From a virus: 34,302 nucleotides of DNA. Below, in pieces: positions 1-34,302 of the stretch. Location of the stretch: the IMG/VR virus record IMGVR_UViG_3300031841_001843, positions 1-34,302 of that record. One strand, written 5' to 3'. The notes beneath the pieces were generated by a model. It searched no databases, had not been told where the DNA came from, and worked only from the letters and a program-made list of their open reading frames with translations. Position numbers and translations under genes: made by a program. Position 1 is the first letter of the stretch. Every line of letters begins with the position of its first letter.

Positions 1-60
1 TTCAAGATTGATGTTGAGGTTGGCACATCATTTGGAGATGGAGTAGAGTATGAAAGTTGA
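1..60 (+). CDS. C-terminal tail of an upstream gene, possibly family A DNA polymerase (partial)
   Basis: The window opens inside a reading frame whose last 19 codons end at a TGA at 58-60. The residues KIDVEVG followed by a glycine-containing acidic tail resemble the end of Pol I-type (family A) DNA polymerases, where a VEVG-like strand is followed by a short tail; E. coli Pol I ends in a comparable LLVEVGSGENW stretch. This is too little sequence for a firm call. It overlaps the thyX start by 11 nt, so it is probably in the same operon. A replicative polymerase here would suit the neighbouring replication genes. Confidence 0.4.
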   Translation, partial: FKIDVEVGTSFGDGVEYES

Positions 61-691
61 TCTAATAAACCATACAGAAAACGGGGACCTTCTAGTTGTA
101 AACGCTGCGAGGTGTTCGTTTGACAAAGAGCATAAGGAGTTTGATATTGAAAAAGACACAAGACTTATTAACTATCTTGCTAGGGAAAAACATGTCCTAC
201 CTTTCCGCCATCCCCATGCTACTCTTCGTATTAGTTGTCCTATTTTCGTGCATCGCCAGCTTGGAAAGCATCAGGTTGGGTTTTCTTGGTCGGAGGTCTC
301 ACGGCGGTATATTACGAGTGAACCAGAGTTCTTCGAGCCCTTTCAGTATAGAAAGTCCGCAGCTAATGTAAAGCAAGGTAGCTCTAAGGAACTGCATGAG
401 GATAGTGGGTCATACAGAAAGGACATGCAAGCTCATGTCATAAGTTCTATCGCTCTGTATGATAAGATGATTGAAGATGGTGTTTGCCCAGAGCAGGCTA
501 GAATGGTGTTACCACAGAACATGTATACCACTAGCGTTGTAACCGCCTCTCTACTAGGATGGCATCATTTGTATAAACTACGCACAGAGGAACATACACA
601 AGAGGAAACGAGAGAGTATGCTCAAAGGATTGGATCTATTTTAAGTGAGTGTTTCCCTGTGAGTTGGACCGCGCTGAATAGCAATGCATAA
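50..691 (+). CDS. thyX: Flavin-dependent thymidylate synthase ThyX
   Basis: ThyX methylates dUMP to dTMP with methylenetetrahydrofolate, FAD and NADPH, in the cytoplasm. The 213-aa length fits the family. The signature region lies at about residues 69-87, where HRQLGKHQ leads into SEVSRRY. The canonical bacterial motif is RHRxxSxNExSxRY, so here RHR is replaced by KHQ and the N-E pair by S-E, with one extra residue; the conserved S-x-R-Y end is kept. I recall phage ThyX proteins with this KHQVG...EVSRRY form, so it is probably functional. GGAG at about 40-43 is a ribosome binding site for the ATG at 50. It starts the nucleotide and replication operon and probably supplies dTMP together with the deaminases and ribonucleotide reductase in this window. 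Confidence 0.9.
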   Translation: MKVDLINHTENGDLLVVNAARCSFDKEHKEFDIEKDTRLINYLAREKHVLPFRHPHATLRISCPIFVHRQLGKHQVGFSWSEVSRRYITSEPEFFEPFQYRKSAANVKQGSSKELHEDSGSYRKDMQAHVISSIALYDKMIEDGVCPEQARMVLPQNMYTTSVVTASLLGWHHLYKLRTEEHTQEETREYAQRIGSILSECFPVSWTALNSNA

Positions 692-884
692 AGTTTTCAG
701 ATTTGTAAGAGCGATGATTCGCTGGGCGGCGTCAGGATTCAAGATGTCTAAACAAGAGGCAAAAAGAATTCGACTCTGCCTGCGTTGCCCCTATAATACG
801 GATGGAGTGTGCGACCTCTGTGGTTGCGTCCTCAAGTATAAGGTAAAGTTATTTACAGAGGAGTGTCCTGACAAGAAATGGTAA
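684..884 (+). CDS. Small cysteine-rich zinc-binding-type protein
   Basis: This 66-aa protein begins with a basic amphipathic stretch and carries six cysteines in its second half: C-LRC-P, then CDLCGC, then a final ECPDKKW. The spacing suggests a small treble-clef or rubredoxin-like zinc site. Similar short phage proteins ending in CP-x-x-KW are common, and the layout is like the DUF6171 group, but that assignment is from memory. It overlaps thyX by 8 nt and the following nuclease gene by 7 nt, so all three are translationally linked. An internal methionine at residue 21 (MSKQEAK) is an alternative start that would remove the basic N-terminal part. Function unknown. Confidence 0.7.
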   Translation: MHKVFRFVRAMIRWAASGFKMSKQEAKRIRLCLRCPYNTDGVCDLCGCVLKYKVKLFTEECPDKKW

Positions 885-1906
885 AAACACTAGTCATTGG
901 AGATTTACATTTCGACTGTAAGGATAGAAACCTACTTAAGTCTCAAGTAGACACAGTAAAAAGAATCGCAACTGAGGCATTATGGCGAGACGATATTGAT
1001 CAGTGCATCTTTCTGGGAGACTTGATGATGCATAGGAGGCCCAGCCCTGCTGTTCTTCTAGCCTTAAAGGATGTTATTGAGTGGTGTGAATCTAAGTTTA
1101 AACAGATCTACATCCTTAGAGGAAATCATGACAGCATGACAAAGGCAGACGATGGTGTCACAGCCCTGTCTTTATTCTCTAATCCGATTGAACCTAAGAC
1201 TACAATCATCACTCAGACATTTTTCGATGATAAATACGAGAGGGTATTCATCCCTCACTATGAAGATGAACGAAGAATTAAAGAATATCTTAGTCAAGTG
1301 CCTAGAGGATATGCAGTCTTCGGCCACTTTGGTTATCATGGCGCTCTTAACAGTGCTGGTGACGCTGACTTTGGTTTGCGTGTTTCCGATTTTCGCAATA
1401 CTACAGTGCTTGGACACATTCATAAGGCGACTTGCACAGACAAGATCACGGTCCTCGGAACACCATACACCACAAACTTCGGAGAAGCAGGGAAAGACTG
1501 CTACTATGGAGTTATTGAACGAAACTCCATCGAAAGATTCCCTATCGAGTTCGGGCCTAGGCATCTGGTTTTAGATTATGATTCAGTTGAAGAGAACCTT
1601 GATTGGATTAATGCTCCTGAGTTCTACACTATGCTTCGTATCAATGTCAATACATTGAGCGAGTCCCAAGACGCAGTGGCACATTTAATAGACAAGCTAG
1701 ATGTAGGTAAGGTAGAGGTAAAGTACAAGCCTCTCTTTGACGATAAAGACGAGTTTGACATATCTTCTAATACCAATGTTGCGACCGATCTTAGTGATGA
1801 GCTAATTGAGGAATACATTAACTCTAGCAGCAGCAAGATAGGTAAAGAAGAACTAATGAAAGGGTTGAGTCTTATCTATGAAAATCAACGAAGTAGAAAT
1901 CAGTAA
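878..1906 (+). CDS. Mre11/SbcD-like recombination endonuclease subunit (T4 gp47 type)
   Basis: This is the calcineurin-like metallophosphoesterase half of a phage Mre11-Rad50 complex, which resects DNA ends for recombination-dependent replication and repair. The 342-aa protein has the phosphoesterase motifs in order: GDLHFD (residues 8-13), GDLMMHR (about 47), RGNHDS (about 81), GHFGYHG (about 149) and LGHIHK (about 178). T4 gp47 is of similar size. The 3' end overlaps the ATPase subunit gene by 29 nt in another frame, as is common for this pair and consistent with coupled translation in equal amounts. Start chosen because the first phosphoesterase strand (KTLVIGDLH) begins at once. No motif residue appears lost. 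Confidence 0.92.
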   Translation: MVKTLVIGDLHFDCKDRNLLKSQVDTVKRIATEALWRDDIDQCIFLGDLMMHRRPSPAVLLALKDVIEWCESKFKQIYILRGNHDSMTKADDGVTALSLFSNPIEPKTTIITQTFFDDKYERVFIPHYEDERRIKEYLSQVPRGYAVFGHFGYHGALNSAGDADFGLRVSDFRNTTVLGHIHKATCTDKITVLGTPYTTNFGEAGKDCYYGVIERNSIERFPIEFGPRHLVLDYDSVEENLDWINAPEFYTMLRINVNTLSESQDAVAHLIDKLDVGKVEVKYKPLFDDKDEFDISSNTNVATDLSDELIEEYINSSSSKIGKEELMKGLSLIYENQRSRNQ

Positions 1907-3467
1907 CTTCTACTCTATCAAGCATGTTAAGGTGTCCTTTGACAAGTACAAGGGCATCGTGCTGATTGAGGGTAAGAATAGAGACACAGGAGGATCGAAC
2001 GGCTCAGGCAAGAGCGCGATACTAGAGGCTGTGGTTTGGGGTCTGTTTGGTAAGACTATTCGCAAGTCTACCGAAGAGGCCCTAGTTAATAACACAGCTA
2101 AGAAAAATTGTGAAGTTAAGATAACTGTCAATGATAATGTGGTTATTCGTAGAAGCAAACGACCAACTGCTCTAGAGGTATGGATCGGCGGTGAGAACAG
2201 GACAAAAGACAACTTCACTGCGACCCAAGCGTTCTTAGATCAGAGCGTACTCAAGACCAGTTACAAAGTATTCCTCGCCAGCACCATCTTCGGTCAACAG
2301 AATTCCATTGAATTTATAAACGCCACACCTGATGACAAACGCACGGTCATCAAGAACTTTCTTAACCTAGATCATATCTTTGGCATGAGAGATTCTGTTA
2401 AGTATTTGAAGTCCGAATACTCAACAGGAGTTAAGGCTTGCGACACTTCCATAGCTGAACATGAATCTTATGTTAAGAAGTTCGATCAGAAAATATCTGA
2501 TTTGAAACAACTGAAGCAAGAGGTTGAGAACTCCAACATATCAAATGCCCTCAATTTAGAATTAGATGACATAGTTAGACTGGAGAATGAAAAGGAACGG
2601 AATTCTTGGGAGATTGTGCGTAAGAAAAGAGAGGTTGATGCACTAGATAAAAGACTCAAAGATATAGAAAAAAAGCTAGACAACCCCAATGAGATATCCA
2701 AGTGCAATTACTGCGGCCAATCCATTCAGAGTGAATCTCACCCAAAACACCTCATGCTTACTTACCGAGAGATCGAGAAAGAGATGGCTGAGAAGGAAGA
2801 GGAGATCGCAAGTCTTGAGAGCCAAACAATCGACATCCCAATCTCTTCCAGAGATTATCATAAGGTTGTGGAATACAACGCGCTCCGCAAAGAAGCAGAC
2901 ACTTACGCCAGCCTGAAAGAGGAATCCTTGGAGAAGATCCAAGAGCAGCATACTCAAAAGCAGGAGTTGTCTTCAAAGTATGAGATCATGCGCTTCTGGG
3001 AAAAGGCGTTCTCTGAGGCAGGGCTTGTTAAGTACATCATTAGAAATGTGTTAAACCACTTCAATGGCAAGGTAAACTTCTACCTCTCACACCTTACCCA
3101 AGGTAAGTTTACCATACAGTTTGATGAACAGCTTAACGAAACCATTACAACTAAAAAGAAAAATATTCACTACATGTCCCTGTCGGGGGGAGAAAAGAAA
3201 AAGATTAGTCTTGCTGTCATGCTAGGATTGCAGGAGTTATTACTACTATCAAATCCAGATGAAAGTAACTTGATGTTTTTTGATGAAGTTGCGGAAAATC
3301 TTGACCAAGATGGGCTTGATGGTCTCTACATACTACTGTCGGAATTGAAGAAATCTAAGACTTTATTTATTATTACACATAATAATTATCTTAAATCTTT
3401 GCTCGACAATGCTAAGACCCTCACTATAACAAAATACCGAGGAGTCTCCACTATCAAGGAGAAATGA
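1878..3467 (+). CDS. Rad50/SbcC-like recombination ATPase subunit (T4 gp46 type)
   Basis: This SMC-like ATPase partners the Mre11-like protein encoded just upstream. The 529-aa protein has a Walker A motif GSNGSGKS (about residues 40-47), a first coiled-coil arm, a zinc-hook motif CNYCGQ (about 276-281), a second coiled-coil arm rich in Glu and Lys, an ABC signature LSGGEKKK (about 434-441) and Walker B LMFFDEV (about 465). Each element is in the order expected for Rad50. The arms are short, as in T4 gp46 (about 560 aa). The ATG lies inside the end of the nuclease gene, 29 nt before its stop codon. The ribonucleotide reductase gene follows after one nucleotide. Confidence 0.93.
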   Translation: MKINEVEISNFYSIKHVKVSFDKYKGIVLIEGKNRDTGGSNGSGKSAILEAVVWGLFGKTIRKSTEEALVNNTAKKNCEVKITVNDNVVIRRSKRPTALEVWIGGENRTKDNFTATQAFLDQSVLKTSYKVFLASTIFGQQNSIEFINATPDDKRTVIKNFLNLDHIFGMRDSVKYLKSEYSTGVKACDTSIAEHESYVKKFDQKISDLKQLKQEVENSNISNALNLELDDIVRLENEKERNSWEIVRKKREVDALDKRLKDIEKKLDNPNEISKCNYCGQSIQSESHPKHLMLTYREIEKEMAEKEEEIASLESQTIDIPISSRDYHKVVEYNALRKEADTYASLKEESLEKIQEQHTQKQELSSKYEIMRFWEKAFSEAGLVKYIIRNVLNHFNGKVNFYLSHLTQGKFTIQFDEQLNETITTKKKNIHYMSLSGGEKKKISLAVMLGLQELLLLSNPDESNLMFFDEVAENLDQDGLDGLYILLSELKKSKTLFIITHNNYLKSLLDNAKTLTITKYRGVSTIKEK

Positions 3468-3468
3468 T

Positions 3469-5382
3469 ATGACTATTGCAAAATTAGAAGGAATGGGCCA
3501 AGAGATCTTTATGTCTCGTTATGCATACCCTGGGGAAACCGAGTGGCGTGAGCGTGCAAAAGTTATTGCTAAGACAATGGCTTCCGCTGAGAACGACGAG
3601 GAGAAAGAGCGTGTAGAAAAATGGTTCTACGAGTCTATCTCTTCTGGAGACTTCATCCCTGGTGGTCGTATCATCTTCGGCTCTGGTCGTAACCGTGGTC
3701 GCCACAACCTTCTAAATTGCTATGTCATTATTCCAGAGGACAATGTGGACTCCATTGGTAAGACCGTCATGGACATGTACCGCATCTCCTGTGCTGGTGG
3801 TGGTGTAGGCTTCAATGTTTCTAAGATTCGCCCCAAGGGTGATGATATTGGTAGCGTAAAGAACAGCGCCCCTGGTTCGGTCTCTGTTCTAAAAATGATT
3901 AACGAGGTAGGTGAACATGTCCGCGCAGGTAAAAACCGTAGAACGGCTCTTATGGGCATACTTAATGTTACTCACCCTGATCTTCTTGAGTTCCTTCATG
4001 TCAAGCTAGATCAAGGACAGCTTAACAACTTCAACATCTCTGTTGCCATTACTGACAGATTCCTTGAGGCTGTTGAGACAAATGAGGATTGGCACTTTAC
4101 ATACAACAACAAAGAGTATCATTCCTACGATGTTGTTCGCACCAGCTATGATCAGAACCAACAGCCTGAGAACACTGAGTTCATTCGTGTTATCGCTCTG
4201 AGTGAAGAGGATGCCATGGAGCGTGCCAACAACTTCCACAAGGCTAAGTGGACTGATACCTTTGAGATGGTGGGTCGTAAAGACATCAAAGCACGCCATT
4301 TATGGGATCTGATTTGGAAAAATAGCGTAGAGTCTGGAGATCCAGGCATATATAATATAGATCTAGCGAACCGTTACACCAATGTTTCATACTTTGAAAG
4401 CCTTGACTCAACAAATCCCTGCGGGGAGATATCTCTGCCGTCCTATGGCAATTGCTGTCTGGGCAACATTAATCTGTCTAATATGGTTCTTGAAGATGGA
4501 ACTGACATCGATTGGAAGCGGCTTGCAAAAAATGTGCGAACAGGGATCAGGTTCCTAGATAATGTTCTTTCAGTTAATACATTCCCTACGGAAGAGTGCA
4601 AGCAAGTCGGTGAAAGATCCCGACGAATCGGGCTGGGTGTTACAGGACTACACTACATGCTCATCAAGCTCGGAATTGTTTATGGCAGCGAGAAGTGTTT
4701 GGAACTGCTGGAGCGATTGTTCTCCACCATTCGGGACGAGGCTTACAAGCAGTCTATCTACCTTGCCAGAGATAAGCAACCATTCCCCGAGTTCGACTAT
4801 AAGAAATACCTAAATGAGGAATTCGCTAAAACGCTACCTGCAAGAATCCGAATGCTCGTCAAGAGACATGGAATCAGAAACGCAGTCATGCTTACCATCC
4901 CTCCCTGCGGCACCATCTCAATGCTTCATGGAGTCTCAAGTGGAATCGAACCCATCTTCTCTGCGATGTACAACCGTCGCTACCGACAGGCAAATGTCTG
5001 GAAGGAGCAGCTAGTTGTCGATCCACTCTTCCAACAATACTTTGACGAGGGTAAGTCGCTGGATGCATTCGTCGGAGCCTACGATGTGGCCCCCGAAGAT
5101 CACATCAAGGTCCAGGCAACTGTCCAGAAGTACATCGACTCCTGCATCTCAAAGACCATCAACCTTCCTGGGACCTCTACTCCAGAGGAGTTCTCGCAGG
5201 CTGCGCTTGATTACGCAGGCTATCTCAAGGGCCTTACAGTTTACAGGGCGGGTTCTAAAGGTAATGAGCCCCTCCAAGCAATCCCACTAACAGATGAAAA
5301 TATTGACAAGCACATGCGAAAGCCCGCAGAAGTCGGGGTCCAATCAGGAGACGCCTGCTCCCTCGACGGCGGTGACTGCTGA
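3469..5382 (+). CDS. nrdJ: Adenosylcobalamin-dependent (class II) ribonucleoside reductase
   Basis: It reduces ribonucleotides to deoxyribonucleotides using a cobalamin-generated radical. The 637-aa protein has the central NPCGE motif (N316, C318, E320: radical cysteine and acid-base residues), the NLLNC cysteine (C84) and a GNCCLGN motif (C329/C330) as the likely active-site redox pair, a GGGVGFNVS loop, and the PPCGTISML stretch typical of class II enzymes. The C-terminus CSLDGGDC supplies a likely electron-shuttle cysteine pair. No NrdB-like radical subunit was found in the window, which fits class II. A strong Shine-Dalgarno (AAGGAG) precedes the ATG. It probably depends on host or environmental cobalamin. 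Class I phage NrdA is less likely, given these motifs and the missing partner. Confidence 0.88.
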   Translation: MTIAKLEGMGQEIFMSRYAYPGETEWRERAKVIAKTMASAENDEEKERVEKWFYESISSGDFIPGGRIIFGSGRNRGRHNLLNCYVIIPEDNVDSIGKTVMDMYRISCAGGGVGFNVSKIRPKGDDIGSVKNSAPGSVSVLKMINEVGEHVRAGKNRRTALMGILNVTHPDLLEFLHVKLDQGQLNNFNISVAITDRFLEAVETNEDWHFTYNNKEYHSYDVVRTSYDQNQQPENTEFIRVIALSEEDAMERANNFHKAKWTDTFEMVGRKDIKARHLWDLIWKNSVESGDPGIYNIDLANRYTNVSYFESLDSTNPCGEISLPSYGNCCLGNINLSNMVLEDGTDIDWKRLAKNVRTGIRFLDNVLSVNTFPTEECKQVGERSRRIGLGVTGLHYMLIKLGIVYGSEKCLELLERLFSTIRDEAYKQSIYLARDKQPFPEFDYKKYLNEEFAKTLPARIRMLVKRHGIRNAVMLTIPPCGTISMLHGVSSGIEPIFSAMYNRRYRQANVWKEQLVVDPLFQQYFDEGKSLDAFVGAYDVAPEDHIKVQATVQKYIDSCISKTINLPGTSTPEEFSQAALDYAGYLKGLTVYRAGSKGNEPLQAIPLTDENIDKHMRKPAEVGVQSGDACSLDGGDC

Positions 5383-5428
5383 GTTTGAGCCTTTGCCTTG
5401 GGATGATGATCCCTACTGGGAGGAATAA
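5294..5428 (+). CDS. Possible 44-aa protein in the +1 frame over the end of nrdJ
   Basis: An ATG at 5294 opens a frame shifted by +1 relative to nrdJ. It runs through the last 89 nt of that gene and continues 46 nt beyond its stop to a TAA at 5426-5428. The part beyond the nrdJ stop encodes an acidic, tryptophan-containing tail, EFEPLPWDDDPYWEE. This composition looks selected rather than random. It may be a short separate protein, a +1 frameshift extension of the reductase, or a remnant of a longer gene. No clear Shine-Dalgarno precedes the ATG. The Shine-Dalgarno of the next gene (GGGAGGA) lies within its last codons. Existence uncertain. Confidence 0.3.
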   Translation: MKILTSTCESPQKSGSNQETPAPSTAVTAEFEPLPWDDDPYWEE

Positions 5429-5430
5429 CT

Positions 5431-5916
5431 ATGCCTTTTTACGAATGGATTTGTCATGAGTGCAAGCTAGTATGGGAACGCGAGTGTGACCTAGGTAAAG
5501 CTCCTGGGCGCACTCGCTGCCCCGAATGCAAGAAGCTCTCTAACCGAAATTTTGAAAGCATCAATGTTAGTTGGGGTGATGATATGGATTTCCATACACA
5601 CCGCTCTAGAGTTAAGAAGGTTCAGGAAAAGGGTTGGGATAAGACTGCTGCTGACCGATGGCTCAAAAACAGCATTGAGAAGCATAAGCTATCACTTCAC
5701 GACGATAGCTACCGATATAGACCAGCGAACTTTAACTGGGAAAAGATGGCTAAGGACGGTCTTGCGCGAGAGGTAGAAGGAGAGGAGAAGAATAAAATCC
5801 TAGATAGTCGCAAGAATCTAACACGGGAAGCCTATGATAGAGCAAACAAGATGGGCTACCGCAAATCCAACGGTCAAAATCTTGATATCACGCATAACCC
5901 CAATAAGCAACGCTGA
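5431..5916 (+). CDS. FmdB-like zinc-ribbon protein
   Basis: The first 40 residues form a zinc ribbon of the FmdB/CxxC-CxxC type: MPFYEWICHEC, then CPECKKLSNR. The N-terminal MPxYEW start is diagnostic of this family of small putative regulators. The remaining 120 residues are charged and unrecognised, with the sequence FHTHRSRVKKVQEKGWD after the ribbon. The total of 161 aa is longer than a minimal FmdB protein (about 70-110 aa). GGGAGGA seven nt before the ATG is a strong ribosome binding site. A second protein with the same N-terminal ribbon is encoded at 22983. Its place between ribonucleotide reductase and helicase suggests a DNA-metabolism or transcription role, but no function is known. 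Confidence 0.7.
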   Translation: MPFYEWICHECKLVWERECDLGKAPGRTRCPECKKLSNRNFESINVSWGDDMDFHTHRSRVKKVQEKGWDKTAADRWLKNSIEKHKLSLHDDSYRYRPANFNWEKMAKDGLAREVEGEEKNKILDSRKNLTREAYDRANKMGYRKSNGQNLDITHNPNKQR

Positions 5917-5919
5917 CCA

Positions 5920-7215
5920 ATGGCTTACGATTTTTCCGAGAATATTCAACGCAGTATCCTCTACCTACTCAAGTCCAATCGAGACTTCTACCTCCAGATT
6001 GTGAATCTGGTGAAGTCTGAATACTTCGAGTTCCCTAGTCACTCTAAGCTCTTCGAGACTGTACGAGAGCATTACGAGCAATACGGCAAGCTCCCTAACG
6101 ACGAGTTTATCCTTCAAGATATCAAGGGTAAGCTAAATGCTAAAGAGCATGTCTCTGATTACGAAGATGAACTTCTATACATCAACAATCTTGACCTGTC
6201 TGCCACTAGCAATCCTGATTATATGCTCGATCTGGTGGAGACATTTGCAAAGAAGGAGGCGATGAAGTCTGCCATCGCGCAGAGCATTTCTCTGATCAAA
6301 GAAGATCGAGTTGAGGAGGTCGAAGCTCTCGTCAAGAAAGCACTTCTCGTCAACCGTGATGTAGATACTGGACAAAATTATTTTAATTCTGTTAAAGACC
6401 GTTGGGAACGGCTCTTTAATAAGAAAGAAGAGAACAAGTACAAGACCTTCCTTCCTGGCATCAACAAGTCCCTCGAAGGGGGAATGGGGTGTAAAGAATT
6501 GGCTATGGTCGTTGCTCCCCCTGGTGTGGGTAAGTCCCTGTTTCTGGTCAACCAGGGCGTTCACTCGTTGATGGAGGGCAGGAAGGTCTTGTACATTTCC
6601 TTGGAGATGAGCGAAGATAAGATCGCGCAGCGATTTGATTCTGTTATGACGCTCATCCCTCAATTCAAACTCAAGGATCCTCAGTCTCAGCTTAGTGTGA
6701 AAGAGCGCCTTGAGTTGTTCCAACAGGAGTTCAATGGTCAGCTTGTGATCAAAGAGTTCCCCACGGGACAGGCTTCAATTAACACGATTAGAAATCTCAT
6801 TGTTCAGCTACAGAACTACGAGGAGTTTACTCCTGACCTACTGATCGTGGACTACCTTGAACTTATGCGCCCTACCCGCGATGTGCAGCAGGAGTACCAT
6901 GCACAGCAGCGTGTAGCAGAAGAGTTGCGCGGAATTGGCATGGAGTATAACATGCTGATTTGGACCGCCACTCAGACCAACAGGCAGGGTCGCATGGTCA
7001 AGGTCATTACAGACGCAGAGCTTGGAGATTCCTATGGTAAGATCCGTACCTGTGATTTCGCTATGTCCCTCAACCAGACTGAGGAAGAGTTCGACATGGG
7101 CAAGATGCGTGGCTATGTAATCAAGTCTCGCAACGGTCGGCCTAGGTTCACTGTTCCTATGCAGATCGACTATGGTACGCTCCGCATGTCTGAGGGTGAG
7201 GCGTTTGATGAATGA
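5920..7215 (+). CDS. DnaB-type replicative DNA helicase (T4 gp41-like)
   Basis: This hexameric 5'-3' helicase unwinds the fork for phage replication. The 431-aa protein has a helical DnaB-like N-terminal domain (about 1-150) that would contact primase, and a RecA-fold motor with Walker A APPGVGKS (about 199-206), the LEMSEDKIAQR segment typical of DnaB motif 1a (about 228), Walker B LLIVDYLEL (about 307) and an ATQTNRQGR segment (about 349) holding the motif 3 glutamine. Length fits phage helicases. The start follows the preceding stop by 3 nt, without a strong Shine-Dalgarno. The last 8 nt overlap the next gene. No primase gene is in the window. Confidence 0.9.
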   Translation: MAYDFSENIQRSILYLLKSNRDFYLQIVNLVKSEYFEFPSHSKLFETVREHYEQYGKLPNDEFILQDIKGKLNAKEHVSDYEDELLYINNLDLSATSNPDYMLDLVETFAKKEAMKSAIAQSISLIKEDRVEEVEALVKKALLVNRDVDTGQNYFNSVKDRWERLFNKKEENKYKTFLPGINKSLEGGMGCKELAMVVAPPGVGKSLFLVNQGVHSLMEGRKVLYISLEMSEDKIAQRFDSVMTLIPQFKLKDPQSQLSVKERLELFQQEFNGQLVIKEFPTGQASINTIRNLIVQLQNYEEFTPDLLIVDYLELMRPTRDVQQEYHAQQRVAEELRGIGMEYNMLIWTATQTNRQGRMVKVITDAELGDSYGKIRTCDFAMSLNQTEEEFDMGKMRGYVIKSRNGRPRFTVPMQIDYGTLRMSEGEAFDE

Positions 7216-7585
7216 ATTTTACAAGAAGTTAAAGGCTGCTAATATATCCAGCATAAATGCAGGATACCGAACTTATTCCCTACATATCAAGAAGGGTTTG
7301 CGTCAAGACTCTGAGAAGTTGTATGGCTTAACTGAGTTCGATGATGGTAAAATCACACTAGAAGAAAGCATGGACTACGAGACAACCAGAGAAGTCCTAC
7401 TGCATGAATTAACGCATGTTGTTCTTGAGTTAGGAGGTCTGGGTGGAAGCGAGCTTGACGATAGTGTGATTTCTATGAAGAACGAGGAGATGACCACATT
7501 AATCTCTAGAGGGTTATTGATGCTTATGAACCTAAACCCCAAGCTATTCGAGATTATCAATGAGCCTGTTCGACAAGTACCCTAA
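7208..7585 (+). CDS. Small HExxH metallopeptidase-like protein
   Basis: The 125-aa protein carries HELTHVVLE with the zinc-binding HExxH at about residues 66-70, inside a helix that follows a REVLLHE stretch. This resembles the minimal metallopeptidase core of SprT or ImmA/IrrE-like proteins. The third zinc ligand is not obvious; a Glu in the helix after NEEMTT is possible. GGTGAGG six nt before the ATG at 7208 decides this start over an upstream in-frame ATG at 7172 inside the helicase gene. It overlaps the helicase end by 8 nt and the next gene by 26 nt. It could process a replication or host protein, but substrate and activity are unknown. Confidence 0.65.
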   Translation: MNEFYKKLKAANISSINAGYRTYSLHIKKGLRQDSEKLYGLTEFDDGKITLEESMDYETTREVLLHELTHVVLELGGLGGSELDDSVISMKNEEMTTLISRGLLMLMNLNPKLFEIINEPVRQVP

Positions 7586-8024
7586 GGATGTTACCAGAAG
7601 ATTCGTTATAAAAGAAGGAGGTGCCTGGAAGTTTAAGAACTTCCCAGCATCTAACAGTGCATTTAATACAGTAGGAGATGCACAGTTCTTTGAGATTACT
7701 ACCGAGTTTGGTTTTACAGACGGCAAGGTAACAGATCCTAGCAACTTATCAAGATATGGAAAGGCTGGAGATATTCTAGTAAGATATCCTAACAACCTCT
7801 ACGACATTCTTGATTTAAAAAGGTACAGAACTCTTTACGGGAAAAGAAATGTGCCAAGACAGAGTACGGTTATCAGTAGCCGTGAAGAGAAGGCACAAGA
7901 TATTTTAGAGATTCAAGCTCGAAAACAACGGACACCTCTCTCTAATACCATGCGTCCCGCTCCCCAGGTGGAGCGACCTAAGAGACCCGTTTATCACGAA
8001 AAGACTCCACAAGGTTCACGATGA
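7560..8024 (+). CDS. Hypothetical phage protein with PGDYG-like fold
   Basis: The 154-aa protein has no family I can assign firmly. The middle part (about residues 45-100) has the pattern EITTEFGF, then AGDILVRY and a tyrosine-rich YDILDLKRYRTLY. This is similar to the small PGDYG domain found in phage proteins, where a glycine-aspartate turn is followed by a strand and a terminal F/Y-rich helix. The C-terminal 55 residues are basic, proline-rich and probably disordered (RPAPQVERPKRPVYHE). It overlaps the gene before it by 26 nt and the next by 4 nt (ATGA), so it belongs to the helicase/SSB operon. Confidence 0.55.
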   Translation: MSLFDKYPKDVTRRFVIKEGGAWKFKNFPASNSAFNTVGDAQFFEITTEFGFTDGKVTDPSNLSRYGKAGDILVRYPNNLYDILDLKRYRTLYGKRNVPRQSTVISSREEKAQDILEIQARKQRTPLSNTMRPAPQVERPKRPVYHEKTPQGSR

Positions 8025-8452
8025 GAGAACTAATCAACTCACTTAATGATTTTACTGTAGATAACTATAAAGACATCAGCGATGCGGTCGTTATGTTCGA
8101 TGCCAATAACATCGATAACGAGATGGTCAGACAGGCCAGCATTTACTCCTACTACCACGGCCTCATGGTAACTGCAAAGAAATTTGCAAACGATAAGGAG
8201 ACTGACCTTACTCGACTGATGGCAAAGCTGCGCTCAGGATACAAGCACAGCACGACTGCCAAATTGACAGCCAAGGATCTTGATGATCTGGTCATGGCAG
8301 ATGATTCTTATAATCTCGCCCAATCTGAGGTGCATGAGGCTATAATGAAGTACGAACTGCTTAAGGGGCTTGTCCGATCCCTTGAGCAAAAGAAGGACAT
8401 GCTACAACAAGTCTCGGCTAACCGTCGAGAAGAAACTAAACTATACAAATAA
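8021..8452 (+). CDS. Hypothetical helical protein, candidate UvsY-like recombination mediator
   Basis: The 143-aa, mostly helical, charged protein sits directly before the single-strand binding protein gene. T4 UvsY is 137 aa, helical, and loads recombinase onto gp32-covered DNA. The arrangement here looks similar: an N-terminal helical part with a YSYYHGLMVTAKK stretch, a middle KLRSGY basic segment, then a long C-terminal helix EAIMKYELLKGLVRSLEQKKD. In T4 UvsY a helix with the same relative position follows an LSADKDVLK segment; here it follows LVMADDSYNL. Sequence identity is low, so this is an inference from size, context and pattern. The start is an ATGA overlap with the gene before. 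Confidence 0.5.
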   Translation: MRELINSLNDFTVDNYKDISDAVVMFDANNIDNEMVRQASIYSYYHGLMVTAKKFANDKETDLTRLMAKLRSGYKHSTTAKLTAKDLDDLVMADDSYNLAQSEVHEAIMKYELLKGLVRSLEQKKDMLQQVSANRREETKLYK

Positions 8453-8466
8453 CTGGAGAACTAACT

Positions 8467-9201
8467 ATGGCTATTGACCTCGAAGCACTTCGTCGCAAGC
8501 ACGAACAACTTTCTAACCCTCAAAGCGGAGGCAACTCCGACTTCGTTAACAACTTCTACCAAATCCCTGATGGCAGTAACGCTGTGCGTATCCTGCCTTG
8601 GAAGGACGAGGAGAAGGAATTCTACGCAGAGACTAAGATTCACCGCGTCCCGCAGCCTGATGGCACCGTGAAGAATGTTCACTGCCGCAAGGTTCATGGG
8701 GAGCAGTGCCCTCTTTGTGATCTTTACTACGCCCTCTGGAAGACGGGCAAGAAGGAGGACGAGGATCTTGCTCGCCAGATCAAGCCTCGCGCTCGCTACT
8801 ACATGAACATCGTGGATCGAGAGTCTGGTGACACTAAGATCCTTTCTGTTGGTGTGATTCTGTTCAAGAAGATCATCGCTGCGATGCTCGATGAGGACTT
8901 CGGTGACATCACCGATACCGAGAATGGGCACGATTTCAAGATCGTGAAGGAGATGGATGGACAATGGCCCAAGTACGACCAGTCTGCCCCTCGTCCCAAG
9001 TCCTCTCCTCTCGGCAGCAAAGCAGAGGTATCGGCGGCTATGGATTCTCTGCATGATATCCACGCTCTTGTGAAACTAGAAGATTATGAGGATGTTAAGA
9101 ACATGACTAACACCCTCATCGGACTAGATATCTCTGATGAGCCTTCTCCTCAAAATGAGGAGGTCGCTGACAACGAATACCTTAAAAAACTACAATCATG
9201 A
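8467..9201 (+). CDS. Single-stranded DNA-binding protein, T4 gp32-like
   Basis: It coats single-stranded DNA during replication and recombination. The 244-aa protein starts with a basic N-terminal segment (residues 1-20, like the gp32 self-association region LRRKHEQL). It has an OB-fold core with a zinc site C73-x3-H77-x3-C81-x2-C84 (CRKVHGEQCPLC), comparable with the His-Cys zinc site of T4 gp32. An acidic tail (DISDEPSPQNEEVADNE) matches the gp32 protein-interaction tail. It is shorter than T4 gp32 (301 aa). GGAG nine nt before the ATG is the ribosome site. The codons look strongly host-adapted, as expected for an abundant protein. It overlaps the next lipoprotein gene by 4 nt. Confidence 0.85.
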   Translation: MAIDLEALRRKHEQLSNPQSGGNSDFVNNFYQIPDGSNAVRILPWKDEEKEFYAETKIHRVPQPDGTVKNVHCRKVHGEQCPLCDLYYALWKTGKKEDEDLARQIKPRARYYMNIVDRESGDTKILSVGVILFKKIIAAMLDEDFGDITDTENGHDFKIVKEMDGQWPKYDQSAPRPKSSPLGSKAEVSAAMDSLHDIHALVKLEDYEDVKNMTNTLIGLDISDEPSPQNEEVADNEYLKKLQS

Positions 9202-9752
9202 ATAGGTTTATTGCATCAATCGTGCTCGCCGCTCCTCTAGCTCTCGGCTCTTGCGCCGCTCTGGAAGGGCTTCTAGGTGATGGTACTGTTTTTACCACCG
9301 CTGACCAGCTTACCGAGGGCCAACAGGGAGCCGTAATTCCTTGGGAGCAACTTCCCGAAGAAATTAAGTCCAAGATCCCTGAGGGCACTCAGGTTGTGAT
9401 GGCGGATAAGGAGCAGCTTAAGGCTGACGCCGCATACATTCCTGCCACTCCTGGGGCAGAAGATGTAGGAGCTATCATCGACGCAGGCTTTGGTATTGCC
9501 AGTACCTTCCTCCCTGGCCTCGCTGCGTGGGAGGGCGTTGTAACCCTTTTCTCTCAGCGTAAGCGAAAGCATTATGTTAAGGCAGCCAAGGCTCTTGTCC
9601 CTCACAAGGGAGACACTACCGTCAATGTCGGTGGAGCCCTTGGAGCCATCGGCTCTGCTCTTGGCATGGCGCACTCCTCTGAGTCCTCTAAGGCTGCTGC
9701 CGAAGAAGAAGATAATTGGGAGTGGGACGAAGAAGTAGAAGAAACAGCCTAG
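9198..9752 (+). CDS. Predicted phage-encoded lipoprotein
   Basis: The 184-aa protein begins with a type II signal peptide: MNR, a hydrophobic core SIVLAAPLALG, and the lipobox LGSC with the lipidated cysteine at residue 19. A glycine/alanine-rich hydrophobic segment (about residues 95-120, AIIDAGFGIASTFLPGLAAW) could cross or enter a membrane. It is followed by a basic SQRKRKHYVKAAK stretch, a second Gly/Ala-rich segment and an acidic C-terminus (NWEWDEEVEE). It starts in an ATGA overlap with the ssDNA-binding protein gene and is the last gene before the hairpin at 9778. Possible roles are superinfection exclusion or outer-membrane spanin-like lysis, but neither is shown. Confidence 0.65.
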   Translation: MNRFIASIVLAAPLALGSCAALEGLLGDGTVFTTADQLTEGQQGAVIPWEQLPEEIKSKIPEGTQVVMADKEQLKADAAYIPATPGAEDVGAIIDAGFGIASTFLPGLAAWEGVVTLFSQRKRKHYVKAAKALVPHKGDTTVNVGGALGAIGSALGMAHSSESSKAAAEEEDNWEWDEEVEETA

Positions 9753-9770
9753 AAGGATAATAGTATAGGC

Positions 9771-9776
9771 TATAAT
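9771..9776 (+). promoter_or_regulatory. -10 element in front of the glycan cluster
   Basis: The sequence CTATAATAGAG has a perfect TATAAT and no recognisable -35 at 16-18 nt. Transcription would begin near 9782-9783, inside the left arm of the hairpin that follows, and read into the glycosyltransferase gene at 9818. This matches the group of -35-less elements also seen at 17455, 23532, 28215 and 31913, except that here a hairpin separates it from the ATG. Confidence 0.55.
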
Positions 9777-9777
9777 A

Positions 9778-9810
9778 GAGAGAGCAGAGGCCCCTACCCT
9801 CTGCTCTCTC
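9778..9810 (+). terminator. 13-bp hairpin between SSB operon and glycan cluster
   Basis: A perfect 13-bp inverted repeat (arms 9778-9790 and 9798-9810, GAGAGAGCAGAGG and its complement) encloses a 7-nt loop CCCCTAC. The following ACTTATTA is only weakly T-rich. It lies 26 nt after the lipoprotein stop codon and 8 nt before the next ATG, so it most likely ends or attenuates transcription from the replication operon, or stabilises the 5' end of the next transcript. Confidence 0.7.
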
Positions 9811-9817
9811 ACTTATT

Positions 9818-10978
9818 ATGACCAAACTAAAGATCCTAGCAGCCCCAGCAAATGAAGGAGGCTGTGCATATTATCGCGTAATTGCTCCGTACATGAAATT
9901 GCAGGAGCTTCATGGGAATGATGTAGAAGTTCGCATGAATAAGAACCCTCTCGGCATGGATGAAAAGACAGGTAAGTGGAGAGAGGACTTCGACTTTGAA
10001 GACATGAAGTGGGCTGATGTGGTTGTGACAAACAACTTATCCAACTTCGGCCCAAACTACACAGCACGAATAGTCGGCAAGGCTAAGGAATTTGGTAAGT
10101 TTGTACACTACGATACTGATGATCTCCTTACCAATCTATACGAGGGACACCGACTCTACAATGTATACAAGGATCGTAAGCTAGATGAGATCACTAAGTT
10201 CATCTACAATAACTCTGATTTAGTAACAGTAACTCAACCTAAGTTTGCCGAAAGAGTAAAGCCTTTCATAGGATACAAGAAGGCCCTAGCCGTTGTTCGT
10301 AACGCTGTTGACTATAACCTACCCTGCTGGAACCACCAAAAGGTTGGACCTCCCAAGAAAAAGTTCTGTCGCTTTGGTTGGGCAGGAGGCATCCATCATG
10401 AGCAGGATGTCAAGTATTTCGCAGGCGTACCTCAGATGGTGAATCAGCGTGTAGGCCCGCAGAATTGCAGATGGGACTTTTATGGCGCACCTCCTCCAGG
10501 CACACCTGAGGATGATTGGCAGTGGGATGTGTGGAAGCGTTATCAGCAAATCATGATGGGAAATTGGAGAGGGCCAAAGAACTGGAACATCCATCATGCG
10601 CTGCCAGGAGACCGTTATGGAGTCTTCTACTCTAATATGGATGTAGCTCTGGCTCCTCTAGAGCCTAATGAGTTCAACGACTCGAAGAGTGAGATTAAGA
10701 TTGCTGAGTGTGGTCGATATCAAGTTCCTCTTGTTTGTTCAAATGTGGGTTGCTACGACGAGTGGATTGTGAATGGAGAAACAGGATTCTTGATCGACCC
10801 CACAAAAGGTAGATCGGAGTGGGTCAGGGTGCTTTCTACGATTGCGAAGAACCCAGGTCTCGTTCGCCGCATGGGAGAGAACCTTCATAAGATTACAGAG
10901 CAGCACTTTGACTTAAACAAGGTGGTGGGTAACAGACTTTTACTATACAGGGAGCTAGGTGTTGGAGCAAACAGTTAA
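9818..10978 (+). CDS. GT-B glycosyltransferase (GT4-like)
   Basis: The 386-aa protein is the first gene of the surface-glycan cluster. The N-terminal half starts with KILAAPANEGGCAYYRV, a glycine-containing acceptor-domain strand of GT-B enzymes. The C-terminal half has the nucleotide-sugar motif KSEIKIAECGRYQVPLV, where acidic residues contact the donor sugar, followed by the characteristic NGETGFLID. A WAGGIHHEQD stretch lies at the start of the donor domain. Donor and acceptor cannot be told from sequence. There is no Shine-Dalgarno before the ATG; the hairpin ends 8 nt upstream. It overlaps the next gene by 20 nt. Confidence 0.8.
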   Translation: MTKLKILAAPANEGGCAYYRVIAPYMKLQELHGNDVEVRMNKNPLGMDEKTGKWREDFDFEDMKWADVVVTNNLSNFGPNYTARIVGKAKEFGKFVHYDTDDLLTNLYEGHRLYNVYKDRKLDEITKFIYNNSDLVTVTQPKFAERVKPFIGYKKALAVVRNAVDYNLPCWNHQKVGPPKKKFCRFGWAGGIHHEQDVKYFAGVPQMVNQRVGPQNCRWDFYGAPPPGTPEDDWQWDVWKRYQQIMMGNWRGPKNWNIHHALPGDRYGVFYSNMDVALAPLEPNEFNDSKSEIKIAECGRYQVPLVCSNVGCYDEWIVNGETGFLIDPTKGRSEWVRVLSTIAKNPGLVRRMGENLHKITEQHFDLNKVVGNRLLLYRELGVGANS

Positions 10979-11735
10979 GATTATCAGCGGGTGGTCCAAT
11001 CCTGGCGGCAGCACCGCCCACCACATTTCTCTAACGAATTTGTTAAACGAGAATGGTTATGATTGCACTTTTTACGGTCCTCATGACTGGCATTTAGATA
11101 AGTGCAAGGCTGCTAAGATTCAGGACGCTCAGATCACGGTTCATGACACTATCATAAGCCATTTCATACAAATCAGAAGTGGCAATATGAAGAAGCACAT
11201 CCTGAGTTGTCATGAGTCTAATCTTTATCCACTAAAGAGAATCGAGCACGATCATTACGATGTCATCCAGTTCGTCAGCAACAAGCAAAAAGCTTGGCAT
11301 GGTGTAAATCACCCATCAGTGATTATTCCACCTGTTGTAGACAAAATCTCATGGAGTGACCCAGAGAATAATATTGCGGGTGTGGTAGGCAGTATTGATG
11401 AGCATAAACAAGTTCATGTTTCAATAAAGCAAGCTCTGGCTGATGGATTTGAGAAAGTATACCTCTATGGACAAGTCACAGATCTACCCTACTTCAACAA
11501 GGAAATTGCTGCTCTTGTCGAAAAAGGACAAGTAGAACTGAAGAATCATGAAGACAATAAGGAGGCTCTGTACGGCTCTGTGAGCGCCGTTTACCATAAC
11601 TCAAGGTTTGAGACCTACGGCCTTGTAGAAGCCGAGTGCAAGCTCGCTGGGATCCCTTTCAGAGGGTCGGAGAACAACCCAGAAGCCCTGGGTCAAGACG
11701 AAATACTAGAACGATGGAAAAAGATATTAAGCTAA
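10959..11735 (+). CDS. GT-B-like glycosyltransferase with short domains
   Basis: The 258-aa protein begins SGWSNPGGSTAHH, a typical glycosyltransferase N-terminal glycine-rich loop for acceptor binding. The C-terminal half has GVVGSIDEHKQ and YHNSRFETYGLVEAECKLAGIPF, where FETYGLVEAE resembles the E-x7-E donor motif of GT4 enzymes. It is shorter than most GT4 proteins (350-400 aa), so the N-terminal domain is reduced. The likely start is GTG at 10959 (TTG at 10962 is the next choice); no in-frame ATG lies near. It overlaps the previous gene by 20 nt and the next by 22 nt, which implies coupled translation. Confidence 0.7.
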   Translation: MLEQTVKIISGWSNPGGSTAHHISLTNLLNENGYDCTFYGPHDWHLDKCKAAKIQDAQITVHDTIISHFIQIRSGNMKKHILSCHESNLYPLKRIEHDHYDVIQFVSNKQKAWHGVNHPSVIIPPVVDKISWSDPENNIAGVVGSIDEHKQVHVSIKQALADGFEKVYLYGQVTDLPYFNKEIAALVEKGQVELKNHEDNKEALYGSVSAVYHNSRFETYGLVEAECKLAGIPFRGSENNPEALGQDEILERWKKILS

Positions 11736-13249
11736 GTGTTGTAACCTCCTATTTTAACAGGAAGGCGTTATTTCAAAAAACTCTGAAGTCTATTCAGAGC
11801 AGCAAGCATGTTGATAACATTGAGGTTGTCGTAGTTGACGATGGCAGCGTGGATTCGGAACGATTAGAAGATATCGTAAACGATTATAAGTTCCCTATTC
11901 ATTTGATTCGTGTTGAACCTGAGGATAAAACATATGTCAATCCTTGTGTTCCATTCAACAGGGCGATTAAGCAGGCATCAGGCGAACTGATCATGCTACA
12001 GAACCCAGAGTGTTATCATGTGGGAGATGTGATAGGACACGCCATCGAAAACACTACAGACGAAAATTATCTAACTTATGCTACATACGCCTTAACTAAA
12101 GAAGACACTGAGAGCTTAGGTAAGGGTAAGATAAATCTCCTATCAAAGCATTCAAGCGGAGGTCATGTAGATGGCTGGTATAATCACTCAACCATTAATC
12201 CACGCCCACTGCACTTCACATCTTGTATCACTAAAACAAACTTAGATGAGTTGGGCGGGTTTGATGAGGACTTTGCTGATGGAGTTGGTTTTGACGATGA
12301 TGATTTATTGTTTAGAATCGAAAAGAAAGGCTTGTCTGTTGAGATCATAGATTCTCCAATTGTGCTTCATCAAAACCATTACGATGAGAAATCTTTTGAG
12401 AACCAAGCAGCCAAAGATCCAACACTAGCTCACAAAAATCACAACCTATTCATGAGGAAAAGGAGAGATTGCTTCAAGCCTAAGATCGTAGGATTCTCCC
12501 AGCTTCACAATGAACTAGAGTTGGGGAATCTGGAGAACTGGTTCAAGTCAATGGAGATCTGTGATGAGATTTACATTTACGATCAGGCATCCACCGATGG
12601 AAGCAAGGAGTTCTACAAGAACTTCAAAAATGTACATGTAATCGAATCAGAAACTAACAGATTCGAGGAAGAGTTGCTGTGCAAGCAAGAGTTACTAGAA
12701 AAGTTGCTTGAAGAACAACCTGATACTACATGGATCTTCTGGATGGATGGCGACACTCTTCTGGATGGTAGACTAGATCGCACCCTACTGGAAGAGATAT
12801 TATTCGGCTGTGAGTTGCAGCGTGTAGACGGCGTGGCATTGGGTCATTACAACTTATGGAGAAGTGACAAGTATCATAGAGTGGATGACGAGTATGATCA
12901 CTTCATGAAGGCTGGCCGTATGGCATTCTGGAGAAACAACGGGAAACTTCACTTCAATGCAGAGCAAGGACTTCATAAAAACCAACACCCTCTAGGAATT
13001 AAGTTGGGAACGAGGATTCCTTTTAACTTAATTCATAAGGGCTTTGCTGATGATAATCAAATCATCAAGAAGTATGATAACTACAAGTCTAGAGGTCAGG
13101 AGGGCTGGGCCTTGGATCGTCTCTTAAATGAAACCACTCTAAAAGTAGAGGAGGTCCCAGACATCGAGCTACCCGTATGGCTAAGTAAAGATAAGAGAGA
13201 TCCAAGAAACAAGAAGAAAATAAAAGAGGTATACAATGCAAAGCGATGA
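11714..13249 (+). CDS. Two-domain GT-A glycosyltransferase
   Basis: The 511-aa protein has two glycosyltransferase-like halves. The first (about 1-250) is a family 2 enzyme: LSVVTSYFNR, the nucleotide-binding VVVVDDGSVDS, and the acceptor-side GGFDEDFADGVGFDDDDLLFR, which resembles the chondroitin polymerase and GalNAc-transferase type. The second (about 255-511) begins KIVGFSQLHNELELGNLENW and includes IYDQASTDGS and WIFWMDGDTLL with a DGD metal motif; it resembles GT92/GT2-like proteins. The ATG at 11714 is preferred over an upstream in-frame start inside the previous gene, because the first strand follows at once. It could add two sugars in sequence. The 3' end overlaps the dehydratase gene by 14 nt. 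Confidence 0.78.
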   Translation: MEKDIKLSVVTSYFNRKALFQKTLKSIQSSKHVDNIEVVVVDDGSVDSERLEDIVNDYKFPIHLIRVEPEDKTYVNPCVPFNRAIKQASGELIMLQNPECYHVGDVIGHAIENTTDENYLTYATYALTKEDTESLGKGKINLLSKHSSGGHVDGWYNHSTINPRPLHFTSCITKTNLDELGGFDEDFADGVGFDDDDLLFRIEKKGLSVEIIDSPIVLHQNHYDEKSFENQAAKDPTLAHKNHNLFMRKRRDCFKPKIVGFSQLHNELELGNLENWFKSMEICDEIYIYDQASTDGSKEFYKNFKNVHVIESETNRFEEELLCKQELLEKLLEEQPDTTWIFWMDGDTLLDGRLDRTLLEEILFGCELQRVDGVALGHYNLWRSDKYHRVDDEYDHFMKAGRMAFWRNNGKLHFNAEQGLHKNQHPLGIKLGTRIPFNLIHKGFADDNQIIKKYDNYKSRGQEGWALDRLLNETTLKVEEVPDIELPVWLSKDKRDPRNKKKIKEVYNAKR

Positions 13250-14234
13250 TACAACCATACCAAGAAGAGCGTTGATTACAGGAATCAATGGCATGGATGG
13301 AAGCCACATGGCAGATTTTCTTTTGGAAAAAGGCTATGAGGTTTTCGGATTGGAGCGTAGGTGCTCTTCTAAAAACAGAACTAATACCAAGCACTTAGAA
13401 GGAAAGGTAAACTTCTTAGTAGGAGACCTTACAGATCAGAACTCGCTACTTAGAGTGTTGGAAAGATCGCAACCTCATGAGGTTTACAATCTAGGTGCCC
13501 AATCGTTTGTGGGTGAAAGCTGGAATACACCAGAGCAAACTAGTGAGGTTACAGGTCTTGGAGTTCTTAGGATGCTTGAGGCAATCAGAGTCTCCAGACA
13601 GGATGTTAAGTTCTATCAGGCAGGATCGTCGGAGATGTTTGGTAAAATGGTAGAGAATCCTGCAAAAGAGGACACTCGATTTTATCCAAGATCACCATAT
13701 GGGGTTTCTAAGGTTTATGGGCATTACATGACCAAAAACTATAGGGAATCTTATGATATGTTTGCCTGCAATGGTATTCTTTTCAATCACGAATCAGAGC
13801 GCAGGGGGTTAGAGTTTGTTACAAGAAAAATATCTAATGGGGTTGCCAAAATTCACTTGGGTCTAAGTGACCACATCTCGCTAGGTAATCTAGACTCCAT
13901 GAGAGATTGGGGCTATGCTCCTGATTATGTTGAGGCAATGTGGAAAATGTTACAGCAGGACTCACCCGATGATTATGTTGTGGCGACTGGGGAGTCTCAT
14001 TCCATAAAAGACTTTTTACACGCAGCATTTTCGGAGGTAGGCATATCGGATTGGGAACCTTTTGTAAAACAAGACCCCCGATTCATGCGTCCCGCCGAGG
14101 TCGATTGTCTAAGAGGGGATAGCAGTAAGGCTAGGGAAGTTCTAGATTGGAAACCCAAGGTCGAGTTCGCAGAGTTAGTTAGCAGAATGGTTAGGAGCGA
14201 CATAAATGAACTTCAACATAGTGACAGTAAATAG
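13236..14234 (+). CDS. gmd: GDP-mannose 4,6-dehydratase
   Basis: It converts GDP-D-mannose to GDP-4-keto-6-deoxy-D-mannose, the precursor of GDP-fucose, GDP-rhamnose and related sugars. The 332-aa protein is an extended short-chain dehydrogenase: NADP-binding TGINGMDG (15-22), AGSSEMFG (about 129-136) with the catalytic Ser/Glu region, YGVSK (Tyr about 155, Lys about 159), and the family-specific NHESERRG. DWGYAPDYVEAMW is also diagnostic of this enzyme. GAGG precedes the ATG, which overlaps the previous gene. A dedicated GDP-fucose synthase is not clearly present; the epimerase at 20179 may act on the product. Confidence 0.9.
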   Translation: MQSDDTTIPRRALITGINGMDGSHMADFLLEKGYEVFGLERRCSSKNRTNTKHLEGKVNFLVGDLTDQNSLLRVLERSQPHEVYNLGAQSFVGESWNTPEQTSEVTGLGVLRMLEAIRVSRQDVKFYQAGSSEMFGKMVENPAKEDTRFYPRSPYGVSKVYGHYMTKNYRESYDMFACNGILFNHESERRGLEFVTRKISNGVAKIHLGLSDHISLGNLDSMRDWGYAPDYVEAMWKMLQQDSPDDYVVATGESHSIKDFLHAAFSEVGISDWEPFVKQDPRFMRPAEVDCLRGDSSKAREVLDWKPKVEFAELVSRMVRSDINELQHSDSK

Positions 14235-15060
14235 TGGCTGGATCTTAACCAAGATCGCAGATAGGATAAACACAGAACTTCAAAAATTATGTAACAGTAA
14301 GGTATCTCATGAACCTGACTTGAATTGCGATGTCAACTTCTATGTCGATCTTTACAATTGCTATCGTGGTAAAACCAGCACCATCGATATAGGTATGCTG
14401 ACACACTTGGATAGAAATGATATAAGAACCTTTCCAGGGTATGCTACTAGCTTGGATCACATCATTCATATGACCAGCCGATACTATGATATGATAAAGC
14501 CATATTACTCTGAGGATAAAATGAGCGTGATGTACCCCGCTGAGATCAGGGATGGTTTTGATTTGAAAAAGCCAGTGCTTGGAATTATTCAAAGGGGTCG
14601 GTGGGAAGGCAAGGGCTATGATTTTATGCTAAAATTAGCGGAAACTTCCATAGCCAAAAGTTTCAAATTCATGTTTGTGGGAAAAGATTGGGACGGTGTG
14701 GTAGACAAACTAAGGAGTAATGGTGTTGATGTTGATTATCACCAAGATGAGTCTTACGAAAATTATCCGCAACACTATGATACTATGGATTATCTCTTCA
14801 TACCCTCTCTGTGGGAAGGTGGACCTATGGCAGTCATCGAAGCCTTGGCAAAGGGAGTCCCAGTAATAAGCTCTAATGTTGGATGGGTTGGAACAGACTT
14901 CGTTCCAGATTACATTTATGAGCCTGACAATCTTAACCAGCTAGAAAGAATATTAACTAAGATCATAGAGCCATTAAAATCGAGAAGGGAGCAGGTTGAA
15001 GATCTTAGTTACTTTGAGTATGCAAAACACTTATACAATATTGCGGAGGGATTACTATGA
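14206..15060 (+). CDS. GT4-type glycosyltransferase
   Basis: The 284-aa protein has a reduced N-terminal domain (NIVTVNSGWILTKIADRI) and a clear GT4 donor domain. In that domain LGIIQRGRWEGKGYD and FMFVGKDWDGV are the start of the nucleotide-binding fold, and PSLWEGGPMAVIEALAKGVP holds the E-x7-E motif. It ends with a helix-rich tail. AGGAG at about 14191-14195 is a good ribosome site for the ATG at 14206, which overlaps the dehydratase gene by 29 nt. It overlaps the next gene by 4 nt. Sugar and acceptor are unknown. Confidence 0.8.
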   Translation: MNFNIVTVNSGWILTKIADRINTELQKLCNSKVSHEPDLNCDVNFYVDLYNCYRGKTSTIDIGMLTHLDRNDIRTFPGYATSLDHIIHMTSRYYDMIKPYYSEDKMSVMYPAEIRDGFDLKKPVLGIIQRGRWEGKGYDFMLKLAETSIAKSFKFMFVGKDWDGVVDKLRSNGVDVDYHQDESYENYPQHYDTMDYLFIPSLWEGGPMAVIEALAKGVPVISSNVGWVGTDFVPDYIYEPDNLNQLERILTKIIEPLKSRREQVEDLSYFEYAKHLYNIAEGLL

Positions 15061-15512
15061 AGCTTAACTTAGGGTGTGGCAATGATTATATGGAGGGCTA
15101 TGTCAATGTCGATATGGGATCATGCAGATGTGATGTAAGCCACGATTTAGGGGTGTTTCCCTGGCCTTTTGAAGATTCTTCGGTGGATGAAGTGGTTTTA
15201 AAGCATATCTTTGAACATTTCAATCCTGAGGAGTTCATTACCATTACAAGAGAACTCTATAGAATATGCAAGGACAAGGCCATCATTCAGATAATATCAC
15301 CTCACGCAGGATCGGACAATTACTGGACAGACCCTACACACAAGATGCCTTTAACCGCTAGAACATTTGATTTCTTTGACAGGGATAAGGCGCTTTTTGA
15401 GAATGGAAAAATATACGGTTGGGATGATGTCAACTTCTCTGTTCGCGCAAGGGTTTTAGATAATCCGCCAAATGGACCCGACATTTACCATAGACTAGAG
15501 GTGAATAAATGA
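15057..15512 (+). CDS. SAM-dependent methyltransferase of the glycan cluster
   Basis: The 151-aa protein is a compact class I methyltransferase. LNLGCGN at residues 3-9 is motif I for S-adenosylmethionine binding, YVNVDMG carries the acidic residue of motif II, and KHIFEHF lies at motif IV. The stretch SPHAGSDNYWTDPTHKMPLT is characteristic of a phage and bacterial family of small methyltransferases in polysaccharide loci. It probably methylates a sugar, but the substrate is not known. A GGAGG-type ribosome site precedes the start, and the gene overlaps both neighbours by 4 nt. Confidence 0.78.
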   Translation: MKLNLGCGNDYMEGYVNVDMGSCRCDVSHDLGVFPWPFEDSSVDEVVLKHIFEHFNPEEFITITRELYRICKDKAIIQIISPHAGSDNYWTDPTHKMPLTARTFDFFDRDKALFENGKIYGWDDVNFSVRARVLDNPPNGPDIYHRLEVNK

Positions 15513-16306
15513 ACTTTACTTACTACACAATAATTGGTCGAGATGCTCACCTACTTAAAGGGCATTTAGATAACATAGTAAATTACGCTGGCTTCTCAAA
15601 GTTAGAGTGTGATAAAAAGCTACTAGTTGTTGTATATAGAAACTCTAAGATATCTCCAGAGGTAACAGAGGAGATTGTAAAGGTTTGCGATGAATACGGT
15701 GCTGAAGTCGCATACTACGATGAGCCTGATGATAATTTTCTTACTAACCTTTACGCTTGCTGGAATTTAGGCTATGAGAAAGCTCTAGATGGTTTTGTCT
15801 TTAGAGGTGGGTCTGATCAAGTATTCTCTGAGGATTCTTTTTTGAGCTTGTATGATCAAGCGATGAGTTTGAAAGATCAAAACTTTGTTCTTCAAGCGAA
15901 CACTATCGAGAATGCAGATAGAAACCTAAACAGTAGACACATCGTAGCAAGCTTGGGAGACAGCTTTGATACCATGGACATGGAGGCTTTTGAGAGTCTT
16001 TGTGGACTCCTAATTAGAAATGCAGTCAAGCCTCTCCTAACCCTACAGGACTCCCTACAGCTATGGAACAGGCCCTATGGGTTCACCTCCACGCTAGGGT
16101 CTATAAACCGCACAGACGGCTGCTCCTGGCTCATGAAGAGGTCTGATTGGGTGGAGCATGGGCCTTTACCTGCCGTGGAGGCTGGAGTTACTGGAGATGT
16201 AGTGATTCATGACAGAATGCAGAGAGCAGGATATGTTTCTTACATAACCCGAGACTGTATAACCTACCACTTCGTAAGAGGAGAATCAAAGGGGCACACA
16301 CAATGA
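15509..16306 (+). CDS. GT-A-like glycosyltransferase, divergent
   Basis: The 265-aa protein begins with a GT-A-like Rossmann strand (YYTIIGRDAHLLKGHLDNI), and YYDEPDDNFLTNLYACWNLG resembles the substrate-side helix of family 2 enzymes. In place of a clear DxD metal motif it has FRGGSDQVFSE, where SDQ occupies that position. The C-terminal WLMKRSDWVEHGPLP and a final histidine-containing IHDRMQRAGYVSYI region also fit a GT-A fold. The changed metal site might mean a different donor or loss of activity. GAGGTG precedes the ATG, which overlaps the methyltransferase gene by 4 nt. Confidence 0.6.
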   Translation: MNFTYYTIIGRDAHLLKGHLDNIVNYAGFSKLECDKKLLVVVYRNSKISPEVTEEIVKVCDEYGAEVAYYDEPDDNFLTNLYACWNLGYEKALDGFVFRGGSDQVFSEDSFLSLYDQAMSLKDQNFVLQANTIENADRNLNSRHIVASLGDSFDTMDMEAFESLCGLLIRNAVKPLLTLQDSLQLWNRPYGFTSTLGSINRTDGCSWLMKRSDWVEHGPLPAVEAGVTGDVVIHDRMQRAGYVSYITRDCITYHFVRGESKGHTQ

Positions 16307-17097
16307 AAATCGGCATAGTTGGATTAGGTGTTGTAGGATCAGCTATAAAATATGGCTTTGATAAATTAGGACATGATGTACATGTTCATGACATCAAACT
16401 AGGCACCAGCTTGAGTGATGTGCTGGACACAGATGTCTGCTATCTTTGTGTGCCAACTCCATCTAGAGAAGACGGAGCTTGTGATACCTCAATTGTAGAA
16501 GGAGTTGTTGAGTCACTCGCTAAAGAGGATTATGATGGGATCGTAGCTATAAAATCAACTGTAGTCCCAGGAACAACAGACAGACTACAAAGCAAATTTA
16601 AAAATCTAAACATCTGCTTTGTACCTGAGTTTCTTCGAGAGCGGTGCGCGGAGGTGGACTTCACTGAAAATCATGATGTGTGCATAGTAGGTACAACTGA
16701 TTGGTGGGCTTATGATGTAATCGTTGAGTCTCATGGAAAGTATCCCAAAGAGTTTAAGATGCTACCTTGTGTTGAAGCTGAACTGGCAAAGTATTTTAAC
16801 AATACATTCAATGCCACTCTAATAACTTTTGCCAACAGCTTCTTTGAAGTCTGTCAGAAGCTAGGAGCGAACTACACAAATGTTAAGAACTGCATGACAT
16901 TACTGGATCACATTCCTGACAAATACTTGGATTGCAATAAATCTTTCAGAGGATTTGGAGGAATGTGTTTGCCTAAGGACACTAATGCGCTAAACAAGCT
17001 GTGTGAGACTTTAGGAGTGGATGTAGGCTTTTTCAAGAGCATCCTAGAGGAAAACGACAAGTATGATGTAACAGTATTCAAGGGGATGAGAAAGTGA
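16303..17097 (+). CDS. Shortened UDP-glucose/GDP-mannose dehydrogenase-like protein
   Basis: This family oxidises a nucleotide sugar to a uronic acid in two steps with NAD. The 264-aa protein has the NAD-binding GLGVVG (7-12), CVPTPS (about 50), KSTVVPGTT (about 86), the FVPEFLRE catalytic region, ELAKYFNNTF with the conserved Lys and Asn, and GFGGMCLPKD with the catalytic cysteine at about 222. The C-terminal nucleotide-sugar-binding domain of ordinary enzymes (390-450 aa) is absent: the protein stops after the central helix. All visible catalytic residues are kept, so it may have activity with a partner or altered substrate. It overlaps the following gene by 4 nt. Confidence 0.78.
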   Translation: MKIGIVGLGVVGSAIKYGFDKLGHDVHVHDIKLGTSLSDVLDTDVCYLCVPTPSREDGACDTSIVEGVVESLAKEDYDGIVAIKSTVVPGTTDRLQSKFKNLNICFVPEFLRERCAEVDFTENHDVCIVGTTDWWAYDVIVESHGKYPKEFKMLPCVEAELAKYFNNTFNATLITFANSFFEVCQKLGANYTNVKNCMTLLDHIPDKYLDCNKSFRGFGGMCLPKDTNALNKLCETLGVDVGFFKSILEENDKYDVTVFKGMRK

Positions 17098-17459
17098 AAA
17101 AGATAGCACATAGAGGCAATACAAAAGGTAGAAACTTTAGTCTTGAGAATCAACCAGAATACTTACTAGCGGCTGCTGCTAGTCATTATGTTGAGGTAGA
17201 TGTCTGGTATCAAAATGAAAAGTTTTATACTGGGCATGATCTACCCACGCACCCAGTAGACCTAAATTTCTTAAAGAACCCAATGTTCTTCTGTCATGCC
17301 AAAAACGAGGCTGCTTTGCAACAAATGATGATGAATGATGTACATTGTTTTTGGCACCAAGATGATAAGATGACCCTGACTTCAAAGGGTTATGTATGGA
17401 AATATCCAGAGGTATACTTTAACGGAGAGTTATGGGGCGTATGCTCCGATTGGCTATAA
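17094..17459 (+). CDS. Short glycerophosphodiester phosphodiesterase-like protein
   Basis: The 121-aa protein starts IAHRGN, the His-Arg of the GDPD/PI-PLC TIM-barrel active site, followed by ENQPEYLLAAA, then VEVDVW (catalytic Glu and Asp) and TGHD (second His). These are the conserved N-terminal active-site residues of glycerophosphodiester phosphodiesterases in the right order. Full-length enzymes have about 250 aa, so half of the barrel is missing. It may be a minimal enzyme, a truncated remnant, or an unrelated binding protein. The start is GTG at 17094, overlapping the dehydrogenase stop by 4 nt. The last codons contain the TATAAT of the next gene. Confidence 0.6.
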   Translation: MKKIAHRGNTKGRNFSLENQPEYLLAAAASHYVEVDVWYQNEKFYTGHDLPTHPVDLNFLKNPMFFCHAKNEAALQQMMMNDVHCFWHQDDKMTLTSKGYVWKYPEVYFNGELWGVCSDWL

Positions 17460-17460
17460 T
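17455..17460 (+). promoter_or_regulatory. -10 element 5 nt before the HAD gene
   Basis: The sequence CTATAATAAGTTATG puts TATAAT 5 nt before the ATG at 17466. There is no -35 at the usual spacing and no Shine-Dalgarno. The same 15 bases occur at 28214-28228. The TAA stop of the previous gene (17457-17459) lies inside the element, so translational re-initiation after that stop is an alternative reading. Confidence 0.5.
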
Positions 17461-17465
17461 AAGTT

Positions 17466-18065
17466 ATGAATAAATGTGTTCTGTTTGATTTGGATGGCGT
17501 TTTAGTAGATGCGTGTGATTGGCATTACGAAGCTTTAAATAGAGCTTTGCGAGAGGTAGCTGATTATGAGATATCTAGACATGATCATGAGACTAGATTT
17601 AATGGACTACCAACAAGGGTAAAGCTTCAAACTTTGGTAGCACAGGGCCTAATAAAAGAGCATCAAGTGAAATCTATTTCAGATTTGAAACAAGAGCTAA
17701 CGACCCAAGTTATAGAAGATCTTTGTGTAATTGACGATAGCAAAGTACAATTAATGGAAAGACTGCTTGATGAAGGGTATAAACTAGGGTGTGTAACCAA
17801 TTCTATTAGAAAGACAGCCAAGCTAATGCTAGAAAGATGTGGTGTATTAGAATACATGGACTGTTTCATATCTAATGAAGACATCACTCATCCAAAACCT
17901 CACCCTGAGGGATATATAAACGCTATGATTATGCTGAATTGTATTCCAAGCAACACTATAATAGTAGAAGATTCTCCCAAAGGGCTACAGGCGGCTAAAA
18001 TCACTGGAGCTAAGGTGGTTGAGGTTGCCAACGCCACAGAGGTAACACCTAGTATTAAGCTATGA
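17466..18065 (+). CDS. HAD-superfamily sugar phosphatase/mutase
   Basis: The 199-aa protein is a HAD subfamily IA hydrolase, similar to beta-phosphoglucomutase and sugar phosphatases. It has motif I DLDGVL (8-13, nucleophile D8 and acid D10), motif II TNS (111-113), motif III Lys in HPKPH (about 144) and motif IV EDSPKG (168-173). The helical cap lies at about residues 15-85. In this cluster it could dephosphorylate or isomerise a sugar phosphate before nucleotide activation by the next gene product. The start at 17466 is fixed by motif I, which begins at residue 8. No ribosome binding site is visible, and a -10 element lies 5 nt upstream. It overlaps the next gene by 4 nt. Confidence 0.82.
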   Translation: MNKCVLFDLDGVLVDACDWHYEALNRALREVADYEISRHDHETRFNGLPTRVKLQTLVAQGLIKEHQVKSISDLKQELTTQVIEDLCVIDDSKVQLMERLLDEGYKLGCVTNSIRKTAKLMLERCGVLEYMDCFISNEDITHPKPHPEGYINAMIMLNCIPSNTIIVEDSPKGLQAAKITGAKVVEVANATEVTPSIKL

Positions 18066-18766
18066 ATATTCTAATTCCCATGGCAGGAGCAGGCTCTCGC
18101 TTTGAAAAGGCGGGATATACTTTCCCAAAACCTCTAATAGAGGTAAATGGAAAGCCTATGATTCAAAAGGTTGTAGAGAACCTTAATCTAGATGGTCGCC
18201 ACATCTTCATAGTACAAAAAGAGCATTACGAAAAGTACGCTTTGAACTACTTGCTAAGGCTCATTAGCCCTGGTTGTGAGATAGTACAGGTTAATGGCGT
18301 GACTGAGGGCGCAGCGTGTACCACACTGCTCGCTAAACAGTTTATTGATAATGATACTCCTCTGATCACAGCAAATTCTGATCAATTCATTGAGTTTCAG
18401 ACGCCCAATTGGAAGGATCAATTTAGTTGTGATGGTGGGATGCTTACCTTTCAAGCTACGCACCCCAAGTGGAGCTTCGCCAAACTAGACTCAGAGGGTT
18501 TTGTCAAAGAGGTAGCAGAGAAAAAGCCTATCAGTGACCTCGCTACAGTAGGGGTTTACTATTGGAAAAAGGGCTCTGATTATGTGAAGTATGCAGAGCA
18601 AATGATTCAAAATGATACCAGGGTCAATGAAGAGTTTTATGTTTGTCCTGTCTTTAATGAAGCAATTAAAGATGATAAAAAGATAATGACCGTCCCCATC
18701 AAAAAGATGTGGGGATTAGGAACTCCTGAAGATTTACGATACTTCTTAGCGCACTATAGAGGGTAA
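18062..18766 (+). CDS. Sugar-1-phosphate nucleotidyltransferase
   Basis: The 234-aa protein is a GT-A-fold NTP-transferase. The N-terminal ILIPMAGAGSRF (residues 3-14) is the nucleotide-binding loop, FPKPLIEVNGKPMI is the PKP-type motif, and ANSDQFIEF (about 100-108) is the metal/substrate region with a D. The final part DLATVGVYYWKKGSDY and VPIKKMWGLGTPEDLRYF is characteristic of sugar nucleotidyltransferases and related choline-phosphate enzymes. It probably activates the sugar supplied by the HAD enzyme. Nucleotide and sugar are unknown. It overlaps the HAD gene by 4 nt. Confidence 0.8.
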   Translation: MNILIPMAGAGSRFEKAGYTFPKPLIEVNGKPMIQKVVENLNLDGRHIFIVQKEHYEKYALNYLLRLISPGCEIVQVNGVTEGAACTTLLAKQFIDNDTPLITANSDQFIEFQTPNWKDQFSCDGGMLTFQATHPKWSFAKLDSEGFVKEVAEKKPISDLATVGVYYWKKGSDYVKYAEQMIQNDTRVNEEFYVCPVFNEAIKDDKKIMTVPIKKMWGLGTPEDLRYFLAHYRG

Positions 18767-18768
18767 AG

Positions 18769-19467
18769 ATGGAATTTAGTAATAATAAAAAACAGATTAT
18801 CAATACTTCTCAGGAGTTATATGACTCCTTTAATTCTTTTATCTTTAGTTCTGATACTAAAGTTTTTTCTAAGTTAATGGCTCGATGTTTACTCGCAGAA
18901 CAAGTAAAGGATGTTCCTGGGGATATTGTAGAATGCGGGGTTTTTAAGGGATCAGGGATACTAACTTGGCTTAAACTAAAGAAGCTATTATTTCCTAATT
19001 CTATTAAAAAAGTTATAGGATTTGATTTCTTTGATACAGACTCACTTCTTCGCTCTTTGGTGGGTGATGATTTGGTTAAAATGAAAGACCTATTTGATAG
19101 TAGAAATTACATCCATGATGAGGCTGCGTGGGACTACTTGCATAATACTATTCAAAATGCAGGATTTTCAGAATGCGATTATGAGTTAGTGAAGGGGGAT
19201 ATTCGTGAAAGCGCATATGATTTTGTTCATGACCGACCAGGGTTTAAGATATCTCTCCTTTACTTAGACTTAGATCTTGAACAACCTACTTACGACGCAC
19301 TTCAAGCGTTGTGGGATCGAGTGTCTACAGGAGGCTTAGTGGTTTTTGATGAATATGGTTATCATCAATGGTCAGAAAGCTTAGGCGTGGATAAGTTTTT
19401 TGAAAGTAAAGGAGTTAGAGTAAAAACTTTAGACTACTTGTGCCCCACTGCTTATGTACAAAAATGA
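18769..19467 (+). CDS. TylF/macrocin O-methyltransferase-like enzyme
   Basis: The 232-aa protein matches the TylF family of metal-dependent sugar O-methyltransferases. VECGVFKGSG (about 57-66) binds S-adenosylmethionine, VIGFDFFD gives the acidic residue after strand 2, and LLYLDLDLEQPTYDAL holds the metal-binding aspartates of the family, followed by LVVFDEYGYHQW. It would O-methylate a sugar of the glycan. The region from here to about 20200 looks more AT-rich than its neighbours by eye (not calculated). The start at 18769 follows AGAGGG by a few nt. It overlaps the next gene by 4 nt. Confidence 0.8.
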   Translation: MEFSNNKKQIINTSQELYDSFNSFIFSSDTKVFSKLMARCLLAEQVKDVPGDIVECGVFKGSGILTWLKLKKLLFPNSIKKVIGFDFFDTDSLLRSLVGDDLVKMKDLFDSRNYIHDEAAWDYLHNTIQNAGFSECDYELVKGDIRESAYDFVHDRPGFKISLLYLDLDLEQPTYDALQALWDRVSTGGLVVFDEYGYHQWSESLGVDKFFESKGVRVKTLDYLCPTAYVQK

Positions 19468-20177
19468 GAGTTGGAATAGGAATTAGTATGTTTGATGAAC
19501 ATGACATTGTTCTTCGTAACATACAGAGTATTAAAGAGGAAGCCTCTATTGATCCATACTTTGTGGTAGTTCATTCTGATGACGGAGGGCTTAATGAATC
19601 TTTAGAAATCATTAAAGATTTAGTAGACCAATATTTCCTTGTCTCAGACATGAGTAAAGAGTTTCCTAACCATTTTTATCAGGCCCGTTGCGTTAGTCGT
19701 AACTTTAGTAAAATATTTAGTTCTTTTTATGCTGCACCTCAGATGGATTACTATGTCGCTTTGACGGGAGATACTCTTATCACAGATCCAACTAATTTTA
19801 ACAGACTACACGAAGTAATGAGAGACAAAGAGAAGGTAGCTTGTCTATCACAAGCCATAGGACAGAGGTTTCATGCATCTACCGACAATTTGAAGGATAA
19901 AAGCGGTAATAGATATCAGCATGACCGCATTACAGACTTTATGCCTCAATTATTTTTATTGGAAGGAGAGTTTGGAATGACTACAAAGTGTTTCTCTAAT
20001 ATAGAGGTTACAAATGAGTTGACATCAGAACAGTGTTTGGGGGATGAATTACTTTCTCACATTGAGGGAGATTTTCATGAGAAGGTTCACAGACTGAATT
20101 GGATGAACAACTCGTATGCCTACGCCTATAATGATGGTGTGGTGTATCACGCACGAAATGGAAAGCCAGGAAGATAA
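19464..20177 (+). CDS. GT-A-like glycan cluster protein
   Basis: The 237-aa protein begins RVGIGISMFDEHDIVLRNI, like a family 2 glycosyltransferase first strand, followed by VVVHSDDGG, which resembles the DDGS nucleotide motif. ALTGDTLITDP could be the metal-binding acidic segment. The end has YAYAYNDGVVYHARNGK. No family can be named with certainty; a GT-A fold with unknown donor is the best reading. The start at 19464 gives an ATGA overlap with the methyltransferase gene; an in-frame start 24 nt earlier is less likely. The next gene starts 1 nt after the stop. Confidence 0.55.
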   Translation: MRVGIGISMFDEHDIVLRNIQSIKEEASIDPYFVVVHSDDGGLNESLEIIKDLVDQYFLVSDMSKEFPNHFYQARCVSRNFSKIFSSFYAAPQMDYYVALTGDTLITDPTNFNRLHEVMRDKEKVACLSQAIGQRFHASTDNLKDKSGNRYQHDRITDFMPQLFLLEGEFGMTTKCFSNIEVTNELTSEQCLGDELLSHIEGDFHEKVHRLNWMNNSYAYAYNDGVVYHARNGKPGR

Positions 20178-20178
20178 A

Positions 20179-21201
20179 ATGAAAGTATTAGTAACAGGTA
20201 GTCATGGGTTCATAGGTTCTTACATTTGTCAGGATCTACTAGATAATGGCTTTGAGGTTATAGGCTTAGACAATTTCTCCAAGTATGGAAAAGTTGCGAA
20301 GGCTTTTGATGAGCATCCTAACTTTAGTTTTGTACATGCAGATGCTACTGACTCAGAGCCCATGATGGAAAAACTTGGAAACGAGAACATTGACTACATC
20401 ATAGCGGGAGCGGCCATGATCGGGGGCATTAGCTACTTTCACAAGTATGCTTATGATCTTCTAGCAACTAACGAAAGGATTTTAGCATCCACCTTTGATT
20501 TAGCTATCAAGCTCTGGAAGAGCGGATCTTTGAAAAGAATTGTAGCTCTATCCAGCAGCATGGTGTTTGAGAATACAAATGTATACCCAACACCTGAAAC
20601 AGAAACGGTAAGCTGTCCACCTCCTCTAAGCACTTACGGGTTCCAGAAGTTAGCTGTAGAATACTTTTGTAAAGGGGCTCAAGAACAATACGGTGTACCC
20701 TACACTATTGTTAGACCGTTTAATTGTGTCGGAGTAGGAGAGGGTGAAGCTTTAGGTGCTGAGGAAACCACTCAAGGTAATATAAAAATGCTCCTCAGCC
20801 ATGTGCTACCCGACTTAATCTACAAGTCTTTCAAGCTGTCACCTAATGATGAACTTCCCATACTAGGAGAAGGCAATCAAATCAGACACTATACCAACGG
20901 CAAAGATATTGCCCGTGGAATTAGGCTTGCAATGCTATCTCCACAGGGGGAGAACAACGACTTTAATATTTCCTCCAGCGAACCCACATCTGTTAAGGAG
21001 TTAGCAGAGATGGTTTGGGAAAAAATACATGGAGATAAGCCTACACTACGCCATGAAGATCCATTCCTTTATGATGTTCAGGTGAGAAGCCCTGATGTAA
21101 GCAAAGCTTCGGATCTACTAGGATTCGTAACTGAAATTTCATTGGATGATAGCGTAGATGAAGTAATTGATTGGATGAGGAATGAATATGGATTTCAGTG
21201 A
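20179..21201 (+). CDS. NAD-dependent nucleotide-sugar epimerase/dehydratase
   Basis: The 340-aa protein is an extended short-chain dehydrogenase. VLVTGSHGFIGSYI (3-16) is the NAD-binding motif, AGAAMIGGISYF (about 75-86) is like the AA-VGGI stretch of GDP-fucose synthase and GDP-mannose epimerases, SSSMVF holds the catalytic Ser, and STYGFQK has Tyr and Lys at the YxxxK site. The C-terminal ILGEGNQIRHYTNGKDIARGI fits sugar-nucleotide binding. It could act on the GDP-keto-deoxymannose made by the enzyme encoded at 13236, but the exact substrate is not determined. The start at 20179 is chosen because the first strand follows at once. Confidence 0.82.
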   Translation: MKVLVTGSHGFIGSYICQDLLDNGFEVIGLDNFSKYGKVAKAFDEHPNFSFVHADATDSEPMMEKLGNENIDYIIAGAAMIGGISYFHKYAYDLLATNERILASTFDLAIKLWKSGSLKRIVALSSSMVFENTNVYPTPETETVSCPPPLSTYGFQKLAVEYFCKGAQEQYGVPYTIVRPFNCVGVGEGEALGAEETTQGNIKMLLSHVLPDLIYKSFKLSPNDELPILGEGNQIRHYTNGKDIARGIRLAMLSPQGENNDFNISSSEPTSVKELAEMVWEKIHGDKPTLRHEDPFLYDVQVRSPDVSKASDLLGFVTEISLDDSVDEVIDWMRNEYGFQ

Positions 21202-21544
21202 AATTGTAAATAAATCGGTTAATTCAGCCGTAGAATCCTACGATGGAAGCTATAATTGTACAGAACCTCTGCTAGAACTTGTTAGCATGGGAGAGCTAGT
21301 GGATAGACTGTCCATAATTAACTTCAAACTATTCACTCTGAAAGATAAGGTCATGGAAAGTGAGGATGATTCTTTCAGAGCTTGGGCATCTGTTGAAGAT
21401 GTAAAGTTGGTTATGGAAAGGTCTCGCCTTAAGAAAGCAATAGACACTAAGCTAGTCCACATGATCAATACAGTTTTAGACGGGGATGATTCTGGGGGAT
21501 TCAATCCCGAAGTAAAGAGGTACGGCAATGAAGACAGATCCTAA
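21188..21544 (+). CDS. Hypothetical protein, possible DUF6165-like
   Basis: The 118-aa, mainly helical protein has the segment SMGELVDRLSIINFKLFTLKDKV (about residues 34-56). This resembles the GELLDKITILEIK pattern of DUF6165-type proteins found in polysaccharide loci, but the match is from memory. GAGG at 21177-21180 is 7 nt before the ATG at 21188, so this start is preferred over ATG at 21182. It overlaps the end of the epimerase gene by 14 nt and the radical SAM gene by 17 nt. Function unknown; its position suggests a role tied to the glycan cluster. Confidence 0.5.
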   Translation: MDFSEIVNKSVNSAVESYDGSYNCTEPLLELVSMGELVDRLSIINFKLFTLKDKVMESEDDSFRAWASVEDVKLVMERSRLKKAIDTKLVHMINTVLDGDDSGGFNPEVKRYGNEDRS

Positions 21545-22643
21545 TGTTTACAGCCCGTTTAAGGCGGCGCACCACACAGATAAGATAGAACAATTCAAGA
21601 AGGGAGAGCAGCCTACTCCTCTGCAAGTTCAGCTTATCATAGCTGATCTATGCAACCATAACTGCTCTTTCTGTGCATACCGCATGGAGGGCTATACTTC
21701 CAACAAAAACTTTGGTGAGTATGATGCGGTGAAGGGTATGATCAACAACAATCCCAACCGCATGATTCCATATGAGAAGTGCATTGAGATTCTTGATGAC
21801 TGCGCTGCGATGGGTGTAAAAGCACTGCAATACACAGGTGGTGGAGAGCCTACAGTTCACCCACAACACAAAGAGATCTTCCAGCACACGCTAGACAAAG
21901 GCTTAGATCTAGCTCTTGTCACCAACGGAACTATTATGCGTGAAGGCGTCCCAGAGATCCTAGCACAAGGAAAGTGGGTTCGCTTCTCAATTGATGCTGG
22001 TAAGGCAGAGACTTACTCTGCTGTAAGAGAGGTGCCTCTTACATTCTTCCAGAGAACACTCGACAATATCAAAAAGGTTGTAGAAGCCAGAGAAGCTCGT
22101 CCAGATTCAGACCTTGTTATTGGAGTGGGGTTTGTTGTTACAAAAGAGAACTGGCGCGAGATCTATGACGCTGTAGAAATCTTTAGTAAGCTTGGTGTAG
22201 ACAATGTTCGCATTAGTGCTGTCTTCACTCCAGAGGACTTTGATTACCACAAAGAACACTGGGAGGAGGCAAAGGAGCTTACCAGAAGAGCCAAGGAAGA
22301 CTTCGAGACTGATGAGTTTAAAGTCTTCAATCTGTTCGGGGATAGAATTTCTGACCTACAGCAACACAGACCTGACTACGACTTCTGTTCTTACATGCAT
22401 CTAAACACTTACATCGGCGGTGATCTAAAAGTATACACTTGCTGCAACAATGCATACAACGACATTGGTGATATGGGCTCCATCGCAGACCAAAGTTTCA
22501 AGGAGTATTGGGAGTCAGAATCTAAGAAGGAACGCTATGATAAGTTCAGGGCTCCTACCTGTGAGCGATGCATGTTCAATAACAAGAATCGTTTCATGAA
22601 CTACATGATCGAAGACAACCCCGTACATGTTAACTACATCTGA
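21528..22643 (+). CDS. Radical SAM/SPASM-domain enzyme
   Basis: The 371-aa protein has the radical SAM cluster motif C42-x3-C46-x2-C49 (LCNHNCSFCAYR), the GGGEPT motif for S-adenosylmethionine binding (about 104-109) and LVTNGT. The C-terminal part carries further cysteines, CSYMHLN, CCNNAY and PTCERCMF, which fit a SPASM domain holding extra iron-sulfur clusters. This architecture modifies peptides or sugars by radical chemistry. As the last gene of the glycan cluster it might alter a sugar, for example as a dehydrogenase or epimerase; a peptide substrate is not seen nearby. AAGAGG 7 nt before the ATG is the ribosome site. Confidence 0.85.
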   Translation: MKTDPNVYSPFKAAHHTDKIEQFKKGEQPTPLQVQLIIADLCNHNCSFCAYRMEGYTSNKNFGEYDAVKGMINNNPNRMIPYEKCIEILDDCAAMGVKALQYTGGGEPTVHPQHKEIFQHTLDKGLDLALVTNGTIMREGVPEILAQGKWVRFSIDAGKAETYSAVREVPLTFFQRTLDNIKKVVEAREARPDSDLVIGVGFVVTKENWREIYDAVEIFSKLGVDNVRISAVFTPEDFDYHKEHWEEAKELTRRAKEDFETDEFKVFNLFGDRISDLQQHRPDYDFCSYMHLNTYIGGDLKVYTCCNNAYNDIGDMGSIADQSFKEYWESESKKERYDKFRAPTCERCMFNNKNRFMNYMIEDNPVHVNYI

Positions 22644-22644
22644 T

Positions 22645-22983
22645 ATGAATTACGAAAGCTTTAACCAATATCAACTTCGTGCGGGTATGACCGCTATCTA
22701 TCCTAATAGAGGAGACAACCTTTACTACCCTGCTCTCGGTCTTGCTGGTGAAGCTGGCGAGGTCTGTGAGAAGATTAAAAAGGTTATGCGAGACAAGGAT
22801 GGAAAGCTTAACTCAGAAGACAGAACAATGCTCATCAAGGAGCTTGGGGATGTCCTTTGGTATGTATCTGCTATTGCGGATGAGTTGGATGCTTTTCTGG
22901 GTGATATTGCTCTTGTTAACATCGAAAAGCTGCGAAGCCGTCAAGAGCGCAATAAGATCTCAGGATCAGGAGATAGTCGCTGA
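22645..22983 (+). CDS. MazG-like nucleotide pyrophosphohydrolase
   Basis: The 112-aa protein is an all-alpha NTP pyrophosphohydrolase. The metal-binding residues lie in LAGEAGEVCEKIKK (E36, E39) and KELGDVLWYV (E66, D69), the ExxE and ExxD pair of MazG. It hydrolyses nucleoside triphosphates to monophosphates; phage versions have been proposed to affect nucleotide pools or ppGpp signalling. The start at 22645 is preferred over an in-frame ATG at 22627, because the family core begins soon after and the radical SAM stop codon ends at 22643. Neither start has a strong ribosome site. The stop overlaps the next start (TGATG). Confidence 0.83.
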   Translation: MNYESFNQYQLRAGMTAIYPNRGDNLYYPALGLAGEAGEVCEKIKKVMRDKDGKLNSEDRTMLIKELGDVLWYVSAIADELDAFLGDIALVNIEKLRSRQERNKISGSGDSR

Positions 22984-23192
22984 TGCCATTATATGAGTAT
23001 GAGTGCAGTGCGTGTGGGGCTGGGTTCGAGACATTCCAGTCGATCAGTGAGAACATGGAAGACCCTCCTACCCACTGCCCTAACTGTGATCCAGAAGAGA
23101 AAGAGCCTGGAACCCTCTACAAGTTCCTAGGTAATTGTCATCCAGCATATAACATTCAAGGTGAAGGTGTATTCCGAAGAGGCTGGCAGTGA
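22983..23192 (+). CDS. FmdB-family zinc-ribbon protein, second copy
   Basis: The 69-aa protein starts MPLYEYECSACGAGFETF, the diagnostic opening of FmdB-type putative regulators, followed by HCPNCDPEEKEPGT with the second CxxC pair. It is the minimal form of the family, unlike the longer version at 5431. It ends in a tryptophan-rich FRRGWQ. It overlaps the MazG gene by 1 nt. Zinc binding is very likely; a regulatory or structural role in transcription is only suggested by the family name. Confidence 0.75.
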   Translation: MPLYEYECSACGAGFETFQSISENMEDPPTHCPNCDPEEKEPGTLYKFLGNCHPAYNIQGEGVFRRGWQ

Positions 23193-23202
23193 GCCGCCGC
23201 CG

Positions 23203-23550
23203 ATGAGAGCAGCGAGAGCCGCTGCCAAAAAGTCAAAGCAACGCTTTAAGTTAGGTGCTGCTATTGCTAGAGGTAACAAAGTTCTCTGCAAGGCACCTAA
23301 CGACCACAGGACCCACCCAATCTATGGGTCGGGTCTGTTTTGTACTTTACACGCTGAGTCGAACGCAATTTACACTGCTGTTCGCCAGGGTATCAATCTC
23401 AAAGGCACCACCATTTATGTGTATCGCATGAACAACAATCTTGCGAAACCCTGCTCTTGTTGCATGTCGCTGATCAAGAAGATGGGCATACAAAAAGTGG
23501 TGTTTTCGCACCCCCAAAAAGTCAAAGATTCTATAATAGTACATGGATGA
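23203..23550 (+). CDS. Cytidine/deoxycytidylate deaminase-like protein
   Basis: The 115-aa protein has the zinc-deaminase motifs HAE (H50, E52) in LFCTLHAESNAIY and PCxxC (C84, C87) in KPCSCCMSLIKK. It would deaminate a cytosine nucleoside or nucleotide to uracil, feeding dUMP to ThyX. The ATG at 23203 is preferred, since the family core RAARAAAKKSKQRFKLGAAI follows directly; a GTG at 23161 in the same frame would overlap the previous gene. A second deaminase at 29530 is a better dCMP deaminase candidate. The last codons overlap the recombinase start by 8 nt and contain that gene's -10 element. Confidence 0.75.
   Translation: MRAARAAAKKSKQRFKLGAAIARGNKVLCKAPNDHRTHPIYGSGLFCTLHAESNAIYTAVRQGINLKGTTIYVYRMNNNLAKPCSCCMSLIKKMGIQKVVFSHPQKVKDSIIVHG
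23532..23537 (+). promoter_or_regulatory. -10 element 5 nt before the RecA-like gene
   Basis: The sequence CTATAATAGTACATGG places TATAAT exactly 5 nt before the ATG at 23543, with no -35 and no Shine-Dalgarno. A transcript would begin at or next to the start codon. The element lies inside the 3' end of the deaminase gene. Confidence 0.6.
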
Positions 23551-24514
23551 TGATGTCTTACGAAGACTGCGGAATGCAGGCTTACTATCTGAAGAAGTGC
23601 TAGATATGGGCTTTGTTTCGACTGGAAACTACGCCCTCAACAAGATCATTTCTGGTGACTACCAGAAGGGTATTCCCATCGGAATGATTACTCAGTTTCA
23701 TGGCGAAGCGTCAACTGCGAAGACAGTTTTTGCTACGCACATTCTCAAAGAGGCGCAAGCACAAGGGTACTACACCATGCTTGTGGACTCAGAAAATGCT
23801 TACAACCCAGTATTCGCACAGTCACTAGGAATTGATCCTGATAAGCTGATCTATGTTGCACCTGAAACACTTGAAGATTGTTTCAATGTCATGGAGCAGA
23901 CAATCAAAGATATCCGCGAGACTGACAAGGATACGCCAATCATTATTGCATACGATAGTATTGCTGTGTCGCCTTCAAAGGCTGAGTTTGACGCAGAGAA
24001 CTACGATGGAAATAACATGCAGGGTGCAGTAAGAGCTAAGACTACGGGTGCGTGTTTAAGAAAGATCAACCCACTCATGCGTAAGTACAAAGTTGGTCTA
24101 GTAGTGATCAACCAGATACGCAACAAAGTTGGCGTGATGTATGGCGATCCAACCACTATGGCCGCAGGAGGGAACTCATTAGAGTATTACCTCGGCGTAA
24201 ATCTCAAGACGATCTCGAATAAAACTTCTGACCTACTGAAAGATGAAAACAAAAAGATCATCGGGATCAAAGGCACAGTAAGAAACAAAAAGAACAAAGT
24301 GTCTGTGCCATTCAAAGAAGTCCCCTTCAAGTTGATCTATGATGTTGGACTAGATGCGTATGAGGGTCTACTGGAGTGCCTGATGGAAGATGGTCATGTG
24401 ACTAGGAGTGGTGCGTGGTACTCCTATGGTGACACCAAGTTCCAACGCAAGGATCTTGACAACTTTGCAACAGACGAGAAGTTCGCTGACCTCAGAAATT
24501 TTCTAGGGATTTAG
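23543..24514 (+). CDS. RecA/UvsX-like recombinase
   Basis: It forms a filament on single-stranded DNA and carries out strand exchange, working with the ssDNA-binding protein and the Mre11/Rad50-like pair of this window. The 323-aa protein has the RecA fold: STGNYALNKIISGDYQKGIP, a Walker A at residues 54-61 (GEASTAKT, with Ala instead of Gly before the Lys), MLVDSENAY, Walker B IIIAYDSI, the L1-like region, VVINQIRNKVGVMYGDP with the sensor and L2 loop, and AAGGNSLEYY. T4 UvsX also has an unusual P-loop (GPSKSFKS), so the change need not mean lost activity. It resembles UvsX in size. Transcript probably leaderless. Confidence 0.88.
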   Translation: MDDDVLRRLRNAGLLSEEVLDMGFVSTGNYALNKIISGDYQKGIPIGMITQFHGEASTAKTVFATHILKEAQAQGYYTMLVDSENAYNPVFAQSLGIDPDKLIYVAPETLEDCFNVMEQTIKDIRETDKDTPIIIAYDSIAVSPSKAEFDAENYDGNNMQGAVRAKTTGACLRKINPLMRKYKVGLVVINQIRNKVGVMYGDPTTMAAGGNSLEYYLGVNLKTISNKTSDLLKDENKKIIGIKGTVRNKKNKVSVPFKEVPFKLIYDVGLDAYEGLLECLMEDGHVTRSGAWYSYGDTKFQRKDLDNFATDEKFADLRNFLGI

Positions 24515-24516
24515 TC

Positions 24517-24544
24517 TTGCAAATCTCTCAGGGTGTGGTATAAT
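24517..24544 (+). promoter_or_regulatory. Sigma70-type promoter before 24553
   Basis: TTGCAA (24517-24522), a 16-nt spacer ending in TGG (extended -10), and TATAAT (24539-24544). It starts in the 3' flank of the recombinase gene. The ATG at 24553 is 8 nt downstream, so the leader would have at most 1-3 nt. This is one of the stronger promoter matches in the window. Confidence 0.75.
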
Positions 24545-24552
24545 AGGGCACC

Positions 24553-24792
24553 ATGAACGAGAACACCGACAAGAAGGAACTGGAAGCCTGGATCGAGGGG
24601 ATCATCTCTGATGTCTTCAAAGAGGACCCTCTCGACAAGGCTTTCAAAAAATCCGACAAAGTGGTTGCATACGCTTCCATCGAAGAGTATACTAAGGCGA
24701 CTGGCAAGCGGTTCCGAATGCTCAAGGAGCAGAAGGAGCGTGGACTCAGCCGCGAGCAAGCATTCCAAGAAATTTACGGAGGAAACAACTGA
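24553..24792 (+). CDS. Hypothetical charged protein
   Basis: The 79-aa protein is helical and charged, with no family recognised. The middle FKKSDKVVAYASIEEYTKATGKR and the end LSREQAFQEIYGG look like a small folded helical domain. It has no visible Shine-Dalgarno and begins 8 nt after a strong -10, so it is probably translated from a leaderless transcript. The stop codon overlaps the ATG of the DUF932 gene by 1 nt. As first gene of the DUF932 operon it may be a regulator or partner of that protein, but nothing in the sequence proves it. Confidence 0.6.
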   Translation: MNENTDKKELEAWIEGIISDVFKEDPLDKAFKKSDKVVAYASIEEYTKATGKRFRMLKEQKERGLSREQAFQEIYGGNN

Positions 24793-25583
24793 TGGTTATC
24801 TACAACGAAGAACTACTGCGTACCAAGGCTCCTGCGGTCTTTTCTCAATCGCACCGAGACCTGTCTAACCGATACGAATTCCTGCCCACCACCGAGGTCA
24901 TCGAGGTGCTACAGGAAGAGGGCTGGCGTGCTTACAGCGCCCAGCAAGTAAACCCTCGCAAGTGGAAGAGGGAACACGCCAAGCACATTATTCGCTTCCG
25001 CAAAGAGGGTGATGTGCGTGACCGACACACCGAAGTCGGTGAAACTATTCCTGAGCTTCTGCTCATGAACTCCCACAACGGAACTGCTGGCTACCGTCTG
25101 CAAGGTGGTATTTTCCGTCTCGTCTGCTCTAACGGTCTTGTGATCTCGGATGTTGACTACGGTAAGATCCACATTCGTCACCGCAGGGGTGAGATGATGA
25201 AGGACCAGCTTATTGCTGCCAGCCGCAATATCTCTAAGAGCACCGCTAAGGCTGCTGAGGTCATGGACGAGTGGCAGACTATTAACCTTACTGATCGTCA
25301 GGCGAAGGATTATGCTGCTGATGCTGCCAAGATCCGCTGGAAGGATGGTGCAGATGATGGTCTGATTCAGAATCTGCTCAATGTTCGCCGTGTGGAGGAC
25401 CAAAACAAAGACCTGTGGACCACTTTCAATGTGGTGCAGGAGAACCTCATCCGAGGGGGTTTTGTGAATCAGAGGACTCGTCGCCAAGTGCGAGCTATCA
25501 ACAACATCCAAAAAGATGTGGATTATAACTCACAACTTTGGGAACTGACGAGTACATATGGTAAGGAACTCGCTCTGAACTGA
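24792..25583 (+). CDS. DUF932-family phage/plasmid protein
   Basis: The 263-aa protein matches the DUF932 family found in phages and plasmids. Characteristic features are WRAYSAQQVNPRKWKREHAKHIIRFR, the central ELLLMNSHNGTAGYRLQGGIFRLVCSNGLV (about 88-117) and a helical C-terminal half. The molecular function is unknown. Codons look highly biased toward GC-ending choices, as in the ssDNA-binding protein gene, which suggests high expression. GGAGG nine nt before the ATG is a strong ribosome site. It is followed by the 10-bp hairpin at 25590, which probably ends the operon. Confidence 0.85.
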   Translation: MVIYNEELLRTKAPAVFSQSHRDLSNRYEFLPTTEVIEVLQEEGWRAYSAQQVNPRKWKREHAKHIIRFRKEGDVRDRHTEVGETIPELLLMNSHNGTAGYRLQGGIFRLVCSNGLVISDVDYGKIHIRHRRGEMMKDQLIAASRNISKSTAKAAEVMDEWQTINLTDRQAKDYAADAAKIRWKDGADDGLIQNLLNVRRVEDQNKDLWTTFNVVQENLIRGGFVNQRTRRQVRAINNIQKDVDYNSQLWELTSTYGKELALN

Positions 25584-25589
25584 GCATCT

Positions 25590-25613
25590 CAGGAGGGGCG
25601 AAAGCCCCTCCTG
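25590..25613 (+). terminator. 10-bp GC-rich hairpin with GAAA loop
   Basis: Perfect inverted repeat CAGGAGGGGC / GCCCCTCCTG (25590-25599 and 25604-25613) closed by a GAAA tetraloop, seven nt after the DUF932 stop codon. The following TCATATTTA is a weak T-tract. Shape and position fit an intrinsic terminator or a 3'-end stabilising hairpin. Confidence 0.8.
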
Positions 25614-25624
25614 TCATATTTACA

Positions 25625-25990
25625 ATGATGCAAGGCGAATTTAGGGAACCTCTAAGCACAGACGAACGAGGTTTTTACATCACGATTGCTCAGATGCAGT
25701 TTTATCTGAATCGTGATACTAAGCGTAAGATCAAAGAGGATTTTTCGCTTGAAAGTGATCCTGATTTCTACAAGTATTACCTGAACTGTTGCATGTACAA
25801 CACAGTATACGATATGACAGAAGAGGATCCTGAATGTGCCCTTCTCTATTGGGATCATAATCTTGAGTGTGTGTCTGTTACATTTCCAACTCATGGAAAA
25901 GTTGCCAAGCGCATTTCCACCCTTAACCTAGAGGAAGAAGATGATGATTTTGAATGGGATGAGGAAGATGATTTTGGTTTATTTGAATAA
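25625..25990 (+). CDS. Hypothetical protein with acidic C-terminus
   Basis: The 121-aa protein has no recognised family. It contains YYLNCCMYNTVYDMTEEDPECALLYW and ends in a strongly acidic, aromatic tail (EEEDDDFEWDEEDDFGLFE). That tail is similar in style to the ends of the lipoprotein at 9198 and the ssDNA-binding protein, which suggests protein or DNA mimicry, or binding to a basic partner. The next gene encodes a very basic protein. The start is two tandem ATGs; a CATATT that could serve as a weak -10 lies 4-7 nt before them. It overlaps the following gene by 1 nt. Confidence 0.55.
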   Translation: MMQGEFREPLSTDERGFYITIAQMQFYLNRDTKRKIKEDFSLESDPDFYKYYLNCCMYNTVYDMTEEDPECALLYWDHNLECVSVTFPTHGKVAKRISTLNLEEEDDDFEWDEEDDFGLFE

Positions 25991-26181
25991 TGGGAAAGAC
26001 CTATCGGAGAGATTCAGACCATTGGCCTAAGCAGCAGCGCAGAGCAAAGCGTAGGAATAACAAGAATAAGAGTAAAGAATTCTCTTCTTCTCGCTATAAT
26101 ACATCAGAGGATTACGCTGACATGAGCTATGTGTCGGAGTATTCCGATTTTGAGCGATTTGATCGCAAGAAGAAACAATGA
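25990..26181 (+). CDS. Hypothetical small basic protein
   Basis: The 63-aa protein is rich in Arg, Lys, Asn and Ser in its first half (KQQRRAKRRNNKNKSK) and rich in Tyr, Ser, Glu and Asp in the second (TSEDYADMSYVSEYSDFERF). This is a disordered, nucleic-acid-binding-like composition. It overlaps the acidic gene before it by 1 nt (TAATG) and the next small gene by 4 nt. A charge-based pair with the acidic protein encoded just upstream is possible but not shown. No family recognised. Confidence 0.55.
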   Translation: MGKTYRRDSDHWPKQQRRAKRRNNKNKSKEFSSSRYNTSEDYADMSYVSEYSDFERFDRKKKQ

Positions 26182-26300
26182 TGGACAGTCAAGAATTTGA
26201 TATTGAGTTCGCTGGGATGGTATTCACAGCAGAAGAATTCAAGGAAATGTGTTCTTGGTACATAGATAAATATGTGGAGGATCGTAAAGATGCCCAGTAA
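26178..26300 (+). CDS. Hypothetical 40-aa protein
   Basis: A short frame starting at tandem ATGs (26178 and 26181) in an ATGA overlap with the previous gene, ending in TAA at 26298-26300. The peptide reads MMDSQEFDIEFAGMVF, then TAEEFKEMCSWYIDKY and a charged end. The composition (one compact amphipathic helix after a strand) looks coding. Its last codons contain GGAGG, the ribosome site for the gene at 26290. No homology recognised. Confidence 0.45.
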   Translation: MMDSQEFDIEFAGMVFTAEEFKEMCSWYIDKYVEDRKDAQ

Positions 26301-26628
26301 CTATGTCCCCAAGAACGATATCATGGGTCCTACTAGGATTCAGAGAATCGCTAAGAAGCTTATCGAGGAGGCAGGAGAGGATCGTAAGTTAGCGTTAGAC
26401 GCTCACAGATTCTTTAGAGCCATGGTGGATGAGAACCCTCAGGATGCCGCAGCAAAGGGCCTGATGGTTGATGCACTTAAAGTTGCTCAAGCCTCGAAGA
26501 ATAATGTAGTCAAAATCATGGGCCTGATGATTAAGTTGCAGGACCAAGGTGTAGAAAAGACTAAAGCTTCTGGTAGCGGTAAAGAAAATTCTATTTTCTC
26601 TGAGTTGGATAACATGATCAATGACTGA
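26290..26628 (+). CDS. Hypothetical helical phage protein
   Basis: The 112-aa protein is helical: RIQRIAKKLIEEAGEDRKLAL, then AHRFFRAMVDENPQDAAAKGLM and ALKVAQASKNNVVKIMGLMIK. The pattern resembles some small phage terminase subunits and other helical phage proteins in which ALK-AQ-SK-NVVKL follows an NPQD segment, but this is uncertain. GGAGG nine nt before the ATG at 26290 decides the start over an in-frame ATG at 26272. It overlaps the Clp-like gene by 8 nt, so the two probably act together. Confidence 0.55.
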   Translation: MPSNYVPKNDIMGPTRIQRIAKKLIEEAGEDRKLALDAHRFFRAMVDENPQDAAAKGLMVDALKVAQASKNNVVKIMGLMIKLQDQGVEKTKASGSGKENSIFSELDNMIND

Positions 26629-27946
26629 AAAGAAAACTTATAAGATTGTAAACCACGAACTAAACCTCATTCTTCAAGTTCGTGGGTTGGACTTAAGCAA
26701 AGAACGATCTCTGTACAACACTATTAAGCAGAGAATCAGTCAGGCTGATGAGCCTGTCAATGTGGGTGAATACAAGGAGTTCTTGGTTAGGAAACTTATT
26801 GTAGATGGTGATGCTTTCGTAGATGATTTCATGGAGAAAGATGGTGACATCGAGATCCTTGATTCTGTTTACGAAAGCATCATCACACTCTACCCTCCCT
26901 TCGCTCTCGATTTTGTCTGCTCAGATCTAAATGCCCAGACATTCTTTGCAGATGAGAACAATGAGATTCTCAATAACCTGAGAAAGACCATCAAGGAGAA
27001 GCTAGGGACCGAGGAGAATAGCTACATGCTCTCCTCTATTGATGATATCAACAATCTGGAGAAGTACCTCAAGGACAATATCATAGGCCAGAGAGACGCC
27101 ATAGAGGCCGTTGTGAAGGCTTTGAAGCTAATGGCCTCTGGGCTCACAGGGCACGCCTCGTTCCTGTTCGTGGGGCCTACAGGCGTTGGTAAGACCGAGT
27201 TGGCGAAGCTGCTAGGTGAGCAGTTCAGCGGTAACTTTATGAAAGTGAACTGCGCTGAGTATGCACACGCACATGAATATGCCAAGCTTATCGGATCTCC
27301 CCCAGGATACATCGGACACACAGAGAAGAGTCTCCTGGCTGAGAAAGCTGAGAAATCCAATCGTTGGGTCTTCCTGTTCGATGAGATTGAAAAGGCTCAC
27401 CACAAGTTCTATGATTTCCTTCTATCGGTTCTGGACGATGGCACTTGCACCGATAACATGGGAACCGTGTTAGACTTTAGCCAGTCTATCTTCATCTTCA
27501 CATCTAACCAAGGACTCACAGAAGTAAAGCGTGACCCTGTGGGCTTTGGTAAGAAGGATGAAGTAGACGAGAAAGTAACCTCTGAGGTTATCCGAAAGTC
27601 TATCAAGCGACACTTTAGTCCTGAGTTCCTTAACCGTATTGATGATCTGGTTCTGTTCCAAGCCCTTACCAGAAAGGAAGTGCGAAAGATCGCAGAGCTA
27701 CAATTAGAGGAGTTACCTATTCAGAGAACTAGCCCTCTTATTGATTACATCATTGATCATGGCTACTCACAAGAGTATGGAGCCAGAAACATTAAACGCT
27801 TCATCAAGAACAATATCGCAGACAAAGTTGCGGATTGTATTTTGAAGCAGCTTGTGCCGAAAGAAGAGGGGGCTTATTACTTCCCCCGCGTGACCAAGGC
27901 TGGTGTTAAAATCGTGAACACTAGAAAATATCAGGTTTCCGCCTGA
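26621..27946 (+). CDS. Single-ring Clp-like AAA+ ATPase
   Basis: The 441-aa protein carries one AAA+ module of the ClpA/ClpB D2 type: LKDNIIGQRDAIEAVVKALK (start of the domain), Walker A GPTGVGKT (about 185-192), SPPGYIGH pore-loop region, Walker B VFLFDEIEKAHH (about 251), sensor 1 FIFTSNQG, FSPEFLNRID with the arginine finger (about 335) and sensor 2 YGARNIKR (about 386). The first 130 residues are unlike ClpA or ClpX N-domains. There is no clear protease-docking tail and no clpP nearby, so it may be an unfoldase or remodelling factor, possibly acting on host ClpP. The TGA stop overlaps a -35-like element for the tRNA region. Confidence 0.88.
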   Translation: MTEKKTYKIVNHELNLILQVRGLDLSKERSLYNTIKQRISQADEPVNVGEYKEFLVRKLIVDGDAFVDDFMEKDGDIEILDSVYESIITLYPPFALDFVCSDLNAQTFFADENNEILNNLRKTIKEKLGTEENSYMLSSIDDINNLEKYLKDNIIGQRDAIEAVVKALKLMASGLTGHASFLFVGPTGVGKTELAKLLGEQFSGNFMKVNCAEYAHAHEYAKLIGSPPGYIGHTEKSLLAEKAEKSNRWVFLFDEIEKAHHKFYDFLLSVLDDGTCTDNMGTVLDFSQSIFIFTSNQGLTEVKRDPVGFGKKDEVDEKVTSEVIRKSIKRHFSPEFLNRIDDLVLFQALTRKEVRKIAELQLEELPIQRTSPLIDYIIDHGYSQEYGARNIKRFIKNNIADKVADCILKQLVPKEEGAYYFPRVTKAGVKIVNTRKYQVSA

Positions 27947-27970
27947 CAATCTAGGCCAGTTTGGTATTAT
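27943..27970 (+). promoter_or_regulatory. Sigma70-type promoter overlapping the Clp-like gene stop
   Basis: CTGACA (27943-27948, containing the TGA stop), a 16-nt spacer ending in TGG, and TATTAT (27965-27970). The likely start is near 27976, and it abuts the hairpin that follows. It probably drives the tRNA region or a short RNA. Confidence 0.6.
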
Positions 27971-27971
27971 A

Positions 27972-28028
27972 GAGTGAGGAGAAGCCCGAGGTAACGACGG
28001 CTGACAGAACGCATCTCCTCGCTCTTTT
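27972..28028 (+). terminator. Hairpin with T-tract before the tRNAs, possible short RNA
   Basis: Arms 27972-27982 and 28014-28024 (GAGTGAGGAGA with TCTCCTCGCTC, one G-U pair) are followed at once by TTTTA. The 31-nt loop contains a second small stem (AGCC 27983-27986 with GGCT 27999-28002). For transcripts coming through the Clp-like gene this is an intrinsic terminator. From the promoter just upstream it would give a roughly 50-nt RNA whose own 5' end lies in the stem. Confidence 0.6.
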
Positions 28029-28038
28029 ATAGACCTAT

Positions 28039-28114
28039 CCTCCAGTAACTCAGGGGTCAGAGTGGCGTTCTTATAAAGCGTAAGTCGGTGGTTCGATTCC
28101 ACCCTGGAGGACCA
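28039..28114 (+). tRNA. tRNA-Ile(UAU)
   Basis: A full 76-nt cloverleaf: acceptor CCTCCAG/CTGGAGG, D-stem ACTC/GAGT, anticodon stem GCGTT/AGCGT (two G-U pairs) with loop CTTATAA giving anticodon UAU, T-stem GGTGG/CCACC with TTCGATT, discriminator A and encoded CCA. Anticodon UAU reads AUA directly. Most bacteria use a lysidine-modified CAU tRNA for that codon, so this tRNA would bypass that modification. Confidence 0.9.
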
Positions 28115-28115
28115 T

Positions 28116-28202
28116 GGCTGAGTGGCGGAATCGGTATACGCATCAGACTTAAAATCTGACGCCCAGTAGGGCTTACGAGTTCGAGTCTCGTCTCAGCTAC
28201 CA
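28116..28202 (+). tRNA. tRNA-Leu(UAA)
   Basis: An 87-nt class II tRNA: acceptor GGCTGAG/CTCAGCT (first pair G-U), anticodon stem TCAGA/TCTGA with loop CTTAAAA giving UAA, a long variable arm (CGCCCAGTAGGGCTT region) and T-loop TTCGAGT, with encoded CCA. It starts one base after the tRNA-Ile CCA, so both are likely cut from one transcript. It reads UUA/UUG codons. Confidence 0.93.
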
Positions 28203-28214
28203 TACAACTTCGAC

Positions 28215-28220
28215 TATAAT
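28215..28220 (+). promoter_or_regulatory. -10 element 5 nt before a 35-codon gene
   Basis: CTATAATAAGTTATG puts TATAAT exactly 5 nt before the ATG at 28226, just after tRNA-Leu. No -35 and no Shine-Dalgarno are visible. The same 15 bases precede the HAD gene at 17466. Confidence 0.55.
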
Positions 28221-28225
28221 AAGTT

Positions 28226-28333
28226 ATGTGTCAAGCATGTGAAATTATTATGACTGCTCCTGCAAAGCTTGCAGTTTTTACTCCCTTCGTCGCTTACTGC
28301 GGCTGGTCTATCAAATCTCGATTCTCGAAATAG
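28226..28333 (+). CDS. Hypothetical 35-aa peptide between tRNAs
   Basis: A short frame from ATG at 28226 to TAG at 28331-28333. The peptide starts MCQACEIIM and then has a hydrophobic stretch APAKLAVFTPFVAYCGW before a basic end SIKSRFSK, which suggests a single membrane segment with positive flank. An internal ATG at 28250 is a second possible start. The closeness of the -10 element supports expression from a leaderless transcript. No family recognised. Confidence 0.45.
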   Translation: MCQACEIIMTAPAKLAVFTPFVAYCGWSIKSRFSK

Positions 28334-28337
28334 AACT

Positions 28338-28496
28338 ATGAAAAATCTTACTAAACTTTGTTATTTCGCTGGTTACGCCAGCATCCCTCTTTCTGTCCTT
28401 ACTTACTTTCAGCAGGAGCCTCTAGCTGGAATTTTTATCGGACTCTGGGTTCCTACCCTTCTCCTCTCTGGTATGATTGCCAGGGAAGCTAAGTGA
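28338..28496 (+). CDS. Small two-helix membrane protein
   Basis: The 52-aa protein has two hydrophobic segments: LCYFAGYASIPLSVLTYF (about residues 7-24) and AGIFIGLWVPTLLLSGMI (about 30-47), with a basic end REAK. Start at ATG 28338; an upstream in-frame TTG at 28269 is less likely. It lies between tRNA-Leu and tRNA-Asn, 4 nt after the previous small gene, so the two form a pair of membrane peptides. Size and topology would suit a small holin-like or membrane-modifying peptide, but there is no other support. Confidence 0.55.
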   Translation: MKNLTKLCYFAGYASIPLSVLTYFQQEPLAGIFIGLWVPTLLLSGMIAREAK

Positions 28497-28502
28497 CAAA
28501 AA

Positions 28503-28577
<75 letters not shown>

Positions 28578-28578
28578 C

Positions 28579-28655
28579 GCACCCATAGCTCAATTGGATA
28601 GAGCAACAGACTTCTAATCTGTAGGTTTCAGGTTCAAGTCCTGATGGGTGTACCA
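28579..28655 (+). tRNA. tRNA-Arg(UCU)
   Basis: A 77-nt cloverleaf: acceptor GCACCCA/TGGGTGT (first pair G-U), D-stem GCTC/GAGC, anticodon stem ACAGA/TCTGT with loop CTTCTAA giving UCU, T-stem TCAGG/CCTGA with TTCAAGT, discriminator A and encoded CCA. It reads AGA/AGG, codons common in the AT-richer genes of this phage. Confidence 0.94.
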
Positions 28656-28709
28656 TACAACATGACAGTCTTGTAATATGCTGTGTGTCCCATGTAGGGT
28701 ACATACAGT

Positions 28710-29528
28710 ATGAGAAAATTACTCGCTTCATTATTACTACTCGCGCCTGTTACGCAGGCAGATGTCATCACTACTGATGGCGCACTCATTGAAAACCAGA
28801 TATTCTATACAGGTCTTCAAGTAAGAGCCCACAATGTAACCATTCGTAATTGCACTATCGATATAGGACCTTTTGCTCCTAACTGGTATGCAGTCACTAA
28901 TGTTTATAGTGATGATAATGGCATCCCACTTGCAACCAACTTCCGTCTAGAAAACTGCACAATTCGTGGTGGTACAACGGGCGTTTATGTCCAACATGCT
29001 ACCGTCATGAACTGTGATATACAGGAGACTGGTAAGGATGCTATCAAAATTGCTAGTCGTGGACATTGTATGATCCGCAATAATTATGTGGCTCGTATTG
29101 GTCTACAGGCTGGAGCCCATGCTGATGCCTTGCAAGCTGTTGGTGGTAGTCATGTTTTCGTTATAGGAAACCACTTTGATATCCCTGTCAGTTTTGCTGA
29201 TGCCAATGGTTATCTCAGCAACGCTTGTATCATTCTACAATCTCAAGTCGCAGAGATTCATGACTGGTACATCTGGGGCAATACTTTTGAGGGAGGTAGT
29301 TACACGATCTACATTAAGGACAAAGATCATCCTAACTACCCTGGCATTCAGCCCCCTTACAGGATTCGTATGAACGCTAATACCTTTGGTACTGACTATC
29401 GCTATGGTATTGCTTCAATCGACATGGCACCCACTATCCAGATTAACTTCAATATGTGGGAGGATGGAACGCCTATGGATACTGGTCAATGGGATATCAA
29501 CACTTGGGACAACTGGCCCCAATGGTAA
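28710..29528 (+). CDS. Exported right-handed beta-helix protein
   Basis: The 272-aa protein starts with a cleavable-type signal peptide (MRKLLASLLLLAPVTQA, likely cut before Asp18). The rest has the repeating short strands and Asn/Gly turns of a right-handed beta-helix: VTIRNCTID, FRLENCTIRGG, ATVMNCDIQETG, CMIRNNYVAR and VFVIGNHFD, each repeat about 20-25 residues. AGAHADALQAVGG resembles the active-site face of pectate-lyase-like enzymes, but catalytic residues cannot be fixed. Phage beta-helices are usually tail spikes; a signal peptide instead means export from the infected cell. It ends in a tryptophan-rich tail. Confidence 0.78.
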   Translation: MRKLLASLLLLAPVTQADVITTDGALIENQIFYTGLQVRAHNVTIRNCTIDIGPFAPNWYAVTNVYSDDNGIPLATNFRLENCTIRGGTTGVYVQHATVMNCDIQETGKDAIKIASRGHCMIRNNYVARIGLQAGAHADALQAVGGSHVFVIGNHFDIPVSFADANGYLSNACIILQSQVAEIHDWYIWGNTFEGGSYTIYIKDKDHPNYPGIQPPYRIRMNANTFGTDYRYGIASIDMAPTIQINFNMWEDGTPMDTGQWDINTWDNWPQW

Positions 29529-29529
29529 T

Positions 29530-29976
29530 ATGGCAACACAAGAGAGACTAGACGAAACTTACATGGCGATGGCAGAGAAGCTGTCAGAGCTTTCTCACGC
29601 AAAGCGTTCAAAGGTTGGCGCACTCATAGTTAAAGACACGCACATTATTGCAGAAGGATACAATGGAACACCTGCTGGTTTTGATAACAACTGCGAGTAT
29701 ATTGATTATGTGGACCACATGCGAACTAAGCGCGAGGTGCTACACGCAGAATCAAATGCTATTGCAAAAATTGCTAAATCGACAAATAGCTCTCTTGGTG
29801 CTACTTTATATGTCACTCTGGCTCCCTGTCTTGATTGCGCTAAGTTAATCATTCAGGCAGGGATTGCTAGGGTGGTATACAAAAATCCCTACCATTCCAC
29901 AGGCACTTGGCTATGTGAGCAGGCAGGGATTGAGGTTACGCGCCTCGATCATAACGATCCTGGCGAAGAGTGTTGA
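29530..29976 (+). CDS. dCMP deaminase
   Basis: The 148-aa protein converts dCMP to dUMP, the substrate of ThyX. It has HAESNA (H72, E74) and APCLDC (C100, C103) as the zinc site and catalytic Glu, and GYNGTPAGFDN and SHAKRSKVGALI typical of dCMP deaminases. The start at 29530 follows the beta-helix stop by one nt and is preferred over an upstream in-frame ATG within that gene. Its last 41 nt overlap the end of the minus-strand gene, so the two converge tail to tail without a visible terminator. Confidence 0.87.
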   Translation: MATQERLDETYMAMAEKLSELSHAKRSKVGALIVKDTHIIAEGYNGTPAGFDNNCEYIDYVDHMRTKREVLHAESNAIAKIAKSTNSSLGATLYVTLAPCLDCAKLIIQAGIARVVYKNPYHSTGTWLCEQAGIEVTRLDHNDPGEEC

Positions 29977-30448
29977 ATGGGGTGATGTTGCCATAGGTTA
30001 TTTCTATGGTGATATCACCTGTTGTTGCTTGGAAGGGGTGATCTTCAACTTTTATATTAACAGAGTCCATGATCGCTCCGTTATCACATTTAAATTCAGC
30101 GACCCCTGGAGTGTTGACGGCAGCAAAAACACACTGCCCAAACACGCCTGACACATTCCCTGCTGCGATTTCAGCGGTAGTGTACTCCTGAGCAATATTA
30201 GGATCACCTACCATGCTGAACGCAGTTAGCTGATTAGGTCCACTAGGTTCGATCCAAGCAAGAGCATGATCTTTCTCTCCCCCTGTTTGAGAACCACCAT
30301 AATCATAATGCACTATGACCTTAGCATAGTTGCATTTGATTCTTCCACCTGACGAGTCCACAAAGGGAAAGCCAGAAGCTTCTGTTCCAGGGGCTACAGA
30401 AGAGACAGCGTAAGAATAAGTTCTTTCACCAGCAACGAGATCCATCAT
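29936..30448 (-). CDS. Hypothetical minus-strand protein, possibly structural
   Basis: The 170-aa protein has a beta-rich, glycine/aspartate-rich composition (TYSYAVSSVAPGTEASGFPF, VIVHYDYGGSQTGGE, ITIEITYGNITPF) with two cysteines. It lacks a signal peptide. Such composition is common in phage virion proteins, but I recognise no family. It is the last gene of a minus-strand group of three, starting 1 nt after the stop of the DUF6321 gene. The opening M-M pair gives two adjacent start choices. Its 3' end overlaps the dCMP deaminase gene. Confidence 0.6.
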   Translation of the reverse strand: MMDLVAGERTYSYAVSSVAPGTEASGFPFVDSSGGRIKCNYAKVIVHYDYGGSQTGGEKDHALAWIEPSGPNQLTAFSMVGDPNIAQEYTTAEIAAGNVSGVFGQCVFAAVNTPGVAEFKCDNGAIMDSVNIKVEDHPFQATTGDITIEITYGNITPFNTLRQDRYDRGA

Positions 30449-30449
30449 A

Positions 30450-30935
30450 TCAGCAGTTCCACTTACGAAGTGCCTTGTTTATGCGTGAATCAGGATCATT
30501 CGCAGTCTTGGCACTCGTAAGTCTTTTCTTCATCCCGCCCATACGGGCACAGAATGATTTCCTACGCTTGGCTGATTTAGATCCTTTTTTAAGCTTGCTA
30601 GGCTTGGTAGTAACAGCAGTCTTGAGCTTAGAACCTGGGTTGGCCGCACGATAGCGAGCAACACCTTTTGCAGTCAGACCACCAGCAGCAGACTTATCAC
30701 CACTCTTGACAGAGAACTTTTTGGGCATGGTGCCTTTTCTACCTTCAATAAGCACATCAGCCACATCAAGATAAGCTGAACAAATAGCCTCTTGAACTTT
30801 CTTGCTTTTGTTTCCCCAGTTAGCAGCACCTTTGCGTCTACACTTTACTAAAGCACCAGAAGCGTAAGCGGAGGGCCACACGCTGTAGCGTGCTTTAACT
30901 TTGTGATAGCAGGCGTCTTTCTTTTCGTTAATCAT
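30450..30935 (-). CDS. DUF6321-domain phage protein
   Basis: The 161-aa basic protein ends in a conserved module: GGLTAKGVARYRAANPGSKL (about residues 85-104), KRRKSFCARMGGMK and a final RINKALRKWNC. This is the DUF6321 pattern known from marine phages and some giant viruses. The N-terminal half has ACYHKVKARYSVWPSAYAS and a second cysteine-containing basic stretch KCRRKGAANWG, another recurring viral module. Very basic, so it may bind nucleic acid or be packaged in the virion. It overlaps the upstream gene by 4 nt (ATGA). Confidence 0.75.
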   Translation of the reverse strand: MINEKKDACYHKVKARYSVWPSAYASGALVKCRRKGAANWGNKSKKVQEAICSAYLDVADVLIEGRKGTMPKKFSVKSGDKSAAGGLTAKGVARYRAANPGSKLKTAVTTKPSKLKKGSKSAKRRKSFCARMGGMKKRLTSAKTANDPDSRINKALRKWNC

Positions 30936-31351
30936 TTTGATTTACTCTTACTAGGCTTGTCTGTTGAAACATATGTAGGCTTGGCAGCCCCTGTTTTAAA
31001 TCTTTGATTTGGATCGGCGCGTCTCTTGCGTGCTTGTGCTGATCGTCTTTGTGCAGGAGTCATGGAAGCTCTTTTAGCAGATGACACACACTTAGGAGTG
31101 GACTTTTGCCCAGGTTGGCGAGCGCAAGGTTTACCAGATACAACTTGTACCCACCCAGGCTTGCCTCCTTTGGATCTAGAGTTCTTAAACCAAGCGTGGA
31201 GACCTTCTTCAGAGATTCGTCTTAGGTTTTCACTAAGTCTCTTCTTTTTCTTAACACAGTTAGGGTAACGCTTTCCGAACATGGTTTTCATGCCCTTCTT
31301 CTCGTACCCAGGCCAACACTTCTCCACTAATCTGTCGATTCTTCTTGACAT
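30932..31351 (-). CDS. DUF5872-domain phage protein
   Basis: The 139-aa, highly basic protein has the conserved stretch GLHAWFKNSRSKGGKPGW (about residues 49-66), then GKPCARQPGQKSTPKC and AKRASMTPAQRRSAQARKRR, and ends in PTYVSTDKPSKSKSK. This is the DUF5872 pattern, often encoded next to DUF6321 in marine phages and giant viruses. The N-terminus CWPGYEKKGMKTMFGKRYPN is part of the same viral protein type. It begins the minus-strand operon, and its ATG lies within the -35 of the divergent promoter at 31345. Confidence 0.78.
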   Translation of the reverse strand: MSRRIDRLVEKCWPGYEKKGMKTMFGKRYPNCVKKKKRLSENLRRISEEGLHAWFKNSRSKGGKPGWVQVVSGKPCARQPGQKSTPKCVSSAKRASMTPAQRRSAQARKRRADPNQRFKTGAAKPTYVSTDKPSKSKSK

Positions 31352-31373
31352 CTGACCACTCTTCTGGTATTAT
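31345..31373 (+). promoter_or_regulatory. Sigma70-type promoter, possibly bidirectional
   Basis: Plus strand: TTGACA (31345-31350), 17-nt spacer ending in TGG, TATTAT (31368-31373); the ATG at 31381 is 7 nt downstream. On the minus strand the same region gives TATAAT (complement of 31369-31374), 17 nt before the DUF5872 ATG, though without a good -35. Divergent transcription may start from overlapping -10 elements. Confidence 0.75.
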
Positions 31374-31380
31374 ATAGCCC

Positions 31381-31917
31381 ATGAACATCTTCTTCCTTGC
31401 AAAAAACCCGCGAGTTTGCGCCGAGTGGCATTGTGACCAGCATTGTAGCAAAATGATCATCGAGTACGCTCAACTCATGTCCACGGCTCATCGTGTGACT
31501 GAGAGTCCGTATGCTGATCAAGTTTACAAGATCGCTCACAAGAATCACCCCAGCACTATTTGGACTCGCGCATCTTACGACCACTATGCGTGGCTTTACG
31601 AACTGTGGCGTGAGCTTAATAACGAGTTCTACAAGCGTCGAGGGAAGCATCACCTTTCTTGGAGCAAGCTTGGGCATGTCCTGTGTTTCACTCCTCCTGC
31701 CCTTCCTGCTGCTGGTTGGGTTGATCCTCCTCAATGTATGCCTGACTACCTCAAGGGTGACGAATGTGTAGAGGCTTATCGTAGGTTCTACTGTCAGGAA
31801 AAGCGTAAGTTTGCCACTTGGAACTGGGGCAGCCCCAAGCCTATGTGGTGGGATTGGGACGAGTACAACGAAGAAGATCAGACTTTGATGGTGATTGCTG
31901 AGGGGGGACAGGTATAA
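31381..31917 (+). CDS. Conserved phage protein of unknown function
   Basis: The 178-aa protein starts MNIFFLAKNPRVCAEWHCDQ and continues HCSKMIIEYAQLMSTAHRV. This opening (MNIF-L, a CAE-HCD-H-KM-E-AQLLSTAH pattern) recurs in many phage proteins that I know only as hypothetical. Later it has HKNHPSTIWTRASYDHYAWL and EAYRRFYCQEKRKFATWNW. The many conserved His, Cys, Glu and Trp residues suggest an enzyme, perhaps acting on DNA; some relatives are labelled DNA glycosylases, but no active site is evident. Its start is 7 nt after a strong -10, so the mRNA is probably leaderless. Confidence 0.75.
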   Translation: MNIFFLAKNPRVCAEWHCDQHCSKMIIEYAQLMSTAHRVTESPYADQVYKIAHKNHPSTIWTRASYDHYAWLYELWRELNNEFYKRRGKHHLSWSKLGHVLCFTPPALPAAGWVDPPQCMPDYLKGDECVEAYRRFYCQEKRKFATWNWGSPKPMWWDWDEYNEEDQTLMVIAEGGQV

Positions 31918-31918
31918 T
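31913..31918 (+). promoter_or_regulatory. -10 element 5 nt before the DUF3310 gene
   Basis: GGTATAATATACCATGAG places TATAAT exactly 5 nt before the ATG at 31924, with no good -35. It overlaps the stop of the previous gene (TAA at 31915-31917). The bases form a partial palindrome GGTATAATATACC. Confidence 0.55.
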
Positions 31919-31923
31919 ATACC

Positions 31924-32283
31924 ATGAGTGACTACTTCGATGTGTATGACAACGAAGCTATGAAGGCTAACGCCAATTATAGCTACAAGAACCCTCCTAC
32001 GATTTATGATCGTATGAGCCAAAAAGTTTACAAGTCTCACGAAAGCTTCTCTGAGCCTGACATGGTAAACCATCCTGATCATTACACAGCAGGGGGTGTG
32101 GAAACTCTTGATGTTATTGAGGCTAAACTGAGCCAGAGTGAGTTTCAGGGATACTGCCTGGGTAACATCCTTAAATACCTCATGCGCGCAGGCTACAAAG
32201 GCAAGCAGCTAGAGGATCTCAAGAAAGCACAGTTTTACCTTAACAGAATGATTGATAGTTATGAAAGTTCAGATCACTCTTGA
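31924..32283 (+). CDS. DUF3310-family phage protein
   Basis: The 119-aa protein has the DUF3310 core in its second half: VNHPDHYTAGGVETLDVIEAK, then YCLGNILKYLMRAGYKG and LEDLKKAQFYLNRMI. Members are sometimes called SaV-like or nucleotide-kinase-like, but their function is not established. The first 45 residues are polar and variable. The start at 31924 sits 5 nt after a -10 element with no Shine-Dalgarno. The last 23 nt overlap the following small gene. Confidence 0.85.
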   Translation: MSDYFDVYDNEAMKANANYSYKNPPTIYDRMSQKVYKSHESFSEPDMVNHPDHYTAGGVETLDVIEAKLSQSEFQGYCLGNILKYLMRAGYKGKQLEDLKKAQFYLNRMIDSYESSDHS

Positions 32284-32431
32284 GTGGGATGTCGCACAGA
32301 CAGACATCAAAGAAGCAAAGAAGTTTGTCGATGAGCGTGAGTGGCTATGGGATAGTGATCCAATGACAGCCATTCACTTCATGAACCAGATTTGTTTTCC
32401 TGACATGATTCACAGAGCGGTCAAAGCATGA
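32261..32431 (+). CDS. Hypothetical 56-aa protein
   Basis: The frame from ATG 32261 to TGA 32429-32431 encodes an acidic small protein: MKVQITLEWDVAQTDIKEAK, then EWLWDSDPMTAIHFMNQICF and a basic end HRAVKA. It overlaps the DUF3310 gene by 23 nt and the next gene by 4 nt (ATGA), a packing that supports coding. No family recognised. Confidence 0.6.
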   Translation: MKVQITLEWDVAQTDIKEAKKFVDEREWLWDSDPMTAIHFMNQICFPDMIHRAVKA

Positions 32432-32634
32432 GAATTCTAAACGATCACAATGGAAACATTGATGGTTCTGTTATCCTGTCCTGTTGGGATGCAGATCTTA
32501 TCGCTGAGGCTCTCGTCAGTCTTATTGGAGATATTCCTGAAGAACATCCTGATCTTGATGTAGCAGCAAGGCTACATAATCAGATGCTATCTCTTTTTGA
32601 TGCATTAGAGAAGGATGAGTTACGAGGCAATTGA
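32428..32634 (+). CDS. Hypothetical 68-aa protein
   Basis: A small acidic, helical protein. The segment SVILSCWDADLIAEALVSLI and the end RLHNQMLSLFDALEKDELRG suggest a helical bundle. The start is in an ATGA overlap with the preceding gene and the end overlaps the next by 20 nt. No family recognised. Confidence 0.55.
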   Translation: MRILNDHNGNIDGSVILSCWDADLIAEALVSLIGDIPEEHPDLDVAARLHNQMLSLFDALEKDELRGN

Positions 32635-32839
32635 CGGATGTTTATCCCCAAGCGGGACTTTACTTTACATATACCAAAATGATTTAAGTGCTGGTGCTTC
32701 GGCACTACCAACAACATTACAAACCGAACTAGACGAATGGCAAGGGTACAGAAACATCGCAGCCGCAAAGCAAAACGAGACTGACAGTTACTGTACAATG
32801 GCGTGGATCTACAAACAATGGAAGGATGGTAATACCTGA
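32615..32839 (+). CDS. Hypothetical 74-aa protein
   Basis: Small protein with the segments SPSGTLLYIYQNDLSAG and QTELDEWQGYRNIAAAKQNE followed by a tryptophan-containing tail MAWIYKQWKDG. The start (ATG 32615) overlaps the previous gene, and its TGA overlaps the next ATG by 1 nt. No family recognised. Confidence 0.5.
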   Translation: MSYEAIDGCLSPSGTLLYIYQNDLSAGASALPTTLQTELDEWQGYRNIAAAKQNETDSYCTMAWIYKQWKDGNT

Positions 32840-33039
32840 TGACTCTACAAGAAAAAAGAAAAGAACTGGAAAAGAGACTCGAATACGCAGAGAAAGCCCA
32901 CATGGCATTTGCTAAGGGTATTGGAAGTGAAGGTGCGTATCGAGAGAGCTACCAAAGGGTTCGTGAAGTTCGTGATGAACTGTATATGGTAGCTATGGAG
33001 TTGGGAGACCCTATCCCTTTCCGCATGGAACCTAAGTAA
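32839..33039 (+). CDS. Hypothetical coiled-coil protein
   Basis: The 66-aa protein is almost wholly helical and charged: TLQEKRKELEKRLEYAEKAH, then a second helix RESYQRVREVRDELYMVAME. This suggests a helical hairpin or a dimer. It ends in PFRMEPK. The start overlaps the previous stop by 1 nt (TGATG). No family recognised. Confidence 0.55.
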   Translation: MTLQEKRKELEKRLEYAEKAHMAFAKGIGSEGAYRESYQRVREVRDELYMVAMELGDPIPFRMEPK

Positions 33040-33059
33040 ATACATTAGGAGGTATTGAT

Positions 33060-33245
33060 ATGAAGAAACTTGTAATGGCTCTTACTGGTCTTGTTGTTCT
33101 CTCTTCTTGTGTCTTTGCCCCTGGTGACAGACCTTGCAAATGTGAGGCACACAAAATGCACCAGGGACCACAGAAAGGCATGATGAAGCCTGGGCAGTTC
33201 AAAGGTCCTAAGAAGATTTCCGAGATGAAAAAGCAGCACGGCTGA
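33060..33245 (+). CDS. Short predicted lipoprotein
   Basis: The 61-aa protein has a lipoprotein signal: MKK, hydrophobic LVMALTGLVVL and lipobox LSSC with the lipidated cysteine at about residue 17. The mature part is basic and rich in Lys, Met, His and Pro, with a short CKCEAH motif that might bind metal. AGGAGGT eight nt before the ATG is a near-perfect ribosome site. Size and type would allow an outer-membrane spanin or superinfection-exclusion lipoprotein, but the partner is not seen. It is the last gene before the hairpin-rich region at 33260-33330. Confidence 0.7.
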   Translation: MKKLVMALTGLVVLSSCVFAPGDRPCKCEAHKMHQGPQKGMMKPGQFKGPKKISEMKKQHG

Positions 33246-33327
33246 AATTTGTAAAGCTCGCGTGTGTGCGGGGTAGCCGTTTTCTAAAGACACCTGAAAC
33301 GGTCAGGTCCCAAGTGGGCCGAAAATT

Positions 33328-33358
33328 CAAGATCCAGCTTGACAAGGGCTGGATCTTG
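33328..33358. repeat. 11-bp inverted repeat around a -35 element (operator candidate)
   Basis: CAAGATCCAGC (33328-33338) and its exact complement GCTGGATCTTG (33348-33358) enclose nine bases, TTGACAAGG, that hold the -35 hexamer of the sigma-factor promoter. A dimeric repressor bound here would block the polymerase. It could also act as an RNA hairpin in read-through transcripts. Confidence 0.7.
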
Positions 33359-33367
33359 TGCTATAAT
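33339..33367 (+). promoter_or_regulatory. Consensus sigma70 promoter of the sigma-factor gene
   Basis: TTGACA (33339-33344), 17-nt spacer ending in TGC (extended -10), TATAAT (33362-33367). Both hexamers match the sigma70 consensus exactly. The ATG at 33374 is 6 nt downstream. The 33246-33327 region before it holds only weak hairpins (CCGTTT/AAACGG around 33277-33302) and no gene. Confidence 0.85.
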
Positions 33368-33373
33368 AGGGGC

Positions 33374-33931
33374 ATGAACGATCAGCAACTCCAGCTTATT
33401 CAGAAGAAGTACGGCAACCTCATCCACAAGATCGGCCACTCTATTTCGGGTGATGTAGCGATCTGTGACCATGATGATAATACGCAAGATCTATGGATCG
33501 CAGTCATGGATGCTATTCGTGGCTATGAGCGTAAGGAGGGCAAGCCTTTTGAGCAGTTCTGTAACGATAAGGGCTTTGACAAGTATCTCAAGACTTGCTT
33601 GTGGAACCTCAAGAACAGTAAAGGCGCTAGGCTTACCAAGCGACAGAACATCAATCGTGATGCCATGCCTATTGATTCCAACGAAGAGATTATCCATGTC
33701 GAAGACAACTCTGTGAATGAGAGCTACTTTGATATGTTCTTTGATGATCTCCCCTCGTCCCTTTCTGATGATGAGCGTAACATTATTCGCAGCCTAGTCG
33801 ATAGCCCTGATTTTGTGTGCGAGAATGGGAGGATTAACATCAAGGCTTTGTCTAGCAAGCTGAACAAGGGGTGGGGCACCACTCGTAAGATTGTAGACCG
33901 CATCGGTGAGAAAATCAAGAATAACCTTTGA
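33374..33931 (+). CDS. Sigma-factor-like protein, candidate late sigma (gp55-like)
   Basis: The 185-aa protein resembles a minimal sigma-70 family member; T4 gp55 has the same length. Residues about 36-75 (DDNTQDLWIAVMDAIRGYER, then FEQFCNDKGFDKYLKTCLWN) look like region 2, which binds core polymerase and reads the -10 element. KGARLTKRQNIN follows. The C-terminal ERNIIRSLVDSPDF and NIKALSSKLNKGWGTTRKIVDRI suggest a region 4-like helix-turn-helix. Start at 33374, directly after a consensus promoter; an in-frame ATG at 33266 would place the promoter inside the gene. It could direct late promoters such as those with TATAATA and no -35. Confidence 0.65.
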   Translation: MNDQQLQLIQKKYGNLIHKIGHSISGDVAICDHDDNTQDLWIAVMDAIRGYERKEGKPFEQFCNDKGFDKYLKTCLWNLKNSKGARLTKRQNINRDAMPIDSNEEIIHVEDNSVNESYFDMFFDDLPSSLSDDERNIIRSLVDSPDFVCENGRINIKALSSKLNKGWGTTRKIVDRIGEKIKNNL

Positions 33932-33956
33932 CATTGACCAAGGAGTGTGATATAAT
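33928..33956 (+). promoter_or_regulatory. Consensus sigma70 promoter before the last gene
   Basis: TTGACA (33928-33933, overlapping the stop of the sigma-like gene), 17-nt spacer ending in TGA, TATAAT (33951-33956). The ATG at 33964 lies 7 nt downstream, so a leaderless transcript is likely. Confidence 0.82.
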
Positions 33957-33963
33957 GGTATCC

Positions 33964-34302
33964 ATGCAACAGCAAGAAGAAGACATCATGAACAACCCCG
34001 CGCCTGAGCGTAGTCACATCTGGGATCTGGAAGCTAACCTTGATTTCGCTGCCAGCTTCGACCTGAACCAAGAGTTCAAATATCGTATGGTCAACCTGAT
34101 GAAGACTGACCGAATTCAACTCAAGGTTCTGAATCGCTGTGAGGATCTTTATAACCTTGTGATGGATCGCAACGAGCAAGATTACGATGGTCGCATGACT
34201 GGCTACGATTGTGCTACTGCTCTGTTTGATGTGCTGGGACATCGTTGGCCTGATGATGATTTTAGCGATCAGAAGACTGGCACTATTCTTGAGTGGCTTG
34301 CT
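33964..34302 (+). CDS. Hypothetical protein, cut by the window end
   Basis: An open frame of 113 codons runs from ATG 33964 to the end of the window. The protein is acidic and helical: SHIWDLEANLDFAASFDLNQ, then FKYRMVNLMKTDRIQLKVLN and DYDGRMTGYDCATALFDVLG. No family recognised. A second ATG at 33988 is an alternative start, but it lacks a clear Shine-Dalgarno. It is driven by the consensus promoter at 33928. Confidence 0.65.
   Translation, partial: MQQQEEDIMNNPAPERSHIWDLEANLDFAASFDLNQEFKYRMVNLMKTDRIQLKVLNRCEDLYNLVMDRNEQDYDGRMTGYDCATALFDVLGHRWPDDDFSDQKTGTILEWLA

Follow-up and report, generated by a model that had tools for sequence, protein, structure and literature searches.

A putative terminator hairpin superimposed on the -35 element of a predicted leaderless phage promoter

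What is the role of a perfect inverted repeat that lies squarely over the -35 element of a consensus promoter? The question is raised by positions 33328-33374 of the window, by which we mean the whole stretch of 34,302 nucleotides analyzed here, an IMG/VR record of 34.3 kb with 44% G+C. On the plus strand, an 11-nt 5′ arm CAAGATCCAGC (33328..33338) and an 11-nt 3′ arm GCTGGATCTTG (33348..33358) enclose the 9-nt loop TTGACAAGG, and the first six bases of that loop are the -35 hexamer TTGACA (33339..33344). The arms are 100% complementary (11/11 pairs across 33328-33358), as the earlier note had described. The 3′ arm falls inside the promoter spacer, is followed by TGCTAT, a weak U-tract, and leads to the -10 hexamer TATAAT (33362..33367), which has a TG one base upstream (extended -10). 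The consensus hexamers and good spacing claimed for this promoter were likewise confirmed, with 12 of 12 hexamer bases and a spacer of 17 nt; only two 12/12 sites exist within 24000-34302. With TTGACA, 17 bp, TATAAT and an ATG at 33374, 6 nt past the -10, the site has every feature of a sigma-70 type promoter with a predicted leaderless start. Since a start approximately 7 nt after the -10 would place the first transcribed base at the ATG, the mRNA of the sigma-like gene downstream is predicted to be leaderless; the start site itself, and use of the host primary sigma factor, we infer. RNA reading through from upstream has no well-spaced Shine-Dalgarno sequence ahead of ATG 33374 (an AGGGG ends one base before it), and expression of the sigma-like gene should therefore depend on the gene's own promoter.

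The window encodes SbcCD-like proteins, a ribonucleotide reductase, a DnaB-like helicase, glycosyltransferases and four tRNAs, the last being the only matches in an Rfam search of the window. Many IMG/VR contigs carry a helicase about 80% identical to that of the window; among named records the best matches, at about 31-35%, come from SPO1-like phages of Bacillus and relatives. The phage is uncultured and, judging from related contigs, probably marine. The sigma-like gene (33374..33931, + strand, 185 aa) has homologues on 16 IMG/VR contigs. A Sigma70_r2 domain is weakly detected in all 14 homologues examined, the window protein itself scoring under the Pfam cut-off, and its structural model (pLDDT 70, pTM 0.39) gives fold matches headed by sigma factors, at E of about 0.01 and low TM-scores. 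The protein had no match in PHROG, and no relative was found in the phages collection or, as an alignment, in genome_contigs. Upstream lies a co-directional gene (33060..33245, + strand, 61 aa) with its own Shine-Dalgarno-like AGGAGG and a homologous gene in L360. This contig and two others, L358 and L359, are close syntenic relatives found via gene 31381 (91, 83 and 80% identical in that protein for L358, L359 and L360). In all three, this sigma gene is absent from the syntenic place, and a 32-33% identical sigma-like gene is carried about 1 kb upstream of the junction, directly behind another gene that by eye resembles DUF3310, which looks like an exchange of sigma genes. Upstream of the junction, the three also share with the window a conserved non-coding stretch, GCGTGTGTGCGNGGTAGC with flanks (33254-33284), which has no Rfam match and folds no better than its shuffles. 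Elsewhere in the window, a perfect inverted repeat of about 13 nt, GAGAGAGCAGAGG ... CCTCTGCTCTCTC (9778-9810), falls between a TATAAT-like site and ATG 9818, possibly in the leader of that gene.

The promoter is one of a class. The pattern TTGACA-(15-19)-TATAAT-(4-9)-ATG has 20 matches in 8 of the 16 contigs with sigma-like homologues, and the reversed promoter pattern has none in those 16 contigs; the members in the window are at 24517, 31345, 33339 and 33928. The last of these (33928..33956, + strand) is a second consensus leaderless promoter, without a dyad, which serves the gene at ATG 33964 (or in-frame 33955), and the TGA stop codon of the sigma-like gene (33929-33931) sits within its TTGACA. 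Near-consensus promoters with a -10 ending 6-8 nt before the ATG are numerous, for example in the window, L107, L116 and other relatives, and leaderless mRNAs are predicted for many genes of these phages. At 10 of 33 promoters of the group (including window 33929-33931 and L111) and at 42 of 193 in a wider sample, the preceding gene has as its stop codon the TGA contained in TTGACA. The same holds for the sigma promoters of L087, L090, L093 and L094, which have no dyad; the position of the stop codon there leaves no non-coding room for a 5′ arm. A dyad common to all promoters of the sigma-bearing group was considered and rejected, the majority being without it. A short TCAAG-N6-CTTGA motif occurs at a few promoters (window, L083, L090, L093) and may be due to chance.

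Dyads centered on the -35 nevertheless recur. In a wider IMG/VR sample, in which leaderless consensus promoters were chosen only by their hexamers and ATG distance and not for dyads, 8 of 104 promoters have one, where 200 shuffles gave 1.26 on average and 4 at most. In the sigma-bearing group the count is 4 of 49 (shuffle mean 0.19). Such dyads are found at the sigma gene of L098/L116, with the identical loop TTGACAAGG and different arms; at the gene before sigma in L100; at another gene in L115; and, with one mismatch, in L091. The arm sequences differ between phages. When the center is shifted elsewhere in a pooled set, fewer dyads are obtained, although almost as many are seen over the -10, which is nearly its own complement; part of the pooled set comes from a scan that selected for TTGACAAGG, and the wider sample is the cleaner test. 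The exact arms of the window, around a different loop, recur in a single further phage type, represented by five near-identical contigs, where the element stands between convergent genes, just past a stop codon, and is followed by TTTTGC; no promoter was found there. That element fits a terminator, and a recurrence seen once independently could be chance.

Our favored explanation, which we consider probable, is a compact terminator-promoter overlap in which a terminator-kind RNA hairpin of upstream transcription is superimposed on the promoter of the next gene. As RNA, the dyad is predicted to fold into a stable hairpin of 13 bp (two inner U.G pairs) with loop GACAA, at -20.4 kcal/mol (z = -5.8), and it lies behind a co-directional gene, 33060..33245; both features are expected of an intrinsic terminator. 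Less in keeping with one, the hairpin is 82 nt away from the stop of that gene, the tail TGCTATAAT is a poor U-tract, TGCTAT having 3 T in 6, and the hairpin was not among the sites listed by a simple terminator scan of the window; given this tail, the expectation that termination occurs in the window derives from the wider class. The hairpin would belong to transcription arriving from the upstream gene, with the -35 serving as its loop and the 17-bp spacer made up of the 3′ arm and the bases behind it. Polymerase from upstream would be stopped or released at the hairpin, fully or partly, which would end or insulate upstream transcription and shield the strong downstream promoter from being run over. 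A new polymerase would then initiate at the same spot and produce a leaderless mRNA starting at or beside the ATG.

One alternative, proposed in the earlier note, is an operator, where a dimeric phage or host repressor binds both arms, covers the -35 and thereby switches the sigma-like gene. A perfect two-fold symmetric dyad overlapping the -35 of a 12/12 promoter is what such a switch would present, and L359 retains a dyad over the same promoter position. The L359 junction reads AGAAGACCCAGC-TTGACACAG-GCTGGGTCTTCT-GC-TACTAT-ACACAC-ATG, with 82% identity to the window over 45 nt and its hairpin 6 nt past a stop codon. Two of the 11 pairs are changed on both sides, in a compensatory manner, and 11 of 11 pairs are retained; sliding the pairing partners by 1-3 columns lowers pairing to 50% or less. 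This covariation, which upholds the earlier idea that the arms are functional, comes from two sequences only, the window and L359, for which a shuffle control (140/500) is powerless; we estimate the chance that two random changes per arm meet both partner and complement at about 1 in 500. A fixed DNA-binding protein is expected to hold the sequence of its half-sites, whereas a hairpin needs pairing only, and the half-sites change symmetrically in L359 and differ in L098. Moreover, the gene behind the L359 dyad-promoter is not a sigma gene but the homologue of window gene 33964, with 67% identity, so the element is not bound to sigma control. The counterparts of this gene in L358 and L360 are preceded by a -10-like TACTAT at equal ATG distance and lack a dyad. 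The earlier note had also looked to further copies of the arm as a sign of an operator, and had named a promoter conserved in relatives without its arms as grounds for abandoning the idea. Within the window, the arm recurs 11 times with up to two mismatches, against 11.25 expected; the record holds a single copy of the dyad, and an exact 31-mer search of IMG/VR gave zero matches. The sigma-like homologues of L087, L089, L090, L093 and L094 have a near-consensus leaderless promoter and no dyad.

Gene context bears on the operator as well. After one hand correction, a co-directional gene precedes every one of the 21 non-redundant dyad promoters, compared with 198 of 266 promoters without a dyad (68 not co-directional; p = 0.003, or p = 0.02 at the uncorrected 20 to 1). 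The correction concerns the window's own context, where a spurious minus-strand ORF had been taken instead of gene 33060-33245. Once corrected, the set has no dyad promoter in a divergent context, a restriction that a terminator would explain and an operator would not. A cruder measure, an RNA-fold count of helices across the -35, gave no contrast between co-directional and divergent promoters. Taken with the different gene served in L359 and the variation of the arms between phages, the restriction to co-directional contexts makes a repressor switch dedicated to the sigma gene unlikely.

A second alternative retains the RNA hairpin and gives it another job, as a 3′-end cap or stabilizer of the upstream mRNA or as a processing site, without termination itself. 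Co-directional contexts suit this too, as does the combination of a strong hairpin with a poor U-tract, which L098 has in common with the window. Across the class, however, T is enriched immediately behind the 3′ arm (3.10 of 6 nt versus 2.31, with 0 of 5000 resamplings as high), and clear T-tracts are present in several members; the elements of L138, L170, L115/L284 and L400 appear as plain intrinsic terminators with TTGACA in the loop. Counting against a terminator, the dyads of L136 and L181 are AT-rich and not terminator-like. We regard a hairpin that does not terminate as quite doubtful. In L400 (9871-9905), the TGA of the -35 in the hairpin loop is the stop codon of the upstream gene, and TTTTTT and TATAAT follow; the gene downstream is, by eye, similar to an ssDNA-binding protein.

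Perfect 11-bp dyads with loops of 0-20 are expected about 0.3 times per window under a first-order Markov model, and two are present, so an 11-bp dyad alone is not rare in the window and its exact centering on a consensus -35 is the unusual part. That an incidental inverted repeat merely fell on the -35 is very improbable given this centering, the enrichment across phages and the compensatory changes in L359. Promoters formed by single-strand hairpins, of the phage N4 and F plasmid type, were set aside, the window site being a normal duplex consensus promoter. The GACAA loop is reminiscent of an antiterminator boxB loop; this reading was rejected, as TTGACAA accounts for the loop without an antiterminator.

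If the terminator-promoter overlap is correct, many uncultured phages would use a space-saving junction in which the signals for the end of one gene and the start of the next share bases. Symmetry at a promoter would, in that case, frequently point to a terminator instead of a repressor site, with consequences for the prediction of phage regulation from sequence. A bolder extension, and a long shot in our estimation, is that this is a recurrent two-in-one element of environmental phages, in which the next, leaderless promoter uses the terminator loop as its -35 and can take up the released polymerase by recycling, so that the end of one early unit would be coupled to the start of the next. The junction, if it works in the proposed way, would also provide a natural layout for testing coupled termination and reinitiation. 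A search of the open-access literature on phage promoters overlapping terminators, which is weak evidence of absence, gave no description of -35-as-loop terminators as a recurrent phage element.

Several known systems invite comparison. The stoperator 13-mer of Cluster A mycobacteriophages contains TTGACA; its consensus has no match at the dyad within 3 mismatches, and this candidate was rejected. Allowing up to 3 mismatches, the window has 29 matches to CTTGACAKCCACC against 14.8 expected, with 0 of 100 shuffles as high; these loose matches include 10402, 31344 and 33927, and none is at the dyad. Cluster A operators and stoperators are asymmetric 13-mers that bind a monomer and occur repeatedly along the genome (PMC9283540); they too are sites at promoters and in short intergenic gaps, whereas the present site is a single symmetric dyad. 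In Deinococcus-Thermus, -10 regions adjoin start codons and give leaderless mRNA (PMC12340547). The phage promoters likewise have a -10 directly ahead of the ATG and a predicted leaderless mRNA, but they belong to phages, and a consensus -35 is also present. Closest in form is the intrinsic (Rho-independent) terminator, with which the element shares a GC-containing hairpin behind a co-directional gene and, in many class members, a T-rich tail. It differs in that the next promoter takes its -35 from the loop and has the 3′ arm and tail within its spacer, and in the weak U-tract of the window. In bacteria, terminators often lie close to promoters. Near a terminator, bacterial RNA polymerase is able to initiate again, with recycling where terminators adjoin promoters (PMC11347151). 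The sites there are neighbors, whereas here the bases of the two proposed signals coincide; as in that system, termination beside a promoter could hand the polymerase to that promoter.
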